64,000 nucleotides of DNA, taken from positions 19,445 through 83,444 of the forward strand of contig JACJJN010000015.1 in assembly GCA_016899975.1 (NCBI GenBank), written 5' to 3'. Shown here piece by piece: positions 1 to 64,000 of this stretch; positions within the stretch are counted from its first letter, which is position 1, and each line of letters begins with the position of its first letter. The notes below the pieces were generated by a model. That model worked only from the letters and a program-made list of their open reading frames with translations. It searched no databases and was not told where the DNA came from. The translations under genes and the position numbers were made by a program. The DNA comes from Lacrimispora saccharolytica (GTDB lineage: Bacteria; Bacillota; Clostridia; Lachnospirales; Lachnospiraceae).

Positions 1-423
1 AAGAAGATCCTTGGTATTCTGGAAGATTTCGTTTGCCATATCAACGTACTCCGTCGATCCTTTGGCCTCGCACTGAGATACGTAAGAATCCCAATCGGCT
101 TCAAGGTCAAGCTCTCCGGTAATAAACTGGAGTGCGGACTGGTTGACATAGTCCATCAGGTTGGTCTGGATCAGGCTCAGTTCTTCCTTCTCCTCCTCGT
201 TGGACATAATCGGCGGATCAAGCTGCTGCGGCTCTGTACTGTTCAGAACACGCTCATTCCAGTCTTTCTCGCCCTCTGTGAACTTGGAGAATCTCAGCCA
301 TTCGGAACCGCCGTATGCAAACACGCCGCCTCCAAAACCGTAATCAACATTCAGCTGCTTGGATGCATCCGGGTTGATACCATTGTAATAGATATCGGAA
401 TTCAGTAAAAAGAAAAAATGCAT
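1..423 (-). pseudogene. 3' stump of an extracellular sugar-binding lipoprotein gene
   Basis: The minus strand is open from an ATG at 421-423 through the left edge, with an in-frame stop a few codons upstream. The visible residues include NSDIYYNGINPDASK, GGSEWLRFSKFTEGEKDWN and, near the end, FITGELDLEADWDSYVSQ. That last stretch resembles the C-terminal segment of LplA-type ABC sugar-binding proteins (usually about 500 residues). The N-terminal two thirds, including signal peptide and lipobox, are absent: the GH2 gene ends at 466, only about 45 bases upstream of this ATG. I read this as a deletion that joined the end of the GH2 operon to the 3' end of a binding-protein gene. Family assignment is by residue pattern only. 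Confidence 0.6.
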
Positions 424-465
424 TCGGCCAATTCGTCATTTCTACTTGCGCCCATTGACCAAACG

Positions 466-3400
466 CTATTTCACGAACCTGAACCAGTGAAAATCGAAAT
501 TACTTCCCGGCAGGAAGACAAAACTCACATTCCAGGTGCCACTGACCGGCTGCAGCGAAAATTCCTGCTCTGTCTCCTGTTCCGAATGGCAAAATTCGAC
601 AATTTGTGTAATTTCTTCCTCTTCCGAGGTAAATCGGATCTGGATCATATTCTTTTCCATCGGTGTGTAACCGCAGACCACGATGCCGGAGGCTCCCTGC
701 TCTCCCATATCCATGTCCGTGTATTCCAGCGTTACGTTATTGCCGATCTCAGTTACCCGGTCTTCCTTCCGGCAGAAGCTGTCCCCATAAAGGTGATCGC
801 TCTCAACTGCCAAAAGCTTTTCATACGCCTTCTCCAGCCTGGTAAAAGAAAATCCTTTCAGATGGATCTTGGCATGAAGGACAAAACAGATACTGGTGAT
901 CCCTTTCAGCCGTTTTTTCAGCCGGTAGGTCTCCGGCTGATAGGTATTCCAGATTGACGGCTTCTGATAATGCAGTTCACCGATCCGTTCGCTGCCTTCT
1001 TCTCCCGGCATTCCTTCATAAACCAGGATCTCGTAATCTTCATCTGTCAGCGCGAAGATTGGAAGCTGGATCTCATCGGACCCGAAGGGACCGAAATCCA
1101 GATTGTGAAATCCTACCTGCGTCTCTCCATCCCGTGATGTTGCCACGCCATGCTCGTTTCCATTGGAGGCAGTCCCCTGTACATAGTCGTAAAGGCCTCC
1201 GGCGATGAAACCATATGGATCCAGATATGCCTCTCCAAAACCGTTGACCGAAAAATTCATCTCCGAGATAATCCGTATACCCTGTGTCCCTGACTTTGAC
1301 ATGCAGCGCAGACGGAACTCTCCGTCGCTGACTGCGGTGACCTTTGCGCAGTTTCCGCTGCTTTCCACTTTTGCCAGATTGGACGGAATCCCGCCATCAT
1401 CCACAACGCTCCAGATCACTTCCCGGTCCAGCGCATTCTCCGGACAAATTTGTGCAGTCACTTCTGTCCATGCATTCTCCGGAGTCAGAATGGTTCCGTT
1501 GGAAGCCTGAAGCCTCAGCGCCCGTACCGGTATGTCTTCACAGTATTGTTCTGTTTCCTTCTGCGCACGGCTTTCATCGATCCTCCAGGCATCCGCTCCA
1601 ATACCTTCCTCTGTCTCACAGGCTTCAGCCTGCAGGACTACCGTGGCAGGCTCCATACCGCTGGAAGAAATCTCCACCTTGATCTCCCCAGGCTCAGTGC
1701 CTGCCGCCACCACCGCCAGCAGTTTTCCGCTGAACAGACGGCGGCTTATGGTCTTATACTCTTCCCGGTCGGTACTGTCACCATTGTCCAGTCCGGCAAG
1801 ATATCCTTTTCCGCTCACCCGGACAAACACGCGGCTGGTCGCATTTTCCACCGGATGTCCGTCCCGGTCTTCCATCGAGATTTCCAGAAAAGCAAGATCT
1901 CTTCCATCTGCTTTCAGTACCGTGCGGTCCGGTTTCACCGAAATCTTTTCCGCCTCTCCGAAAGAATATCTCGTCTCGCTGGCAATCTCATTTCCATATT
2001 CATCATAAGCTTTCGCTGTGATCTCTCCCGGCTCAAAAGGCAGCTGCCAGTGCCCGGACAGTTCTTTTTCACTTCCATGTGCATGATCGATCTCAAAAGT
2101 CCCCTGGCTTCGGCCGTTCATAAACAGCTCTACCAGCGGGGCATTGGAGCAGACACGCACATCGATCAGCTGGCCCTCATTGAAATCCCAGTAAGGGAAC
2201 AGATGCACCATCGGATGCTTCCGGTAATCGGTCCATTCCGCCTGATAGATATAGTAAGAATCCTTCGGAAAACCTGCTGTATCCAGCTGTCCGAAATAGG
2301 AATTCCTGGTATGATATGGAGTCGGCTCCCCAATATAATCAAATCCTGTCCAGAGGAACTGTCCGCAGGAAAACGCGTGGTCCCTCTCAGCAATCACACA
2401 TGCCTCGGAAGATTTTGCCCCCCAGCTGGTCGTGGAATTGCCAAGTGCCGAACACTGCTCATCCACATCCGCCAATACGGACTGGCTGTACGGGAAACGA
2501 TAGATTCCCCGGCTCTGTACCGTGGAAGCAGTCTCACTTCCATAAATGATCCAGTCCGGATGCTTCTTGTGGTGTTCGTCATAATATTTCTCCGAATAAT
2601 TATAACCGGCCACTTTTACCAGATCCGCACACTTCTGGGCGTTCTCCCACGGCATGTAGTTGGAACCAATGGTGATTTCCGCATTTTTACGGGGATCGTG
2701 GATCCGTACTTCACGCATCAGATCTTTCGTAACTTCCTGTCCCCGTTCGCTGACGTGGGTATCATAAATCTCATTTCCGATGCTCCACAGGATCAGGCTG
2801 GGATGGTTCCGGTCCCGGCGCACCCAGCTCGCCACATCTTTCGGATACCATTCCGGAAAGAAACGCCCGTAATCATATGGATTTTTGGGACGCTCCCACA
2901 TATCAAACGCCTCAGACACTACGAGAAATCCCATGGAATCCGCCAGTTCCATCACGTCCGGAGCAAACATATTGTGGGTAAGTCGGAGGGCATTCACGCC
3001 CATGGCTTTCAGTTTTTCCAGCTTCCGCTCCATCGCCCGGTGATTGTATGCCGCGCCGAGGCAGCCAAGGTCATGGTGTTCACATACACCGTTGAGCTTT
3101 ACTTTGCTGCCGTTCAGCAGAAATCCCTGATCCGGACGGAATTCTTTTGTACAGAAACCGATCGTATCACGTTCCGCCTGTACACATTCCCCCTCCAGAT
3201 AAAGCTCCGTTTTCAGATCATACAGATGCGGATGTTCCACCGACCAGCACTTTACCTTTGGAACCGCCACTGTATTGGTGATTGTCTGAATACCTTCCTG
3301 CCCCCGGGCCTCTACCACAAACTCTCCGGCTCCCTTTTCATCCAGCGGCATTGCCTTCCCGCTCTCACGTTCCGTCAGTGTATACCGGATCTCACCTTTC

Positions 3401-3969
3401 TGGCGGAAAATTCCCTCGGTGCTGATCTCCATCTCCCAGCTTCCGTTTCCAGCCGGTCGTACAGAGATGTAACTTCCATCCGAAACCAGATAGGTCTGTT
3501 TCACCACTTTCAACCAGACATCACGATAGATGCCTGCACCTGAGTACCAGCGGCTGTTGGGGCTCTGGAAATTCACACTCACCATGATCTCATTTTCTCC
3601 GTCCTTCAGCCGACCGGCCAAAGGCACTTCAAAGGTGGAATACCCATATTTCCACTCCATGGCTCTCTCTCCGTTTACATAGATCACACTGTCCATGTAA
3701 ACGCCTTCAAATCTCAGAAATGCAATCTCATCTTCCCCTGGTCGGTAAACGAAACGTTTCCGATACCATCCGGTTCCGTTTTCATACAAATCTGTCCCCT
3801 GAAAGATCAGCCAGTCATGAGGAAGCCCAACCGGAACAAACACTTCCGGATGCTGCTTCACCTCCTCACAGGAAGTGAACAGCGGCTGTTTGGCAAATTC
3901 CCATCCATCGTTAAACAGATGTGTTCCTGTTCCGTAGTATCCCATACTGCGGTTTGTCTCAGTTTTCAT
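466..3969 (-). CDS. Large multidomain glycoside hydrolase family 2 enzyme (beta-galactosidase-like)
   Basis: 1167 residues without an obvious signal peptide, so probably cytoplasmic. Order of domains: sugar-binding jelly roll (about 15-155), Ig-like domain (about 160-280), TIM barrel (about 285-590), DUF4982/GH2 C-terminal beta domains (about 600-780), an Ig-like bacterial domain (about 845-925) and two terminal beta-sandwich modules that look carbohydrate-binding. The acid/base is Glu400 in LWSIGNE and the nucleophile is probably Glu479 in IIYGSETAS, both in the expected spacing. Last intact gene of the GH3-esterase-GH2 operon, starting 27 bp after the esterase stop. The sugar released (beta-galactoside or another beta-glycoside) cannot be fixed from sequence alone. 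Confidence 0.9.
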   Translation of the reverse strand: MKTETNRSMGYYGTGTHLFNDGWEFAKQPLFTSCEEVKQHPEVFVPVGLPHDWLIFQGTDLYENGTGWYRKRFVYRPGEDEIAFLRFEGVYMDSVIYVNGERAMEWKYGYSTFEVPLAGRLKDGENEIMVSVNFQSPNSRWYSGAGIYRDVWLKVVKQTYLVSDGSYISVRPAGNGSWEMEISTEGIFRQKGEIRYTLTERESGKAMPLDEKGAGEFVVEARGQEGIQTITNTVAVPKVKCWSVEHPHLYDLKTELYLEGECVQAERDTIGFCTKEFRPDQGFLLNGSKVKLNGVCEHHDLGCLGAAYNHRAMERKLEKLKAMGVNALRLTHNMFAPDVMELADSMGFLVVSEAFDMWERPKNPYDYGRFFPEWYPKDVASWVRRDRNHPSLILWSIGNEIYDTHVSERGQEVTKDLMREVRIHDPRKNAEITIGSNYMPWENAQKCADLVKVAGYNYSEKYYDEHHKKHPDWIIYGSETASTVQSRGIYRFPYSQSVLADVDEQCSALGNSTTSWGAKSSEACVIAERDHAFSCGQFLWTGFDYIGEPTPYHTRNSYFGQLDTAGFPKDSYYIYQAEWTDYRKHPMVHLFPYWDFNEGQLIDVRVCSNAPLVELFMNGRSQGTFEIDHAHGSEKELSGHWQLPFEPGEITAKAYDEYGNEIASETRYSFGEAEKISVKPDRTVLKADGRDLAFLEISMEDRDGHPVENATSRVFVRVSGKGYLAGLDNGDSTDREEYKTISRRLFSGKLLAVVAAGTEPGEIKVEISSSGMEPATVVLQAEACETEEGIGADAWRIDESRAQKETEQYCEDIPVRALRLQASNGTILTPENAWTEVTAQICPENALDREVIWSVVDDGGIPSNLAKVESSGNCAKVTAVSDGEFRLRCMSKSGTQGIRIISEMNFSVNGFGEAYLDPYGFIAGGLYDYVQGTASNGNEHGVATSRDGETQVGFHNLDFGPFGSDEIQLPIFALTDEDYEILVYEGMPGEEGSERIGELHYQKPSIWNTYQPETYRLKKRLKGITSICFVLHAKIHLKGFSFTRLEKAYEKLLAVESDHLYGDSFCRKEDRVTEIGNNVTLEYTDMDMGEQGASGIVVCGYTPMEKNMIQIRFTSEEEEITQIVEFCHSEQETEQEFSLQPVSGTWNVSFVFLPGSNFDFHWFRFVK

Positions 3970-3996
3970 AATATCCAGTATCTCCTATTGTTGTAA

Positions 3997-5952
3997 TCAG
4001 TGACCCATCACCTTTTCTGTAAACGGAGCAGCAAGAAGTCCGCAGGGACTGCACAGCAGCCCCCTGTCCGGCGCGTTTCTCCAGCCGTAACGTACCTGTA
4101 CCGGCCGCTGTACTTCGGAACATTTCAGTTCCACCTCAAGTCCCTGGATCGCGGCCTGTGCCGGATGCCAGACACCGTCCTCTCCTGCCAGTTCAAACTC
4201 CCCCGGAGCCATTCCATCCTGGGTCATAAGGAACTTTTCCCTTTCCCATGGATCCAGCCGAAAGCTTATCTGCACCCGAAGACTTTCACAGTTCTCAGTT
4301 CCCGGTTCTGCACCGGTACCGGCAGACGTCCGGATTTGTACCGGAACCGGTCCGCTGCATGGAACTTCTTCCTTGTATACAGTCTGAAGCGCCGCCCGGT
4401 ACATCCGGTATGCCACTTCCCTCTTTCCTGTGGGATGCAGATCATTCTTCTCTCCCAGATCCAGATTGACCGTTACCGCCACATTCGGAAGCTCTTCCGC
4501 CTCTTTCTGTGCCTGTCGTATCTTCGGCCATCGGTTGTCTTCCTCCAGATCGATGGAGAATCCTGGAAGCTGGGCAACCACAAACGGCAGGTGCTCCTGG
4601 CGCCATTGGATCCGCCAGGATTGTATCATTTTTTTCAGCAGACGTCCATAGCTGTCCGGCCGCTTGTCGTTGGACTCTCCCTGATACCAAAGGATCCCTT
4701 TCACGGTATAATTCTGGCAGGGATGCAGCATCCCCTGGTAAAGTCCTGTCGCCATCCAGCTGATGAAGGTCTGTTCCGGCGCGGGAGTCTCCAGCCGGCA
4801 GCCGATCCGATATTTCCAGCTTCCCTTCAGCTCGATGCTCCCCCGTTCATTGAAAATACGGTATTCCTTGTCCGGTGTCAGACGTCCATGCCCATTTTCG
4901 CAGATCAGACGGACCGTCACTTCATTCCGTCCTTTTTTCAGAAGGCCTTCCGGAATCTCATACTTTCTCGGAGGGTACTGATATGGGGTCTGTCCGACTT
5001 TTACGCCGTTGATCCAGGTTTCATCGCTGTCCACCATGGTTCCCAGCCAAAGTTTTGCCTTCGTTCCTGCCAGTTCTTCTGTCACCTGAAATTCCCGTTT
5101 CAGCCAGATGCTTCCGACAAAATCTTCCAGCCCTCTGTCTTTGAGAAATCCGGGAAGAGAAATTTCCTTCCATCTTTCACCCGCGTGCTCTTTCGGCTCA
5201 TTTTGATCATCAGCCGGAGCCATCCAGCCGCCGCCGTTTTCCGGAAGTCCTTTGTCCTGTGCCTGAAGGCTCTGCTGCCACAGATTCAGGGCGGCGGCAT
5301 CTTCTCTCTGCCGCTCTTCGATCCTGCCCGGAACACGCCAGAAATCCGCTTCTTTCAGCGCTTCCGGTTCTCCTTCCAGCGCTTCCCTGCTCATCCATGC
5401 CTCAATAGGAGAACCGCCCAGGCTTACATTGATGATACCCACCGGAATCCGCAGGTGTTCCTGCAGAAACTGCGTAAAAAACAAAGAAAGAGCAGAAAAA
5501 TCCCGAACACTCTCCGGACAAGCCGCCTTCCATTCTCCAGTCTGGCAGTCTTCCAGAGCTTCTTCGAAATCATAATGCTCACTCACTTGAAACATATGGA
5601 TCTGTGGGTTGGCGCTGTTTTCAATGGCTCCCGGATAACGGTCCCTGACACGCTCCATCGGCAGTTCCATGTTGGACTGCCCGGAGGACAGCCAGACCTC
5701 ACCCACATAAACTTCTTCCAGACGGAGGCATTCTCCGGACCCGCTCTCCACCGTCATGGAAAACGGGCCTCCGGGACGCAGATGACTCAGATACAGATCA
5801 AATCTTCCGCTCCCGTCGGCTGCCCCGCAGGCAAGACAGTCCTGCAGCCGTACAGAAACTGTCTCGCCCGGATCGGCAAATCCGAAAATCCTCGTCTTCT
5901 CCCCCTGCTGCAGGACGCAGCCGTTGCTGATCAGGCGCGGGAGTCTAAGCAT
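3997..5952 (-). CDS. SGNH-type sialate O-acetylesterase-like carbohydrate esterase
   Basis: 651 residues, the usual length of SASA-domain acetylesterases. The nucleophile block is SGQSNMELPM (Ser93). The second block is VSLGGSPIEAW (about 177-187), the third is ILWYQGESND (about 420-429), and the Asp-x-His block is NDLHPTGK (Asp504, His506). A jelly-roll insertion sits between about 260 and 380. It would remove O-acetyl groups from glycans. In a GH3/GH2 operon with no sialidase, decorated plant hemicellulose is a likelier substrate than sialic acid, which is my inference. Its start lies 22 nt inside the upstream GH3 gene, so the two are translationally coupled. No signal peptide is seen. Confidence 0.88.
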   Translation of the reverse strand: MLRLPRLISNGCVLQQGEKTRIFGFADPGETVSVRLQDCLACGAADGSGRFDLYLSHLRPGGPFSMTVESGSGECLRLEEVYVGEVWLSSGQSNMELPMERVRDRYPGAIENSANPQIHMFQVSEHYDFEEALEDCQTGEWKAACPESVRDFSALSLFFTQFLQEHLRIPVGIINVSLGGSPIEAWMSREALEGEPEALKEADFWRVPGRIEERQREDAAALNLWQQSLQAQDKGLPENGGGWMAPADDQNEPKEHAGERWKEISLPGFLKDRGLEDFVGSIWLKREFQVTEELAGTKAKLWLGTMVDSDETWINGVKVGQTPYQYPPRKYEIPEGLLKKGRNEVTVRLICENGHGRLTPDKEYRIFNERGSIELKGSWKYRIGCRLETPAPEQTFISWMATGLYQGMLHPCQNYTVKGILWYQGESNDKRPDSYGRLLKKMIQSWRIQWRQEHLPFVVAQLPGFSIDLEEDNRWPKIRQAQKEAEELPNVAVTVNLDLGEKNDLHPTGKREVAYRMYRAALQTVYKEEVPCSGPVPVQIRTSAGTGAEPGTENCESLRVQISFRLDPWEREKFLMTQDGMAPGEFELAGEDGVWHPAQAAIQGLEVELKCSEVQRPVQVRYGWRNAPDRGLLCSPCGLLAAPFTEKVMGH

Positions 5953-8102
5953 ACCGGTACCAGCACCTCACTGTGTGCTGCCGTAACTTTCAGACACTCC
6001 GGCTGTTTTCCTGTCAGTTCCCTGCTGCGCTCATCCGGCTGCTGGGTTCCTACATATACCAGGTAGTCTCCTTCGCCCAGAACCATATCGCCGTTTTCGT
6101 TGTGCAACCCGAAAGATTTTGCAGAAAGGGTCAGGGTAACCTCTTTTTCCTCACCTGCCGCCAGTTCTACTTTCTTCAACGCTTTCAGCTGTGCATTCGG
6201 TGCACCTTCCCGATCCGCCTTCACATAAACCTGCACGGTCTCCGCGCCTGCCATCTTTCCGGTATTTTTCAGAACCGCTTTTACGGTGATCTCACTGTCT
6301 TTGTCCACGGTATCCTGGCTGAGCGTAATATTGCTCAATTCAAAATCCGTATAAGAAAGACCATATCCAAACGGATAAAGCGCTTTCTGTGTCATATAGC
6401 GATAGGTGCGTCCCTTCATGGAATAATCCGTGAAATCCGGAAGCTCCTCTGTTGTACGGTAGAAGGTAACCGGCAGCTTGCCTTCCGGTGAATAATCTCC
6501 AAACAGCACGCTTGCCAGCGCACGTCCGCCCTGCGCGCCCGGATACCATCCCTGGATGATTGCCGGAATATGTTCATCCGCCCAGCTGACCGCCAGAGCG
6601 CTTCCTGACAGCAGAACCAGCACCACCGGTTTTCCGCTGGCATAGATTGCCTCCAGAACCTCCTGCTGTAAGCCCGGCAGGTTCAGATTCGGTTTGTCAC
6701 CGCTGGCAAACTCGTTTCCTTCGTCTCCTTCTTCCCCTTCCAGGCTGGAATCCAGACCCATACAGGCGATGATCACGTCGCTCATCTCGCAGACGCCTTT
6801 TACTTCCGACATACGGTCGTTCTCCTGGCCAAGTCCGCTGACCTTCGGTTTGCACAGATGGCAGCCTTCCGATACCAGAACGCGCACATCGTCGCCCACA
6901 TAATCCTGGATACCCTCCGAAAGTGTGATATAACGGGAAGCAGTTCCCTCATAGTTGCCAACCAGCGCCTTGCGGTTGTCCGCGTTCGGACCGATGATTC
7001 CGATGGTCTTGATCTTGTCTTTGTTCAGCGGAAGCATACCGTTTTCATTCTTCAGAAGGACAAAGGACTTTCTGGATGCCTTGAAGTTCAATTCTCTGTG
7101 TTCTCTTGTATCGTTGTCCGCATAAGTAATGGTGCTGTAAGGAACTTTTTCCGGATCATCGAACAATCCCAGTTTCATACGGGTAGTCATCAGATTGACA
7201 ACGGCATCGTTGAGACGTTCCTCGGAAACCATGCCGCGTTTTACCGCTTCTTCCAGATAGATAAACAGGTTTCCACAGTTCAGGTCACAGCCGTTTTTCA
7301 TTGCCAGTGCAACAGATTCCAGCGCGGAATTGGTCACATGATGATACTCATGAAAATCCTTGATCGCCCAGCAGTCGGAAGTCACATGGCCTTCGAAGCC
7401 CCATGCATCTCTCAGGATATCCTGAAGCAATGTCTTGCTTCCGCAGCACGGCTCACCGTTAGTACGATTGTAGGCGCCCATCACCGTCTCTACCTTCGCT
7501 TCCTTTACACAGGCTTCAAACGCCGGAAGATAAGTCTCGAACATATCCTGACGGGAAGCTATCGCATTGAAAGAATGACGCTCGTCTTCCGGACCGGAGT
7601 GTACCGCGAAATGCTTTGCACATGCTGCCGCTTTCATGTAATTGTCATCGTCCCCCTGGATTCCCTCGATAAAGCGCACACCCAGACGGGAAGTAAGGTA
7701 CGGGTCCTCACCGAAAGTTTCATGGCCGCGTCCCCATCTCGGATCACGGAAAATATTTACGTTGGGCGCCCAGAAGGTCAGCCCCTTGTAAATGTCCGTA
7801 TCATCAAATTCCTGCTGCATGTTGAATTTTGCGCGCCCCTCTGTAGACACCACATCCGCCACTTCCTGAAGCAGATCCTCATCAAAAGTAGCCGCCATTC
7901 CGATTGCCTGCGGAAAGACCGTCGCCACACCTGCCCTGGCTACTCCGTGCAGCGCTTCATTCCACCAGTTGTACGCCTTAACGCCCAGGCGCGGGATCGC
8001 CGCTGCGCTGTGAAGGGTCTGAGATACCTTCTCCTCGAGAGTCATCTGAGCCACCAGCTCTTCTGCCCGCTTCCGATACTCTTTTACTTTTTCTGCTTTC
8101 AT
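5931..8102 (-). CDS. Glycoside hydrolase family 3 beta-xylosidase/beta-glucosidase
   Basis: 723 residues. N-terminal GH3 barrel with NVNIFRDPRWGRGHETFGED (about 115-134) and KHFAVHSGPE (about 163-172). The catalytic nucleophile is Asp243 in HVTSDCWAI. The alpha/beta sandwich follows (about 350-560), and a fibronectin-III-like domain closes the protein (about 610-700). The NWWNEALHGVARAG start and long form resemble GH3 beta-xylosidases of gut Firmicutes and Bacteroidetes more than short NagZ types. No secretion signal. First gene of the minus-strand operon; its upstream region holds a 13-bp perfect palindrome at 8161-8188. Beta-xylosidase is favoured because a GH43 xylosidase lies across the divergent intergenic region, but beta-glucosidase remains possible. 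Confidence 0.92.
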   Translation of the reverse strand: MKAEKVKEYRKRAEELVAQMTLEEKVSQTLHSAAAIPRLGVKAYNWWNEALHGVARAGVATVFPQAIGMAATFDEDLLQEVADVVSTEGRAKFNMQQEFDDTDIYKGLTFWAPNVNIFRDPRWGRGHETFGEDPYLTSRLGVRFIEGIQGDDDNYMKAAACAKHFAVHSGPEDERHSFNAIASRQDMFETYLPAFEACVKEAKVETVMGAYNRTNGEPCCGSKTLLQDILRDAWGFEGHVTSDCWAIKDFHEYHHVTNSALESVALAMKNGCDLNCGNLFIYLEEAVKRGMVSEERLNDAVVNLMTTRMKLGLFDDPEKVPYSTITYADNDTREHRELNFKASRKSFVLLKNENGMLPLNKDKIKTIGIIGPNADNRKALVGNYEGTASRYITLSEGIQDYVGDDVRVLVSEGCHLCKPKVSGLGQENDRMSEVKGVCEMSDVIIACMGLDSSLEGEEGDEGNEFASGDKPNLNLPGLQQEVLEAIYASGKPVVLVLLSGSALAVSWADEHIPAIIQGWYPGAQGGRALASVLFGDYSPEGKLPVTFYRTTEELPDFTDYSMKGRTYRYMTQKALYPFGYGLSYTDFELSNITLSQDTVDKDSEITVKAVLKNTGKMAGAETVQVYVKADREGAPNAQLKALKKVELAAGEEKEVTLTLSAKSFGLHNENGDMVLGEGDYLVYVGTQQPDERSRELTGKQPECLKVTAAHSEVLVPVCLDSRA

Positions 8103-8464
8103 TCCATTTACCTCGTTTTCCTTTTTCTAGTTTTCCTTCTTTTCATTCTGTTGATTTTCCGTAACCATTCAGCCCGCTGAATGGTTACGATTTCTCAGCG
8201 TTACTGTTTTGTATTTACAGCAGCTTTTCGTCGTTTTTACTCAAATCTACAGTCGTATATTCCTTAGAATATCAGTTCTGACGATTACCTGCATTACGAT
8301 TCTTGCCTCGTTTGGTGCAGATATTGCGATTCGTGCAGACAAGCAACATTTTCACGGACAAATGTATCCGGAGAGTTGTTTTTTCGAATTGTTTCATTGC
8401 ATGACAGAAAAAAATGTATTATGCTTATGAATATGAGGCACAAAAATTTAATGGGAGGTATCAT
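8103..8464. other. Divergent intergenic region between GH3 operon and flavodoxin gene
   Basis: 362 bases without a convincing gene on either strand. It must hold the promoters of both flanking transcription units; no strong -35/-10 pair is obvious. The clearest structure is the palindrome at 8161-8188. The flavodoxin ribosome site GGGAGGT is at its right end. Confidence 0.6.
8161..8188. repeat. Solo palindromic repeat, GTAACCATTCAGC type
   Basis: A perfect 13-bp inverted repeat: GTAACCATTCAGC, two bases, GCTGAATGGTTAC. The same palindrome family recurs at 14621, 37130 and 47923 with small changes (GTAAC, two variable bases, TTCAGC). It sits between divergent promoters and is not followed by a T-run, so a plain terminator is less likely than a dispersed repeat or operator. 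Confidence 0.7.
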
Positions 8465-8983
8465 ATGAAATTCGCAATTATTTATTACAGCCAGACGGGA
8501 CATACCCGTGAAATGGGTGAAGTGATCGCTGAAGGAATTTCTTCCGCAGGCGGAGAAGCGCGTCTTTTTTCCATTGAGGAAGAAATGGACATTGACTATA
8601 TCAACAGCTGTGACGGCGTAATCTTTGGAACGCCCACCTGGGTGGCAAGCACCTGCTGGCAGATGAAAAAATGGTTCGATGTGGACAGCCGTCCGCTGAA
8701 GCTGGGAGGCAAGCTTGGCGGCGTTTATGCCACCGCCCACTATGCGCAGGGAGGCGCAGATATCGCGATCATGACTTTGATCGGACATCTGCTGGTAAAA
8801 GGCATGCTGGTATATTCCGGCGGAGCTTCCCTTGGAAAACCATTTATCCATCTCGGGCCTGTAGCTCTCGATGCTGTGGAAGGACACTATGAAAACTGCA
8901 AATCTGACTTCCGGATCTTCGGAGAGCGGTTTGCTGAAAAAGCGGAAGAGCTGTTCTCAGAGCATCCTGCCGCCGAAGTTTGA
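8465..8983 (+). CDS. Flavodoxin / WrbA-like flavoprotein
   Basis: 172 residues. The start is the ATG at 8465, eight or so bases after GGGAGGT; an in-frame ATG 51 bases upstream lacks a ribosome site. The FMN phosphate loop is YYSQTGHTREM (about 7-17). FGTPTWVASTCWQMK (about 56-70) contributes the second flavin loop, and AHYAQGGADIA (about 92-102) lies near the third. The fold matches NAD(P)H:quinone-oxidoreductase/flavodoxin family proteins that carry electrons in the cytoplasm. The GH43 gene starts 89 bases downstream, so the two may be co-transcribed, but no functional link is evident. Confidence 0.88.
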   Translation: MKFAIIYYSQTGHTREMGEVIAEGISSAGGEARLFSIEEEMDIDYINSCDGVIFGTPTWVASTCWQMKKWFDVDSRPLKLGGKLGGVYATAHYAQGGADIAIMTLIGHLLVKGMLVYSGGASLGKPFIHLGPVALDAVEGHYENCKSDFRIFGERFAEKAEELFSEHPAAEV

Positions 8984-9072
8984 CCCGTGCAGGAGCCATC
9001 CCGCAAATTTTCCCCAGGACATACTGGAAGACACATCTTCAGCCGAACTTTCACATTCAAGAGGACTTCTAC

Positions 9073-10656
9073 ATGAAACAGAAAACTTTTCAAAATCCGC
9101 TGAAAAGCGGTTTCTACCCTGACCCGTCCATCTGCCGTGTCGGGGACGATTATTATATGGTGACCTCTTCTTTCGTCTATTTCCCCGGGCTTCCGATCTT
9201 TCACAGCAAGGATCTGGTCCACTGGGAGCAGATTGGTCACGGAATCCATTCCCCGGAACAGCTGGATTACAAAAACTGCGAGACTTCTCTCGGTCTGTGG
9301 GCGCCGTCCATCCGTTACCATGACGGCACCTTCTATATTATCAATACTTTCATATCTGAAGGCCGTGAGGCGAGACGGGACAACTATATCATCACCGCAA
9401 AAGACCCCGCCGGACCGTGGAGCAAGGCATGCTTCGTGGAAGGTGCCGACGGCATCGATTCCAGCCTTTTTTTCGACGATGACGGAAGGATGTACTATGC
9501 CGGAAATTATATCGTCAGCGACCCGGTTTACGAAGGTCATCACGGCATCTATCTGTGTGAACTGGATCCGGAAACCTTCCAGTTCAAAGGCGAGCGGACA
9601 GTCATCTGGAACGGCCTGAAATCCCGCAGCAAATGGATCGAAGCTCCGCACATCTACAAGCACGACGGCTGGTATTACCTGATCGTCGCAGAGGGCGGCA
9701 CTTTCACCAACCACAGCGTTATGATGGCGCGCTGCCGCACCATCGACGGAGATTATGAGATCTGCCCCCGGAATCCGATCGTCAGTCACCGGCATATGTC
9801 CCTGATGAGCGAGATTTCCGTGGTCGGCCATGCGGATATCGTAGAAACCCAGAGAGGCGAATGGTGGATGGTCCTGCTCGGCGTACGTCCCTACGACGGA
9901 TTCGGCGGACCCCATTTCAACCTTGGCAGGGAAACCTTCATGGTTCCCGTAGTCTGGGAATCCGACGGATGGCTGCGGGTGGACAACGACAACGGAATCG
10001 TCAACTCAGAGGAACGTCTTCCCGATCTTCCTGTTTATCTGGCGGCGCCTTCTTTCTTCAGCGACAACTTTGAATCCGACCGTCTCGACATGCGCTGGAA
10101 TACCATCCATCCGGCCGCTGAGCCTTTTTGGTCTCTCACCGAACGTCCCGGATGCCTGCGCCTGTTCCTGAAGGAAGAAGTCCTCCACGAAATCTGCACC
10201 CCTGCTTTCATCGGCAGGAGACAGCAGCACAAAAACTTCCGGATGCAGTTCGCAATGGACTTCCAGCCGACCAATCCCTGCGAGGAGGCAGGAGCCGCTC
10301 TGGTACAGGATGACCGCTATCACTATACGTTCACGGTCGGCCTGAAAAACGGGTCCAGAGTGCTGACTCTCACAGAAGTAAAAAATCATGTGCGCACTGT
10401 GCTGGCGGAAACACCACTGGAAAAAAACGGACGTATCTATCTCACCGTTGCCGCCACACCGGAAGGATATCATTTCTATTACGGTTACAGCGATCAGGAA
10501 TTCCGGCTTCTCTGCAAAAACGTGGATCCAACCCTGCTGAGCTCTCTGGTCAATGAGGGATTTACCGGCGCTTATATCGGAATGTACGCGACCTCCAACC
10601 ACAGTCCAGTGAAAAATCACGCAGACTTCGACTGGGTTCTGTACGAAGCGGAGTAA
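9073..10656 (+). CDS. Glycoside hydrolase family 43 beta-xylosidase/arabinofuranosidase
   Basis: 527 residues. The start is the ATG at 9073 after GAGGACTTCTAC, and the protein begins at the five-bladed propeller: NPLKSGFYPDPSICR carries the catalytic base Asp17. DGIDSSLFFDDDGRMYYAGN supplies the pKa-modulating Asp, and SKWIEAPHIYKHDGWYYL the general acid Glu. After about residue 320 comes the C-terminal concanavalin-like sandwich (FFSDNFESDRLDMRWNT onward) typical of GH43 exo-xylosidases. No signal peptide, so it probably acts on imported xylo-oligosaccharides. Whether it prefers xylose or arabinofuranose ends cannot be told. Confidence 0.92.
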   Translation: MKQKTFQNPLKSGFYPDPSICRVGDDYYMVTSSFVYFPGLPIFHSKDLVHWEQIGHGIHSPEQLDYKNCETSLGLWAPSIRYHDGTFYIINTFISEGREARRDNYIITAKDPAGPWSKACFVEGADGIDSSLFFDDDGRMYYAGNYIVSDPVYEGHHGIYLCELDPETFQFKGERTVIWNGLKSRSKWIEAPHIYKHDGWYYLIVAEGGTFTNHSVMMARCRTIDGDYEICPRNPIVSHRHMSLMSEISVVGHADIVETQRGEWWMVLLGVRPYDGFGGPHFNLGRETFMVPVVWESDGWLRVDNDNGIVNSEERLPDLPVYLAAPSFFSDNFESDRLDMRWNTIHPAAEPFWSLTERPGCLRLFLKEEVLHEICTPAFIGRRQQHKNFRMQFAMDFQPTNPCEEAGAALVQDDRYHYTFTVGLKNGSRVLTLTEVKNHVRTVLAETPLEKNGRIYLTVAATPEGYHFYYGYSDQEFRLLCKNVDPTLLSSLVNEGFTGAYIGMYATSNHSPVKNHADFDWVLYEAE

Positions 10657-10666
10657 ACTGCAGCAT

Positions 10667-10723
10667 TTCAGCCAGCGGAACTGTAGCAAGAAATGTGTAT
10701 CAATTCCGCCGCCTGAACCGTTA
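10667..10723. repeat. Degenerate palindromic repeat downstream of GH43
   Basis: Nested arms TTCAG (10667-10671) with CTGAA (10713-10717), and GCGGAA (10675-10680) with TTCCGC (10704-10709), followed by CCGTTAC. The right side CTGAACCGTTAC matches the dispersed palindrome seen at 37130 and 47923, so this looks like a decayed copy. It may also serve as a weak terminator for GH43. Confidence 0.45.
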
Positions 10724-10752
10724 CAGAAATATGATAAATTTTTATGAAAAAC

Positions 10753-10780
10753 TTGCATTTCATCTGAACTCGTGTAAAAT
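10753..10780 (+). promoter_or_regulatory. Sigma-A type promoter of ddh
   Basis: TTGCAT (10753-10758), 16-bp spacer, TAAAAT (10775-10780), about 30 bases ahead of the ddh start. The ribosome site AAGGAGG lies at 10796-10802. Confidence 0.6.
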
Positions 10781-10811
10781 GTAGTTGAGACTAACAAGGA
10801 GGAAATAAACG

Positions 10812-11798
10812 ATGAGTATTAGAATCGGTATTTTAGGATATGGCAATCTGGGAAGAGGCGTAGAATGCGCGATCAAACAGAATCCGGATATGGAACTGGT
10901 TGCAGTATTCACCCGCCGGAACCCGGAAAGCGTAAGCGTTCTCACAGAAGGAGCGAAAGTATATTCTGTAGACGAAGCAAAAAACATGACCAATGACATT
11001 GATGTTATGATCCTTTGCGGCGGCAGCGCGACAGATCTTCCGGTACAGACACCGGAATTCGCAAAAATGTTCAACACCATCGACAGCTTCGACACACACG
11101 CAAAGATTCCGGAGCACTTCGATGCCGTAGACGCTGCTGCAAAAGAAAGCAATCATGTGAGCATCATTTCCGTAGGCTGGGATCCCGGAATGTTCTCCCT
11201 CAACCGTCTGTACGCAAACGCAATCCTTCCGCAGGGCAAGGACTATACCTTCTGGGGAAAAGGCGTCAGCCAGGGACATTCTGACGCGGTGCGCCGCGTG
11301 GAAGGCGTAAAAGATGCCCGCCAGTATACCATTCCGAAGGATAAGGCGCTGAAAGCAGTCCGCGCAGGAGAAAATCCTGACCTGACCACAAGAGAGAAGC
11401 ATCTCCGTGAATGCTTCGTCGTTGCTGAGGAAGGCGCTGACCTTGCGAAGATCGAAGAAAGCATCAAGACCATGCCGAACTACTTCGACGAGTACGATAC
11501 GATCGTACACTTCATCAGCGAAGAAGAAATGCAGAAAAACCACAGCGGCATCCCGCACGGCGGCTTCGTGATCCGCAGCGGAAAGACCGGCTGGAACGAA
11601 GAACACAACCATCTGATCGAGTACAGCCTGAAACTGGATTCCAACCCGGAATTCACTTCTTCTGTTCTGGTTTCATATGCGAGAGCGGCTTACCGCCTGA
11701 GCAAAGAAGGACAGAGCGGATGCAAGACCGTATTTGATATTGCTCCGGCATACCTGTCCGCACAGGATGGCGCAGAGCTGAGAAAACATCTGCTGTAA
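10812..11798 (+). CDS. ddh: meso-diaminopimelate dehydrogenase
   Basis: 328 residues, the normal length. The N-terminal Rossmann motif GILGYGNLGRG (about 6-16) binds NADPH. CGGSATDLPVQTPEFAKMFNTIDSFDTH (in two adjoining parts, about 73-100) and SVGWDPGMFSLNR (about 120-132) are hallmark segments of the family, followed by the substrate loop GKGVSQGHSDAVRR. It reductively aminates tetrahydrodipicolinate to meso-DAP in one step, supplying cell-wall DAP and lysine. It has its own promoter (10753-10780), a strong AAGGAGG site and a terminator at 11830, so it is probably monocistronic. Confidence 0.96.
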   Translation: MSIRIGILGYGNLGRGVECAIKQNPDMELVAVFTRRNPESVSVLTEGAKVYSVDEAKNMTNDIDVMILCGGSATDLPVQTPEFAKMFNTIDSFDTHAKIPEHFDAVDAAAKESNHVSIISVGWDPGMFSLNRLYANAILPQGKDYTFWGKGVSQGHSDAVRRVEGVKDARQYTIPKDKALKAVRAGENPDLTTREKHLRECFVVAEEGADLAKIEESIKTMPNYFDEYDTIVHFISEEEMQKNHSGIPHGGFVIRSGKTGWNEEHNHLIEYSLKLDSNPEFTSSVLVSYARAAYRLSKEGQSGCKTVFDIAPAYLSAQDGAELRKHLL

Positions 11799-11829
11799 AG
11801 ACATAACTTAATCTTCTATATAGTGATTC

Positions 11830-11852
11830 AGCCGGCAAGAAGATTGCCGGCT
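11830..11852 (+). terminator. Terminator of ddh
   Basis: AGCCGGCAA, five-base loop, TTGCCGGCT, then GTATCATTTC. Nine perfect base pairs, 32 bases after the ddh stop; the T-run is weak. Confidence 0.65.
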
Positions 11853-12034
11853 GTATCATTTCAAAAAATAATTTATAAAATTTTTTCTGGATTTCATAAG
11901 CATAATATCGTATACTTATTGTAATCATTCGAAAGGATGTTCGTTCCTTCAAAAATCAACGGCAATTCACCGAAAGAATCCAATAACTTTAACCATTTTA
12001 CGAAGCATATAGAAACCAAAGGAGTGATTCCCAT

Positions 12035-12696
12035 ATGGATGAAAAAAATACAATCCAGTTGTTTGAAGATCAGGCGATCCGTACCGCGTGGGATGAAGAA
12101 CAGCAAGCACCTATTGGGCGGTTCTGAAAAAACGCCTCAAAAACGAAGGTGCAAATGAACTGCTTACAAATTGTAAGCAGTTGAAAATGACCGCCACTGA
12201 CGGAAAAAAACGATTAACAGATGTTGCCAACACAGAACAGCTTTTAAGAATTATTCAGTCAATTCCATCTCCAAAGGCAGAACCATTTAAACAGTGGCTG
12301 GCACAAGTGGGACGAGAGCGGATCGAAGAAACGATTGATTCAGAACTGACCATTGACCGGGCATTGGAAACCTATTTAAAGAAAGGCTATACCCGTGAAT
12401 GGATCAACCAAAGGCTGCAGGCAATCCAAGTCCGCAAAGAACTGACAGACGAATGGAAGGACCGTGGTGTAAAACAGGGAAAAGAGTTTGCAATCCTCAC
12501 CGATGAAATCACCCGTGCATGGGCGGGTTTGAGTACCCGGCAGTATAAAAACCTGAAAGGTTTAAAAAAAGAAAATTTACGCGATAACATGACTACACTT
12601 GAACTTGTCCTGAATATGCTTGCCGAGGCAACCACGACAGAGCTTTCTAAAACAACAAAGCCCGCCACCTTTTCAGAGGACAAACAAGAATCATAG
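12035..12696 (+). pseudogene. Broken BRO-N / DinD-like gene
   Basis: Two reading frames that belong together. From the ATG at 12035 (ribosome site GGAG at 12021) the frame reads MDEKNTIQLFEDQAIRTAWDEEQ, then runs into a stop at 12125-12127. From about 12106 a different frame reads STYWAVLKKRLKNEGANELL and continues to the stop at 12694-12696, including IQSIPSPKAEPFKQWLAQVG and KGLKKENLRDNM. These are the start and the middle of the BRO-N/DNA-damage-inducible protein D family (about 280 residues). Roughly 20-25 codons of the BRO-N domain (the WYFSVxDVV segment) are missing at the join, with a frame change, and the usual C-terminal tail seems absent. Almost certainly inactive. Confidence 0.75.
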
Positions 12697-12746
12697 CCTC
12701 ATACCTAATCTAATGTCTGCAAAAATCCAGCGTGGTGAAAAGAATA

Positions 12747-12784
12747 TTTTTAACGCTGTGTGCCCCAACACACAGCGTTAAAAA
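12747..12784. terminator. Bidirectional terminator
   Basis: TTTTTAACGCTGTGTG (12747-12762), six-base loop, CACACAGCGTTAAAAA (12769-12784): a 16-bp perfect stem with A-run and T-run on opposite sides. It lies between the convergent DinD-like pseudogene and the minus-strand gene ending at 12793, and can serve both. Confidence 0.85.
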
Positions 12785-12792
12785 CATCTCTT

Positions 12793-14016
12793 TTACAACA
12801 CATACCAGTCCGCATTCGCCATCCGGCTGACACCCTCGCCTACCAGCAAATGATTGATCAGGTCCATTCCATTGTCTGTATCTTTCTCATCTCCACTGTC
12901 ACAGATCTTTGCGACATTTTTGGAAACCACTTCCACAGCGCTTTTCTGTTCCGACGTGCAGACAATTTTGGCACAATTGCGAAATTCCACATCAGAAAGA
13001 ATCCTCTCACGGCTTACCTCCGGATCTACATACACGGAAGCACAGTTTCGAAATTGAATTCCCTCCGGTGTATCTTCCAATACCAGCAGATCCAGGGTAG
13101 CGTTCACTCTGTTTTTCAGGATTTTCCCTTTTTTCAAAATGATATTTTTATACTTCGCACGGATCTTCCGGAAGGCTTCCAGCTGTTTTTCTGTCATCAG
13201 AATGTCCTGTGTCACTTCCAGTCCTTCCAGCCGCGGCAGAAGTTCTGTACTTTCCGGCGTAAACTGTAAATCCCCGTCAATGTACAGACGGCTTCCATAT
13301 CTGCAGAACAGTTCCTCTGTCAGTTCTGCGTTCCCCTGCACATAAGCATATCCAGCCGGAATTACCTGAAGATCTGTCTTTTCATTCACCAGAAGAATGG
13401 CATCTTCCAGTTTTTCCTCCGGAATAACCAGTGTCTTCGTGAGAAAATGTACGTCCTTCTCCGCTAAGCCTGCCACATCGAGCTCTGGATCTGTCAGAAG
13501 CACTTTTTCATGTGCATAATAATTCGCCCCTCTTCTGGCACGAAGTACAAAATATTTGTCCGGGACAAATACAGAGTCCAGAAGAATACTGTCGTCCGGA
13601 TAACACTCCACAGCCCCGTTGGCATGAATGTTTCCCACGTAAGCCGTCATACTCTCCGGATAGCGGACGAGTCCGTTGGCAAAGATCCTGCAGTAATTCT
13701 CCATCGCGTGTTCACTTCCCGGATGAATCATCAGCGTTCCATTGACTACCATCACCGTCTTTTTCGGCGCAGAAGCATCTCCACTGATCTCACACGCGCC
13801 GTTGCGTACCACAAACTCGGTATCCTGCTCCAATTCCATCACCTGATCGACATTATACACAATGGGCAGACGGTTCAAAGCTTCCTTGCTCCGTTCATCT
13901 ACAACCAGGACGTCTCCGTTGATGATAATTTTCTCATATTCTGCCAGTGTCTCCTCGTTTACCTTTCTGGCGTCACAAATGTCACAGTTAATAATAAATG
14001 TTTTCTTTTCTTCCAT
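12793..14016 (-). CDS. Unknown repeat-rich protein, possible beta-solenoid
   Basis: 407 residues; I do not recognise the family. No signal peptide or membrane segment. The middle is built from short beta-rich units that keep returning to a hydrophobic-x-x-(N/G)-G pattern: IIINGDVLVV, MVVNGTLMIHPGSE, RIFANGLVRYPES, NIHANGAVECYPD, RLYIDGDLQF. Later come paired units IQFRNCASVYVD and VEFRNCAKIVCT. This periodicity resembles bactofilin/DUF342-like beta-solenoids that form scaffolds, which is inference. The opening IINCDICDARK has two close cysteines. It starts 56 bp after an ECF sigma factor gene and is probably co-transcribed with it, so it may be the sigma factor's partner or target. Confidence 0.75.
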   Translation of the reverse strand: MEEKKTFIINCDICDARKVNEETLAEYEKIIINGDVLVVDERSKEALNRLPIVYNVDQVMELEQDTEFVVRNGACEISGDASAPKKTVMVVNGTLMIHPGSEHAMENYCRIFANGLVRYPESMTAYVGNIHANGAVECYPDDSILLDSVFVPDKYFVLRARRGANYYAHEKVLLTDPELDVAGLAEKDVHFLTKTLVIPEEKLEDAILLVNEKTDLQVIPAGYAYVQGNAELTEELFCRYGSRLYIDGDLQFTPESTELLPRLEGLEVTQDILMTEKQLEAFRKIRAKYKNIILKKGKILKNRVNATLDLLVLEDTPEGIQFRNCASVYVDPEVSRERILSDVEFRNCAKIVCTSEQKSAVEVVSKNVAKICDSGDEKDTDNGMDLINHLLVGEGVSRMANADWYVL

Positions 14017-14072
14017 GTTTCTTTCCTCCGTTTTCCTTAAAGCATGTTTGAATATTGCTTTCTTCCGGGCAA

Positions 14073-14528
14073 TTATCTCAAAAGTTCTCTCAGATGTTTC
14101 CTTGCCGAAAGCAGCTTGGACCGTACCGTTCCCTCTGGAAGTTCAAACATCTGTCCCAGTTCTCTGGAGTTATATCCCTGAAGATACCGCATCGTAAACA
14201 GCACCCCTTCTTCTCCGGGAAGCTGTTCCAGAAGCTGTGCCCAGTCGATCTCCGCATAGACATTCCTGATCTCCGTCTGTTCCGGAACATTTTCCTGAGC
14301 CGTCTCGTAGGCGGAATGGCGTACACGGTCAAGATAGAGATTTTTCACCGTGCGGTACAGCCATGCCCGTCTCTGATTTTCCCTGAGATGTTCCAGCAAC
14401 TGGGAATTTATCAGCGCACGCAGGAATGCTTCCTGCACCAGATCGTCGGCAAGGCTTGCGTTCTGCGTCATTCCGCGGCACCATGCGGTCAGCTCCTTTT
14501 GATAGCTGTGATACAATTCTTCAATCAT
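14073..14528 (-). CDS. ECF-type RNA polymerase sigma factor
   Basis: 151 residues, the usual size of extracytoplasmic-function sigma factors. Region 2 is at about 1-70, with LADDLVQEAFLRAL contacting core polymerase and RAWLYRTVKNLYLDRVR recognising the -10. Region 4 is at about 95-150: MRYLQGYNSRELGQMFELPEG followed by TVRSKLLSARKHLRELL forms the helix-turn-helix for the -35. No adjacent gene looks like a classical membrane anti-sigma factor; the downstream gene is the unknown 407-residue protein. A possible ECF promoter lies at 14694-14718, suggesting self-activation. Confidence 0.92.
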   Translation of the reverse strand: MIEELYHSYQKELTAWCRGMTQNASLADDLVQEAFLRALINSQLLEHLRENQRRAWLYRTVKNLYLDRVRHSAYETAQENVPEQTEIRNVYAEIDWAQLLEQLPGEEGVLFTMRYLQGYNSRELGQMFELPEGTVRSKLLSARKHLRELLR

Positions 14529-14620
14529 CGGTCTCCTCCCTGTTGTCCATTGGTGTACGTTTTCTCCTGTTGTCTGCCGGCAGCAGAGTCTGCATTTCTG
14601 AACGACTGTGTTTCTGTCTG

Positions 14621-14648
14621 GTAACCGTTCATCCAGCTGAACTGTTAC
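14621..14648. repeat. Solo palindromic repeat upstream of the ECF sigma gene
   Basis: GTAACCGTTCA (14621-14631) and TGAACTGTTAC (14638-14648), one mismatch between the arms. Same family as 8161, 37130 and 47923. It falls in the 5' leader of the sigma factor gene. Confidence 0.6.
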
Positions 14649-14693
14649 TCTGTCTGTTCAGATTTCCGGATGTTTTATCTGCTTTCATCTATA

Positions 14694-14718
14694 TAACGTT
14701 TGAAAACCGCAAAGTGTT
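14694..14718 (-). promoter_or_regulatory. Candidate ECF-sigma promoter
   Basis: On the minus strand: AAC (14716-14718), 17 bases, CGTTA (14694-14698). AAC and CGT are the typical cores of ECF -35 and -10 elements. It lies about 165 bases ahead of the sigma factor start, which fits autoregulation, but the motif is short. Confidence 0.4.
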
Positions 14719-14775
14719 GAGAAAAAACAAAAAGAAAAGTAATTTATATTTTTCTTCCTTTTCGGCAATCATCCC

Positions 14776-15900
14776 TTATGCCGCCTGATGCCTCCGGAAG
14801 CCTCTCCCTGCCAGCGGAAGCAGGATCAGCGCCAGTACCGCATACAGAACAGTCCTCACTGCAAACGCATCCAAGACCACCGGTCCAAACTGATATGAAA
14901 GATACGATCCGAAGTTCGGCACAAGGTACGGGCTTTTCATCCTGGCTGACAGGAAAAGCGTCACGCCGATCATTGCGAGCAGTACCAGATAAATGACTCC
15001 CAAATTGATCAGGGTTCCTTCCAGGAAAGTAAGGGGATACGGAACCGTGGTTCCGTTGATCTGCAGGGGAAGATTCCAGCCATCAGTTCCAAATGCTGCA
15101 AGAGGCAGACCGAAGGCAAGGAGCACATGGAGTGTGAATGCCAATACTCCGAAAAAAAGCGCAGCCAGAATTTTCGCCGTGGTCAGCTTGGTCTTCCCAT
15201 ATTTGCCGGACAAAAGGACCGCGTCCGTACCCGCCTGATATTCCCCGGAGAAAACAGGCGCGATCACGATACAGACTGCCAAAACCGCGAACATCAGAAG
15301 TTCAAAGGCGGAAATGATCACTTCCCATCCTTCATAATATCCGTATTGAAACGGCTCTTCCACTTTGCTGTTCAGATTCCTCCAATAGTCTTTTTCTGCT
15401 TCCGACAATTCTTTGGAAGAGTCATTCAGTATCTTTTCGATTTTATCCTGTCTTGCCTGATAGAAATCCGTCCCGTCAGAAACATCCAGATCCGTAAGCG
15501 CAGAATAGCCAGCGCTTACATTGGGGTCTGCGTAGTTTCCCGCGATCAGATCCAGCAGACTTTCCCTCGGAGCGATACCGTTCCAGTATGCATCCTCAAT
15601 TAAGAACTGCTCGTTTCCATCATACCCTACGTTCTCAGGATCTTCAAACAGTTCCTGCACTTCCCGGATTGTTTTGGTGACATACTCGTTGGTCAGGGGA
15701 ACGGAAATTTCCGTATACTGCTCTTTTTCATATTGAATGCCCGCAAGTCCCTGGAGAACCCCGTCCTGATTGTAAGTCTGAAACTGCAGCACCGGCAGTC
15801 CAAAGAAAAAGGCCGTGATCAGCAGACTCGCCGCCATGACAATCAAAGTAGATTTTTTTCGCAGGATTTTCAGAAATTCATACTTGATCAAAGTTTTCAT
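14776..15900 (-). CDS. ABC-2 type exporter permease
   Basis: 374 residues from the ATG at 15898-15900, which follows GGAGAGAAAAGG; the frame extends further upstream but has no ribosome site there. It starts MKTLIKYEFLKILRKKSTL, then a first membrane helix (about 17-37), a large extracytoplasmic loop (about 40-185), and five further helices (about 190-365). This is the two-part layout of bacitracin/lantibiotic-type ABC-2 permeases. The start lies 23 nt inside the ATPase gene, so the two form one translationally coupled exporter. Confidence 0.85.
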   Translation of the reverse strand: MKTLIKYEFLKILRKKSTLIVMAASLLITAFFFGLPVLQFQTYNQDGVLQGLAGIQYEKEQYTEISVPLTNEYVTKTIREVQELFEDPENVGYDGNEQFLIEDAYWNGIAPRESLLDLIAGNYADPNVSAGYSALTDLDVSDGTDFYQARQDKIEKILNDSSKELSEAEKDYWRNLNSKVEEPFQYGYYEGWEVIISAFELLMFAVLAVCIVIAPVFSGEYQAGTDAVLLSGKYGKTKLTTAKILAALFFGVLAFTLHVLLAFGLPLAAFGTDGWNLPLQINGTTVPYPLTFLEGTLINLGVIYLVLLAMIGVTLFLSARMKSPYLVPNFGSYLSYQFGPVVLDAFAVRTVLYAVLALILLPLAGRGFRRHQAA

Positions 15901-16786
15901 CCTTTTCTCTCCTTTCTCCCTGCACCTCTTCACCAAAATGGTACAGGAAAAGATCTTCCAGGCTTGGTTCCACCGCACGGGCATCCGGCGCGGGTGCAGT
16001 ATCCTCTACCATGCGCAAACGAACCTGATTTCCTTCGTGGTGTAAATTGACAACGCGAAGATTCCTGCTGTATCTGTCGGCTTCCCGGTCATCCACAAGC
16101 ACCTCCCATACTTTTCCCCGGATACTGTCCGTGACTTCTTCCATCGATCCCTGAAGCAAAATTTTGCCCTGTTTCATCATCAGGATCGTATCCGCAATGT
16201 AAGAAATATCCGAAACGATATGGGTGGACAGGATCACGATTTTGTCCCTGGCAAAGCCGGAGATAATATTTCGAAAACGTACCCGCTCTTTCGGATCCAG
16301 TCCCGTGGTCGGCTCATCCAGGATCAGAATGTCCGGAGCATTCAGCTCTGCCTGCGCGATTCCCAGGCGCTGCTTCATGCCGCCGGAATAGGATTTGATT
16401 TTTTTGTCTGCCGCATCACGCAGATTTACCAGTTCCAGTAATTCCTCTGTCCGGGCTTTTGCGGCTTTTTTCTCCATCCCTTTTACCGCCGCCATATAGA
16501 GCATAAACTCGCGGGCCGTGAAATCGGGATAAAATCCAAAGTCCTGCGGCATATAACCCAAATGGGTGTAATACTGTTCTCCCAGTTCCTGCATGGTCTT
16601 TCCATCCAGCCGGATGCTTCCGGAAGTGGGCTTCAAAACACCGCAGATCATACGCATCAACGTGGTTTTTCCCGCTCCATTGGCGCCAAGCAGACCGTAC
16701 ACTCCGGGCTCCAAATGAACACTCACCTGATCCACCGCCGCCTTTATTCCATATTGTTTACACAAGCGCTGTAATTGCAGTTCCAT
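15878..16786 (-). CDS. ABC exporter ATP-binding protein (BcrA-like)
   Basis: 302 residues. Walker A GANGAGKTT (about 34-42), Q-loop in GYMPQDFGFYPDFTAREF (about 84-101), signature YSGGMKQRL (about 139-147), Walker B ILILDEPTTGLDP (about 157-169), switch His in VILSTHIVSDI (about 190-200). The C-terminal 90 residues are the variable extension usual in drug and peptide export ATPases. Ribosome site AGGAGGGG just ahead. It lies next to a degenerate two-component gene and an AraC gene; bacitracin-type exporters are commonly controlled by two-component systems, so the broken regulator was probably its controller. Confidence 0.92.
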   Translation of the reverse strand: MELQLQRLCKQYGIKAAVDQVSVHLEPGVYGLLGANGAGKTTLMRMICGVLKPTSGSIRLDGKTMQELGEQYYTHLGYMPQDFGFYPDFTAREFMLYMAAVKGMEKKAAKARTEELLELVNLRDAADKKIKSYSGGMKQRLGIAQAELNAPDILILDEPTTGLDPKERVRFRNIISGFARDKIVILSTHIVSDISYIADTILMMKQGKILLQGSMEEVTDSIRGKVWEVLVDDREADRYSRNLRVVNLHHEGNQVRLRMVEDTAPAPDARAVEPSLEDLFLYHFGEEVQGERREKDENFDQV

Positions 16787-16831
16787 ACAACCCCTCCTGT
16801 TCCTTATGATTCGATCAAACTGAAAAATGGA

Positions 16832-16856
16832 TGATCTATGGTTATATCATAGATCA
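16832..16856. promoter_or_regulatory. Inverted repeat upstream of the ABC exporter
   Basis: TGATCTATG (16832-16840), seven-base loop, CATAGATCA (16848-16856). It lies between the kinase remnant stop and the exporter ATPase start. On the minus strand it includes TATGAT, a possible -10, so it may be an operator over the exporter promoter; a weak terminator is the alternative. Confidence 0.45.
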
Positions 16857-16895
16857 CCCACCTTAGGTCTGACTTTTCCGTATCTTAAGTTATCC

Positions 16896-17546
16896 TTAAT
16901 TTCCAGGAAGGCGGATGGTAAATTCCGTACCCTCGCCCACTCTGCTCTTCACCGCGATTTCTCCGCCATGCAAAGAAACAATCTGCTTTGCGATCGCAAG
17001 TCCCAGGCCGCTGCCCTCGAGCTTTTCTTTTGTATTTGTCCCCCGGTAATACCGGGTAAACAATTTTGCCTGCTCTTCCTCGCTGATGCCTTTGCCATCA
17101 TCCCGGACCGAAATACATACGCTGTTTCCCGTATCTTCCCAGACAGATACTGTTACTTTCGTGTCCGGCGGGTTATGCACAAGGGCATTGATCAGCTTTT
17201 CCGTGTGTTCTGCGTTTTTCAGGATCAGAGAACCATATTCCCGAACCGTCTGCGGTTCGCCCGCGGTCCCGTCCGCAAGCAGCTCCGCATATCCCTTGAT
17301 CGGAGAAAGCGGCGTTTTCAGATCATGGGTAATGTTTGCGATCCATTCCCGGCGTGTGCGTTCTGTTTCCTCTTTCATCCGGTCACTGCGCCGGATTTCC
17401 GCGTCCATTTGATTCAGCGCCGCATAGATACTGCGGAATACTCCTTTTTCCGGAAGCTTCTGAAATCCCTCGATTTTTAATGCCTTTTCGAGTAATTCCG
17501 AAATATCCGGCTCATCGTCAACAATCATGATCTTATATTTGTTCAC
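16896..17546 (-). pseudogene. Response-regulator / histidine-kinase chimera with two internal deletions
   Basis: 216 residues from the GTG at 17544-17546 (AAAGGA ahead). The first 25 residues, NKYKIMIVDDEPDISELLE, are the N-terminus of an OmpR-type response receiver with its acidic pair, but the phospho-acceptor Asp and DNA-binding domain are missing. It passes directly into the linker of a histidine kinase (KLPEKGVFRSIYAALNQM), the H-box (ANITHDLKTPLSPIKGYAEL), then jumps from NAEHTEKLI straight to NALVHNPPDTKVTVSV. About 60 residues that normally finish the dimerisation helices and begin the ATPase domain are gone. G1 (VRDDGKGIS) and G2 (GSGLGLAIAKQI) boxes remain. Both joins keep the frame. 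A working kinase is doubtful; I treat it as a deletion product of a two-component operon that served the neighbouring exporter. Confidence 0.75.
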
Positions 17547-17569
17547 TGTATCCCGTCCTTTCAAGCGTC

Positions 17570-18460
17570 TCAATCGCTTCCTGTTCCGCCCATTCTTCCG
17601 GTCAGACGTTTCTTTCGGAAATCACTGGGCGAACAATGTCTCAGCGCCTTAAAAGTGCGGTTGAACGCGCTCAGAGAGCTGAACCCTGAATTCATCGCCA
17701 CATCCGTGATGCTCATTTCCTTGTTGTACAGCAATTCCTCTGCCCGCTTGACACGTTTGGAGTTCAGATATTCATAAAAGGTCATGTTCATATACTGCTT
17801 GAACACTCTGGTGAAATGGAACTTGGAAAATCCGCTGACAGAAGCCACTTCCTCCAGGGTGAGATTCTCCATGTATTTCTGATTAATATAGGTACAGGCA
17901 CTCATCACCGCCTCGATATATTCCTGCTGTTTCGTGTCCGACTGGTGCTTGTCCTTGTGCTCGTCACTGTATACCTCAAAACGCCCAAGACCTACGTACA
18001 TTTCAATCAGACAGGCATAAATGGACGCCTCACGGAATGTACTGTTTCCGTCATATTCTTTGATGATCCGGTTTAATCTTTCTCTCAGGTACTGATACAG
18101 TTCTGTATTCTCCTGCTGTTTCAGAAAGATTGCCGGCGGCATCATAAAGAGAAGCGTCTCCATTTCCTTCAGATTGTACAGGAGTGCGGGATCAAACTGC
18201 AGAATCATACGCTCTCCCCGGGGAGGCGCCTGCAGCGCATGAATCACACCGGAGTTTATGATAATGATATCCCCGGTTTCCAGATCATACCACTGTTCTC
18301 CAATCCCGACCCGGTAAGTATCTTCCACCGGCATAATAATTTCAATCCCTACATGCCAGTGCTCCGGATAATCCTCATAATCAACGTTGTGATACAGGCG
18401 AAGCCCGAGGGAATTTCCGTAATTGATGGTTTCATGCATTCCGTTTAGTATTTCAATCAT
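17570..18460 (-). CDS. AraC-family regulator with cupin sensor domain
   Basis: 296 residues from the ATG at 18458-18460; a GTG four codons upstream is an alternative, and both follow AGGAG. The N-terminal cupin domain includes HWHVGIEIIMPVEDTY and LETGDIIIINSGVIHAL (about 34-80), where effector sugars usually bind. The C-terminal pair of helix-turn-helix motifs is LTLEEVASVSGFSKFHFTR and MSITDVAMNSGFSSLSAF (about 200-275). Upstream lies the xylulokinase operon on the same strand and downstream, 23 bp away, the two-component remnant. Sugar-responsive control of the nearby pentose or glycan genes is plausible but unproven. Confidence 0.9.
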   Translation of the reverse strand: MIEILNGMHETINYGNSLGLRLYHNVDYEDYPEHWHVGIEIIMPVEDTYRVGIGEQWYDLETGDIIIINSGVIHALQAPPRGERMILQFDPALLYNLKEMETLLFMMPPAIFLKQQENTELYQYLRERLNRIIKEYDGNSTFREASIYACLIEMYVGLGRFEVYSDEHKDKHQSDTKQQEYIEAVMSACTYINQKYMENLTLEEVASVSGFSKFHFTRVFKQYMNMTFYEYLNSKRVKRAEELLYNKEMSITDVAMNSGFSSLSAFNRTFKALRHCSPSDFRKKRLTGRMGGTGSD

Positions 18461-18592
18461 CGCAAATATCACTCCTCTGATTTTCCGTCACCCATCCACA
18501 GGCAGATTCCCCATCGGATAGAATGCGTTATTATTATATCCAATTCATAATTGTCCGTCAACAAGCGCCCTTCCCGACGGCTGTAAAAACAG

Positions 18593-18652
18593 AAAACAGC
18601 CCCGGGCAGTGGAGGTGTGTGTACCGGGACCATCTGCCTTTGGGCTGCTTTC
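18593..18652 (-). terminator. Terminator of the isomerase-xylB operon
   Basis: On the minus strand GCAGCCC and GGCAG pair with CTGCC and GGGCTGT across a long loop, followed by TTTTCTGTTTTTAC. It begins about 35 bases after the xylB stop. Confidence 0.65.
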
Positions 18653-18685
18653 GTCCGCCTTGGATTCTGTATGATACCCGCCTCT

Positions 18686-20155
18686 TTACAGCAGTTCGCT
18701 GAACAGATCTTTCACTGTCGGGTAAATTTTCGCAAATTTGCGGTATTTCTCTTCATATTTTGCCACCAGTTCCGGTTCCGGTTCGATGGTCTCAGTCACT
18801 TTCACGATCTTCGCCGCAGCATCCTCCACAGACGCAAATTCTCCGTTGGCAACCGCCGCCAGCATCGCTCCGCCCATCGCCGGGCCTTCCTCAGATTCAA
18901 TGCTGTCCACTTTGATGTTCAGGATGTTGGCGATCATCTTCTTCCACAGCGGGCTCTTTGCTCCGCCGCCGCAGATCTTGGTGCGCTCGATCTGGATACC
19001 CAGAGATTTCGCCACCTCGAAGGAATCACGGATTGCGAAAGCAACGCCTTCCAGAACCGCCTGGGTCATATCCGCACGGCTGGTGTCCATCGTCAGGCCG
19101 ATAAAGGTTCCGCGGGCATTTGGATTGTTGTGCGGAGAACGCTCTCCCATCAGATACGGCAGGAAGAACACGTTGTTCTCGCCAAGCTTCTCAATCTTCG
19201 CCTGCTCTGCGGAATAATCCTTCGTGCCGATGATCTCGTCCATCCACCATTTGTTGCAGGAAGCGGCGCTCAGCATACATCCCATCAGATGATAATGTCC
19301 GTCTGCATGAGCAAATGCATGGAGGGCATTGTTGCTGTCCACACCGAAATTCTCGCTGGAGATAAAGATCGTTCCGCTGGTTCCCAGGGAAACATTGCAC
19401 ATTCCGTCGCCGACCGTTCCGGTTCCTACTGCGGCTGCAGCGTTGTCTCCTGCTCCGGCTACTACTTTACAGCTCTCCGACAGTCCCAGCTCTGCTGCTA
19501 CCTCCGGTTTCAGAGTTCCCACGACTTCATAGCTTTCATACAGTTTTGCCAGCTGCTCTTCTCTGATTCCGCAGATTTCCATCATCTCTTTGGACCAGCA
19601 TTTATGCTCCACATCCAGCAGAAGCATTCCGGACGCATCGGAGTAATCGGTGCAGAAAGATCCGGACAGCTTGTATGCCAGATAATCCTTCGGCAGCATG
19701 ATCTTGCAGATCTTCGCAAAATTCTCCGGCTCGTTTTCCTTCACCCAGAGGATCTTCGGAGCGGTAAAACCTGCAAACGCAATATTTGCCGTATACTGGG
19801 ACAGTTTGTCTTTTCCGATCTCATTGTTCAGGTAATCGGTCTGCTTCTGGGTACGGCCGTCGTTCCACAGGATCGCCGGACGGATCACATGGTCTTCGCT
19901 GTCCAGAATCACCAGTCCGTGCATCTGTCCGCCGAAGCTGATGCCTGCCACCTGAGACTTGTCAAAGCCTTCGGTCAGTTCCTTGATACCTTCTTTGCTC
20001 TGCTCCCACCAGTCTTCCGGTTTCTGCTCCGACCAGCCCGGATGCGGGAAAGAAAGCGGATATTCGCGGGATACAATATTCATGATTTTTCCGGAACCGT
20101 CCATTAACAGCAGTTTAACCGCTGAGGTTCCAAGATCGACACCGATATAATACAT
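18686..20155 (-). CDS. xylB: Xylulokinase
   Basis: 489 residues from MYYIGVDLGTSAVKLLLMD; an upstream in-frame ATG lies inside the ribosome-site region and is not favoured. FGGY-family kinase: the phosphate-1 motif GVDLGTSAVK (about 5-14), the XylB-type substrate segment GISFGGQMHGLVILD (about 75-89), ILWNDGRTQKQ, the sugar-contact DYSDASGMLLLDV, and the FGGY C-terminal signature within ICGGGAKSPLWKKMIAN (about 398-414). It phosphorylates D-xylulose to xylulose 5-phosphate in the cytoplasm. Third gene after DUF4867 and the isomerase, separated from the latter by a hairpin at 20186-20237 that could reduce its expression. Confidence 0.93.
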   Translation of the reverse strand: MYYIGVDLGTSAVKLLLMDGSGKIMNIVSREYPLSFPHPGWSEQKPEDWWEQSKEGIKELTEGFDKSQVAGISFGGQMHGLVILDSEDHVIRPAILWNDGRTQKQTDYLNNEIGKDKLSQYTANIAFAGFTAPKILWVKENEPENFAKICKIMLPKDYLAYKLSGSFCTDYSDASGMLLLDVEHKCWSKEMMEICGIREEQLAKLYESYEVVGTLKPEVAAELGLSESCKVVAGAGDNAAAAVGTGTVGDGMCNVSLGTSGTIFISSENFGVDSNNALHAFAHADGHYHLMGCMLSAASCNKWWMDEIIGTKDYSAEQAKIEKLGENNVFFLPYLMGERSPHNNPNARGTFIGLTMDTSRADMTQAVLEGVAFAIRDSFEVAKSLGIQIERTKICGGGAKSPLWKKMIANILNIKVDSIESEEGPAMGGAMLAAVANGEFASVEDAAAKIVKVTETIEPEPELVAKYEEKYRKFAKIYPTVKDLFSELL

Positions 20156-20185
20156 GTCAGAACTCCTTTCCATTCGCACAGAAAA

Positions 20186-20237
20186 GGCGGATGCTGCCCT
20201 GGGGCAGGCAGTCCCTGCCGCAGATGCCGCATCCGCC
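20186..20237 (-). terminator. Intercistronic hairpin between isomerase and xylB
   Basis: GGCGGATGC (20186-20194) pairs with GCATCCGCC (20229-20237), with an inner GGCAGG/CCTGCC stem; on the minus strand it is followed by TTTTCTG. A partial terminator or mRNA-stability hairpin inside the operon. Confidence 0.6.
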
Positions 20238-20279
20238 CCTGCTTTTCTTTTTATCTTTTCACAGAATTCCAGTCAGGAC

Positions 20280-21746
20280 TTATGCCCACGGATTCTCTGT
20301 CGGGTAACGTACGCCCTTCGGCTGATTGTATCCGATGCTGTTTACATCAACACCCAGCATCTTGAATACTTCGAACATTTCTTTTCCGAAGTGTCCGAAT
20401 GCTACGGCGCCGTGATGCGGATAGTTGCCCTCTACCAGAACGTGACGGTAGAATCTGCCCATCTCCGGAATTGCGAAGATACCAATGCCTCCGAAGGATT
20501 TTGTCGCTACCGGAAGAACTTCACCCTGTGCGATGTAAGCAACCAGTTTTGCGTCGGATGTGCTCTGCAGACGGTAGAATGTGATGTCTCCAGGTACGAT
20601 ATCTCCTTCCAGAGTTCCCTGTGTTACCTCTTCCGGCAGATTTCTTGCCATGATGAACTGATATTTCATCTCACAGAAGGACAGTTTGCAGGACGGAGTA
20701 TTTCCGCAGTGGAAGCCCATGAAAGTATCATTGAACTGATAATCATATTTTCCTTTGATCTCAGACTCATACATATCTCTCGGTACGGTATTGTTGATAT
20801 CCAGCAGAGTAACTGCATCTTTGGATACAACGCTTCCGATAAACTCAGACAGTGCGCCGTAGATATCCACCTCACAGGATACCGGGATTCCTCTTCCAGT
20901 CAGACGGCTGTTGACATAGCACGGTACAAATCCGAACTGTGTCTGGAATGCCGGCCAGCATTTTCCTGCGATCGCAACGTATTTGCGGGAGCCCTTGTGA
21001 GCCTCTACCCAGTCTAACAGAGTGATCTCATACTGAGCCAGTTTCTCCAGGACTTCCGGCTTCTTGTTGCCTTCACCCAGTTCTTTTTCCATATCCTTTA
21101 CAACTTCCGGAATACGCTCGTCGCCTGCATGGTTGTTGAATGCTTCGAACAAGTCAAGCTCAGAGTTTTCCTCGATCTCAACACCCAGGTTGTACAGCTG
21201 TTTGATCGGAGCGTTGCATGCCAGGAAGTCCTGCGGACGCGGTCCAAAGCTGATGATCTTCAGGTTGCGTACGCCTACGACTGCGCTTGCGATGGTCTTG
21301 AACTCTTTGATCATCTCTGCTACTTCCTGTGCGTTTCCAAGAGGATACTCAGGAATATATGCATGCAGGTTGCGCAGTTTCAGGTTGTAGCTTGCGTTCA
21401 GCATTCCGCAGTAAGCGTCTCCACGTCCGCCTACCAGGTTGTCGCCGGTTTCCTCAGCGGCAGCTACGATCATGCACGGTCCGTCGAAGTATTTTACCAG
21501 CAGAGTTTCTGCGGTCTCCGGTCCGAAGTTTCCAAGGTAAACAACCAGAGCGTCGCATCCCGCTTCGTTTACTTCAGCCAGAGCTTTCATCATATCTTTT
21601 TCGCTCTCTACTACGGTAGGACATTCGTAGATTTCTCCGTCGTATGCAGCTACGACAGCTTTTCTTCTGTTCTCGGACAGAGTCATCGGAAAGCAGTCAC
21701 GGCTTACTGCAACGATTCCCAGTTTGATTTCAGGCATGTTGATCAT
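20280..21746 (-). CDS. L-fucose/L-arabinose isomerase family sugar isomerase
   Basis: 488 residues from an ATG nine bases after GGAGG. It has the layout of the fucose-isomerase superfamily: N-terminal domains with DALVVYLGNFGPETAETLL and ETGDNLVGGRGDAYCGML, a core with EIEENSELDLFEAF, and a C-terminal domain with ETEN-like metal-site regions (SCEVDIYGALSEFIG; FMGFHCGNTPSCKL). It is about 100 residues shorter than E. coli FucI. It should interconvert an aldose and a ketose. Because it precedes xylulokinase and no canonical xylA is nearby, its ketose product may be xylulose or a related pentulose, which is my inference. D-arabinose or L-fucose are alternatives. Confidence 0.85.
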   Translation of the reverse strand: MINMPEIKLGIVAVSRDCFPMTLSENRRKAVVAAYDGEIYECPTVVESEKDMMKALAEVNEAGCDALVVYLGNFGPETAETLLVKYFDGPCMIVAAAEETGDNLVGGRGDAYCGMLNASYNLKLRNLHAYIPEYPLGNAQEVAEMIKEFKTIASAVVGVRNLKIISFGPRPQDFLACNAPIKQLYNLGVEIEENSELDLFEAFNNHAGDERIPEVVKDMEKELGEGNKKPEVLEKLAQYEITLLDWVEAHKGSRKYVAIAGKCWPAFQTQFGFVPCYVNSRLTGRGIPVSCEVDIYGALSEFIGSVVSKDAVTLLDINNTVPRDMYESEIKGKYDYQFNDTFMGFHCGNTPSCKLSFCEMKYQFIMARNLPEEVTQGTLEGDIVPGDITFYRLQSTSDAKLVAYIAQGEVLPVATKSFGGIGIFAIPEMGRFYRHVLVEGNYPHHGAVAFGHFGKEMFEVFKMLGVDVNSIGYNQPKGVRYPTENPWA

Positions 21747-21819
21747 GATTTCATTCCTCCATTGTTATGTATTTTTGATTGCATCGGGTTCCTTTTCGGA
21801 TGTTCCCCGTTGGTTCCGG

Positions 21820-22440
21820 TCAGCGTACGCTCAGGTTCTCTCCCTGGATTCCTGCAACGCTTCCTTCAATGTTCGCCTCCGGATGGCTGAGCAGCCACTT
21901 GTTTCTCGCAAACAGCATCTCGTCTTCCTTCGTCGCTTTTGTGTACGGATCAAGGTCTGTGTTGGTTCCCTTCGGCAGTACGACCACTGCTTTGAAACCG
22001 GACTCCGCCACATTGCACGGTGCATAGTGGAGCGTTGTCGCATATACCTCGATCACAGTGCCTGCCGGAACAAGAAATGCTTCCATTTTGGAAGAATCAT
22101 AAGTCTGCTCCGGTGTGATATCCTGCTCCTTTCCCAGGATCAGGATCATATCGGTCACCGCTACGTTGATCTCGCTGTCGCGGTGATATTCCACTGCATT
22201 CAGAAGATAGTTGTTTCCGTTGCAGTAGCCAATCTGGATCGGCATTCCTCCGTACAGGCTGTCAGAAATCTGCTTTGCGCTGCCGCAGACTTCCAGATCT
22301 GCCTCTGATGCCACATATACCACATCGTCCTTCGGGCACGGCGTTTTCTCCATCGCACGGATGATATCGCTGACATCAATGCCGGTGATCACCTTTCCGT
22401 ATGGACGGAATGCTTCATCTGTCACTTTCAGAATCTGCAT
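21820..22440 (-). CDS. DUF4867 family cupin-like protein
   Basis: 206 residues. The opening MQILKVTDEAFRPYGKVITG, the segment GGMPIQIGYCNGNNYLLNAVEYHRDSEINVA (in two parts, about 84-115), and FLVPAGTVIEVYATTLHYAPC (about 140-160) are typical of DUF4867, a cupin-fold family found beside fucose-isomerase-type sugar operons. The His/Glu residues of EYHRDSE and LHYAPC could hold a metal. Function is not established; a sugar mutarotase or epimerase-like role is possible. First gene of the isomerase-xylB operon, with a strong promoter at 22486-22514 and ribosome site AGGAGG. Confidence 0.85.
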   Translation of the reverse strand: MQILKVTDEAFRPYGKVITGIDVSDIIRAMEKTPCPKDDVVYVASEADLEVCGSAKQISDSLYGGMPIQIGYCNGNNYLLNAVEYHRDSEINVAVTDMILILGKEQDITPEQTYDSSKMEAFLVPAGTVIEVYATTLHYAPCNVAESGFKAVVVLPKGTNTDLDPYTKATKEDEMLFARNKWLLSHPEANIEGSVAGIQGENLSVR

Positions 22441-22485
22441 GGTAAGGACCTCCTTTTTATTTAGTTTATTGCTTGAACTAATTGT

Positions 22486-22514
22486 AGTTTAACACTTGTA
22501 TTCTATGATGTCAA
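22486..22514 (-). promoter_or_regulatory. Sigma-A promoter of the DUF4867-isomerase-xylB operon
   Basis: On the minus strand TTGACA (22509-22514), 17-bp spacer, TAAACT (22486-22491), about 45 bases ahead of the start codon. A perfect -35 with optimal spacing. Confidence 0.8.
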
Positions 22515-22522
22515 CTTGTATT
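22494..22522. promoter_or_regulatory. Paired ACTTGTATT direct repeats, probable operator
   Basis: ACTTGTATT occurs at 22494-22502 and again at 22514-22522, 20 bp apart (two helical turns). One copy lies in the promoter spacer and the other abuts the -35. ACTTGTAT half-sites are common for GntR-family sugar regulators, but no such regulator gene lies in the window. Confidence 0.5.
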
Positions 22523-22911
22523 TTTTGATTTTTTTCGTCGCTTTCAGGCAATGGAACTCGGAATTTCAGGAGCAGCTGTCTCCATTGCCCTGCCGGACAT
22601 TGTTTTACGCAAGGTTAAGAAAAAACTTGTTTTTTTCCGCCCGTCTATGTTACACTTTATAAGAAATTAAATTTTCACCGCAATTATGTAACTCGTCATT
22701 TTGTTTCATTCACAGCCACAATTCTGTAAATGATTTCCTTCCGGATCCTGTGATCTTCCGGAAATTCCGCATAAACGGGCAGATACCCGAAAATTCTTTT
22801 CTGTAATTTTCTCAAAAACATTTTTTCCTTTCTGTGCTCTGCACAATTTTCCATGTTTTTGTTTCCGTTGACTGCTTTTCAGACATTTTTGGCTGTTCAG
22901 GAGGTGCTGAT

Positions 22912-24501
22912 ATGGCTCAATTCTTACTATTTGCAGGTGTCGTTACCGTTATCTGCATCCTGATGAACCGAATCGCCGAAAAGATCCCGGTTCCGTCCCT
23001 GATTTTTTTCCTGCTTCTTGGCATGTGTTTTGGTGTAGATGGAATCTTTCATATTCCGTTTGATGATTACAGTCTTTCGGAAACCATCTGTTCTACCTGT
23101 CTCGTTTTCATTATGTTTTACGGAGGATTCGGAACCAACCTGAAAACCGCGCGCCCGGTGGCGGTTCCTTCTTTCCTGCTTTCCTCCCTGGGCGTCATCC
23201 TTACCGCCGGTCTGGTCGGAGGATTTGTCCACTTTGTGTTTGGTCTGGAATGGCTGGAAAGTCTTCTGATCGGCTCTGTAATTTCTTCCACAGACGCCGC
23301 TTCCGTTTTCAATGTGCTCCGTTCCCGGAAGCTGGCTCTGAAAAACCATACGGACTCTCTGCTGGAACTGGAATCCGGATCCAACGATCCTGTCTCCTAT
23401 ATGCTGACGATCCTTCTGCTTTCCATGATCTCCGGCCGGGAAATATCCATTCCGCTGACGCTGTTTCTCCAGCTGGCTCTGGGAATCGCCGGAGGTCTGC
23501 TCATCGGATGGATCGCTGTCCAGTGTATGACCAGATACAGCTTTCTCTCCTCTCCGGGCAGAACCATCTTTTTGTTCGCGATCGCCCTGATCGCCTATGC
23601 GCTTCCCTCGGTTCTGGGCGGAAACGGATATCTGGGCGTTTATTTCTGCGGAATCCTGATGGGGAATCATTACCTGCCGGAAAAACGGTCGATGGTCCAC
23701 TTTTTTGACGTCCTGACAGAAATCTGCCAGATGGCGATCTTTTTCCTTCTGGGGCTCCTGGTTACGCCTTCGCAGCTTCCTGACGTATTTATTCCCGCCC
23801 TTTCCATCATGGTCTTCCTGACTTTTATTGGGCGTCCTGCTGCTGTTTTCTGTATCCTGGCTCCCTTCCGTGCCTCCCTGGCACAGATGTCCCTGGTCTC
23901 CTTTGCAGGCCTCAGGGGTGTCGCATCCATTGTATTTTCCATCTATGTAGTGCTGGAAGGTGTATCTTTACAGTATGATATCTTCAACCTGGTCTTTGTG
24001 ATCGTTCTGCTGTCGCTGGCTTTTCAGGGAACGCTCCTTCCCTGGGCTTCCGAAAAGCTGAAAATGACCGATCCCAATGCGGACATCCTGAAGACCTTTA
24101 ACGATTATCAGGCGGAATCCGATGTGTCCTTTATCAAACTTCATGTTACGGACAGTCATCCGTATTCCGAAAAGAAACTGAAGGATCTCCCTCTCCCCGG
24201 AGAGCTCCTGGTAGTTCTTCTGCTGAGGGAACAAAAAACCATTCTTCCGTCGGGAGATACCATTCTCAGACCCGGAGACCTGTTGGTAATGGCAGCGCCG
24301 GAATTTGAAGACCGGAGAAATCTGACCCTGTATGAAACCAGTATCTCCAAAAATCATAAACTGAAAGGAAAATACCTGAAAGAACTGCCAAAGAACAAGA
24401 GTTATCTCATCGTCATGATCAAACGGGGCGAATCCACGATCATCCCCAACGGCGACACTCAGATCCTTGCAGGCGATGTCCTTGTATCCGCAAGATTATG
24501 A
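22912..24501 (+). CDS. Potassium/proton antiporter (CPA1, NhaP2/CvrA-like)
   Basis: 529 residues from the ATG at 22912, preceded by GGAGGTGCTGAT. Twelve or so membrane helices fill residues 1-395, including the ion-pathway segment IGSVISSTDAASVFNVLRSRKL and LLELESGSNDPVSYML (about 118-157), the paired acidic motif of CPA1 exchangers. The cytoplasmic C-terminus holds two TrkA-C (RCK-C) domains: KKLKDLPLPGELLVVLLLRE and GKYLKELPKNKSYLIVMIKR, each ending in LxxGDxLV. This architecture is that of potassium/proton antiporters with ligand gating. Monocistronic, with a strong terminator at 24549. Confidence 0.9.
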   Translation: MAQFLLFAGVVTVICILMNRIAEKIPVPSLIFFLLLGMCFGVDGIFHIPFDDYSLSETICSTCLVFIMFYGGFGTNLKTARPVAVPSFLLSSLGVILTAGLVGGFVHFVFGLEWLESLLIGSVISSTDAASVFNVLRSRKLALKNHTDSLLELESGSNDPVSYMLTILLLSMISGREISIPLTLFLQLALGIAGGLLIGWIAVQCMTRYSFLSSPGRTIFLFAIALIAYALPSVLGGNGYLGVYFCGILMGNHYLPEKRSMVHFFDVLTEICQMAIFFLLGLLVTPSQLPDVFIPALSIMVFLTFIGRPAAVFCILAPFRASLAQMSLVSFAGLRGVASIVFSIYVVLEGVSLQYDIFNLVFVIVLLSLAFQGTLLPWASEKLKMTDPNADILKTFNDYQAESDVSFIKLHVTDSHPYSEKKLKDLPLPGELLVVLLLREQKTILPSGDTILRPGDLLVMAAPEFEDRRNLTLYETSISKNHKLKGKYLKELPKNKSYLIVMIKRGESTIIPNGDTQILAGDVLVSARL

Positions 24502-24548
24502 TTGCATTTTACGGATAACTGTCGTATACTTTTTTCAAAAAAAGAAAG

Positions 24549-24601
24549 GCCCTGACAGGAAACTGCGGCATCTCATTGCCGCTGTTTTTCCCTGTCAGGG
24601 C
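24549..24601. terminator. Bidirectional terminator between antiporter and spoIIIA operon
   Basis: GCCCTGACAGG (24549-24559) pairs with CCTGTCAGGGC (24591-24601), with an inner GCGGCA/TGCCGC hairpin; CTTTT follows on the plus strand and CTTTCTTTTTTT on the minus strand. It serves both convergent units. Confidence 0.85.
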
Positions 24602-24624
24602 TTTTGCTTGCTTATTGTTGTCTT

Positions 24625-25425
24625 CTATTCTTCCCCATCCTGCGCCTCTGCCGGATCCGGCGTCGGTGTCTCCGTCGTATCGGTTCCGGACGTATCTGTG
24701 CCTGTTTCGCTGTTCACTTCACTCATCGGCGTGATGACGATATTTTCCACGCTTACTTCCGCTTTTCGTGTGATAATATCCTCAATCTGCGCACGCTGTT
24801 CATCGCTGACCTGGGTCTGGGGCACAACCACATCCGCTGTCTCTCCCGTCAGATTCACCACCACATCCGAAAATCCCTGGGCTTCCAGCATCTGTTCCGC
24901 TGCCGTCTCCTTCTCCACAAGATCCGTCATTTCCACGAGACTCTGCACGGCGCTCTGCCGCTCTGCCTCAGACAGGTTTGTATTGTTGATAATCTCATTC
25001 AGAGCTTCTTTGTTCTGAGAACGGATCTGTTCCCGGTCGATTCTTGCCTGTGCCATGTATGTAGAAGCACCGGTCAGAACCGCCTCCCCCGGCGTCTCCG
25101 TGACAGTTCCGGCGTCCTCTGTCTGAGTGTCCCCGGAATTGCTCGCCGTCATATCTTCATCGGTGATATCATAATCCAGGCTTTCGATATCCTGCAGCAC
25201 CTGACTGTTGTTGGTATCCACCGCACCGTCCGCCGCAGCGCTGTCCGTATCGGACAGTGTACTGTCCGCATAATTGATATATCCGGCAACGGCGATCATA
25301 ACAGCAAGCGCTGTGATGATGATCTGGTTCTTTCGAAAAAGCTTTCTCTTCCCGGACGGTTTTTCCTCTGTGCCCTCCTCGATCCTTTCCTCTGGCGCCT
25401 CCTTCTGATTTTCCAGCTTTTCCAC
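24625..25425 (-). CDS. spoIIIAH: Stage III sporulation protein AH
   Basis: 266 residues from a GTG overlapping the spoIIIAG stop by one base, with AAGGAG nine bases upstream. A basic stretch (SGKRKLFRKNQ) precedes one membrane helix (IIITALAVMIAVAGYI, about 33-50). An acidic linker and the conserved YscJ/FliF-like ring domain (about 130-235: YMAQARIDREQIRSQNKEAL, then GFSDVVVNLTGETADVVVP) follow. SpoIIIAH sits in the mother-cell membrane and meets forespore SpoIIQ to build the feeding-tube channel. The last 30 residues are a Thr/Pro/Asp-rich tail. Confidence 0.95.
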   Translation of the reverse strand: MEKLENQKEAPEERIEEGTEEKPSGKRKLFRKNQIIITALAVMIAVAGYINYADSTLSDTDSAAADGAVDTNNSQVLQDIESLDYDITDEDMTASNSGDTQTEDAGTVTETPGEAVLTGASTYMAQARIDREQIRSQNKEALNEIINNTNLSEAERQSAVQSLVEMTDLVEKETAAEQMLEAQGFSDVVVNLTGETADVVVPQTQVSDEQRAQIEDIITRKAEVSVENIVITPMSEVNSETGTDTSGTDTTETPTPDPAEAQDGEE

Positions 25426-25997
25426 TAACTACCGCTCCTTTCCTTCATCTTCATCACTTTTATTTTATGGGCATCCACATCAAATAATGCCATTACTGCC
25501 TCCTGAATTTCCTGAATCACCACCGGATCGTCTCCTCCCTCGGCAACCACCAGAACCCCGCGCACTGCCGGATATTCTTCCGAAACCACATAGGGAATTT
25601 CCGCGCCGCTGCCGTCCCTTTCGTAAACGGTGGATTCTTCCTGGGAAGAAGAAACACTCTCGCTGGATTCCTCCCCGTTCTTTCGGATCTCCGAACTCTG
25701 GGAATCCGGCATATCCTTCTCCACAATCTTTCTGTTTGTAGATTCCAACGTCAGCGCCACCTGAACAGCGCCGACACCATTCACCTGGGACAGTGTATCC
25801 GCCAGTGCCTGCTCCATCACCTCTTCCTGGCTCTGGACACCCGAAACATCCTCCTGGTTTTCCGCCTCCACAGAAGGCTCCTCATCCCGGGAACCGGTCG
25901 GCCATAAGATCACAACCAGCAAAGCCAGCAGCAAAAGCCAGACCACGATCTGTTCCTTCTTCAGCTTCCCAAAAGCCGCCTGAAATTTTTCTTTCAT
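25425..25997 (-). CDS. spoIIIAG: Stage III sporulation protein AG
   Basis: 190 residues. Single membrane helix (IVVWLLLLALLVVILW, about 17-32), then the ring-building motif domain split by a Ser/Glu-rich insertion (KNGEESSESVSSSQEEST, about 105-122) as in SpoIIIAG homologues, and a conserved end AVRGVLVVAEGGDDPVVIQE followed by ALFDVDAHKIKVMKM. It forms the large ring of the mother cell-forespore channel. Three bases separate it from spoIIIAF. Confidence 0.95.
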   Translation of the reverse strand: MKEKFQAAFGKLKKEQIVVWLLLLALLVVILWPTGSRDEEPSVEAENQEDVSGVQSQEEVMEQALADTLSQVNGVGAVQVALTLESTNRKIVEKDMPDSQSSEIRKNGEESSESVSSSQEESTVYERDGSGAEIPYVVSEEYPAVRGVLVVAEGGDDPVVIQEIQEAVMALFDVDAHKIKVMKMKERSGS

Positions 25998-26000
25998 ACC

Positions 26001-26531
26001 CTACTCCTGCAGCTTTACTATAATATGCGCTTCCGACACCTGATAGACCTCGGACAATTCTTTTTTCAGCTCCCTTTCTCTTTTTCCCGTCTCTTCCTCT
26101 TCCATCTCCATGCCCGCCGTCACCTCAATCCGCTCCACCAGAATCTCACCATCCGAACCGTCTCCGATGGAAACATCTACCTCCACCGGTTCCATCCCCT
26201 TTCCCTCAAGAAACACCCCAATCTGATTTTCAATCTCCCCCTCATAAGCCCCGTACAGCACTTTCTGCTGCATACCGTCGATCTGGATCTGACTCTCCTC
26301 CATTCCCTGGATCTCTTCCTCCAGTGTCAGCCTCCCAAGCATATCCTCCAGCTCACTCTCAAGATTTCCCAACGCCAGGATCGGCCTGCAAAGCACCACC
26401 ACCATCACAAGTCCCAGGAAAAACTGCACATACTTCCGATATTTCGCCTCCGGCAAAATATTCAGGACCGCTGTCATCAAAATAAAAAACACCGCCACAT
26501 CCCGAAGCCACCCGTAAATTCCGTCAAACAC
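26001..26531 (-). CDS. spoIIIAF: Stage III sporulation protein AF
   Basis: 176 residues. Two N-terminal membrane helices (VAVFFILMTAVLNILP and FFLGLVMVVVLCRPIL, about 12-52) and a soluble C-terminal domain with the family end VYQVSEAHIIVKLQE. Preceded by PEAKYRKYVQF, a typical SpoIIIAF motif. Component of the SpoIIIA channel in the engulfing mother-cell membrane. Confidence 0.94.
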   Translation of the reverse strand: MFDGIYGWLRDVAVFFILMTAVLNILPEAKYRKYVQFFLGLVMVVVLCRPILALGNLESELEDMLGRLTLEEEIQGMEESQIQIDGMQQKVLYGAYEGEIENQIGVFLEGKGMEPVEVDVSIGDGSDGEILVERIEVTAGMEMEEEETGKRERELKKELSEVYQVSEAHIIVKLQE

Positions 26532-26543
26532 CTTGCTCCTCCC

Positions 26544-27803
26544 TCACGAAAAAGACCCTGCCAGGATTGCGATCGTCAGCAGAAACAGCATCTCCACCGT
26601 CAGCAGCACTTTCAGCAGAAGCCCATATCCTTTCCCCACCGTTGCCAGACAGTTACAGATCCTCTTGTCGCACACCGGCTGTGAAAAAGCTGCCAGTACC
26701 CGGTACGCCAACCCTGTCACCAGCAGCTCCAGAACCGGATACAGCCCCGCCAGCACCAGCACAAGGATCGCCGTCACTCCAAAGCAGTTCCGTATGAGCA
26801 CCGCTGATCCGATCACCATTTCCGTCACCGCATTCACCGCGTTTCCCACACCCGGAATCGCGCCTGCCGTTCTCCCTAGAAGCGTCCTGCGGAAAGCGTC
26901 CAGCGCCGGTGCGATCAGGCTGCGGACGATCTGGAGCCCCACCAGGATTCCGAGAGACGTTTTCAGCGCCCACTCAATCCCGGTTTCCAGCAGTTCTGTC
27001 ATATGAGAGAGAAATTCTTCCTTGCTCAAATGGTTGATCATCGCCAGCAGAACATAAATATGTGTCGCCGGAAGGATCACCGTGACCATCAGCCCTTCCA
27101 CAACTCCGATGACAACCAGTACAATCTGATAAAACATCTCGGCAGTGGATGCCCCGTTTGCAGCGGCCACCGTCAGATAATAGGCGGGTGTCAGTACTTT
27201 CATAAATTCCACCAGACCCTGGATCGTCGCTGTCAGATTCTGACTCACCGACTGGAAAGCTCCCACCAGCAGCACAAACACCAGCAGATAAACCACATAA
27301 AAGCTTGTCTCCCACAGCTGCCCCTCAGAAAACAGTCCGGAAAGGTTGGACAGAAACGCACAGGCAAGTACAAGAACAATCAGCTGCACAAGAATCTTTT
27401 TCTGACCTTCCATGGTTCCCGTAAGGATCTTGCCGATCAATGCTCCCAGCGTATCCGCACTCAGGTCCTCCTCCCCGCTCATCAGCCGTTCCAGCATTTC
27501 CGTAAAGGAAAAATCCGTACTCTCCAGCAGCCCGTCCACCGCCTGTTCAATCTCCGCCAGATCCATTTCCGACAGCAGCTCCTGTTCCAGCTCTTCCTGT
27601 GTCTGGGCGGATGTTGAGGTCTGCGTCTGACTGTCTCTCTCCTGTGCTGCCTCCGTAGATGTCCCCGAAAGAATCAATAAGAAAAAAAAAGTGAGAAATG
27701 TCAAAAACAACACTCTCTTCTCGTATCTGCCCGTTCTTCCCGTTTCTTCCAAAAAGCCCCCTCCAGCCAGTGCCCTGTCTTTTTTCCTTTCTCTTTCTTT
27801 CAT
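26544..27803 (-). CDS. spoIIIAE: Stage III sporulation protein AE
   Basis: 419 residues from the ATG at 27801-27803, which overlaps the spoIIIAD stop as ATGA; a longer upstream frame lies inside spoIIIAD. An N-terminal hydrophobic signal (VLFLTFLTFFFLLILSG) precedes a soluble segment with DLAEIEQAVDGLL, then seven or so membrane helices including MKVLTPAYYLTVAAANGAST and the conserved TSLGILVGLQIVRSLIAPA. Polytopic channel protein of the SpoIIIA complex. Confidence 0.94.
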   Translation of the reverse strand: MKERERKKDRALAGGGFLEETGRTGRYEKRVLFLTFLTFFFLLILSGTSTEAAQERDSQTQTSTSAQTQEELEQELLSEMDLAEIEQAVDGLLESTDFSFTEMLERLMSGEEDLSADTLGALIGKILTGTMEGQKKILVQLIVLVLACAFLSNLSGLFSEGQLWETSFYVVYLLVFVLLVGAFQSVSQNLTATIQGLVEFMKVLTPAYYLTVAAANGASTAEMFYQIVLVVIGVVEGLMVTVILPATHIYVLLAMINHLSKEEFLSHMTELLETGIEWALKTSLGILVGLQIVRSLIAPALDAFRRTLLGRTAGAIPGVGNAVNAVTEMVIGSAVLIRNCFGVTAILVLVLAGLYPVLELLVTGLAYRVLAAFSQPVCDKRICNCLATVGKGYGLLLKVLLTVEMLFLLTIAILAGSFS

Positions 27804-28186
27804 GCCAGAAAACCATAGACCGTGTCCAACAACGCTAGAAGCACCGGCATGCTCAGCGCAAGGATCGAAAGTTTGGAAAAAAGCTCGATCTGCCCGGCAA
27901 TAGACGAATAGCCGGCATCCTTGCACAGCCCCGCTCCGAACTGTCCGATATAAGTAATCCCTATCATTTTCAGCAGCGTATTCAGATATGTAGTATCTAC
28001 AGGCAAATACTCCTTCATCCGCTGCAGCATTTCCATCAGATAATTCAATTTACCGGAAGCTCCCAGCAGCAGGCAGATTCCTGTCGCAAGGCTGACATAG
28101 AGGGCATACTCCGGACGTACTTCCTTCAGGATTATGGCAAGCAAAAGCCCCGCCGTCCCGATCAATACAAACCGTATCACATCCAT
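27800..28186 (-). CDS. spoIIIAD: Stage III sporulation protein AD
   Basis: 128 residues from MDVIRFVLIGTAGLLLAIIL. Four predicted membrane helices and the conserved segment GITYIGQFGAGLCKDAGYSS (about 75-94) followed by IAGQIELFSKLSILALSMPV. Standard length. Starts 10 bases after spoIIIAC. Confidence 0.95.
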   Translation of the reverse strand: MDVIRFVLIGTAGLLLAIILKEVRPEYALYVSLATGICLLLGASGKLNYLMEMLQRMKEYLPVDTTYLNTLLKMIGITYIGQFGAGLCKDAGYSSIAGQIELFSKLSILALSMPVLLALLDTVYGFLA

Positions 28187-28196
28187 CTTATCCCTC

Positions 28197-28391
28197 CTAC
28201 AAGGAAAACAGTCGCCTGATATTCTCGAACAGGTCATAGATATAGGGCAGTATCCAGAACAACACCACGATCAATCCCGCCAAACTGGTCAGAAACGCCT
28301 GTTCCTCCCGCCCGCTGTGCTTGAGCACCTGGCAGAGTACCGACACCAGAATCCCCACGGCTCCGATTTTGAAAATAATTCCTACCTCCAC
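28197..28391 (-). CDS. spoIIIAC: Stage III sporulation protein AC
   Basis: 64 residues, two membrane helices (IIFKIGAVGILVSVLCQVL and FLTSLAGLIVVLFWILPYI). The KHSGREEQA loop between them is invariant in SpoIIIAC. Seventeen bases downstream of spoIIIAB. Confidence 0.95.
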   Translation of the reverse strand: MEVGIIFKIGAVGILVSVLCQVLKHSGREEQAFLTSLAGLIVVLFWILPYIYDLFENIRRLFSL

Positions 28392-28408
28392 CCAAGTGTC
28401 CTCCTCTG

Positions 28409-28927
28409 TTAAGCCAGAAAAATCACAAGAAACAGACCGCCCATCACCCCAAGACTCTGATACAGCTTCTTCTGGGCAGGCAGCCCTTCTTTCAGTTCAC
28501 TGATCTTCTGTGCCAGCGTCTCATCAAAGCTTTTCAGCGTGGACAGCTGCATCTCTTTGTCCAGATAACCAAGCATCGCTCCAAACTGCTTCCATTCCTC
28601 ACGGTCATCTTTGGAAAGACGTGTCTCCTTCAGGTGACACTCTGTATTCCGCGCAAAGATCTCGGCAAAAGAATCCCCGTCGTACCGCTGCATATCCACC
28701 GAAAGATCCTGGAGAAAATCCCGGTAAGGGGCTTCCAGTTTGCCGCCGATTCGGTAAAAGGCTTCCGGCAGCGGTGTCCCTGCATAAGAGATCTCCCCTT
28801 TCAGAAGCCGCAGAATCTTCCTCAGCGAAAGAAGATCTTCCACCCTTCCGGACAACGCCTGGCTCTTGACAAATCCAAGTCCCGCACAGGAAACTGCGAT
28901 CAGCGCCAGGGCTGCCGCCCGGATCAT
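28409..28927 (-). CDS. spoIIIAB: Stage III sporulation protein AB
   Basis: 172 residues. N-terminal membrane anchor (AAALALIAVSCAGLGFV), cytoplasmic helical domain with SLRKILRLLKGEISYAGTPL (about 34-53), and a C-terminal membrane helix (LGVMGGLFLVIFLA), the arrangement of SpoIIIAB, which resembles GspF-like platform proteins. Overlaps spoIIIAA by four bases. Confidence 0.95.
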   Translation of the reverse strand: MIRAAALALIAVSCAGLGFVKSQALSGRVEDLLSLRKILRLLKGEISYAGTPLPEAFYRIGGKLEAPYRDFLQDLSVDMQRYDGDSFAEIFARNTECHLKETRLSKDDREEWKQFGAMLGYLDKEMQLSTLKSFDETLAQKISELKEGLPAQKKLYQSLGVMGGLFLVIFLA

Positions 28928-29883
28928 ACCGTCACCTCCCTGTGATAGAGGGTGGTGCCCCTTCCGTCAAAAATCGCCTGGACACTGCCCGCTCTCGGAG
29001 TCCCCACCAGCACCACATACCGCTCAAACACATGCTCATCCACCAAACGCGAGAGCAGCGGCTTTTTCATCACGTCCTCCATGGAAGTTCCGTGTACCGT
29101 GGCAAGAATTTTGCACCCACAGTTGATCACCGCTTCCAGCGCACGGATGTCCTCGCTGGTGCCGATCTCGTCCACTGCCACCACCTCCGGCGACATAGAA
29201 CGGATCAACATCATCATGCCTTCCGCTTTCGGACAGCAGTCCAGTACATCGGTGCGGATCCCCACATCGTTCTGTGCCACACCGAGATAACAGCCGGCAA
29301 TCTCACTTCTCTCATCGACGACCCCCACCGTCAGTCCCGGCCGGTCCTTTGTACCGTCCGAAATCTGCCGGATGATATCCCGAAGCAGCGTCGTTTTCCC
29401 GCAGCGTGGCGCAGAGACGATCAGGGTATGGCAGAAACTCCCTTGTTTCATCAAATATGGTATCACTTTATCCGCACATCCTTTCTGCTGGTGCGCCACC
29501 CTCACGTTGATGCAGGAAATATGGCGGATCCCGCGGACTTTTTCATTTTCCAGCACTGCCTTCCCTGCTATGCCGACCCTGTGTCCTCCCTGCACCGTCA
29601 AAAATCCCTGACGGAGTTCTTCTTCATATGCATACAGTGAATAATTTCCTATGTATTCCATGGTTTCTCTGACATCCTCCGCCTGAATCTGATATCCCTT
29701 TTCCGCTTCTGTGGAAAGGGCTCCCTCTTCGGTAACAAAGAACTCTTCTCCGGCATAGACCAACAGCAGCGGACTGTGTACCCGCAGACGAATCTCGTAG
29801 ATATTTGCCATGTCCAATGTGGCGCGCTCCATGATCCTGCGCACTTTTCCGGAGAAGAGCCGGATCAGTTCTTCATGTTCCAA
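28924..29883 (-). CDS. spoIIIAA: Stage III sporulation protein AA, channel ATPase
   Basis: About 319 residues. I favour the TTG at 29881-29883, because GAGGTG lies six to eight bases ahead and the protein then opens MEHEELIRLFSGKVR like its relatives; a GTG nine bases upstream is the alternative. A secretion-ATPase-like N-domain holds SLYAYEEELRQGFLTVQGGH. Walker A is SAPRCGKTTLLRD (about 160-172), followed by VVDERSEIAG and Walker B VVAVDEIG. It probably powers assembly or transport through the SpoIIIA-SpoIIQ channel. First gene of spoIIIAA-AH; a sigma-E-like promoter precedes it. Confidence 0.95.
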   Translation of the reverse strand: MEHEELIRLFSGKVRRIMERATLDMANIYEIRLRVHSPLLLVYAGEEFFVTEEGALSTEAEKGYQIQAEDVRETMEYIGNYSLYAYEEELRQGFLTVQGGHRVGIAGKAVLENEKVRGIRHISCINVRVAHQQKGCADKVIPYLMKQGSFCHTLIVSAPRCGKTTLLRDIIRQISDGTKDRPGLTVGVVDERSEIAGCYLGVAQNDVGIRTDVLDCCPKAEGMMMLIRSMSPEVVAVDEIGTSEDIRALEAVINCGCKILATVHGTSMEDVMKKPLLSRLVDEHVFERYVVLVGTPRAGSVQAIFDGRGTTLYHREVTV

Positions 29884-29902
29884 TATGCTCACCTCTTACT
29901 TC

Positions 29903-29932
29903 AATATATGGACACGCTGCTGTTTTTATGAG
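29903..29932 (-). promoter_or_regulatory. Candidate sigma-E promoter of the spoIIIA operon
   Basis: On the minus strand CTCATAAA (29925-29932), 14 bases, CATATATT (29903-29910). This approximates the sigma-E consensus (-35 ATATT-like, -10 CATACAnT), about 20 bases before the start codon, and fits the known mother-cell sigma-E control of this operon. Confidence 0.55.
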
Positions 29933-29978
29933 CATTTTCAGAACGGAGGAATATCGGACTGCCGTCAAAACATGAAAA

Positions 29979-30021
29979 GAGCGCGCCGGAACCTGCGTTT
30001 CTGCAGAATTCCGACGCGCTC
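29979..30021 (-). terminator. Terminator of the MATE-PPTase operon
   Basis: GAGCGCG..GGAA pairs with TTCC..CGCGCTC around a 17-base loop; on the minus strand TTTTCATGTTTTG follows. Ten bases beyond the transferase stop. Confidence 0.75.
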
Positions 30022-30031
30022 CGAAGAACTA

Positions 30032-30604
30032 TTATACCCACTGAATTTCTATCTCTTCCTGTTTTCCGGTCCACACCGCTCCCTGATACCCCGGCATAGG
30101 CTCAAACCAGCGGCAGAAACCTTCCTTTTTTTCCTTTCCAATGCTTTTCGGCAGGGTGGTTCCCAGCCACTTTGCATAGCTTTCTTCTTTGGTCCAGATC
30201 TGATAGAAGGCTTTTTGCCTGTCTGTTTCTTCTGTCCTTCTCAAAAGTTCTCTGTCCGCTTCCGTATAAAAACGATCCGCCATTCGGAAATAATCCGCCG
30301 CGGCACATTGCTGGATATCCAGCCCCAGAGGCTCATCACCGAATCCGCAGGCAGCCAGACAGCCGGAATGGCTGATGTTGAAATGAATCTCCGGATGACA
30401 GACAAGGAACGGCTTGCCCCAGGCATTCCGTTCTGTTGCAAGCTCTCTGTTCTTCTCTTCTTTGCAGTCCCACCGGACGCCGAACCACTGGCTGATTCCC
30501 TGTGCCAATAGCTCTTTTCCTGCGGCAGACAGCCATTTTGCCTGTTCTGTTTTGGTAAGCCCGCTCCAGCCTGTCCCTGCCTGTGTGATCAAAATCTTTA
30601 TCAT
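30032..30604 (-). CDS. 4'-phosphopantetheinyl transferase (Sfp-type)
   Basis: 190 residues from MIKILITQAG; its ATG overlaps the MATE stop (ATGA), and the longer frame runs inside the MATE gene. Core motifs: KPFLVCHPEIHFNISHSG (about 65-82), the Mg-binding GLDIQQ (about 93-98) and FYQIWTKEESYAKWLG (about 131-146), the W-x-x-KE signature. It moves the phosphopantetheine arm of CoA onto carrier proteins. The coupling to a MATE exporter suggests a role beyond housekeeping fatty-acid synthesis, but no carrier-protein or synthase gene lies in the window. Confidence 0.88.
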   Translation of the reverse strand: MIKILITQAGTGWSGLTKTEQAKWLSAAGKELLAQGISQWFGVRWDCKEEKNRELATERNAWGKPFLVCHPEIHFNISHSGCLAACGFGDEPLGLDIQQCAAADYFRMADRFYTEADRELLRRTEETDRQKAFYQIWTKEESYAKWLGTTLPKSIGKEKKEGFCRWFEPMPGYQGAVWTGKQEEIEIQWV

Positions 30605-31989
30605 TGCGATTTTCCTTTTTCTTCGCTTTTTACTTTTTCGTTCTTCCTCAGCTCCGGCATAACCGTACAGAGCATGGTCACGAAACAAGCGGTACCACCG
30701 ATGAAATTGGAGATGGGTTCCGCCAGAAAAACCCCCATCACTCCAAGCCCCCCGATCCTTGGCAGGGCTAGAGTCAACGGCACAACAATCACCACTTTGC
30801 GAAGCAGTGAGAAAAAGACCGCGAATTTTGCTTTTCCAAGGGCGGTAAAGGCATTCTGTCCCGCAAACTGCAGTGCCATCATAAAAAAGCCGAAGAAATA
30901 CACATGCATTGCCGGAATTGCCGCTTCCATCAATTCCGGTTCCCGGTTGAAGATTCCGATAAAGAACCTAGGACACAGGAACATCATGCCCCAGATCACC
31001 ATCGTATAAATGATACAGACAGCCGCCACAAACCAGATGCCCTGCCGTACTTTTTTATACTGTTTCTCACCATAGTTGAAACTGAGCACTGGAGAGGACC
31101 CGCTGGTCAGTCCGTTTGCCGGTGTCTGGGCGATCTCCCGGATAGAGTTCAGAATTGTCATGATACTGATATACAGATCCCCTCCGAACTGCTGCAGGGT
31201 AGCGTTGCACGCTACCTGCACCAGACTGTTGGTGAAAGACATCACAAAAGAAGACAGCCCCAGCGCCGTGATGTTTTTCACCCGTGTCGCGGAAAGCTTC
31301 ATAGAACTCCTTTTCAGGCGCAGCACTGCCTGGCTGCCGGTGAGAAATTTTAATACCCACACGGCGGAACATGCCTGAGAGATCACCGTGGCAATGGCAG
31401 CGCCGCGCACCCCCAGATCAAACACAAAAATAAAGATCGGATCCAAGACAATATTGATGATCGCCCCAAGAAACACTGTCAGCATTCCGATCCTTGCAAA
31501 TCCCTGGCTGTTAATATAAGGATTCATTCCCAGCGCGATCATCACCGGGATCGTGCCGAGGAGATAGATCGTCATATAATCTGCGGCATATTGATAAGTC
31601 ACATCACTGGCCCCGAACAGATAGAGGATTGGTTTATGAAATACCAGCCCGACAGTCATCAGGACAACACCGGACACCAGCAGCATCGCAAAGGCATTTC
31701 CCATGATCCGTTCCGCTTCCTCCTCATCCCCGGCGCCCCGGGCAATCCCGCACAGAGGCGCCGCGCCGCCAAACAGATTGGTAAACGCAGTTACCATCAT
31801 GATGATCGGAAAACAGAGGCCCAGTCCGCCCAGCGCCAGCTGTCCCACCTCGGGGATCATTCCTATATATATCCTGTCCACGATATTATATAGAAGATTC
31901 AAAAGCTGCGCCGCGACCATCGGTATCGCAACCTCCATAATATTTCTTTTTACACTTCCTTTTGAAAAATCCGTCTGATGAACCTGCAT
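30601..31989 (-). CDS. MATE family efflux transporter
   Basis: 462 residues, twelve membrane helices in two MatE halves. It opens FSKGSVKRNIMEVAIPMVAAQ, followed by NLLYNIVDRIYIGMIP, the standard MATE N-terminus. MALGMNPYINSQGFARIGM and TLGLTSGSSPVLSFNYGEKQ-type segments (here NGLTSGSSPVLSFNYGEKQY, about 294-313) mark each half. A cation-coupled exporter of drugs or metabolites. Promoter at 32065-32093; the transferase gene is translationally coupled behind it. Confidence 0.93.
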   Translation of the reverse strand: MQVHQTDFSKGSVKRNIMEVAIPMVAAQLLNLLYNIVDRIYIGMIPEVGQLALGGLGLCFPIIMMVTAFTNLFGGAAPLCGIARGAGDEEEAERIMGNAFAMLLVSGVVLMTVGLVFHKPILYLFGASDVTYQYAADYMTIYLLGTIPVMIALGMNPYINSQGFARIGMLTVFLGAIINIVLDPIFIFVFDLGVRGAAIATVISQACSAVWVLKFLTGSQAVLRLKRSSMKLSATRVKNITALGLSSFVMSFTNSLVQVACNATLQQFGGDLYISIMTILNSIREIAQTPANGLTSGSSPVLSFNYGEKQYKKVRQGIWFVAAVCIIYTMVIWGMMFLCPRFFIGIFNREPELMEAAIPAMHVYFFGFFMMALQFAGQNAFTALGKAKFAVFFSLLRKVVIVVPLTLALPRIGGLGVMGVFLAEPISNFIGGTACFVTMLCTVMPELRKNEKVKSEEKGKSQ

Positions 31990-32064
31990 GTTTCTTTCTC
32001 CTTCGCGCTCTCTCGCCGCAGATAAGGCAATCCTCCTTTTTCTCCCGGCTTTTCTGATTTTTTT

Positions 32065-32093
32065 ATTATAACTTCTTTATTTTCAAGATGCAA
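32065..32093 (-). promoter_or_regulatory. Sigma-A promoter of the MATE-PPTase operon
   Basis: On the minus strand TTGCAT (32088-32093), 17-bp spacer, TATAAT (32065-32070): a perfect -10 with ideal spacing, about 75 bases ahead of the MATE start. Confidence 0.8.
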
Positions 32094-32129
32094 GTTTTAT
32101 ACTTTCTTAAGATTTTCTTTTGGAAAGAA

Positions 32130-32158
32130 TTGAAATTTTCGCAGTAATATGCTACAGT
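32130..32158 (+). promoter_or_regulatory. Sigma-A promoter of the purine permease
   Basis: TTGAAA (32130-32135), 17-bp spacer, TACAGT (32153-32158). It would give a leader of about 130 nt. Confidence 0.55.
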
Positions 32159-32219
32159 GGATGGGTAGCATTCTGAAAAAGTGTCATATTTATGCAAATA
32201 GAGCAATATTTACAAAAGA

Positions 32220-32259
32220 CGGCAGGAGATTCACTACGAAACCCTGCCGCCGTTCTTTT
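32220..32259 (+). terminator. Leader hairpin with T-run, possible attenuator
   Basis: CGGCAGG (32220-32226) pairs with CCTGCCG (32243-32249) around a 16-base loop, then CCGTTCTTTT. It lies between promoter and start codon of the permease, where a terminator would act as an attenuator. No purine riboswitch core is seen upstream. Confidence 0.45.
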
Positions 32260-32297
32260 GCAGAATGAACACGAATCAAATCTGGAGGTTTATTCTC

Positions 32298-33674
32298 ATG
32301 GAAAAGTTTTTTAAACTGAAAGAAAACAACACCACCGTATCCACAGAGATCACCGCCGGCATCACGACCTTTTTTGCGATGGCGTATATCATCGCCGTCA
32401 ACCCGTCCGTGCTGTCTGCAACCGGAATGGAGTGGGGCGCTGTTTTCCTTGCAACGATCATCGCCGCCATTATCGGTACACTGGTCATGGGACTGTTCGC
32501 CAACGTTCCTTATGCTCAGGCGCCCGGTATGGGACTGAACGCCTTCTTTACCTACACGGTGTGTTTCGGTCTCGGCTTCACCTGGCAGCAGGCAATGTCG
32601 ATGGTATTCATCTGCGGTCTGCTCAACATCCTGATCACCGTAACGAAAGTGCGCAAAATGATCATCAAGGCAATCCCGAAATCCCTGCAGCTGGCGATCA
32701 GCGGCGGTATCGGCGCTTTCATCGCGTATCTCGGTTTCCTGAACGTAGGCATGATCCAGTTCAGCCCGGATGAAACCCAGCCTGCCCTGGCAGTTCCCGG
32801 AATCGCATCCTTCAACACCCCTGTGCTTTGGGTTTTCCTGATTGGTCTTGTTCTTGCCATTGTGCTGACTGTTAAAAATGTCCGCGGCGGAATCCTGATC
32901 GCCATTGTAGTGACAACCATCGTCGGAATCCCCTTCGGAGTGACAAAACTGGGAGACAGCATCAGCTTTGTGGACGCGGCATCCGCCCTTCCGACCACCT
33001 TTGGCGCGATTTTTACTGCAGAAGGTCTTCCCTCTCTGTTTTCCGATCTATCCAGACTCCCGGTGGTACTGATTACAATCTTCGCCTTCTCTATGTCGGA
33101 TACTTTTGATACCCTTGGAACCTTCCTTGGTACCGGAAGAAAGAGCGGCATTTTCAGTGAAGAAGACGAGCATGCCCTGGAGCAGACCAATGGCTTCAAA
33201 TCCAAAATGGACAAGGCCCTGTTTGCCGACGCGACGGCAACTTCCATCGGCGCTGTCTTCGGTACTTCCAACACGACGACCTACGTGGAAAGCGCTGCCG
33301 GCATCGCTGCAGGAGGGCGCACCGGTCTCACTTCCGTCGTCACTGCTGTCTGCTTTGCACTGAGCGCCTTTCTCGCGCCTTTGGTCAGCGCTGTTCCGTC
33401 CGCTGCTACCGCTCCGGTACTGGTTATTGTCGGATGCATGATGGTTTCCTCTTTCCGGGATATTGACTGGAACGATCTGTCCGAAGCAATTCCTGCATTC
33501 TTTGCCGGAATCTTCATGGCATTCTGTTACAGTATCTCCTACGGTATCGCCACCGGATTTATCTCCTACTGCATCGTAAAGATCTGCAAGAAGGAGACAA
33601 AAGATATCCATCCGGTCATCGTGGTGGTATCCCTGCTGTTCATCCTGAACTTTGTGCTGCAGGCGATCATCTGA
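32298..33674 (+). CDS. NCS2 family purine permease (guanine/hypoxanthine type)
   Basis: 458 residues from the ATG at 32298, preceded by GGAGG. The first residues MEKFFKLKENNTTVSTEITAG lead into FFAMAYIIAVNPSVLSATGM, the hallmark start of the AzgA/GhxP branch of NCS2. Other family blocks are YAQAPGMGLNAFFTYTVCFG (about 74-93), TFAFSMSDTFDTLGTFLGTG-like (here IFAFSMSDTFDTLGTFLGTG) and FGTSNTTTYVESAAGIAAGG (about 317-336). Fourteen membrane helices. It imports purine bases, fitting the purine phosphorylase at 40115. Strong terminator downstream. Confidence 0.94.
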   Translation: MEKFFKLKENNTTVSTEITAGITTFFAMAYIIAVNPSVLSATGMEWGAVFLATIIAAIIGTLVMGLFANVPYAQAPGMGLNAFFTYTVCFGLGFTWQQAMSMVFICGLLNILITVTKVRKMIIKAIPKSLQLAISGGIGAFIAYLGFLNVGMIQFSPDETQPALAVPGIASFNTPVLWVFLIGLVLAIVLTVKNVRGGILIAIVVTTIVGIPFGVTKLGDSISFVDAASALPTTFGAIFTAEGLPSLFSDLSRLPVVLITIFAFSMSDTFDTLGTFLGTGRKSGIFSEEDEHALEQTNGFKSKMDKALFADATATSIGAVFGTSNTTTYVESAAGIAAGGRTGLTSVVTAVCFALSAFLAPLVSAVPSAATAPVLVIVGCMMVSSFRDIDWNDLSEAIPAFFAGIFMAFCYSISYGIATGFISYCIVKICKKETKDIHPVIVVVSLLFILNFVLQAII

Positions 33675-33710
33675 TCCGCAGCTTTTATCCCTCAGATTTT
33701 GGGAAATTCA

Positions 33711-33755
33711 AATGAGGGTGTTTCAAAAGTTTTTCACTTTTGAAACACCCTCATT
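33711..33755. terminator. Strong bidirectional terminator
   Basis: A 20-bp perfect stem (33711-33730 with 33736-33755, loop TTTTC) beginning AATGAGGGTG and ending CACCCTCATT, followed by TTTTTTC. It serves the purine permease and the convergent operon ending at 33800. Confidence 0.92.
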
Positions 33756-33799
33756 TTTTCATCCGCTGATTTCACGGCAGCTTACAATCGTTTTCTGTT

Positions 33800-34468
33800 T
33801 CAAAGACGCTCCAGCACTTCTCGTGCCTCAAAATACCTCTGATAAAACTGCGGATAAAATGCTTCTCCCATTTGATAGGGCTTCATATAAAACAGCTTCA
33901 GCAGATACAGATTCCAGTTTTTGGAAACCTCATCGTCCTTCTTTTCCTGAATTACCCGCTCTGCATCTTTGAGGAGATAATGCCAGTCGCAGATAAACTG
34001 TTCGTTTGTCGCAGCCTCCGGCGTGTCGATCCATTTTTTGACTTTGATCTTGGTCCGGTTCTGCTTTTTGCATTCATGGATCTGCAGAAAATAACGGAAC
34101 GCTCCGTTCTCATACAGGCGCCCCAGCGGAAAGATCCTGCAGATACCCGGCCGCGCCGGGTGGATCGTACATCTCCCCTCGCGGTTTAAAAAGCTGCACG
34201 CCTCGTCCGCTCCCGCCATTTTCAGGTTTGGGAGGATCATTCCGTCCACCACCTGCAGTTCAATTCTTTCCTCCAGAAGCTGTTCAAAGCTACAGTTGAG
34301 ATACCCGGTCATCCGGAAGATGTCCAAAGGATCCAAAATAATAGACGTTCCCATCCCCCTGCAGCAGGCAGAACATCCTTCACAGTCCCCGCAGTCCGCT
34401 TTCACCATATCATTAGCTCCGTAAAGCCTCCCGTCCGAAACTGCCTTTAAATCAATTTCACGTTCCAT
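33800..34468 (-). CDS. YkgJ-family cysteine-cluster protein
   Basis: 222 residues. An N-terminal metal or Fe-S cluster motif CGDCEGCSACCRGMG (about 26-40), then CSFLNREGRCTIHPARPGIC followed by RIFPLG (about 91-116), the YkgJ/UPF0153 signature (CxxCxxCC, then CxFL...RCxIHxxRPxxCRxFP). The C-terminal half is helical with no known motif. Possibly an Fe-S or zinc protein; the role is unknown. Last of three close-set genes (SEC-C, YcxB-like, this), 24 bases apart. Confidence 0.85.
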   Translation of the reverse strand: MEREIDLKAVSDGRLYGANDMVKADCGDCEGCSACCRGMGTSIILDPLDIFRMTGYLNCSFEQLLEERIELQVVDGMILPNLKMAGADEACSFLNREGRCTIHPARPGICRIFPLGRLYENGAFRYFLQIHECKKQNRTKIKVKKWIDTPEAATNEQFICDWHYLLKDAERVIQEKKDDEVSKNWNLYLLKLFYMKPYQMGEAFYPQFYQRYFEAREVLERL

Positions 34469-34492
34469 ACGCTCTCCATTTCTGCAGAACTG

Positions 34493-35014
34493 TCACCTGA
34501 ATTTGGCTGTCGTACATTTTTCCTTCAGGAAAGACCGGAAGTCATCGGCATTCCCCCTCTGAAAGCCACTCTTGTCTACAAGCAGGATCCGTTTTTCCGG
34601 AATTCGGATCAAAAACAGATGTTTGGTTTCCATCACCTGAACAACCTTATCGTATGGCACCTGAATCTCCACACCAGACTGAAGATTTCTTCCCTTCATC
34701 TTATTTCCATAAAAAAAGATGTGGGTCTGCGGTTCACACTGATACTGCTCCTGATTGCCCTCGTAAGTGGTAAGCGCATTTTTTTTCGGCATCTGGATCA
34801 TCCAGTTGCCGGAGAGCAGGATCACGATCACAAAAAATACGATATAAACCGGGGAAGATGCTCCCGTGATCAGGCTTGTAGCAAGAAAGCTGGCAAACAG
34901 GATCACTACAAGAATCCCATAAACCAGAAATCCTGCTCTCAGTGTGCGCTTATACATTTCCTGCAGATTTTCCAACTTTTGTACACTGATATTTTCAAAT
35001 ACGCAATTCATCAT
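34493..35014 (-). CDS. YcxB-like membrane protein
   Basis: 173 residues. Two membrane helices (AGFLVYGILVVILFASFLAT and VYIVFFVIVILLSGNWMI, about 27-75), then a soluble PH-like domain: HIFFYGNKMKGRNLQSGVEI, QVPYDKVVQVMETKHLFLIR, ILLVDKSGFQRGNADDFRSF. This organisation matches the YcxB/DUF family of small membrane proteins of unknown role. Middle gene of a three-gene operon. Confidence 0.75.
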   Translation of the reverse strand: MMNCVFENISVQKLENLQEMYKRTLRAGFLVYGILVVILFASFLATSLITGASSPVYIVFFVIVILLSGNWMIQMPKKNALTTYEGNQEQYQCEPQTHIFFYGNKMKGRNLQSGVEIQVPYDKVVQVMETKHLFLIRIPEKRILLVDKSGFQRGNADDFRSFLKEKCTTAKFR

Positions 35015-35035
35015 TTCCTCGTTTTTCCGCGGCTG

Positions 35036-35548
35036 TTATCTTCCGCAGCAATATTTGTATTTCTTTCCGCTTCCGCATGGACATGGATCGTTGCGTCCGA
35101 TCTTCTTCCCTTTGATAATCGTACCGGACTTCTTCTGCTCCATGTATAAGGTTTTCTTCTGCTCCGGTGTAAAGATCTCATCCCACATCGGCAGGTTATA
35201 CAGCCAATCCGCTTTCGCGTCTACCATATTCTTATACAGCAGTTCTTTGTCGAACGCCAGCGTTACCTCCGTGTTCTCGTCCATCTCCTCGATCGGATTT
35301 TTAATCTTCAGGCTGTCGTTGATGCCATCCAGAAATCCAACCATTGTCATCACGTCTATGTTGTATTTCTCCGCCAGCTCTTTTACCGTTCCTTTTACCA
35401 CTTCATCCGGGTTTGTCAGAAGCTGTTCATAGATTCCTTTTTCAATCAGGAAATAATCCGTCCAAAATTTCTGAAGCTGATTCTTGTCGGTCTCCTGATT
35501 GTAGGCCATGTCGCGCCAATCCTGTAATAAACTCATTTTTTCATCCAT
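35036..35548 (-). CDS. SEC-C metal-binding motif protein
   Basis: 170 residues. A helical N-terminal body (about 1-140) and a perfect C-terminal SEC-C motif, [19 protein letters not shown], which binds zinc as in the tail of SecA. SecA's tail contacts SecB and ribosomes; what this stand-alone protein binds is unknown. First of a three-gene unit with the YcxB-like and YkgJ-like genes. Confidence 0.88.
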
Positions 35549-35591
35549 CCTTTATTTTTTGTTTCTTCTTTTCTGTATAAAAATACCGCAG

Positions 35592-35606
35592 CCGTTCAGT
35601 GAACGG
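35592..35606. repeat. Short palindrome related to the dispersed repeat
   Basis: CCGTTCAGTGAACGG, seven-base arms around one G. It shares CCGTTCA/TGAACGG with the family at 14621 and 37130 but lacks the GTAAC ends. Confidence 0.35.
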
Positions 35607-35620
35607 GACGGATACAAAAT

Positions 35621-35644
35621 ATCTGCCGGAAATTTCCGGCAGAT
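35621..35644 (-). terminator. Terminator of the CNNM/CBS gene
   Basis: A perfect 24-base palindrome centred on AAATTT (ATCTGCCGGAAA and its complement); on the minus strand ATTTTGT follows. About 40 bases after the stop of the gene ending at 35684. Confidence 0.8.
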
Positions 35645-35683
35645 ATAGTATATACGATATGCGACTGAAATGCAAGACAGAGA

Positions 35684-37045
35684 TTATTCTCTTTCTTTGC
35701 CCTTGCTTTCCTCTTCTTCCTCCTGGGGATGTTCAATTTTCTTTACCACCGTGTTCTCCACCCGGTGTTCTTTTACCTTCACTACTTTGATGATCAGATC
35801 TTTTGTCTTCAGTTCAAACTGGCTTCCGTCGTCCGGAACTGTACCCAGCTCTCCGAAAATATATCCGCCAAAGGTATCGTACTCATCCACCGGGAGCTCT
35901 ACCCCCAGCGCATCCATTACATCGTCCAGTTCCGTCGTACCGACAATCTTCCAGGTATCCTCTGAAATCTGTTCGATTTCCTGAGGCCGGTTGGCTTCTT
36001 CCTCATCGGACAGATCTCCAACCAGTTCCTCGATCAGGTCACGGACAGTAATAATACCTTCCATTCCGCCGTATTCGTCGAGGACCACTGCGAAATAATT
36101 TCCGCTCTTCTTCATGTTCTGGAACAGAACCGATGCCTTAACTGTCTCCAGGACAAAATAAGGCGGGTTGATTGCTTCGCGCATAAGAATCTCATGGTTT
36201 TTCTCCTTCAGCCGGAAGTAATCCTTGGCGTCCAGAATACCAATGATATCATCCACATCCTCCCCACAGACCGGATAATAAGAATATCTGGTCTTATGGA
36301 TCGTCTCGTCCCATTTTTCAATACTCTCATCCATCCAAAGAAGCGTCACATCCGTACGATGGGTACATACCTCATCCACGGAAATATCGTTGAATTCAAA
36401 AACGTTTTGAATCAGCTCTTTTTCCTCACAATCGATCGCTCCCTTTTCGCTTCCGGCATCCACCATCATACGAATTTCTTCTTCCGTCACCTGCTCCTCC
36501 TGCTGATTGGGATCGATCCCCAGCAGCCGCAGGACTCCATTCGTGGAAGCTGTCAGCAGCCATACCAGCGGCGCAAAAATTTTGGAAACCGCTGTGATCA
36601 TTCCAGAAAGACCGAGAGCAATGGATTCGGTCTTCTGCATTGCCACACGTTTCGGTACCAGTTCTCCGAAAATCAGAGTAACATAAGATAAAATCAAAGT
36701 GATAAGGACAACTGCAATCGTATCCAGCGTTTTCTCCGGAATCGGCGTTCCAATGGATACCAGCCATGCCACCAGGGGCTCCGAGAAATTATCCGCTGCA
36801 AACGCACTTCCCAGAAATCCTGAGAGTGTGATCGCGACCTGAATCGTCGCCAGGAAACGGGAAGGCTGTGAGGTCAGCTTCTGCAGCCTCATCGCTTTCT
36901 TATTTCCATCACTCACCATTTTTTCCAGTTTCGTGTCATTAACTGAAACCACCGCGATCTCCACACACGCGAAAATCGCGTTGATCGCAATCAATACGAT
37001 CTGCAGTATAATACTGCCTGCTATGTCACCGTCCAAGAAAATCAA
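35684..37045 (-). CDS. CNNM/HlyC-CorC family membrane protein with CBS pair
   Basis: 453 residues. DUF21 membrane domain (about 1-195) with VEIAVVSVNDTKLEKMV, SQPSRFLATIQVAITLSGFL and YVTLIFGELVPKRVAMQ. Two CBS domains follow (about 215-335: CTHRTDVTLLWMDESI; VLDEYGGMEGIITVRDLIEE), then the CorC_HlyC domain (about 350-430: DDVMDALGVELPVDEYDTFG). The end is a Glu-rich tail. The family includes magnesium exporters such as MpfA; 'hemolysin' is a historical label. It starts after the structured repeat at 37130 that follows the aminopeptidase gene. Confidence 0.93.
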   Translation of the reverse strand: MIFLDGDIAGSIILQIVLIAINAIFACVEIAVVSVNDTKLEKMVSDGNKKAMRLQKLTSQPSRFLATIQVAITLSGFLGSAFAADNFSEPLVAWLVSIGTPIPEKTLDTIAVVLITLILSYVTLIFGELVPKRVAMQKTESIALGLSGMITAVSKIFAPLVWLLTASTNGVLRLLGIDPNQQEEQVTEEEIRMMVDAGSEKGAIDCEEKELIQNVFEFNDISVDEVCTHRTDVTLLWMDESIEKWDETIHKTRYSYYPVCGEDVDDIIGILDAKDYFRLKEKNHEILMREAINPPYFVLETVKASVLFQNMKKSGNYFAVVLDEYGGMEGIITVRDLIEELVGDLSDEEEANRPQEIEQISEDTWKIVGTTELDDVMDALGVELPVDEYDTFGGYIFGELGTVPDDGSQFELKTKDLIIKVVKVKEHRVENTVVKKIEHPQEEEEESKGKERE

Positions 37046-37129
37046 TCCTCCTAATTATGTTTTTAAAATATATCATATATGATAAAACGCTCTGTGTCAA
37101 GCGTTCCGCCAATAATGCTATTACACAAT

Positions 37130-37249
37130 GTAACAGTTCAGCCTTGCTGAACCGTTACATGCAAAATCCATTTAAAATCGCCTTCGGCGATGGGATTTTG
37201 CACTCCTGAATCACGTTCTTACGGTCTGCGCAGCATGTGCGCAGGACCG
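37130..37249. repeat. Structured dispersed repeat, copy 1 (three hairpins)
   Basis: About 114 bases nearly identical to 47923-48036, with four or five differences. Three inverted repeats: GTAACAGTTCAGC/GCTGAACCGTTAC (37130-37158); GCAAAATCC/GGATTTTGC (37161-37201) enclosing ATCGCC-TTC-GGCGAT; and CGGTCTGCGCA/TGCGCAGGACCG (37222-37249, one bulged base). It begins nine bases after the aminopeptidase stop when read on the minus strand. There is no T-run, and no protein is encoded. Confidence 0.85.
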
Positions 37250-37257
37250 GAAACCCC

Positions 37258-38637
37258 TTATGCATTCTTCAGGAATGCCTCGTAGCCTTTTTCTGTCTCG
37301 TAGATATCCGCCTTGGATGTAATCTCCCACGGCGCATGCATATTCAGGACCGCCACGCCGGAATCGATCACCTCCATGCCGTACAGCGCCAGGATATAAG
37401 CGATGGTTCCGCCGCCGCCGACATCTACTTTACCCAGCTCTGCGGTCTGCCAAGCAACTCCCGCATCGTCCAGGATCCTGCGCAGATCGCTCAGGTATTC
37501 TGCATTGGCATCGTTGGAGCCGGATTTTCCGCGGGATCCTGTAAACTTGTTGAATACCATACCTTTGCCGAAGAATGCCGCGTTTTTCTTCTCAAATGCG
37601 GAAGCGTACAGTGGATCGTAACCGGCGCTTACGTCGGAAGAAAGCATTCTGGAATTGCTCAGGCAGCGGCGCAGCTTCAGCTCGGAATACTCCCCGGTCA
37701 GGTTCATCAGCTCTGCCAGCACGTTCTCAAAGAACTTGGACTGCATTCCGGTAGCGCCGACGCTTCCGATCTCTTCCTTGTCCACCAGCAGGCAGCAGGT
37801 TGTTTTCTTTGTGTTTTTCACTTCCAGCATTGCCACCAGAGAGGTGTACGCACACACACGGTCGTCCTGTCCGTATGCCATGATCATACTGGAATCAAGA
37901 CCTGTCTCTCTCGCTTTTCCAGCCGGTACGATCTCCAGTTCCGCAGACAGGAAATCTTCTTCCTCGATACCGTATTTCTCATTGAGAAGCTTCAGGGTCA
38001 TAGCTTTGACTGCCTCTTTTTCCTCACCTTCCAGCGGCTGGCTTCCTACCAGCAGATCCAGGCCTTCGCCCTCGATCACTTTTGCCGCCTTTTTCTCCAT
38101 CTGCTCTCCGGACAGATGAACCAGCAGATCCGTCACACAGAACACCGGATCCTTCTCGTCTTCTCCGATCACCACATCCACAACGGTGCCGTCTTTCTTT
38201 GCCACAACACCATGGATCGCCAGCGGAAGCGTTACCCACTGATATTTCTTGATTCCGCCGTAATAATGAGTATCCAGATAAGAGAATCCGGTATCCTCGT
38301 AAAGCGGATTCTGTTTTACATCCATACGCGGAGAATCGATATGCGCGCCGAGGATATTCATTCCGTCGGTCAGCGGCTTGCTTCCGATCTGGAACAGCAC
38401 GACAGATTTCTTCATGCATACTGCATAAACCTTATCCCCTGCGTGCAGCGGTGTATTCTCCTCAATGCAGGCCTGAAGATTTCTGTAGCCTGCCTCCTCC
38501 GCCTGGCGCACGATCTCTGTCACGCACTCACGCTCGGTTTTTCCATTATCCAGGAATTCCCGGTAAGCGTCACACAGTTTGTTCATTTTCTTCAGTTCTT
38601 TCTTTTTGTAGTCATTCCATGCTGTCTTTCTCTCCAT
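37258..38637 (-). CDS. M18 family aminopeptidase
   Basis: 459 residues from MERKTAWNDYKKKELKKM; the upstream extension lies in the leader. Metal-site blocks of the M18 family: LGAHIDSPRMDVKQNPLYED (about 112-131), DKEEIGSVGATGMQS (about 291-305, catalytic Glu pair), SSDVSAGYDPLY, and the C-terminal VDVGGGGTIAYIL and MHAPWEITSKADIYE (about 405-445). The long form is typical of clostridial M18 enzymes. It removes N-terminal residues from peptides in the cytoplasm with two zinc ions. Confidence 0.94.
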   Translation of the reverse strand: MERKTAWNDYKKKELKKMNKLCDAYREFLDNGKTERECVTEIVRQAEEAGYRNLQACIEENTPLHAGDKVYAVCMKKSVVLFQIGSKPLTDGMNILGAHIDSPRMDVKQNPLYEDTGFSYLDTHYYGGIKKYQWVTLPLAIHGVVAKKDGTVVDVVIGEDEKDPVFCVTDLLVHLSGEQMEKKAAKVIEGEGLDLLVGSQPLEGEEKEAVKAMTLKLLNEKYGIEEEDFLSAELEIVPAGKARETGLDSSMIMAYGQDDRVCAYTSLVAMLEVKNTKKTTCCLLVDKEEIGSVGATGMQSKFFENVLAELMNLTGEYSELKLRRCLSNSRMLSSDVSAGYDPLYASAFEKKNAAFFGKGMVFNKFTGSRGKSGSNDANAEYLSDLRRILDDAGVAWQTAELGKVDVGGGGTIAYILALYGMEVIDSGVAVLNMHAPWEITSKADIYETEKGYEAFLKNA

Positions 38638-38792
38638 TGTACTTTTCTCCTTTATTTTTATTTTTGCTGCCAAAAGCTGCATATGGCCGCTCTCTTTTCT
38701 GGCTGCAGCCTATGTAGGTGGCTTCTGCGCAGCACCTGTGAAAAAACCAAAACTGAGCTTTGATTCTTTCACAGATGCTGCCCATACCGTTC

Positions 38793-40091
38793 TTAATTTT
38801 GATCCCTTCCGCTCACTTCACGCAGGATCTTTTCCGCCTGCTGATAGATCCGCTCCGGATCGACCGCTGTATGGAATCTGCCGTTCTCATAAAGAATCTT
38901 TCCGTCGATCATCGTCAGGCACACATTCTGTTTGCTGCCGCTGTACACAAGGTTTTTCTCCGGATCAGAAAACGGCCGCATATTCGGCTGATTCCGGTCG
39001 ATCATGATCAGATCCGCCTTCTGTCCCCGGGTCAGCGTTACACAGTCATTCAGTCCCATCGCCCGCGCACCGTTGACTGTTGCCATCCGCAGAACCTTCT
39101 GTGCCGGAACCGCCGACGCGTCGTTTTCCCGGAGCTTTGCCAATCCGGTCACCAGAAACATTTCCCGGAACATATCCAGACAGTTGTTGCTTGCCGGCCC
39201 GTCCGTTCCCACAGCCACCGGAATGCCTCTTCTCAGTAATTCCGCCACAGGAGCAATGCCGCTGGCAAGCTTTGTGTTGGAACCGGGACAAGTCACCGCG
39301 TACAGCCCTCTTTTCCGGAAAATCCCGAAGTCTTTTTCCCGCAGCCAGACACAGTGATATCCTCCGCCGCCGTAGTCAAACAGGCCAAGATCCTCCATCA
39401 CCTGTGTCGGCGTTTTCCCGTAGCGTCCGATGCACTCCCGGACTTCCTTCTCCGTCTCAGAATTGTGGGCGAACACCGGCGCCTGAAACTTATGGGCAAG
39501 CTCTGCCAGGGCTTCCATCCGCTCCCGGGAGGTGGTGTATTCCGCGTGAAAGCCCAGACGGTAACTGACAAGATCCCCCGGGCAGTTCCATTCGTGATAA
39601 CACCGCTCTTCCTCCTCCGGCGACTGGCAGAAATTGTTCATCGCTCCCACCAGGACCGTCCGGAATCCAAAATCCCTGGCGGCTTTTCCAACAGCATCCG
39701 GGATCAGATACATATCAAACGCAGCAGTGATCCCGCTGGTCAGGTACTCCAGAAACGCCAGCATGGACAGCCAGTAAATCTTTTCTTCGTCCAGCTTTGC
39801 CTCCATGGGAAAGACCTGCCGGTTCAGCCATTCATCCAGCGGCATGTCGTCGGCAAAAGAACGGAGAAATGTCATGCCGGAATGTGTATGCGCATTTTTA
39901 AACCCCGGCATCAGAAGGTTTCCTCCGGCATCAATTTCCCGGTCAAATGGTTCCCGCCTTGAAATTTCCTCTGCGGAAAGACCAGGTCCCACATAAGTGA
40001 TCCGGTCATCCTCCACATGGAGTTCTCCGTCAAAAGCCGGTCTGTTTTCCTCCATCGTCAGAATCTTCCCATGAAAAAAACGTATTTTCAT
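38793..40091 (-). CDS. Amidohydrolase (chlorohydrolase / adenosine-type deaminase family)
   Basis: 432 residues from MKIRFFHGKILTMEENRP, start chosen for GGGAGGTGGCTGGT just ahead. Metal-dependent hydrolase barrel: MPGFKNAHTHSGMTFLRSF (first His pair, about 58-76), FHAEYTTSRERM, PVFAHNSETEKEV (about 201-213), and AVGTDGPASNNCLDMFREM (about 298-316, final Asp). The family includes S-adenosylhomocysteine/methylthioadenosine and guanine deaminases. It starts 23 bp after the purine nucleoside phosphorylase, so a purine-deaminating salvage step is likely; the exact substrate is open. Confidence 0.88.
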   Translation of the reverse strand: MKIRFFHGKILTMEENRPAFDGELHVEDDRITYVGPGLSAEEISRREPFDREIDAGGNLLMPGFKNAHTHSGMTFLRSFADDMPLDEWLNRQVFPMEAKLDEEKIYWLSMLAFLEYLTSGITAAFDMYLIPDAVGKAARDFGFRTVLVGAMNNFCQSPEEEERCYHEWNCPGDLVSYRLGFHAEYTTSRERMEALAELAHKFQAPVFAHNSETEKEVRECIGRYGKTPTQVMEDLGLFDYGGGGYHCVWLREKDFGIFRKRGLYAVTCPGSNTKLASGIAPVAELLRRGIPVAVGTDGPASNNCLDMFREMFLVTGLAKLRENDASAVPAQKVLRMATVNGARAMGLNDCVTLTRGQKADLIMIDRNQPNMRPFSDPEKNLVYSGSKQNVCLTMIDGKILYENGRFHTAVDPERIYQQAEKILREVSGRDQN

Positions 40092-40114
40092 ACCAGCCAC
40101 CTCCCTGCTGTATG

Positions 40115-40942
40115 TCAGCGGAACATCGCCTGAATGCTCTCGGTCACCAGCCGACGGAACAGCGGCGCCACCCGGTCCGCAGCCTCCTGCACTTCCTGAT
40201 GGGACAACGGCTGTTCCGTCATGCCGCAGGCAAGATTGGAAATACAGGAGATTCCGCAAATCTTCATTCCCATATGATTGGCTGCCACCGCCTCACATGC
40301 TGTACTCATTCCCACCGCATCGGCTCCCAGGATCCGGCACATTTTCACCTCGTGGGGCGTCTCAAAATTCGGACCGGTCAGCTGGATATAAGTTCCTTCC
40401 CGCAGGGTGATCCCAAGATTCTTTGCCGTATCCCGGAGCACTTCCTGCAGATCCCTGTCATAAATCTGGCTCATATCCGGAAAACGGGGGCCCAGTTCCT
40501 CCGAATTCGGACCGATCAGCGGCGACGGCACAAAGCTGGAAATCTGATCCGTGATCATCATAAAATCTCCCGCCTGAAATTCATAATTCACACCGCCTGC
40601 CGCGTTGGTCAGGAACAAAACCTCCGCCCCCATCTTTCTCATCAGCCGGATGGGAAGCACCACATCGTCCATCGGATATCCCTCATAATAATGCACACGT
40701 CCCTGCATCATAACCACAGGAACCTGACCGATATGCGCAAAGACGAAACGTCCTCTGTGGCCGGGTACTGTTGACACCGGAAAGCCCTCGATCTCCTGAT
40801 AGGGGATCTCGCCCTCAATCGGAAAGTTCTCCGCGTAATCGCCAAGCCCGGAACCGAGGATCAGCGCCAGTTTCGGCGCGAAAGGAATTCTGTTCCTGCA
40901 TGATTCGCAGCATCTCTGAAGTTTTTCATATCCCTGTCCCAT
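40115..40942 (-). CDS. Purine-nucleoside phosphorylase (trimeric type)
   Basis: 275 residues, the length of low-molecular-mass trimeric PNPs. Phosphate site LALILGSGLGDYAE (about 25-38) and GHRGRFVFA, VHYYEGYPMDDVVLPIRLM (about 83-101), base site LTNAAGGVNYEFQAGDFMMI (about 111-130), and GPNFETPHEVKMCRILGADA and VGMSTACEAVAANHMGM (about 196-230). It splits guanosine, inosine and deoxy forms to base plus ribose 1-phosphate. Shares an operon with the amidohydrolase downstream. Confidence 0.95.
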   Translation of the reverse strand: MGQGYEKLQRCCESCRNRIPFAPKLALILGSGLGDYAENFPIEGEIPYQEIEGFPVSTVPGHRGRFVFAHIGQVPVVMMQGRVHYYEGYPMDDVVLPIRLMRKMGAEVLFLTNAAGGVNYEFQAGDFMMITDQISSFVPSPLIGPNSEELGPRFPDMSQIYDRDLQEVLRDTAKNLGITLREGTYIQLTGPNFETPHEVKMCRILGADAVGMSTACEAVAANHMGMKICGISCISNLACGMTEQPLSHQEVQEAADRVAPLFRRLVTESIQAMFR

Positions 40943-41337
40943 AATTCTCTCCTTCCATTTCCTGCTCCGATTTGCCGGAACATATTAAAAGGAACTCAAA
41001 ATACCATGTAACTATTATATCCGATTCTGCTTTGGAACACAAGAATGTGTTTCCTTTGAAATTATGGCTACTATGACGCGGACGGCAATTATTACCGTTC
41101 CGGCTTCGGTCTGCATTACTCTGTTTAATCAACTGTTCAGTCAGCTAAGCGATTGCATTTCATTGCTGCTCACAAAAGAAGGCTGCCGGAAAATTCCGGC
41201 AGCCTTCTTAAAAAGGGGAGGATAAGTATTTCAAGGTTATCTTTTGTAGCTTCTGTCCCTGGAGGGGGATCCAGCGGACATTCTTATTATATCCTCCCTG
41301 TTTTCTTTTATACATTTTCGCCGAACTTTTACAAACA
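40943..41337. other. Gap between purine phosphorylase and DnaJ-like gene
   Basis: 395 bases. It holds the terminator at 41176-41209 and presumably the PNP promoter near 41020. On the plus strand one frame at about 41062-41128 reads YGYYDADGNYYRSGFGLHYS before a stop, which looks like the tail of a lost gene but is too short to name. Confidence 0.45.
41176..41209 (-). terminator. Terminator downstream of the DnaJ-like operon
   Basis: A 16-bp perfect stem (AAGAAGGCTGCCGGAA, two-base loop, TTCCGGCAGCCTTCTT) followed by TTGTG on the minus strand and AAAAAG on the other. About 130 bases after the DnaJ-like stop. Confidence 0.85.
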
Positions 41338-42036
41338 TCAGCAGCAGTAAAATCCTCTGCCGCCGTAACAGCAGCAGTTGCACATTGCATTGATTGCGAG
41401 ACACTCACAGCACCATTTTCCCATGTCTCCGCCGGCACGTTCATAGCCGTATCCCTGCCCCATGTCCGTGTACCACTGACCGCCTCCCTGAAGCTGGGAA
41501 AGCAGCTGACGGTACTGCATATTGTCCGGTTCCATGTTGACCGCAGTCTGTGCATCCTGCACGGCGCTGATATTGTTTCCAAGCCCGGCATTGGCAATGG
41601 CATGCAGATAATACCACTGGGCGTTGTGGCGGGAAATGTTGTTCAGCACACGCATCGCTTCCTGATATCTCATATTGTTCAGATAATTCGCCGCCGCACG
41701 AAGCTCCGCATCCTCCGTGGAACTTCCATAATTATATCCGCCATAATTTCCGCCATAACCGCCGTTTCCATAAGAGCCGCCGTAACCGCCGCTGCCATAG
41801 GAACCGCCGTAGCTTCCCTGGGAACTGTAGGAGGATGTTCCGTTTTCCTTCTCCTCCATGATCTGTTTATATGCCTGCTGTACCTGCTTGAATTTCTCTT
41901 CTGCTTCTGCTTTATTGGGATTATTGATATTGGCGTCAGGATGGTATTTCCGGCTCAGCGTACGGTAAGCTTTCTTGATTTCCTCCGTACTGGCATCCCG
42001 GGACACTCCCAACACCTGATATGGATCTGTCATCAA
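41338..42036 (-). CDS. DnaJ-domain protein with Gly/Tyr-rich linker and Cys-rich tail
   Basis: 232 residues. J domain at about 3-65 ([33 protein letters not shown] with the HPD motif). A low-complexity linker of repeated GGSYG/GGYGG units follows (about 75-105), then a TPR-like helical part ([40 protein letters not shown]) and a tail dense in cysteine ([20 protein letters not shown]). A Hsp70 partner of unknown client. It overlaps the DUF5685 gene by four bases. Confidence 0.88.
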
Positions 42037-42878
42037 TGTTTCTTCTCCTCATCTTCACTTTCGCGTTTACGTTTGAGCATCTCGTACTTTGTCCAGATAC
42101 CAGCATACAATATATTTCTCAAAATGTCCACATTTTCCAGTATCGGAAGTTTTTCAAACGCTCTGGAGGCCTCCGCCGTCATCATCAGCAGAATCCTCTC
42201 CACAGCTTCTTCAAAGCCATCGGTCTCCTGAAGAAAAACCAGAGGATTGTAATTTCCCGACTTTTTATCCTTCTCCACATCTTCATAGGCATCCATCAGA
42301 TAAATAAACTTTCCGATGAAAAATCCCAGCCGTCCCAGATCTTCCTTCCAGATATCGTCCCGGAATTGATAGAGCTTTGCCAGCACCTCTCCGGTATAAC
42401 CTGCCGCCTGATCCAGATCTCTGGATTTTTCCGCCTCACAGATATGGATTTTTTTCAGATACTCTTTTACCGCCCGGGTCTGCCGCGGGTATTTCTCCGC
42501 AACTTTCAGGAACGACCCGCGCAGCGCTTTCGCTCCCACATATGCCGCATGCTTTTTTTCATCCTCCCAGTCATCCAGCAAATTGTAATATGTAAGCAGG
42601 ATATTCATATCCGCGGCGTAACGGGTAAACTCATTGCGCAGGCATACATGCTTCCTTCCCGGATGAGCAATACAGTAATGTTCCTCGCGGACAGTCTTGT
42701 CTTCATACAGACCGGTCAGAAGGATTGCGAGAAACGTCATATCATAAGTAAGCGTTGCCTGCCCCTTGAACCCATAGGACTCCTTCAGGTCCTGACAAAC
42801 TCCGCAGTAATAAGCATGATATTTGTCATAGTCTTTTATTTTCAGATCGTCTTTTCTGATCGTAACATATCCAAACAT
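42033..42878 (-). CDS. DUF5685 family protein
   Basis: 281 residues, all-helical. Opens [20 protein letters not shown], then [20 protein letters not shown] (Cys-x-x-Cys, about 22-41); [19 protein letters not shown] and [20 protein letters not shown] with [19 protein letters not shown]. These paired Asp-rich helices recall isoprenoid-synthase-like folds. DUF5685 proteins usually neighbour J-domain proteins in clostridia, as here. Function unknown. Confidence 0.82.
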
Positions 42879-42895
42879 GCAGTATTCATTCCCTT

Positions 42896-43297
42896 TCAGG
42901 TACGTTTGATAAATTTCGTATTACATTTCGGGCAGCGGATCTCGATGGTTCCCTTTCCTTTCGGCACGCGGACTTTCTGTTTGCAGTTCGGGCAGCGGAA
43001 ATACGCATAGTTTTTATCCCTGTGTGTCCGGGAGCCGCCGCGGAAGAGACCGAAAAATTTGTCTTTGATCTCCATGTACTTGTCATTCTCCGCAAGGCGC
43101 TTTGACTGATTTCTGGAGAACATACGAAAATAGCACCATACCAGAAGCAGGATCGACAGCGTATAAAGCAGGCTGCTTCCGGTAAACAGCCCGATGATCA
43201 TCAGTATAATGGCCGCCCAGAGTGAAAAATTCCCCAGCGGATCCATGCCGTAACGGCCATACATAAAATTTGACAGCCAATCTCTCAATTTGTTCAT
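42896..43297 (-). CDS. Small membrane protein with C-terminal zinc ribbon
   Basis: 133 residues from MNKLRDWLSNFMYGRYGMD. Two membrane helices (FSLWAAIILMIIGLFTG and LLYTLSILLLVWCYFRMF, about 24-60), a basic stretch, and a zinc ribbon, FRCPNCKQKVRVPKGKGTIE followed by RCPKCNTKF (about 100-128). First gene of the zinc-ribbon/DUF5685/DnaJ unit, 17 bases upstream of DUF5685. Possibly a membrane adaptor for the chaperone. Confidence 0.8.
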   Translation of the reverse strand: MNKLRDWLSNFMYGRYGMDPLGNFSLWAAIILMIIGLFTGSSLLYTLSILLLVWCYFRMFSRNQSKRLAENDKYMEIKDKFFGLFRGGSRTHRDKNYAYFRCPNCKQKVRVPKGKGTIEIRCPKCNTKFIKRT

Positions 43298-43489
43298 ATT
43301 GGTTTTACACATCCTTCATTTTATTATACCTAATACTGTATCGCTTTTATGCTGGAATTGCAATTATCTGACAATAAATTTTTTCTTAAATTTTGCGGCA
43401 AAATGGAAAGTTGTGGTTTCGCAGGGGATTTTGTGGTATGGTAGAAAGGAAATGACACTGACAGAGAAAAATACGAGGTGACAAAAGGA

Positions 43490-43753
43490 ATGAAATGGAA
43501 TTTGAAAAGGATCGGCGCCATTGCGGCAATTATTGTTTTGCTGGGCTTTGCCGCTGCGGCTTTGATCTTCGCTTTTATCGATGCCCCCTGGGCGCAGGAA
43601 GCACTGAGTGCCTCGCTGTTCTGCGCGATCACGGTTCCTGTCTTCATCTATCTTATGATGCTCGTGGCAAAAGTGCTCCGCGGCAGAGGTGTAAACAGTG
43701 ATAAAAAGACGGATCTCGATCAGCCACAGGCAAAAAACAGCAGCAAAAAATAA
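43490..43753 (+). CDS. Small two-helix membrane protein
   Basis: 87 residues from the ATG at 43490, about nine bases after GAGGTG. Two hydrophobic helices (IGAIAAIIVLLGFAAAALIF and SLFCAITVPVFIYLMMLVAK, about 9-60) and a charged tail ending QPQAKNSSKK. I do not recognise a family. The HAD gene begins 22 bases after its stop, suggesting co-transcription. Confidence 0.65.
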   Translation: MKWNLKRIGAIAAIIVLLGFAAAALIFAFIDAPWAQEALSASLFCAITVPVFIYLMMLVAKVLRGRGVNSDKKTDLDQPQAKNSSKK

Positions 43754-43775
43754 CTGGAAAGGACTGGGAAATTTT

Positions 43776-44384
43776 ATGATCGATACAATAGTATTTGATG
43801 TTGGTAACGTACTTGTAGAGTGGAACTATTCTGATTATCTGGACGGGCTGGGATTTTCCCCGGAAACGAAAGCTGCCGTTATAAACGCCGTTTTTGAAAA
43901 TCCCGTGTGGAATAAGCTGGATCAGGGAACGGTCTCAGCGGAAGATGCGCTGACTTCTTTTATCAGCGCCGCTCCGGAATATGAACCGGAAATCCGGAAA
44001 GCCTTTGCCGGCTGTGATGCCTGCATCCATCTGTTTCCTTACTCCGTGGACTGGATCAAAGAGCTGAAAGAAAAAGGATACCGTGTACTGATCCTCTCCA
44101 ATTACTCCGAATATCTTTTCGAAAAAACAAAAGGAAAAATGGCGTTTCTCCCTCTGATGGACGGCACACTGTTCTCTTACCGTTACAAAATGGTAAAACC
44201 GGATGCGGAAATCTACCGTCAGCTGATTTCCATGTTTGATCTGGTACCGGAGCATACGGTATTTATCGATGACCGGAAAGAGAATGTGGATGCAGCCGCG
44301 GCTTTTGGCATCCATCCGGTGCAGTTTTTCGGATACGAAGACGCCCGGAAAAAGCTGGAAGCCCTCGGCGTGACATGCCATTAA
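43776..44384 (+). CDS. HAD-superfamily phosphatase
   Basis: 202 residues from MIDTIVFDVGNVLVEWNYSD. Motif I DVGNVLVEW with nucleophile Asp (about 8), motif II VLILSNYSEYL (about 108-118), motif III Lys in YKMVKPDAEIYRQL, motif IV VFIDDRKENVDAAAAFGI (about 164-181). The NVLVEW and SNYSEYL forms match YihX-like small sugar-phosphate phosphatases. Substrate unknown. The upstream extension overlaps the preceding gene and has no ribosome site. Confidence 0.88.
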   Translation: MIDTIVFDVGNVLVEWNYSDYLDGLGFSPETKAAVINAVFENPVWNKLDQGTVSAEDALTSFISAAPEYEPEIRKAFAGCDACIHLFPYSVDWIKELKEKGYRVLILSNYSEYLFEKTKGKMAFLPLMDGTLFSYRYKMVKPDAEIYRQLISMFDLVPEHTVFIDDRKENVDAAAAFGIHPVQFFGYEDARKKLEALGVTCH

Positions 44385-44415
44385 ACATTTGCAATAACGA
44401 TTCCCAAAAAATGGT

Positions 44416-44444
44416 TTGACATTTCCTCCCTACAGGTGTAGTAT
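44416..44444 (+). promoter_or_regulatory. Promoter of the BlaI/M56 operon
   Basis: TTGACA (44416-44421), 17-bp spacer, TAGTAT (44439-44444). The operator arms overlap spacer, -10 and start site. Confidence 0.8.
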
Positions 44445-44473
44445 GGAATTAGGACACTACACCTGTAGGGAGG
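44425..44473. promoter_or_regulatory. BlaI-type operator: 18-bp perfect inverted repeat
   Basis: CCTCCCTACAGGTGTAGT (44425-44442) is repeated as its exact complement at 44456-44473, with 13 bases between. Each arm holds a TACAnnTGTA-type box like those bound by BlaI/MecI dimers. The left arm covers the promoter spacer and -10, the right arm includes the GGGAGG ribosome site of the repressor gene, so bound repressor would block transcription and the mRNA could also hide its own ribosome site. Confidence 0.8.
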
Positions 44474-44479
44474 TTTTTT

Positions 44480-44845
44480 ATGAATACATTATCAGATGCA
44501 GAATGGGCTGTGATGGAAATTCTGTGGGAGCACGAATCCTGCACCCTTGGTAAAATTTCAGAAATCCTTGCCGTCTCCAAAGGCTGGCGGCAGAATACCG
44601 TCTATACGTACCTCACCAGAATGGAAGCCAAGGGGCTTGTGTCCATTGACAAAAGCTGCACGCCCCACCGCTATTCCTATGCTGTGAGCCGCGAGATCTG
44701 CGCCAAAGCGGAGCGCTCCTCTCTGCTCCAAAAAGTATATAAGGGCGCTGCCGGCGATCTCATCGCCGCGTTTCTGAAAGAATCAAAAATATCTGAAAAA
44801 GAGCGTAAGGAACTGCGCAAAATGCTGGATGATATGGACGTCTGA
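44480..44845 (+). CDS. BlaI/MecI/CopY family transcriptional repressor
   Basis: 121 residues. Winged helix at about 1-70: LSDAEWAVMEILWEHESCTL, VSKGWRQNTVYTYLTRMEAK with GLVSIDKS, then a dimerisation helix region with LIAAFLKESKISEKERKELR. The family is inactivated by cleavage after a signal from a membrane M56 protease, encoded 23 bases downstream. Own operator overlaps the start region. Confidence 0.94.
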   Translation: MNTLSDAEWAVMEILWEHESCTLGKISEILAVSKGWRQNTVYTYLTRMEAKGLVSIDKSCTPHRYSYAVSREICAKAERSSLLQKVYKGAAGDLIAAFLKESKISEKERKELRKMLDDMDV

Positions 44846-44868
44846 ACCCGGAAAAGGAGGTGCGGCCT

Positions 44869-46824
44869 GTGACAAATCTATGGAGTTTTCTTCTACAAAC
44901 GCTGGAAGTTTCCTGGACAGCGCTTTTTCTTCTGATCCTGAAAAGGCTGCTGGCAGACAAACTTTCGCCCCACTGGCAGTACGGAGTCTGGGGCGTGCTT
45001 TTTCTCCGCCTTCTGATTCCGGCGGGTGCCTTCGGACGGTATCTGCTGACTTTTCCGGCGGCCGCCCTGCAGACCGCCAAAGAGACGGCGGAAGCATCGC
45101 TTTCCTCCGTTTTTTGTGATCCGTCCTCTCCTGTGCAGGTAATCGTCGGAATCCCCTGGCTTTCCGGAGCCCCAAAGAGTGCAACCGACTGGCTCTTTGT
45201 CCTCTATCTTGCCGGCGTGCTCTTCTGTCTGGCGAGATATTTTCTCTCTTATGTCTTCCTGCGTCTGCTTCTCCGCCGGGGGCGTCCTGTATCGGAAAGA
45301 CAGCAGAAACAGATCACGGACGTATGTTCCCGTTACGGTCTGACCCCCTGCCGGGCGGTGATCCTGAACGGTATTCCTTCCGCATTTGTCTGCGGTGTTT
45401 TCTCTCCGGTTCTGGTTCTGCCCGAAAAGGGAGCGGATGACAAGATCCTGCTCCATGAGCTGCTGCACCTGCATTCCATGGACGCTTTCCAGAGTATTCT
45501 GTGGAGCGTCTGCCGTTCCATTCACTGGTGCAACCCGTTTCTGCAGTACGTATTCAACCGCATCGGCAATGACATGGAATCCCTCTGCGATCAGAGGGTT
45601 CTGGAACTTCTGGAAGGAGAAGAACGGAGAAAATACGGAGAAATCCTGCTGGATATGACCAATGACCGTTATCCCCGGGCTCCCGGCACCACTTCCCTTT
45701 CCAATGGCGGCAGAAACATCCGCCGGCGGATCGTGGCGATCACACGCTTTCAGAAATATCCCAAAGGAACGGCGCTTGTCTCCGTCTGCATCACCCTCAC
45801 TTTGCTGCCCGCCCTGCTGACAGGTATTTCTGCGATGCCGCTTCCGTCCGGTGATACCTTTCCATCCTCATTCAACACAGCCGGTGCACATCTGGTCCGC
45901 TGTACCACTGCCGCCGGAGCGGTGGATACTTACGCCAAAGGTCTGATGGCTCAGAACTCTGCATGGCTGACTGCCGCATCTCCTTCACAGGAGCAGACGC
46001 AGGTTGACGAACTGGTACAGGAACTCAGGCAAAAGAACCTTTTTTTTAACGGGGACTATTATCTCTATAATCCCGTGCCATGCAAAGGCAGACGATGGCA
46101 GGCTCTTCTTGTCTTTCCCACCAGTTGTCTCTATGACGAAAACGGAATGCCGGAGACGGTTTACAACCAGGAACATTCCGCGGAAGAAACCGCCTGGGGA
46201 TATCATGTGTTCCCGGTCACTATCTTTCAGGAAAACAAAAACCGCTGGGTAGTAGCAGCAGAAGACGGACACCAACAGTTTCTCATGGAAGATACATTCC
46301 CTCCCTGCCGATACGGATCTGAAGACCTTCCCTCCTGTCAGACCACTGTGGAAGGCGAAACGGGAACGTTTCTCGCATCCCTGCAGCTTATTTACACCAT
46401 CCAGCCCGAAACGGCATCCGGCGGTAACAGCTCTTTTTTCGAATCCATAAATGCAGGGGGAACAACCTTTTTACCGCCGGACCGCAACGCTGAATTTTCC
46501 TGGGCATTTTACTATCAGACGTTCCAGTGGACCGCCAAAGATCAAAGCGCCGTTTCCGCCTCCTGCTCCAAAGTACGGATGAACGTGTCGTTTCCGGATG
46601 CCTATACTGCGGATTATGAGGTAGACGAGAACCCGGGTGCTCCGGCATGGAACGGAACACTTCTGACCGGGGGCGGCAGTTCCTTCGGCGGCACAATCAC
46701 GGAACCGGAACTTCCGCCAAGCGCAGACTTCCGCATCACCATTTTTTTTGACGACGTTTTACAGGAAAGCGTCACCCTGCACGGAAAGGAGTGGTTGTAT
46801 GAAAACGAAAACTTATGTTCATAA
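44869..46824 (+). CDS. M56 family membrane metalloprotease sensor (BlaR1-like)
   Basis: 651 residues from the GTG at 44869, eight bases after AAGGAGG; a GTG nine bases earlier overlaps the ribosome site. Four membrane helices surround the gluzincin motif HELLHLHSMDAF (about 196-207) and the downstream Glu in NDMESLCDQRVLELLEGE. A last helix (ALVSVCITLTLLPALLTGI, about 300-320) leads to some 325 extracytoplasmic residues. That part does not show the SxxK/KTG motifs of the penicillin sensor of BlaR1 and is not a domain I recognise, so the inducing signal is unknown. Functions with the BlaI-like repressor. Confidence 0.9.
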   Translation: MTNLWSFLLQTLEVSWTALFLLILKRLLADKLSPHWQYGVWGVLFLRLLIPAGAFGRYLLTFPAAALQTAKETAEASLSSVFCDPSSPVQVIVGIPWLSGAPKSATDWLFVLYLAGVLFCLARYFLSYVFLRLLLRRGRPVSERQQKQITDVCSRYGLTPCRAVILNGIPSAFVCGVFSPVLVLPEKGADDKILLHELLHLHSMDAFQSILWSVCRSIHWCNPFLQYVFNRIGNDMESLCDQRVLELLEGEERRKYGEILLDMTNDRYPRAPGTTSLSNGGRNIRRRIVAITRFQKYPKGTALVSVCITLTLLPALLTGISAMPLPSGDTFPSSFNTAGAHLVRCTTAAGAVDTYAKGLMAQNSAWLTAASPSQEQTQVDELVQELRQKNLFFNGDYYLYNPVPCKGRRWQALLVFPTSCLYDENGMPETVYNQEHSAEETAWGYHVFPVTIFQENKNRWVVAAEDGHQQFLMEDTFPPCRYGSEDLPSCQTTVEGETGTFLASLQLIYTIQPETASGGNSSFFESINAGGTTFLPPDRNAEFSWAFYYQTFQWTAKDQSAVSASCSKVRMNVSFPDAYTADYEVDENPGAPAWNGTLLTGGGSSFGGTITEPELPPSADFRITIFFDDVLQESVTLHGKEWLYENENLCS

Positions 46825-47377
46825 CCTGTCACGCATTGCCTGGGCCTATGTATTTCTCTTGATCGATTTTTCCATGAGTGTCAATGATTTCAGCATCAAT
46901 GTGCTTCCCGGCTGGGTCGGTTTCCTGCTGATCTTTCTTGCGCTTCCTTCCGTGGAAGAACAGGAACCTTCGGCCTCCCTCCTGCGGCCCCTGGTTATCC
47001 TTCTCGGCCTCTGGGAAGTGATCCGCTGGGTCGGAACACTGGTGACCGGCAGCGTCTTTGATATTCCGCTGCTGACCTTGATTTTATCCGCCCTTTCCAT
47101 GTATTTCCATTTTCAGTTTCTGACCAATCTGTCCTCCATTGCCCGGACGCACGGACTCCTGGAGGATTCTGAAAAACTGCTGCATCTGCGGACCGGACTG
47201 ACGCTGTTTACCGCCCTTGTGACAATCCTTTATTTTTTGAATCTTCTGGAACTGTTCCAGGGAGTTTTCCTGGGTCTTTTCCTTCTCGGTGCCATTCTAT
47301 GTACATCCTGGGCAATCTGGACTGTCTTTCACTACCGGAATGCGGAAAAAGCGCTGCTTCCTGCCGAAGAAGCATAA
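46799..47377 (+). CDS. Polytopic membrane protein of the BlaI/M56 operon
   Basis: 192 residues from the ATG at 46799 (AAAGGAG ahead), overlapping the M56 gene by 26 bases. About six membrane helices: IAWAYVFLLIDFSMSV, GWVGFLLIFLALP, VILLGLWEVIRWVGTL, LLTLILSALSMYFHFQFL, ALVTILYFLNLLELFQG, FLLGAILCTSWAIWTVF. Not a family I can name. Being tightly coupled to the sensor, it is probably the output of the circuit or a helper of the protease. Confidence 0.75.
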   Translation: MKTKTYVHNLSRIAWAYVFLLIDFSMSVNDFSINVLPGWVGFLLIFLALPSVEEQEPSASLLRPLVILLGLWEVIRWVGTLVTGSVFDIPLLTLILSALSMYFHFQFLTNLSSIARTHGLLEDSEKLLHLRTGLTLFTALVTILYFLNLLELFQGVFLGLFLLGAILCTSWAIWTVFHYRNAEKALLPAEEA

Positions 47378-47384
47378 AGACTGT

Positions 47385-47425
47385 ACAGGGGCGCATCTGC
47401 GGTAAATCCGCAGATGCGCCCCTGT
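47385..47425. terminator. Strong bidirectional terminator
   Basis: An 18-bp perfect stem (ACAGGGGCGCATCTGCGG, loop TAAAT, and its complement) followed by TTTCCC. It lies between convergent units ending at 47377 and 47472. Confidence 0.9.
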
Positions 47426-47471
47426 TTCCCATCAATCTGATGACTGGATATTTATTCTTTCATACTCTGCA

Positions 47472-47882
47472 TTAATCATTTCTTTCCCGGTTCAGAACGT
47501 ATTCCCCATCCTCTCCGGTCAGCCAGCAGACATTCATGTCATCCCATTCAAAATCTTCTTCCAATTCTGCCACCACCATCTGATGGTTATCCATCTGGAT
47601 CCTTACCACACAGCGGAGATCTTCCGCCGGATCGATAGAAAAGCAGGCTTTGCTGCCTTTCTGCATATACTGGCTGTTCACAGCCTGACGGAGCTCTCCG
47701 TCTTTCTCGTAGCTGACGCTGACCGCGTAGACCACGTCTTCCGATTCGTTTCCGATCACCAGGTTGCAGCCCTGGCGTTCCAGCGCTTCCATCTCTGCCT
47801 CCTGAACCGCCCAGGTACACAGGCCGCCCGCCGCTGCCCCTGCTGCAATGGTGCATACCAGTGCCAGAATCCATTTTTTCAT
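47472..47882 (-). CDS. Small exported protein of unknown function
   Basis: 136 residues. An N-terminal signal or anchor helix, MKKWILALVCTIAAGAAAGG, followed by a soluble domain: GCNLVIGNESEDVVYAVSVS, CFSIDPAEDLRCVVRIQMDN, DDMNVCWLTGEDGEYVLNR. Beta-rich with three cysteines after the signal. No family recognised. It lies downstream of the PBP gene, beyond repeat copy 2. Confidence 0.7.
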   Translation of the reverse strand: MKKWILALVCTIAAGAAAGGLCTWAVQEAEMEALERQGCNLVIGNESEDVVYAVSVSYEKDGELRQAVNSQYMQKGSKACFSIDPAEDLRCVVRIQMDNHQMVVAELEEDFEWDDMNVCWLTGEDGEYVLNRERND

Positions 47883-47922
47883 ACGTTTCCCTCTTTCACT
47901 TTTCTTATGTTTTCAAACTTAC

Positions 47923-48040
47923 GTAACAGTTCAGCCCTGCTGAACCGTTACATGCAAAATCCATTGAAAATCGCCTTCGGCGATGGGATTTTGCACTCCT
48001 GGATCACGTTCTTACGGTCTGCGCGGCATGTGCGCAGACC
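47923..48040. repeat. Structured dispersed repeat, copy 2 (three hairpins)
   Basis: Near-identical to 37130-37249. The same three stems: GTAACAGTTCAGC/GCTGAACCGTTAC (47923-47951); GCAAAATCC/GGATTTTGC enclosing ATCGCC-TTC-GGCGAT; and GGTCTGCGC/GCGCAGACC, here unbroken, whereas copy 1 has a bulge. It ends 21 bases after the stop of the PBP gene when read on the minus strand, the same relative place as copy 1. Confidence 0.85.
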
Positions 48041-48060
48041 TGAACTGAACTGTAAAAACC

Positions 48061-50163
48061 TTACTCCATCCAGCTGCTCAGAAGTTCCGCCGTCTTCGAA
48101 ACCACATATCCGCTTCCTCCGCGATCTTTGACGTCCTCAGTCATCGTCAGCAGCAGAAACGCATCCTGTTCTCCGGCATCCGGTGTCAGGATGCCAAGCC
48201 AGCCAAGCTCCGTTCCCGTGGTATCTTCCTGGCTGTCCTTGATCTCCGCGGTTCCCGTTTTTCCGGCAAGGGTAATTCCATCCATCTGGCAGGCGTGGGC
48301 GGTGCCCTCCGGGTTTTCCACAACCTGGACCATATCGTTCTTCACGATCTCAGCCGCCTCGGCGGTAAACGCCTGTTCCACCCAAACCGTCGGCTCCGCC
48401 GTCTCCGTCATCCGCAGGTAAGGCTGTATCATATTTCCCTCGTTGACAAACGCGGTATAGATTGCTGCCAGATGCAGAGGATTGACCAGCAGCTGCCCCT
48501 GTCCGTATCCACTGTCCGCCAGCTGGATCTCTGACCACTCCCCTTCCTCATTGGAATAGGCGGATTCCGTGGTCCAGATATCGAAAGGAACCCGCTCATT
48601 GAATCCCAGGCGGTCCAGCTGTTCCGTCAGCGTATCCTGCCCGATCTTCAGCGCCGCACGGGCAAAATAAATGTTGTCTGACAGGATCATCGCGTTTTCC
48701 AGATTGGACGGATCCGTCCCGTGGAGCGTTGTGACATAATAATTTCCCCAGCTTGCATCCTTCTGCCAGCTGGTTCCCACCGCCCCGAAATCCTCATCGG
48801 GGTCCAGCGTCCCGGTGCTCAGCCCGATCCCGGCAACCACCGGCTTAAAGGATGAACCGGGAACAAACGTCGCCCGGAATCGGTTGAGCATCGGCTGATT
48901 CTCGTCCTCGTTCAGGCTGTTCCAGGTATTCTCCGACATTCCCAGCACAAACAGATTGTTGTCATAGGACGGCGTGCTCACCAGGGCAAGCACCTCTCCC
49001 GTCTTCGGATTCATAGCGACAGACACACTCTTGTCCGTCTGATACTGCTCATACAGCCTCTGCTGCAGATCCGCATCCACCGTAAGGGTAATGTCCGTTC
49101 CATCGACCGCCTCCTTCCGCAGGATCAGCTCTTTTTGCTGCCCCTCTTCGTCCACCATCATGATCTGGCATCCGGCGCTCCCGCGCAGTTCTTCCTCATA
49201 CAGGCTTTCCGCGCCGCTTTTCCCGATCACACTGTTTGCCGTATAACCTTCTCCTTCGTGTTCTTCCAGTTCTTCTGCGGTAATATTCTGCACATATCCC
49301 ACCAGATGGGCTGCCGCCTCTCCCAGCGGATACACCCGCTCCGACGCGTCTGTGATCATCACACCGGGAATGGCAAGAAGCTGGCCTTCCAGTGAATCCT
49401 CGGAAGGCTCATTCAGCTCAGCTTTCCCCAGCACTTCCATATCCAGTCCGCTCTTCTTGATCTCCCGGATCGGAACGAAGGAATCCTCCTGCACCCAGGA
49501 AGCCGACAGTCGGTTCTGTATGGACTCCACCGTTGTATCCAGCAGTTCCGCCAGCTTTTCCAGATCCGCCGATGGATCCTCGCTCATCTTTCCCGGAACC
49601 AGACCGACCGATGAGACAACGCCTTCTCCTGCCAGCAGGATACCGTTCCGGTCATAGATGCTGCCTCTTTTTGCGTCCAGCGTTTCCACCCGGATCTTGT
49701 CCGTCGCCAGAAGGTGCGGAAAGATCAGGGCATCATTCCAGGACAGCCGGTAGCCTTCTCTTCCGCTCTTATGAAACGTTGCCGTCTGTGTAAAGGACAG
49801 CTCTCCCGCCATCGTGTCCATTTTCATCTGATAGGTCAGATTCTGCGTTGTCTGTCCGCTCGTCCTGTTTTCGCTGCCCTCATCCGTGATCTCCACGGTA
49901 ATATTGGACGCCTCGATCCCCTCATAAATATTCTTGTTTCTCTCGGTAAAGGTTTCCTGGTCTGTCTCCTTCTGACTCTCTTCGTCCAGAAGTTCATACA
50001 TTTCGTCGTAAGCGCCATTGTTCAGTGCCGCTATGTATTCGTCCATTGTCTCCGCCGCGGTTCTTCCGCTTCCGCCGAGAACTGCAAAAGCAATTCCCCC
50101 GCCTGCCGCCGCAGCCACAAGAACTGCCGCAGCCACGATCAGCCATTTCTTTTTCTGCTTCAT
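48061..50163 (-). CDS. Penicillin-binding protein, MecA/PBP3 type transpeptidase
   Basis: 700 residues from MKQKKKWLIVAAAVLVAAAA; the ATG three codons earlier is only one base from GGAGG, so this start, ten bases away, is preferred. One membrane anchor, then an NTF2-like MecA_N domain (about 35-145: ETMDEYIAALNNGAYDEMY), a PBP-dimer domain (about 155-340) and the transpeptidase with SSFK (Ser437, Lys440), SDN (about 495-497) and KTGT (about 635-638). It cross-links peptidoglycan outside the membrane. The MecA_N domain is shared with low-affinity PBPs, so reduced beta-lactam sensitivity is possible. Sixty bases after recO. Confidence 0.93.
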   Translation of the reverse strand: MKQKKKWLIVAAAVLVAAAAGGGIAFAVLGGSGRTAAETMDEYIAALNNGAYDEMYELLDEESQKETDQETFTERNKNIYEGIEASNITVEITDEGSENRTSGQTTQNLTYQMKMDTMAGELSFTQTATFHKSGREGYRLSWNDALIFPHLLATDKIRVETLDAKRGSIYDRNGILLAGEGVVSSVGLVPGKMSEDPSADLEKLAELLDTTVESIQNRLSASWVQEDSFVPIREIKKSGLDMEVLGKAELNEPSEDSLEGQLLAIPGVMITDASERVYPLGEAAAHLVGYVQNITAEELEEHEGEGYTANSVIGKSGAESLYEEELRGSAGCQIMMVDEEGQQKELILRKEAVDGTDITLTVDADLQQRLYEQYQTDKSVSVAMNPKTGEVLALVSTPSYDNNLFVLGMSENTWNSLNEDENQPMLNRFRATFVPGSSFKPVVAGIGLSTGTLDPDEDFGAVGTSWQKDASWGNYYVTTLHGTDPSNLENAMILSDNIYFARAALKIGQDTLTEQLDRLGFNERVPFDIWTTESAYSNEEGEWSEIQLADSGYGQGQLLVNPLHLAAIYTAFVNEGNMIQPYLRMTETAEPTVWVEQAFTAEAAEIVKNDMVQVVENPEGTAHACQMDGITLAGKTGTAEIKDSQEDTTGTELGWLGILTPDAGEQDAFLLLTMTEDVKDRGGSGYVVSKTAELLSSWME

Positions 50164-50223
50164 ACGATTCATTCCTCCCACACGCCCAGAACGTATCTGA
50201 CTCCCGCAATTTTCAGACACGAT

Positions 50224-50973
50224 CTAATCCTCTGTCAGCATTTCCAGAATCTGAAGACTTTTCATTTTCCGGTCCATATATCTTCCTGACAGAACATTCA
50301 TCAGATGCTCCAGTTCTTTCAGCACTTCTTCTGTTACAGTAAAAGTATACAGCTTTTCAATGGGTGACGCAATAATATACCTGCAGGTATAGACCGCAGT
50401 TTCCGACAGCTCCTGTCCGCCTTTTTCCCCCGCCGCGCAGTCGGCGCAGACCATCCCGTCCCGTCTCCAGGAAAAAACTTTCAGATGTTCCGTCTTTCCG
50501 CAGACAGCACAGGCAAACATATCTGGATACTCCCCGTTCAGAACCATCGCTTTCAGTTCAAAGATCCTCCGGATGAGCCTTGGAGGAATCCGCTCCTTCA
50601 GCAGAGCTTTCAGCGATACATACAACAGGTTCAGCATCTGCGTCTCATCGCTTTCCTCCCGGCCATAGTAATCCGCCAGTTCCATAAAATAAAAGGCATA
50701 GTAAACGCCTGGCTGCAGTGCAGCCAGGCCTGTAAAATATTCCCGTATGGACGCCTGCTGAAGGCTGAAGCTGTTCCTGCCTTCATAGACGGTAAAAGTT
50801 CCAAAGGCGAATGCGTTGGAAGCAGCCATCAGAGGGCTGTTCAGTCTTCTGGCGCCGCGGGCAAACGCTGTGATCTTTCCCCGCTCTCTGGTCAGGAGCA
50901 CCAGGCGCCGGTCAAATTCCCCGATGGGCATGGCGGACAGCACCATTCCCGTTACCTGAATCGCTTCTCCCAT
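50224..50973 (-). CDS. recO: DNA repair protein RecO
   Basis: 249 residues. N-terminal OB fold (about 1-80: VTGMVLSAMPIGEFDRRLVL and LTRERGKITAFARGARRLNS), helical middle, and a zinc finger CAVCGKTEHLKVFSWRRDGM then VCADC (about 153-178). RecO loads RecA with RecR in recombinational repair. Starts 18 bases after era, the common clostridial era-recO pair. Confidence 0.96.
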   Translation of the reverse strand: MGEAIQVTGMVLSAMPIGEFDRRLVLLTRERGKITAFARGARRLNSPLMAASNAFAFGTFTVYEGRNSFSLQQASIREYFTGLAALQPGVYYAFYFMELADYYGREESDETQMLNLLYVSLKALLKERIPPRLIRRIFELKAMVLNGEYPDMFACAVCGKTEHLKVFSWRRDGMVCADCAAGEKGGQELSETAVYTCRYIIASPIEKLYTFTVTEEVLKELEHLMNVLSGRYMDRKMKSLQILEMLTED

Positions 50974-50991
50974 CCATTCGTCTCCTTTCTG

Positions 50992-51903
50992 TTACTCGTC
51001 CAGTTTCTTCGGATCATAACCGAAGTTCTTGATCAGAAAATCACTGTCGCGCCAGTCTTTCTTCACCTTCACCCACAGTTTCAGATTGACCTTCTGCTCC
51101 AGAAGCTGTTCAATCTCATAGCGGGCATTGGTGCCGATCTTTTTCAGCATCGCTCCCTGCTTTCCGATGATGATTCCCTTGTGAGAGTCTCTCTCACAGA
51201 TGATCGTCGCGTCGATATCGGTGATCCTTCCGCCGCTTCGTTCTTTCATGGAATCGATGACCACCGCAATTCCGTGAGGGATCTCCTCACTGAGCGCGTG
51301 GAGCGACTTTTCCCGGATGATCTCCGCCACAATCTGGCGCATCGGCTGGTCCGTGATCGTATCCTCATCGTAAAACTGCGGACCGTAAGGCAGATACCGG
51401 AAAATGCAGGAAATAATGTCCTCCGTATTGATCCCTCGCAGTGCGGAACACGGAATGATCTCGTCAAAGTCATACAGTTTGCGGTACGTGTCAATAAACT
51501 CCAGGATCTCTTCCTTTTTCACCGTGTCCACCTTATTGATGATCAGGATCACAGGTGTGGAGATTTTTTCCAGCTGTTCCGCAATATGACGTTCCCCGGC
51601 TCCGATAAAAGTCGTCGGCTCCACCAGCCACAGGATCACATCCACTTCCTTCAGTGTCCGCTCCGCCACATTTACCATATATTCGCCGAGTTTATTCTTT
51701 GCCTTGTGGATTCCCGGCGTATCCAGAAATACGATCTGGCCTTCCTCGCAGGTATACACCGTCTGGATACGGTTTCTGGTCGTCTGAGGCTTTTTGGAAG
51801 TGATCGCGATCTTCTGTCCGATCAGATGATTCATCAATGTGGATTTTCCCACATTGGGACGGCCGATCAGCGCCGCAAAGCCTGATTTATACTGTTCATT
51901 CAT
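50992..51903 (-). CDS. era: GTPase Era
   Basis: 303 residues from MNEQYKSGFAALIGRPNVGK; the longer frame lies in the leader. G1 GRPNVGKST, G2 TTRNRIQ, G3 DTPGIHKAK, G4 NKVD in VILIINKVDTVKKEE, G5 CSALRG. The C-terminal KH domain includes IICERDSHKGIIIGKQGAML (about 230-249). It binds 16S rRNA and helps 30S assembly. Between the M16C protease and recO. Confidence 0.97.
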   Translation of the reverse strand: MNEQYKSGFAALIGRPNVGKSTLMNHLIGQKIAITSKKPQTTRNRIQTVYTCEEGQIVFLDTPGIHKAKNKLGEYMVNVAERTLKEVDVILWLVEPTTFIGAGERHIAEQLEKISTPVILIINKVDTVKKEEILEFIDTYRKLYDFDEIIPCSALRGINTEDIISCIFRYLPYGPQFYDEDTITDQPMRQIVAEIIREKSLHALSEEIPHGIAVVIDSMKERSGGRITDIDATIICERDSHKGIIIGKQGAMLKKIGTNARYEIEQLLEQKVNLKLWVKVKKDWRDSDFLIKNFGYDPKKLDE

Positions 51904-51935
51904 AGAAATTCTCCCCTGATTTTTCTTCCATCGTT

Positions 51936-54851
51936 TCACAGCCTGCCAATGGCGCCGAACAGTTCTTTTTCTTTCTGTATCGCCGCTTCGCTTCCGATCA
52001 CACAGAGGTTGTTCTGTGCCAGCGCCGCTTCCACCAGATCGGCGGTCCGGCGGATATCCTCCGCAGTGGCATTGAGCACCTCATCACGCTCCTTCTGGAA
52101 ATCCGCTTCCGTCTGTTTCGTAAACCATGCGCTCATGGACAGCTGTCCTTTCGCCGCCGGATTCATCGGCACATCCAGCTCGCTGATCGTTCCGATGATA
52201 TACTTTGTCATCTCGCGCTCATCCGCGTCAAAATTCCGGATATATTCCGGACAGTTCCGGTAAACATCCAGGGTTCCTGAAAGGTTCGGATCACGGTAGG
52301 ACGCGAAAAATACATTTCCGTTTCTCTGGAATCCGCCGGAGCAGCCATACGCTCCGCCTTTCACGCGGACATTATTCCACAGATAATCATAGCTGAGGAT
52401 CACCTTCAGGATCCGCAGAGCGCCGGTATATGCATAACCTGCCTTCTTGTAATTGCCGTGAAAGGCAACATACTGTACCTGTCCGGAAGTGCAGAACGCC
52501 TCGTTCTTCTTCTCAAATCTGTACCGGATAGAGCCGGTATCCACCGGTTCTGTATACAGACAGCGTTTCAGCTCCGGAATCTCCTGTTCCAGTTTTTCCA
52601 GTCCCTTTTTCTCAGAAGTAAAAGAAATGATCAGATTTTCCGGACGGAAGATCTCTTTCACCAGCTTTTCAAGGATCTCGAACAGCTCCTCTTTTTTCTC
52701 CTGGAAATTCGCTTCCAGATCCTCCACCAGATGATAAAAGCTGATGCCCGACGTACGATCTTGGAACCAGGACATCGGCGAATCATAGGAAGCCGCCCGC
52801 ATCACCGCCGTGGAATTTCCTGCGCTGGTCAGGCTCTCCTGCAGCCGTGATTTCAGGCTTGCCAGGATTTCATACAGACGTTTCTCATCCCTGAGGTTGG
52901 AACTGGTCAGGATTTCCCGGATCATGGAAAATACAAATCCGGTCTTCGGGTACAGATACTTCGCCCGAACCCCGAACATTCGGTAACAGTCTTTCTCCTC
53001 CTCCGGTTTTGCAAATACCTGAAGGCCGCAGGCGATTCCGCCGCTGTTGGCATTGATCGTGTGGAACAATTCTCCATAACTGTAATGCTCCGTATCCACA
53101 TATCCAAGGACTGATTTGAGGATTCCCATATACGGAATGTGCTCGTCCGGCACACGCTCCGTATTGAACAGAAGCGTCAGATATCCGATCCCGTTGGTAA
53201 AGAGATCGTGATGCACCACGGAAATCCCGTCTACACAATGTTCTTCATTGTACAGGCGAATGGATTCCCTGCGGATATCTGAGCGTTTCAGCAGCGGGAT
53301 CTTCTTTTTCACTTCCTCGCTGTCTTCTTCTTCCTGATATTCCTTCAACGCCGCCGTCTGGCGTACAAGCTCCCGGATCTGTTCTTCGGTCAGTCCCGCC
53401 TTATAATCCACCAGCTTTTTCGCAACCGCTTCCTCACGCCTGGAGGCAAGACCCGGCTCCGGATACAGCGTGACCACGGCGCAATGAGGATTGTCCAGCA
53501 GATATTCACGGATCAGGTTCTCAAAATACCCCTGTCCGGCAAGTGTCTTCAGCTCTTCATAAACATCCAGCTGTTTCAGATAACTCCATGGTTCGTCTTC
53601 GCTGTACAGCCAGCTGTCGAACAGATCGATCCCATAGATCAGACCTTTCGGGAAGGACCCGTAATCCGCCTCCCGGAAACGGAACTCAAAGTAATTGATC
53701 CCCGCCTCCACAGCCTTCTGGTCGATTCCGTTGGCCGCGATTTCTTCCAGTGTGCTTCGGATGATACGGAGGAATTCTTCCTTTTTCTCCTCCCGGGCAT
53801 TTTTCGCCACGATGGAGAAAAACGGCTGAAGGATTCCGTCCTCGTAGGAGCCATAGACATCCTTGCCGATCCCCGCGTCCAGAAGCGCCTGTTTCACCGG
53901 AGCGCCCGGCGCGTCCAGAAGAACGTATTCCAGAATGGAAAAAGCAAGGGAAAGGCGCACATCCAGGGCATTTCCGGTCACCATATTGCAGGAAAGATAC
54001 GTATTATCTTCCTCCGTCTCGTCTTCCAGCACCGGATAGGGGATCCTCAGTTCCTTCGGAGCTTCAAACGGCTTCTGCAGCGGAATCTCCGATTCCACCG
54101 TGATCTTCTCAAAAGCGTTGAGATATTTCTCATCCATCCACGCCAGATAAGCTTCCATATCCATATTTCCGTACAGATAAATGTAGCTGTTTGCCGGATG
54201 GTAGTATTTTCTGTGGAAATCGAGAAATTCCTCGTAGGTCAGATCCGGAATACAGGACGGATCTCCGCCGGATTCCACCCCGTAAGGCGTATCCGGAAAC
54301 AGACTGTTGAAAATCTCACGTTCCAGCACCTCGTCCGCAGAGGAAAAGGCACCTTTCATCTCATTATATACCACACCGTTATAGCAAAGCGGAGCATCCT
54401 CGCTCTCCAGCTGATAATTCCAGCCCTCCTGGAGAAAAATCTCTTTTCTTTCATAAATATTCGGATAGAACACCGCGTCCAGATAGACATGCATCAGGTT
54501 TTTAAAATCTGCATCGTTGCAGCTTGCCACAGGATACATGGTCCTGTCCGGATAGGTCATCGCATTGAGGAACGTATTCAGCGATCCCTTGACCAATTCC
54601 ACAAACGGATCTTTCAGAGGAAATTCCCTGGAACCTTCCAGAACACTGTGTTCCAGGATGTGTGCCACTCCCGTGCTGTTTGCCGGCGGCGTGCGGAATG
54701 CAATATTGAATACTTTGTTTTCGTCATCATTTTCCATCAGAAGTACCCGCGCCCCGCTTTTTTTATGGCGGAGCAGATAACCTCTGGCATGAATGTCTTC
54801 GATTTCTTCTTCTTTGACCAGCTCATATGCCGGGCAGTTTTCTATTTTCAT
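51936..54851 (-). CDS. M16C family metallopeptidase (presequence-protease-like)
   Basis: 971 residues, the length of PreP/HypA-type M16C enzymes. The inverted zinc motif HILEH (His64, Glu67, His68) lies in GVAHILEHSVLEGSREFPLK, with the distal Glu in VVYNEMKGAFSSADEVLERE (about 160-179). Four M16 half-domains follow: AFSILEYVLLDAPGAPVKQA; GISFYHLVEDLEANFQEKKE; VRVKGGAYGCSGGFQRNGNV near the end. It degrades peptides in an enclosed chamber. No signal peptide. First of the M16C-era-recO-PBP series. Confidence 0.93.
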   Translation of the reverse strand: MKIENCPAYELVKEEEIEDIHARGYLLRHKKSGARVLLMENDDENKVFNIAFRTPPANSTGVAHILEHSVLEGSREFPLKDPFVELVKGSLNTFLNAMTYPDRTMYPVASCNDADFKNLMHVYLDAVFYPNIYERKEIFLQEGWNYQLESEDAPLCYNGVVYNEMKGAFSSADEVLEREIFNSLFPDTPYGVESGGDPSCIPDLTYEEFLDFHRKYYHPANSYIYLYGNMDMEAYLAWMDEKYLNAFEKITVESEIPLQKPFEAPKELRIPYPVLEDETEEDNTYLSCNMVTGNALDVRLSLAFSILEYVLLDAPGAPVKQALLDAGIGKDVYGSYEDGILQPFFSIVAKNAREEKKEEFLRIIRSTLEEIAANGIDQKAVEAGINYFEFRFREADYGSFPKGLIYGIDLFDSWLYSEDEPWSYLKQLDVYEELKTLAGQGYFENLIREYLLDNPHCAVVTLYPEPGLASRREEAVAKKLVDYKAGLTEEQIRELVRQTAALKEYQEEEDSEEVKKKIPLLKRSDIRRESIRLYNEEHCVDGISVVHHDLFTNGIGYLTLLFNTERVPDEHIPYMGILKSVLGYVDTEHYSYGELFHTINANSGGIACGLQVFAKPEEEKDCYRMFGVRAKYLYPKTGFVFSMIREILTSSNLRDEKRLYEILASLKSRLQESLTSAGNSTAVMRAASYDSPMSWFQDRTSGISFYHLVEDLEANFQEKKEELFEILEKLVKEIFRPENLIISFTSEKKGLEKLEQEIPELKRCLYTEPVDTGSIRYRFEKKNEAFCTSGQVQYVAFHGNYKKAGYAYTGALRILKVILSYDYLWNNVRVKGGAYGCSGGFQRNGNVFFASYRDPNLSGTLDVYRNCPEYIRNFDADEREMTKYIIGTISELDVPMNPAAKGQLSMSAWFTKQTEADFQKERDEVLNATAEDIRRTADLVEAALAQNNLCVIGSEAAIQKEKELFGAIGRL

Positions 54852-54929
54852 ACGTTATCCTTTCTGTCACTTCCGGTCTCCGTCCTTTCCCTGTCGGTCT
54901 GAGAGATCGGTCCGCATCCCGGCTGTATT

Positions 54930-55751
54930 TTATTCTTTCTCTTCCGGCTGTGCAAATCTCTGCGCGATCAATGTGAGAAGCGGACGGTTCAGGATCATAT
55001 TAAATCCTGCCGGATTGAGCACAAAGCCTTGGGAATCTTTCAGCACCTGGGTCACAAGCTTTGAAAAAGGAACCGCTATCACTTTAAATTCCTTCGCCGC
55101 GTTGGGATACATTCTCGCCAGTTCTGTGAGATCCGTGAAGATCGGCTGGAACACCTCATCCTTATTATTTTTTACGATCACCGCTCCCAGCCTTTTCTGT
55201 CCGTCTTCTCCCTCCTGTGCAGGCTGCTCGATCACCGGAAGAAGCAGATTTCCCCGGGTGATATTGACAAGCATTTCCTCCTCCAGCTCATGAAGACGGC
55301 GGTTCCGCTCCGGATTGTCTTTCGGCTGTTCCGGGCGGCGCGCTTCCTGGAAAAAGTAAGCGGCAGTCAGCTGAATCAGCGGATTGAATACCGGACGCTG
55401 TTTCATCTTGCTCCAGTCCGGAATCTGAATGATCGTTTCCAGTTCCATACGTGTCTGGTTTACCTCATCATGATAAACCACGGCATTTACCCCGTTCTGG
55501 TACAGTTCGTGGTAAAAATCAAGGATCACCTTATCTTCCTCCAGCTTGCGGATTGCCATAGGCACCTTGTCCTTTGCATTTTCCTGGCAGAAAGTTTTCG
55601 CCGTTTCCAGATCGGCGAACAGATGGATCTGGTCGTCAAATGTCTCCTGGTCGCATTCTACGTAAGGCATTTTCGTCAGCGGGGAATACACCGCAAACAG
55701 GGTCTTCATCGCCTGAAGTTTTTTAATCATAAATGTATTGTCAACTGTCAT
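54930..55751 (-). CDS. SseB N-terminal domain protein
   Basis: 273 residues. The first half (about 10-120) is an SseB-like domain: TLFAVYSPLTKMPYVEC, LFADLETAKTFCQENAKDKV, YHELYQNGVNAVVYHDE. A second similar domain follows: NPLIQLTAAYFFQEARRPEQ, GNLLLPVIEQ, EVFQPIFTDLTELARMYPNA, GFVLNPAGFNMILNRPLL. The closing LNPAGF segment is a typical SseB end. Role unknown; SseB proteins are small cytoplasmic partners in several pathways. Strong promoter and a leader hairpin precede it. Confidence 0.8.
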   Translation of the reverse strand: MTVDNTFMIKKLQAMKTLFAVYSPLTKMPYVECDQETFDDQIHLFADLETAKTFCQENAKDKVPMAIRKLEEDKVILDFYHELYQNGVNAVVYHDEVNQTRMELETIIQIPDWSKMKQRPVFNPLIQLTAAYFFQEARRPEQPKDNPERNRRLHELEEEMLVNITRGNLLLPVIEQPAQEGEDGQKRLGAVIVKNNKDEVFQPIFTDLTELARMYPNAAKEFKVIAVPFSKLVTQVLKDSQGFVLNPAGFNMILNRPLLTLIAQRFAQPEEKE

Positions 55752-55774
55752 GATCTTTATCCTTTCCTCTTCCC

Positions 55775-55816
55775 CGGCGCTGCGGAAGAATGACTGTCAG
55801 CTGTTCCGCAGCGCCG
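55775..55816 (-). promoter_or_regulatory. Leader hairpin of the SseB-like gene
   Basis: CGGCGCTGCGGAA (55775-55787) and its exact complement TTCCGCAGCGCCG (55804-55816), 13 bp with a 16-base loop, lies between promoter and ribosome site on the minus strand. No T-run follows, so it is not a plain terminator; mRNA stabilisation or a protein-binding site is possible. Confidence 0.55.
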
Positions 55817-55835
55817 CAATTTCGCACTTGTTTTG

Positions 55836-55863
55836 ATTATAGCACAAAATGGAGGAGTTGCAA
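55836..55863 (-). promoter_or_regulatory. Sigma-A promoter of the SseB-like gene
   Basis: On the minus strand TTGCAA (55858-55863), 16-bp spacer, TATAAT (55836-55841). Perfect -10. Confidence 0.8.
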
Positions 55864-55907
55864 AAGGGATTCTTATGAAAATAGGGCTGATGCTTTTGCA
55901 GGGAACT

Positions 55908-57431
55908 CTATACCTTCTTCATCTGCACCGCCATATACTGTCTTCCCGGCAGTTCAATATGTATCTTTCCTTTCATGACACCCCGGTCTTCCACAGTCAT
56001 ATTCCAGGTGTCTATAACTTTTACCTGAAACTCCGTCGTATCGTCGAAATAATAGTCTTTCGACGACGGACGCATAAAACTGTAATAAATCAGATAATAG
56101 TCCTTCACCGGCTGTTCCGCCCAGCTTTCCTCCGGCACCGCGCGCACTTCCCCGAAGTGCTCCCCGTCATACCGGAGACCGATGCCCGGCGTCTCCTGCA
56201 GGATCTCATGCAGCAGCCGGAAACGTTTCTGACTCTCTCCGTGAAGTTTCCCGCCGTGGGACCACCACAGGACATTTTCCGGATTCAGATACGTCTCCCC
56301 GTGCCCCGCATAGCCGCCGCGGCAGGCTGCCTCCCAGAACCGGCGCACCAGTTCCTCGGCGGTGATATTTCCCCAGCCGTGGGGAATATTTCCTTCGTAG
56401 GCGATCTCGTCCAGCACCACCGGCTTTTTCCACCGGATCCGCCATTCGTCCGTATACTCCGCCGTCCGGTACATATCCTGGCGCTGAATGCTGCAGTGGG
56501 TCACCCAGGGACGGCTGTAATCGTAAAACGGTCCACAGTTATGGATCGACCGCAGATGCCCGTAAGGATCCTTTTCACAGATGATCCCCGCATAGCGCTC
56601 CCAGTCCTCCACTTTCTTGGAACGGAGCAGATCGTACTCATTTGCCAGCGACCACCAGACATTGCGGTAGGCGGAAAATCTCGCCAGCACATACTTCCAG
56701 TACAAGTCGTCCTGCTCCTGTGTCATACAGGAAAAGCCCCAGCGGTCGTAGGGATGCATGACGATCAGATCCGCCTCAATCCCCAGATCGCGAAGCTGTT
56801 CCACACACCACTCCAGATGGCGGAAATGCTCCGGGTGAAAACGCTCCAGATCCCAGTCGTTTCCCTCCGCCTTTCCCTGGTACTGCCAGAAATTTTCACT
56901 GTTCAGTACACTGGAATCCATCGGTGTTCCCTCATAAGGATACGAACGCGGTTCGCCAAGGTTGTAATCGTAATGCTTTGGGAAAATACAGAACCGGATC
57001 TTGTTAAACGCATTGTTTTTCAGGGTTTCCAGTGTTTCCGCAATTTGCTCGTCCGACTGAAGCGCCCACACATAACAGGTCGTACCGACAGAATAATACG
57101 GCGTCCCATCCTCATAGGCAAAGTGATACGTATTCGCCACCCGTACCGGTCCGTGATTTCTTTCCTCTGCCGGAAGAACCTGAAACGTTCCGGTTAACGG
57201 CTGTTCCAGAAAACCAGCCTCTACCTGATACGTATACACACCCTCAAAAGACGGCATAAACCGCACCTTGTAACATCCGTCTCCGTCATAAAATCCGTCC
57301 GCCGTCACTGTCTCATTCTTTCCGGAAAAGGTTCCTCTGATCCACTGCTCCGTAAATGGGTTACCTTCGGACGGTCCCTCACAAGTAACTTCAAACACGC
57401 CCCAGCGCTCCACACTCTGCATCTGCTCCAT
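55908..57431 (-). CDS. DUF5060/DUF4038-type glycoside hydrolase
   Basis: 507 residues. N-terminal beta domain (DUF5060, about 7-90: VERWGVFEVTCEGPSEGNPF; DGDGCYKVRFMPSFEGVYTY). TIM barrel (about 95-395) with NNAFNKIRFCIFPKHYDYNL, WWSLANEYDLL (probable acid/base Glu, about 264) and KPVVLDEIAYEGNIPHGWGN (probable nucleophile Glu, about 346). C-terminal beta domain (about 420-507). The order matches uncharacterised GH clan-A relatives of family 140-like enzymes. It starts 30 bases after the GH78 gene, so it probably works on the same rhamnose-containing glycan. Confidence 0.85.
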   Translation of the reverse strand: MEQMQSVERWGVFEVTCEGPSEGNPFTEQWIRGTFSGKNETVTADGFYDGDGCYKVRFMPSFEGVYTYQVEAGFLEQPLTGTFQVLPAEERNHGPVRVANTYHFAYEDGTPYYSVGTTCYVWALQSDEQIAETLETLKNNAFNKIRFCIFPKHYDYNLGEPRSYPYEGTPMDSSVLNSENFWQYQGKAEGNDWDLERFHPEHFRHLEWCVEQLRDLGIEADLIVMHPYDRWGFSCMTQEQDDLYWKYVLARFSAYRNVWWSLANEYDLLRSKKVEDWERYAGIICEKDPYGHLRSIHNCGPFYDYSRPWVTHCSIQRQDMYRTAEYTDEWRIRWKKPVVLDEIAYEGNIPHGWGNITAEELVRRFWEAACRGGYAGHGETYLNPENVLWWSHGGKLHGESQKRFRLLHEILQETPGIGLRYDGEHFGEVRAVPEESWAEQPVKDYYLIYYSFMRPSSKDYYFDDTTEFQVKVIDTWNMTVEDRGVMKGKIHIELPGRQYMAVQMKKV

Positions 57432-57461
57432 CTTATCTTTCCTCCTCCCGGTACTTTCTTT

Positions 57462-59633
57462 TCATCTGTTTTTTTCTTTTTCACTGCCCCAGAAAATATA
57501 ATTTCCTGCCGGCATGCTGCGCTCTGTCCCGTCGATCACGACAATCACCGGCATCTCCGTCTCGATCTCATAGCGTACACCGCCGTCCCGGTATTCCCAC
57601 CGGGAACGCACCACACCGTTTCTCGTCTCAATGGAAGCTTCCAGCCAGCCCAGGCGCCGGTCCGGCTTCGGCGCCACCTGCACCCGTGCAAAGCCCGGTT
57701 CCAGAGGCCGGATTCCCGCCGCTTCCTCGTAAATCCAGTCTGCCACAGAACCGTAAGCATAATGATTGAAGGAATTCATGTCCGCACTCCAGAAGCCGCC
57801 GTCCTCCATAATGCCGTCCCAATGCTCCCAGATGGTCGTCGCCCCCTTTGTCACCGGATACAGCCAGGAAGGATACTCTCTGCGCAGCAGCAGTGTGTAG
57901 GCAAGATCCTCATGCCCATACCGGCTCAGCACATGAAGAAGGAACGGAGTTCCCACAAATCCCGTCCGCAGCTGACAGCCATCCTTTCTCACCAGCTCCG
58001 CCAGCTCGTCCGCCGACTGCTGCGGATGCTCCGCCAGGCCAAACCAGACTGCAACCGTGTACTCTGTCTGGGTCCGATACTCCGGATAAGCACTCCGGAA
58101 CGCAGACACGATTGCCGGATACAGCTCCTCGTAGGCTTCCACATCTTCTCCCAGAACATGCCCTGCCTGGATCACCAGCTGCGTGGACAAGGCATAAAAG
58201 GCGGACGCGATCAGATCCTCTCTGCTGGATCCCTTATAGCTTCCGGAAGGCGCGTCCAATCCCAGCCAGTCCCCGTAATGGGTTCCTCCGGTCCAGAGAT
58301 TCGGGGTGGTTGTCGCGTGGGTGATATAATCCACCCATTGTTTCATGCTCCCGAACTGATCTTCCAGAACCTTCCGATTGCCGTAGGTCTGGTAAATCTG
58401 CCACGGACAGATCGTCGCCGCATCACCCCAGGCAGCGCTGGGTATCGGATTCTGCAGATAATCCGGCACCACATGCCCCACCGCTCCGTTCTCAAACTGA
58501 TCCGCCGCCAGATCATGGAGCCATTTGACAAAAAACTTCTCCACATCGAAATTGTAGCTCGCCGTCTTCACAAATACTTCCGCATCCCCAGTCCATCCCA
58601 GACGCTCGTCCCTCTGCGGACAGTCGGTGGGCACATCCAGGAAATTTCCCCGCTGGCCCCAGAGAATATTGGAAAACAGCTGATTCAGTTCCGGAACACC
58701 GCAGCGCAGATGTCCGGTCTTTCTCAGATCCGAATAGACTGCAATCGCCGTAAACTGTTCCGGCTTCGCCTCGCCCGGAAATTCCTCCAGCTTCAGATAA
58801 CGGAATCCGAAGAACGTCAGCAGCGGATGCCAGGTCTGGATTCCCTCCCGGCAGACATACCGGAGTTCCGCCTTCGCGTCCCGGTAATTGTCCCGATAGA
58901 AATTCCCTTCCGCGTCCAGCACTTCCCCGTGCAGAATCCGTATTTCCTGTCCTGCCTCCGCGTCCACAGTAAACTCCACATATCCGGTCACTTCCTGTCC
59001 AAAATCCACAACCGTTTCTCCAGCGGGAGTCACAAAAACATGCTTTGCCTGCACACGTTCCTTCTCGCAGATTTTTTCACCCTCCTGCGGAATCAGGTTC
59101 TCACAGGATTTTTCATATACCACGGCATTCTGCCAGTTTGTCGGACAAACCTGAGCGTCGTACCACTCTCCATCGTAAATTTCACTGAACCGCACCGGAC
59201 TCTCCGCATACTGCCAGCTGCCGTCCGTCCCGATCACCGCCCGGTTGCCCTGAGCATCCGTCAGACGAAGCTCCGCAAATAGCCCACAGGGCTGCGCCAA
59301 CCGCCTCTGCTTCTCCTCATTTTCCACAAATCCCGGCATCAGCGACCGCGCCCAGCCCTTGCCGACGGTGACTTCCAGACAGTTGTCTTCCTTCAGCAAC
59401 TCCGTAATGTCATAAACCTGATACTGCAGACGCGTCTCATAAGAAGTCCATCCCGGCGCAAGCACATAATCACCGACGCGTATTCCGTTCAGCCGCGTTT
59501 CATAGACGCCGACTGCAGTGATCAGCAGCTCCGCTTTCTCTATCTTCCCGTCACTCTTCCATTCCCTCCGGAACACCGGACAGATATCCCCCGGATCTGT
59601 CTTCGGCCGGATCCATTTTGCCTGAAACTCCAT
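57462..59633 (-). CDS. Glycoside hydrolase family 78 alpha-L-rhamnosidase
   Basis: 723 residues, somewhat shorter than the common 850-950 form because an extra N-terminal beta domain is lacking. Domains: rhamnosidase N domain (about 5-165: YETRLNGIRVGDYVLAPGWT), concanavalin-like domain (about 190-290), (alpha/alpha)6 barrel (about 300-640) with VPTDCPQRDERLGWTGDAEV (acid Glu in the QRDERLGW block), LWTGGTHYGDWLGLDAP and GATTIWEHWDGIMEDGGFWS (probable base Glu), and a C-terminal beta domain with ASIETRNGVVRSRWEYRDG. It removes terminal alpha-L-rhamnose. No signal peptide. Confidence 0.93.
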   Translation of the reverse strand: MEFQAKWIRPKTDPGDICPVFRREWKSDGKIEKAELLITAVGVYETRLNGIRVGDYVLAPGWTSYETRLQYQVYDITELLKEDNCLEVTVGKGWARSLMPGFVENEEKQRRLAQPCGLFAELRLTDAQGNRAVIGTDGSWQYAESPVRFSEIYDGEWYDAQVCPTNWQNAVVYEKSCENLIPQEGEKICEKERVQAKHVFVTPAGETVVDFGQEVTGYVEFTVDAEAGQEIRILHGEVLDAEGNFYRDNYRDAKAELRYVCREGIQTWHPLLTFFGFRYLKLEEFPGEAKPEQFTAIAVYSDLRKTGHLRCGVPELNQLFSNILWGQRGNFLDVPTDCPQRDERLGWTGDAEVFVKTASYNFDVEKFFVKWLHDLAADQFENGAVGHVVPDYLQNPIPSAAWGDAATICPWQIYQTYGNRKVLEDQFGSMKQWVDYITHATTTPNLWTGGTHYGDWLGLDAPSGSYKGSSREDLIASAFYALSTQLVIQAGHVLGEDVEAYEELYPAIVSAFRSAYPEYRTQTEYTVAVWFGLAEHPQQSADELAELVRKDGCQLRTGFVGTPFLLHVLSRYGHEDLAYTLLLRREYPSWLYPVTKGATTIWEHWDGIMEDGGFWSADMNSFNHYAYGSVADWIYEEAAGIRPLEPGFARVQVAPKPDRRLGWLEASIETRNGVVRSRWEYRDGGVRYEIETEMPVIVVIDGTERSMPAGNYIFWGSEKEKNR

Positions 59634-59766
59634 AGTTCTTTTCCTCCTTCTCCTTTTCGGCAGACCGTTTGCACTGCCTGATTTTCTCCGCCTCTATTAT
59701 AAACAATTTTCATGCAATAGAACAGAAGTTTGAAGAATATATAGAAACAACCACTGGGGCTGCTGT

Positions 59767-59884
59767 TTACATCTTCTGTAAATCTGACATTGCCCGCTGC
59801 GCCCAGAGGGAATCCTTTAAAATTACCCGTCCGACTCCGATCAGATCCGCCTGATTGTTTTTCAGCAGCGTTTCTGCGACAGAA
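59767..59884 (-). pseudogene. 3' end of an old-yellow-enzyme-type NADH:flavin oxidoreductase
   Basis: The minus-strand frame reads VAETLLKNNQADLIGVGRVI, then LKDSLWAQRAM and SDLQKM before a stop at 59767. ADLIGVGR with a following W is the conserved end of the OYE barrel, where the FMN phosphate binds. Only about 38 codons remain of a usual 350-700. It is joined out of frame to the nitrilase fragment. Confidence 0.7.
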
Positions 59885-60109
59885 GAATCAGAGAATTTCG
59901 GGGACCGCCTTCATACTTCTCAAGCAGCGTGATTCCGACTGCCATTTGATGTTCTCTGGCAGCATCCTGAAATGCACGAACAAAACTGCTGTCACTTGAA
60001 ATCGCTTCTGACTTCCACTCTTCCTCCGGCCGCTCATATATACGATATCCATTGCTCCACATTTCCGGAAATAAGGCGATGTCTATCTGGCATTCTTTTC
60101 CTCCTCAAA
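59885..60109 (-). pseudogene. Internal fragment of a carbon-nitrogen hydrolase (nitrilase family)
   Basis: The minus-strand frame reads DIALFPEMWSNGYRIYERPE, then SFVRAFQDAAREHQMAVGIT and LLEKYEGGPRNSLIL before leaving the family. LFPEMW holds the first catalytic Glu of the nitrilase Glu-Lys-Cys triad; Lys and Cys are lost. The N-terminal strand is also missing, though GAGGAGG and a promoter remain upstream. About 70 of 280 codons survive. Confidence 0.7.
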
Positions 60110-60153
60110 TTCTTCCTTTCAGCTTTTCCGCTTGAACTTCTATACTGATTCTC

Positions 60154-60161
60154 ATTATATC
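60154..60161 (-). promoter_or_regulatory. Extended -10 promoter ahead of the nitrilase remnant
   Basis: TGATATAATG on the minus strand (TATAAT at 60154-60159 with TG one base upstream). No clear -35. TCAGACAATG lies seven bases upstream at 60166-60175 and again at 60217-60226. With the downstream genes destroyed, the nearest intact cistron it can serve is the rhamnosidase. Confidence 0.5.
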
Positions 60162-60165
60162 ACAT

Positions 60166-60226
60166 CATTGTCTGAGCGCACAGCAAAAAAGCCTTTATAT
60201 ATAAGCCCTGAAAATACATTGTCTGA
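60166..60226. repeat. Two TCAGACAATG direct repeats
   Basis: Plus-strand CATTGTCTGA at 60166-60175 and 60217-60226, 51 bp apart, upstream of the extended -10 promoter. Possible activator or repressor sites; chance is not excluded for 10-mers. Confidence 0.4.
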
Positions 60227-60310
60227 ATATGAGTCATATACACTATATGTCCTGTGTGGAAATCATCGAGATTTAATATTTGGTAATTTTTTTCTGAACA
60301 TCTACCAATC

Positions 60311-60369
60311 AAAAACCGGCCCCGGACAGATGCTGTGATTACACACCTCATCTGTCCAGAGCCGGTTTT
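60311..60369 (-). terminator. Terminator of ptsI
   Basis: AAAACCGGC and GGACAGATG pair with CATCTGTCC and GCCGGTTTT; TTTTTGATT follows on the minus strand. It starts six bases after the ptsI stop. Confidence 0.85.
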
Positions 60370-60374
60370 CTCTC

Positions 60375-61994
60375 TTACTTCACTGTAGATTCCCGAATAA
60401 TCTTCCGGATCGGCAGCACACTCGCCGGCGTCACCGACAGCTCGTCGATACCCATCCACAGAAACTCGCCTGTGAGCGCAGTATCCGCACCCAGTTCCCC
60501 GCAGATGCCAACCCAACATCCACCCTTATGGCCATTTTCCACGGTCATCCGGATCATCCGCAGCACCGCCGGATGGTGGGAGTCGTAGATCGGATCGAGT
60601 TTTGCATTCTGACGGTCAATAGCCAGCGTATACTGCGTCAGATCGTTGGTTCCGATACTGAAGAAATCTACTTCCTCCGCCAGAAGATCGCTGATCATCA
60701 CCGCTGCCGGCGTCTCAATCATAATTCCCTGCTCAATCTCACCCACCGGAAATTCTCGGTTCTCCAGTTCCCCGCGCACTTCATTCAAAATCTCTTTGCA
60801 TCTTCTGACCTCATCCACAGAAATGATCATCGGATACATGATCCCGACATTTCCATAGGCACTGGCTCTGAGGATCGCACGAAGCTGGATGCGGAAGATT
60901 TCTTCCCGGTCCAAGCAGATCCGGATCGCACGGTATCCCATTGCCGGATTGTCCTCATGATCCAGATGGAAATAGTCCGCCTGCTTGTCCGCGCCGATGT
61001 CCAGCGTACGGATAATGACTTTCCTGCCCGCCATATTCTGAACGACTGTCCGATACGCCTGAAACTGTTCTTCCTCTGTCGGGTAATCAGATTTTCCCAG
61101 ATACAGAAATTCGCTCCGAAACAGACCGATCCCCGCCGCATCATTTGCCAGAGCCTCTGCAGTGTCTTCAACGCTTCCGATATTCGCATACAGACGAATG
61201 TGCTTTCCGTCCAGCGTCACGTCCTCTTTGCCCTTCAGTTCCTGCAGCAGTTCTCTCCGTCGCTTATTCTCCCGCTTCTTCTCCTGATAATACTCCAGTG
61301 TCTCCTCATCCGGGTCCAGAATCAGCGCGGCGTTCACACCGTCGATAATCGCAATTCTGCCCTCCAGATGTTCGTCCACGGGAATTCCCATCAGTGCCGG
61401 AACATTCATCGTACGCGCAAGGATCGCCGTGTGTGAGTTGGAAGAACCAAATTCAGTGATAAATCCAAGAAGCCTTGACTTGTCCATCTGGACGGTCTCG
61501 CTGGGCGTCAGATCTTTAGCCGCCAGAATCACCGCTCCGACGCCCGGCGCGCTCTTCACCGAATCTCCCTGAAGGATGGAAATCAGCCTCTCCGAGAGAT
61601 CCCTGATATCCGCGGAACGCGCCCGAAAATATTCATCATCCATCGCCTCAAACATCTTCGCCAAATCATCCCCAGCCACCGCCACCGCGTACTCTGCATT
61701 GACGTTCTGGGATTCGATGGCGCTGCGGATGGAAGCGTCGAACTGGTCGCCTTCCAGAATCATCGCGTAAACATCAAAGACCGCCGCGCTGTCCTCCCCG
61801 GCTTCTTTCCTTGCCTTTTCGTACAACTCATGCAGCTGCCTCAATGCCTTTTCCTTCGCCGCCTCATACCGCCGTAATTCAGCCTCTGTGTCATCCACGC
61901 GGTTCCGCTGTACCACCTGTTTCTCTTTGGAGTAATAATGGATCTTTCCAATGGCGATTTCTTTCAGAATCGATGTTCCCTCAAACTTTTCCAT
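60375..61994 (-). CDS. ptsI: PTS enzyme I (phosphoenolpyruvate-protein phosphotransferase)
   Basis: 539 residues, normal for clostridial enzyme I. HPr-binding helices about 30-140; active-site His188 in FGSSNSHTAILARTMNVPAL; PEP-binding barrel with GIGLFRSEFLYLG, VIIRTLDIGADKQADYF, MIETPAAVMISDLLAEEVDF with FFSIGTNDLTQYTLAIDRQN, and the Cys of VGICGELGAD (about 498). It passes phosphate from PEP to HPr for PTS sugar uptake. No ptsH is adjacent; instead an EIIA fragment lies directly upstream. Confidence 0.96.
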   Translation of the reverse strand: MEKFEGTSILKEIAIGKIHYYSKEKQVVQRNRVDDTEAELRRYEAAKEKALRQLHELYEKARKEAGEDSAAVFDVYAMILEGDQFDASIRSAIESQNVNAEYAVAVAGDDLAKMFEAMDDEYFRARSADIRDLSERLISILQGDSVKSAPGVGAVILAAKDLTPSETVQMDKSRLLGFITEFGSSNSHTAILARTMNVPALMGIPVDEHLEGRIAIIDGVNAALILDPDEETLEYYQEKKRENKRRRELLQELKGKEDVTLDGKHIRLYANIGSVEDTAEALANDAAGIGLFRSEFLYLGKSDYPTEEEQFQAYRTVVQNMAGRKVIIRTLDIGADKQADYFHLDHEDNPAMGYRAIRICLDREEIFRIQLRAILRASAYGNVGIMYPMIISVDEVRRCKEILNEVRGELENREFPVGEIEQGIMIETPAAVMISDLLAEEVDFFSIGTNDLTQYTLAIDRQNAKLDPIYDSHHPAVLRMIRMTVENGHKGGCWVGICGELGADTALTGEFLWMGIDELSVTPASVLPIRKIIRESTVK

Positions 61995-62009
61995 TGTTCC
62001 ACTCTCCTT

Positions 62010-62128
62010 CCCTCGAAATCTCTAAAATTCCCCTGATTATCGCCGTTCCTCTCAACCGTATCAATTCCCGCATGGATCAGCAGTTTCATTCCATTTGGAA
62101 TCGTCAGACCGCAGGCATAGCGGGTTAC
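62010..62128 (-). pseudogene. Remnant of a glucose-type PTS EIIA domain
   Basis: Between the ABC permease stop and ptsI the minus-strand frame reads AVTRYACGLTIPNGMKLLIH and AGIDTVERNGD before trailing off. GMKLLIHAGIDTV fits the EIIA-Glc active-site signature (G-x-x-three hydrophobics-H-x-G-x-x-T-V), with the phosphorylatable His present but Ala where a larger hydrophobic residue is usual after it. Only about 30 of 160 codons remain. Two stops separate it from the permease in the same frame. Confidence 0.65.
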
Positions 62129-62134
62129 GGCTTA

Positions 62135-62935
62135 TCAGATATGCAGATCTTTCCTGCAAAAAACGAAAATTCCCCCAGCAAAAAGCAGAATGGCTCCAAC
62201 GAGTAAAACGGCTGCTTCCAAAATCGCTCCGCTTTCCCCAGCTGCAATTCCATTTGCGTCAAAGAGGGTAAAAAACGTACAGTATCTGATCTTTTCCGCT
62301 TTTTCACCTGTATTCGCCAACATTTGAAGCACATACATCAGCGCAGGAACTCCGGCGCCAAAAGCAATGCTGTATTTTGTGTCAGAAAAAATACAGGACG
62401 CAAGAAAACAGATGCTTCCGATAAACAGCTGCAGACAGAGGAGCCCTGCATTCAGCTTTAAAAGCTCCGATACCGCCAGTTCCCCCGGATAGCCGGACTG
62501 AGCAATCAGCAGTTCCAGACCGGTTGCATAGATAACCAGCAGAAAGATACCGCTGATCAGCGCGGACATCTGCGTCATGGCGATTGTTCTGCGCTTTACC
62601 GGAGCTGCCACAAGAGTCACCATAGAACCTCTGTCTACATATTTCGCTACCAGTCCATTTCCACGCAGAATACTGAACAGCATGGGAAAGATCAGCAGAA
62701 TAAAACCGTAGAGATAAGAAATCATAAATCCAATCAAACTTGTTGCGCCGGCGCTCATGCCAACGGAAGCCATCACCTCCGGCATCACCTCGTAAAAACT
62801 GTCTAAGGTAGCCATCATTTCCGGATCATACATGCGGATAATAATGGAGATATACAAAGTGAGGACTGCGCCGAAAATAAGCAGTAATTTCAAACTGCCT
62901 TTCATTTCTCTTTTGTATAACGTCATGTTAAGCAT
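62135..62935 (-). CDS. ABC transporter permease
   Basis: 266 residues, six membrane helices: LLLIFGAVLTLYISIII (about 17-33), then ATSLIGFMISYLYGFILLIF, MTQMSALISGIFLLVIYATG, LLCLQLFIGSICFLASCIF, SIAFGAGVPALMYVLQML, AAVLLVGAILLFAGGIFVF. The loop ILRGNGLVAKYVDRGSMVTL is typical of ABC-2-like permeases paired with short ATPases. Overlaps the ATPase gene by eight bases. Cargo unknown. Confidence 0.85.
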   Translation of the reverse strand: MLNMTLYKREMKGSLKLLLIFGAVLTLYISIIIRMYDPEMMATLDSFYEVMPEVMASVGMSAGATSLIGFMISYLYGFILLIFPMLFSILRGNGLVAKYVDRGSMVTLVAAPVKRRTIAMTQMSALISGIFLLVIYATGLELLIAQSGYPGELAVSELLKLNAGLLCLQLFIGSICFLASCIFSDTKYSIAFGAGVPALMYVLQMLANTGEKAEKIRYCTFFTLFDANGIAAGESGAILEAAVLLVGAILLFAGGIFVFCRKDLHI

Positions 62936-63746
62936 CCTGTTCTCCTCCGTAATAATTCATGAAGATTGTCTCAAGACTCTGTTTGGCAGAAACTGTAACA
63001 TTTACACCACTGCAGACTCCGTCAAAATCTTCGGAAAACGCCTGTGCCATCTCCGGTGTGGGAAGCGTCACCGTGTAAGTATGCATATGGCGCTGTCTTA
63101 ATGTTTCCACAGAGTCAACGGTCACAAGCTTTCCGTTACGGATGATTCCAATACGGTCACAAGTGCGTTCAACCTCCTCAAACATATGGCTGGATAACAG
63201 AATCGTTTTCCCTTTTTTCTTTTCTTCCGCGATCAGCTCGACAAATCGGTTCTGCATCAGCGGATCCAGGCCACTGGTAGGTTCGTCGAGAATCAAAACC
63301 TCGGGGTCATGCATGAAAGCTGCAACAATTCCCAGTTTTTGCTTCATTCCCTTGCTCATTTTCTTGATTTTCACTTTTGGATCCAGCTCAAATCGCTCCA
63401 GCATTTCCCCGATACGGTTATTCTTTCCGAGTTTCCGGTAATCTGCTGCAAATTTTAAAAACTCCCTTCCGCTCATATCATGAAAAAAAGTGATTTCTCC
63501 CGGTATGTAGCCAAGCTGCTTCTGAATCTCGCTGCAGTCTCTCCAGCAGTTCCGGCCGTTAATCCAACAGTCCCCGGATTTCGGTTTGATAAAACCCATA
63601 AGATGACGGATTGTTGTTGTTTTTCCGGCTCCATTTGGTCCGAGAAAGCCAAACACCTCTCCCTTTTCCACTTGAAAAGACACATCGAAAATTCCTCTTC
63701 CTGCTCCATAATCACGTGTCAGATTTTGGATGTTAATCACGCTCAT
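62928..63746 (-). CDS. ABC transporter ATP-binding protein
   Basis: 272 residues from MSVINIQNLTRDYGAGRGIF, with GGAGGGG ten bases ahead. Walker A GPNGAGKTTTIRH (about 37-49), Q-loop GYIPGEITFFHD, signature MSKGMKQKLGIVAAF (about 130-144), Walker B VLILDEPTSGLDPL (about 149-162), switch His in ILLSSHMFEEVER. An exporter-type ATPase of the CcmA/NatA group working with the permease downstream. Confidence 0.93.
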   Translation of the reverse strand: MSVINIQNLTRDYGAGRGIFDVSFQVEKGEVFGFLGPNGAGKTTTIRHLMGFIKPKSGDCWINGRNCWRDCSEIQKQLGYIPGEITFFHDMSGREFLKFAADYRKLGKNNRIGEMLERFELDPKVKIKKMSKGMKQKLGIVAAFMHDPEVLILDEPTSGLDPLMQNRFVELIAEEKKKGKTILLSSHMFEEVERTCDRIGIIRNGKLVTVDSVETLRQRHMHTYTVTLPTPEMAQAFSEDFDGVCSGVNVTVSAKQSLETIFMNYYGGEQDA

Positions 63747-63810
63747 TGATCTCCCCTCCCAGTCCGTTTTCTTCTTCCCAATCGAATTGCTTCTGCTCAA
63801 AGTCAGACAA

Positions 63811-63862
63811 AAACAACCGGGAACGGCAGACATGTATGTACGCCCGATGCTCCCGGCTGTTT
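63811..63862 (-). terminator. Terminator hairpin upstream of the ABC transporter
   Basis: AAACAACCGGGA (63811-63822) pairs with TCCCGGCTGTTT (63851-63862), one mismatch; TTTTTGTCTG follows on the minus strand. It probably ends a minus-strand gene lying beyond the right edge. Confidence 0.6.
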
Positions 63863-63924
63863 TCTCATTTTATTTTACATTTTCTGCAATAAATGCTCAT
63901 TTTTTTACTCTTCTTTTCTCCTGG

Positions 63925-63951
63925 GGTAGTGTCAAATACTACCTGTTTTTT
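63925..63951 (+). terminator. Small hairpin with T-run
   Basis: GGTAGT (63925-63930), seven bases, ACTACC (63938-63943), then TGTTTTTTTT. It looks like a plus-strand terminator, but no plus-strand gene precedes it; the adjoining 60 bases to the edge hold nothing I recognise. Confidence 0.4.
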
Positions 63952-64000
63952 TTGTATCTAAATCCTTTAAAAACCTTGATTTTAAGGGAAATCTGCAATA

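What the first reader, a model, noticed from the sequence alone, without database searches (positions are those of the whole stretch)
37130..48040. Twin ~118-bp structured repeats with three conserved hairpins, each just behind a gene
37130-37249 and 47923-48040 are almost identical for 114 bases. Both fold into the same three stems: a GTAAC-ended palindrome, a GCAAAATCC/GGATTTTGC stem with an inner ATCGCC/GGCGAT hairpin, and a GGTCTGCGC/GCGCAGACC stem. The few differences mostly leave the stems intact. Both copies lie in the same orientation 9-21 bases after the stop of a minus-strand gene, with no T-run. Unrelated flanks rule out segmental duplication. This could be a mobile structured element (MITE/REP-like) or a family of 3'-end RNA elements affecting mRNA processing or small-RNA release.
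Basis: partly seen in the sequence, partly recalled or inferred. Interest (0 to 1): 0.75.

Follow-up and report, generated by a model that had tools for sequence, protein, structure and literature searches.

The report
IS66-type miniature transposon with hairpins
The two repeats are copies of a ~134-bp mobile DNA element that carries three hairpins, makes an 8-bp target duplication and is scattered through this genome and many related bacteria; it is likely moved by an IS66-type transposase encoded elsewhere, and two of its three hairpins stay matched in a way that looks the same from both DNA strands, so the matching alone would not prove that it works as an RNA.

Summary
Each copy belongs to a ~134-bp element: a left hairpin (P1) made of the terminal inverted repeat plus its own inverted copy, a stem with an inner hairpin (P2), a linker, a third hairpin (P3) and a right terminal repeat. 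Of 245 model matches with flanks, 102 have an exact 8-bp target duplication and 150 one within a mismatch; shifted controls give 0 and 0-1. It occurs in 44 of 250 sampled genomes of the family but 2 of 299 across the phylum, both of this family. Divergent IS66-type insertion sequences in relatives share its ends and 8-bp duplication, so it is probably an IS66-derived MITE. Stems covary strongly (35 of 37 pairs changed on both sides), but in P2+P3 G.T and A.C half-steps are equally rare (16 v 20), so one-strand RNA selection is not shown; P1 differs (6 v 24). One copy looks as if one arm was copied onto the other. Twenty 27-29-bp palindromes with 8-bp duplications, one of them in this window, are probably deletion remnants. 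Eight paper searches showed no description. New member of a known kind.

The parts
37130..37249 (+). MITE copy 1, right terminal repeat lost
37130..37158 (+). Copy 1 P1: left terminal repeat plus its inverted copy (29-bp palindrome)
37160..37202 (+). Copy 1 P2: TGCAAAATCC/GGATTTTGCA stem with inner ATCGCC-TTC-GGCGAT hairpin
   Evidence: covariation of the family
37203..37222 (+). Copy 1 linker CTCCTGAATCACGTTCTTAC, conserved in many copies
37223..37248 (+). Copy 1 P3: GGTCTGCGCA/TGCGCAGACC hairpin, one extra G in the 3' arm
47923..48056 (+). MITE copy 2, full length 134 bp
47923..47951 (+). Copy 2 P1
47953..47995 (+). Copy 2 P2
48016..48040 (+). Copy 2 P3
48046..48056 (+). Copy 2 right terminal repeat (TGAACTGTAAA, slightly decayed)
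47915..47922 (.). Left target duplication aaacttac
48057..48064 (.). Right target duplication aaccttac (one mismatch); overlaps the stop codon (48061-48063) of the penicillin-binding-protein gene
14621..14648 (.). 28-bp solo palindrome of the same end repeat, exact 8-bp duplication tctgtctg
   Evidence: there as L305:1066
10697..10724. Weaker 28-bp solo palindrome, 8-bp duplication agaaatgt/agaaatat; not among the twenty

Best explanation
This is a family of ~134-bp non-autonomous transposons (MITEs) with terminal inverted repeats of about 13 bp and 8-bp target duplications, likely moved in trans by a divergent IS66-family transposase whose own element has the same kind of ends. The element is too short to encode a transposase. 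Shown: ends, duplications, copy number, family-restricted spread in the sample, length variants, and IS66-type elements in relatives with matching ends and duplication length. Inferred: that this transposase moves the MITE. The three hairpins are kept paired by changes on both arms. Because G.T and A.C intermediates are equally rare in P2 and P3, the upkeep of these two probably acts on DNA (one arm copied onto the other by template switching, with selection for the palindrome), or on RNA made from both strands. The 27-29-bp solo palindromes are probably remnants left when a deletion joins the P1 3' arm to the right terminal repeat, which are ~13-bp direct repeats. Copies inside operons would be co-transcribed and add hairpins to the mRNA; any effect on expression is untested.
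For: Target duplication: 102 exact and 150 within one mismatch (exact included) of 245 matches with flanks; outward shifts of 1-24 give 0 exact and 0-1 near; exact counts at lengths 6, 7, 9, 10 are 2, 2, 3, 0. Parent: L183/L314, 2358 bp, PF03050 transposase, ends GTTACTGTTCACACCC / GTTACTGTTCAGACGC, exact duplication gccggaat; also L321 (GTTACCATTCACGGGG, caaagccc) and L323/L327 (GTTACAGTTCACACCC, gtattaga), both exact; a single end GTTACTGTTCAGCCC near a partial transposase (L324) equals the GTTACTGTTCAGCC end of many MITEs. MITE end subtypes parallel IS end subtypes, e.g. GTTACCATTCACGG in L209/L292 and L321. Covariation: A1 91.7% paired v 81.1 shuffled; A2 90.6 v 68.0, 35 of 37 pairs with two-sided changes. 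Strand symmetry: P2+P3 A.C 20 v G.T 16 lineage-collapsed events; in the first set of 100 elements the outer P2 stem had 15 v 16 and the unstructured end-against-end control 36 v 33. Template switch: L107 has a 24-nt 5' arm that is the exact reverse complement of its 3' arm, while its relative L078 has that 3' arm but not the 5' one. Close copies: 67 substitution events in 7865 stem bases v 92 in 4912 other bases, p 6.6e-7 (right repeat apart, 56 in 1404). Solos: 20 with the duplication among 216 repeat pairs 24-32 bp apart (most of them P1 of longer elements), against 0-1 at shifted positions; 4 of 5 own-genome 29-bp solos carry the right-repeat base v 4 of 27 P1 arms (p 0.009).
Against: No IS66 transposase was found in the source genome itself at the cut-offs used, which is a draft of 201 contigs. 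Only 3 distinct IS elements have an exact duplication; L315, L318, L320 and L322 have both ends but no matching duplication. Several results favour an RNA read from the minus strand: P1 A.C v G.T events 24:6 (p 0.0014) and 42:2 cells in the first set, where P3 was also 10:4; co-directional insertions 77:42 minus-reading (p 0.0017); among close copies one-sided events are A.C-rich, 25 v 9, though substitution spectra inside and outside stems do not differ clearly (29:19 and 29:34). Within close clusters two-sided matched changes are few (7 against about 1.7 expected, 3 of them perhaps an alignment shift), so template switching is seen clearly once. The linker and the P3 tip GCAGYAARTGC are conserved in sequence in most copies, which arm copying does not explain. 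95 of 245 matches have no duplication within one mismatch.
Confidence: 0.78

Rival explanations
1. A mobile regulatory RNA: the element is a MITE, but its hairpins are kept because the minus-strand RNA (right end, P3, P2, P1) acts in the mRNA, as proposed for ERIC and NEMIS.
For: Minus-reading bias 77:42; P1 A.C excess 24:6, which is G.U on the minus strand; A.C excess among close copies 25:9; conserved linker and P3 tip; a median 31 nt after the upstream stop.
Against: P2 and P3 show no strand asymmetry (20:16), and G.T is 17 of 2416 P2+P3 cells, v 39 of 474 pairs in 22 tRNAs (ARAGORN may mark accepted pairs only). 43 of 173 insertions are divergent. No Rfam match at gathering score.
Confidence: 0.3
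2. A structured DNA substrate: the hairpins are needed for transposition, as folded single strands or cruciforms.
For: Strand-symmetric pairing in P2 and P3; the terminal repeat is built into P1.
Against: Forms of 69 bp without P1 and P2 (L137, L148) and of 81 bp without P2 (L084) also have 8-bp duplications, unless these too are later deletions; the first 30 bases of the IS66-type elements printed show no P1-like palindrome (by eye).
Confidence: 0.12
3. The 27-29-bp solo palindromes transpose on their own and would be among the smallest transposing units.
For: 20 with 8-bp duplications; many in one genome.
Against: They are simply explained by deletion between direct repeats; 4 of 5 subfamily-1 solos carry the right-repeat base.
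Confidence: 0.12
4. Segmental duplication or an intrinsic terminator.
For: Both window copies follow stop codons.
Against: Unrelated flanks, target duplications, no T-run, no terminator enrichment.
Confidence: 0.01

Closest known systems
ERIC / IRU / RU-1 (enterobacteria)
   Same: 127-bp structured, intergenic, multicopy MITE; orientation-dependent mRNA effects reported (PMC2229807, passages read)
   Different: That review lists 7-bp end repeats and 5'TA3' at the termini; here ~13-bp ends, 8-bp duplication, IS66-type parent, three separate hairpins, another bacterial family
CIR elements (Caulobacter/Brucella)
   Same: Hairpin arms joined by a linker rather than one end-to-end stem (PMC2229807, passages read)
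   Different: The review lists no terminal repeats for CIRs; here repeats and duplications are clear
Correia/NEMIS and RUP
   Same: Small MITEs; RUP is tied to IS630-Spn1 by end similarity, as done here (PMC2229807, passages read)
   Different: TA at the termini; other IS family
IS66 family
   Same: PF03050 transposase domain and 8-bp duplication in the putative parents
   Different: Ends GTTAC... rather than the GTAAGCGTC of an IS66 in L171; NF033517 scores 171.7 and 161.9, below the 180 cut-off
Template-switch maintained hairpins (PMC8794818, passages read)
   Same: Arm-to-arm copying can give matched two-sided changes in one event
   Different: Described there for RNA genes; here in a mobile element

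Membership tests
MITE | Terminal inverted repeats | tested here: met
   about 13 bp at both ends of full copies; copy 1 of the window has lost one
MITE | Target site duplication of fixed length | tested here: met
   8 bp, 102 exact of 245
MITE | Short, multicopy, mostly intergenic | tested here: met
   ~134 bp; 44 non-redundant model matches with flanks in own-genome loci, a few weak or overlapping, 29 with the duplication; 18 of 207 insertions inside a predicted ORF (heuristic gene calls)
MITE | Autonomous parent with the same ends | tested here: met
   IS66-type elements in relatives; none found in the source genome
MITE | Transposition in trans shown | not testable with these tools
   needs an assay
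IS66 family (parent) | PF03050 transposase domain | tested here: met
   71.6 (L176) and 90.4 bits (L183), cut-off 23.1
IS66 family (parent) | NCBIfam IS66 equivalog cut-off | tested here: not met
   NF033517 171.7 and 161.9 against 180
IS66 family (parent) | TnpA/TnpB accessory genes (recalled as typical) | tested here: inconclusive
   short upstream ORFs (114 and 95 codons) have no Pfam or NCBIfam match
ERIC | TA at the termini | tested here: not met
   8-bp duplication, GTAAC/GTTAC ends
One-strand structured RNA family | Compensatory changes | tested here: met
One-strand structured RNA family | G.U tolerated above A.C on one strand | tested here: inconclusive
   P2+P3 16 v 20; P1 6 v 24, i.e. 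minus strand
Any Rfam family | Covariance-model match at gathering score | tested here: not met
   (window and 23 loci)

The most novel reading that the evidence does not exclude
The element's hairpins are rewritten at the DNA level: replication template switching copies one arm onto the other, giving textbook 'RNA covariation' in a mobile element without RNA selection, so covariation in repeats like this would be a false sign of a functional RNA unless a G.U v A.C strand test is passed.
Probability: 0.4. Interest if true: 0.7.

Novelty: new member of a known kind. Interest (0 to 1): 0.5.

Why it matters
It would add an IS66-type, heavily structured MITE family to a major group of gut bacteria; eight searches of an open-access paper library listed none. 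Copies often sit just after stop codons and between operon genes, so they could tune expression in many species. The family is also a natural test case for a general problem: compensatory changes are usually read as proof of functional RNA, but in two of the three stems here pairing is kept about equally well from both strands.

Tried and rejected
Terminator targeting: 6 of 89 sites v 46 of 890 random and 50 of 870 nearby positions; rejected. Ordinary IS66 as parent: none in the source genome, and L171 has a GTAAGCGTC end; replaced by the divergent GTTAC-ended subgroup. Known RNA family: no match at gathering level in the window; in 8 loci at E<=1 one chance-level overlap (mir-214, E 0.75, 20.7 bits against a gathering score of 66.7, over the L071 copy); in 15 loci at E<=0.5 no overlap with the element. 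Strand asymmetry from mutation alone: spectra inside and outside stems not clearly different. Presence on plasmids: no match; three unannotated faecal phage records at 72-75% identity, not followed. A first element parser misplaced ends and was replaced. Of the 137 candidates, 21 without a recognisable P3 were dropped; one of them, L095:2824, is a true divergent copy by the model. Two chance pairs stayed in: L087:788, L069:763. One search used the first 97 of 103 rows of A2 and treats each genome as one lineage. P1 of L033, a solo without a direct duplication, carries the P1-type base and was not in the 4-of-5 count.
Full report
Observation. In the source genome (3.25 Mb, 201 contigs) the first copy finds 47 matches at E<=0.01, 29 of them spanning at least 100 bases, so this is a dispersed family.

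True extent. P2 is a stem with an inner hairpin, then a linker, P3 and the right repeat. Copy 2 is 47923-48056, with duplications aaacttac/aaccttac; copy 1 lost its right end. The copy 2 duplication overlaps the stop codon of the penicillin-binding-protein gene.

Mobility. Among 262 unique model matches from three searches of fetched loci, 245 have 40 bases on both sides; 102 have an exact 8-bp duplication and 150 one within a mismatch. Shifting outward by 1 to 24 bases gives 0 exact and at most 1 near match, and exact duplications of other lengths number 0 to 3. In own-genome loci, 29 of 44 have it within one mismatch. 95 of 245 do not; decay, truncation and a few weak model matches are among them.

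Spread. With a covariance model built from 27 divergent copies, 44 of 250 genomes of the window's family, the source included, have matches (at most 13 candidates scored per genome, strict filters), and 2 of 299 across the phylum, both of the same family and one of them the source. That the window's family is Lachnospiraceae is inferred from the named records.

Parent. No PF03050 transposase was found in the source genome. In relatives, a divergent IS66-type group (PF03050 71.6 and 90.4 bits; NF033517 171.7 and 161.9, below its cut-off of 180) has ends such as GTTACTGTTCAC or GTTACTGTTCAG. Of 13 genomes with matches among 348 searched, loci of 8 show both ends; exact 8-bp duplications were found for three elements (L314, L321, L323/L327) and not for L315, L318, L320 and L322; L317 begins at a contig end. 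IS end subtypes recur as MITE end subtypes. That this transposase moves the MITE is inferred.

Covariation. In A1, 91.7% of cells pair against 81.1% after shuffling, and 20 of 37 pairs have two-sided changes. In A2 (103 matches, 97 distinct, mostly from other genomes), 90.6% against 68.0%, 35 of 37 pairs and 671 cells with two-sided change; slid partners pair at 29-42%. A2 was fitted to the model, which favours its structure.

RNA or DNA. A stem kept as one RNA tolerates G.U on its strand but not A.C. Collapsed by genome, P2+P3 have 16 G.T and 20 A.C events (p 0.62), and P1 has 6 and 24 (p 0.0014). P1 is confounded because its left arm is also the transposon end. In the first set the cells were P1 2 v 42, outer P2 16 v 15, P3 4 v 10, and end against end, which need not pair as a stem, 33 v 36. 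A tRNA control has 39 G.U in 474 pairs of 22 tRNAs. So P2 and P3 look symmetric: kept on DNA, or as RNA from both strands; P1 and the close-copy events (A.C 25, G.T 9) lean to the minus strand. L107 shows a whole 24-nt arm matching its partner where the relative L078 does not, the pattern described for template switching (PMC8794818, passages read). Against this, clear two-sided changes among close copies are few (7 against about 1.7 expected), and the linker and P3 tip are conserved in sequence.

Context. Of 207 unique insertions, 18 fall inside a predicted ORF and 16 at edges; the other 173 are 119 co-directional, 43 divergent and 11 convergent (background gaps 527, 126, 102). Co-directional copies are read from the minus strand in 77 and the plus strand in 42 (p 0.0017), a median 31 nt after the upstream stop (heuristic gene finding). 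There is no terminator enrichment.

Short forms. Twenty 27-29-bp palindromes carry 8-bp duplications, against 0-1 at shifted positions; the one at 14621 lies in the window, and a weaker one, outside that count, at 10697. In subfamily 1, 4 of 5 own-genome solos carry the base of the right repeat, whereas 23 of 27 full copies have the other base in P1 (p 0.009). This fits deletion between the P1 3' arm and the right repeat. Forms of 69 bp (L137, L148) and 81 bp (L084) with duplications lack P2, and the 69-bp ones also P1.

Literature. Nine paper searches were made; one search was about template switching, and the other eight looked for this or similar elements and listed no IS66-derived MITE of Lachnospiraceae that I could recognise from titles and abstract starts. 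The library is open-access only. Passages only were read of PMC2229807, PMC3189936, PMC8794818, PMC10969869 (no mention of IS66 or Clostridia) and PMC2267715. Other papers were seen as listings only.

Verdict. An IS66-type structured MITE family: new member of a known kind. The open and testable question is what keeps its hairpins paired.

Noticed in passing
L048:1502-1645 and L052:1502-1645: A different ~144-bp structured interior between the same terminal repeats with 8-bp duplications: another MITE family using the same ends.
   Followed up: no
L033:1468-1496: A 29-bp solo palindrome whose flanks are inverted (acgcaagaa/ttcttgcgt) rather than directly repeated, extending the hairpin.
   Followed up: no
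Source genome: 260 matches to the end repeat against 0 in the reversed control, yet no IS66 transposase found: the parent may be lost, missing from the draft, or act from elsewhere.
   Followed up: partly
MT837311.1, MT839789.1, MT836459.1: Three unannotated phage records from human faeces carry 72-75% identical copies.
   Followed up: no
L073:4110-4387: Two adjacent copies in the same orientation, separated by one 8-bp sequence (tcctttcc or its complement) that also flanks the pair; L056:273-545 also has two adjacent copies.
   Followed up: no
L130, L148: MITE right-end pieces lie next to a sequence like the GTGAAAAGTAAC end of an IS66-type element such as L184.
   Followed up: no
L129:1734-1883: A group II intron match (RF02001, 63.9 bits) in a locus that carries the MITE.
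   Followed up: no
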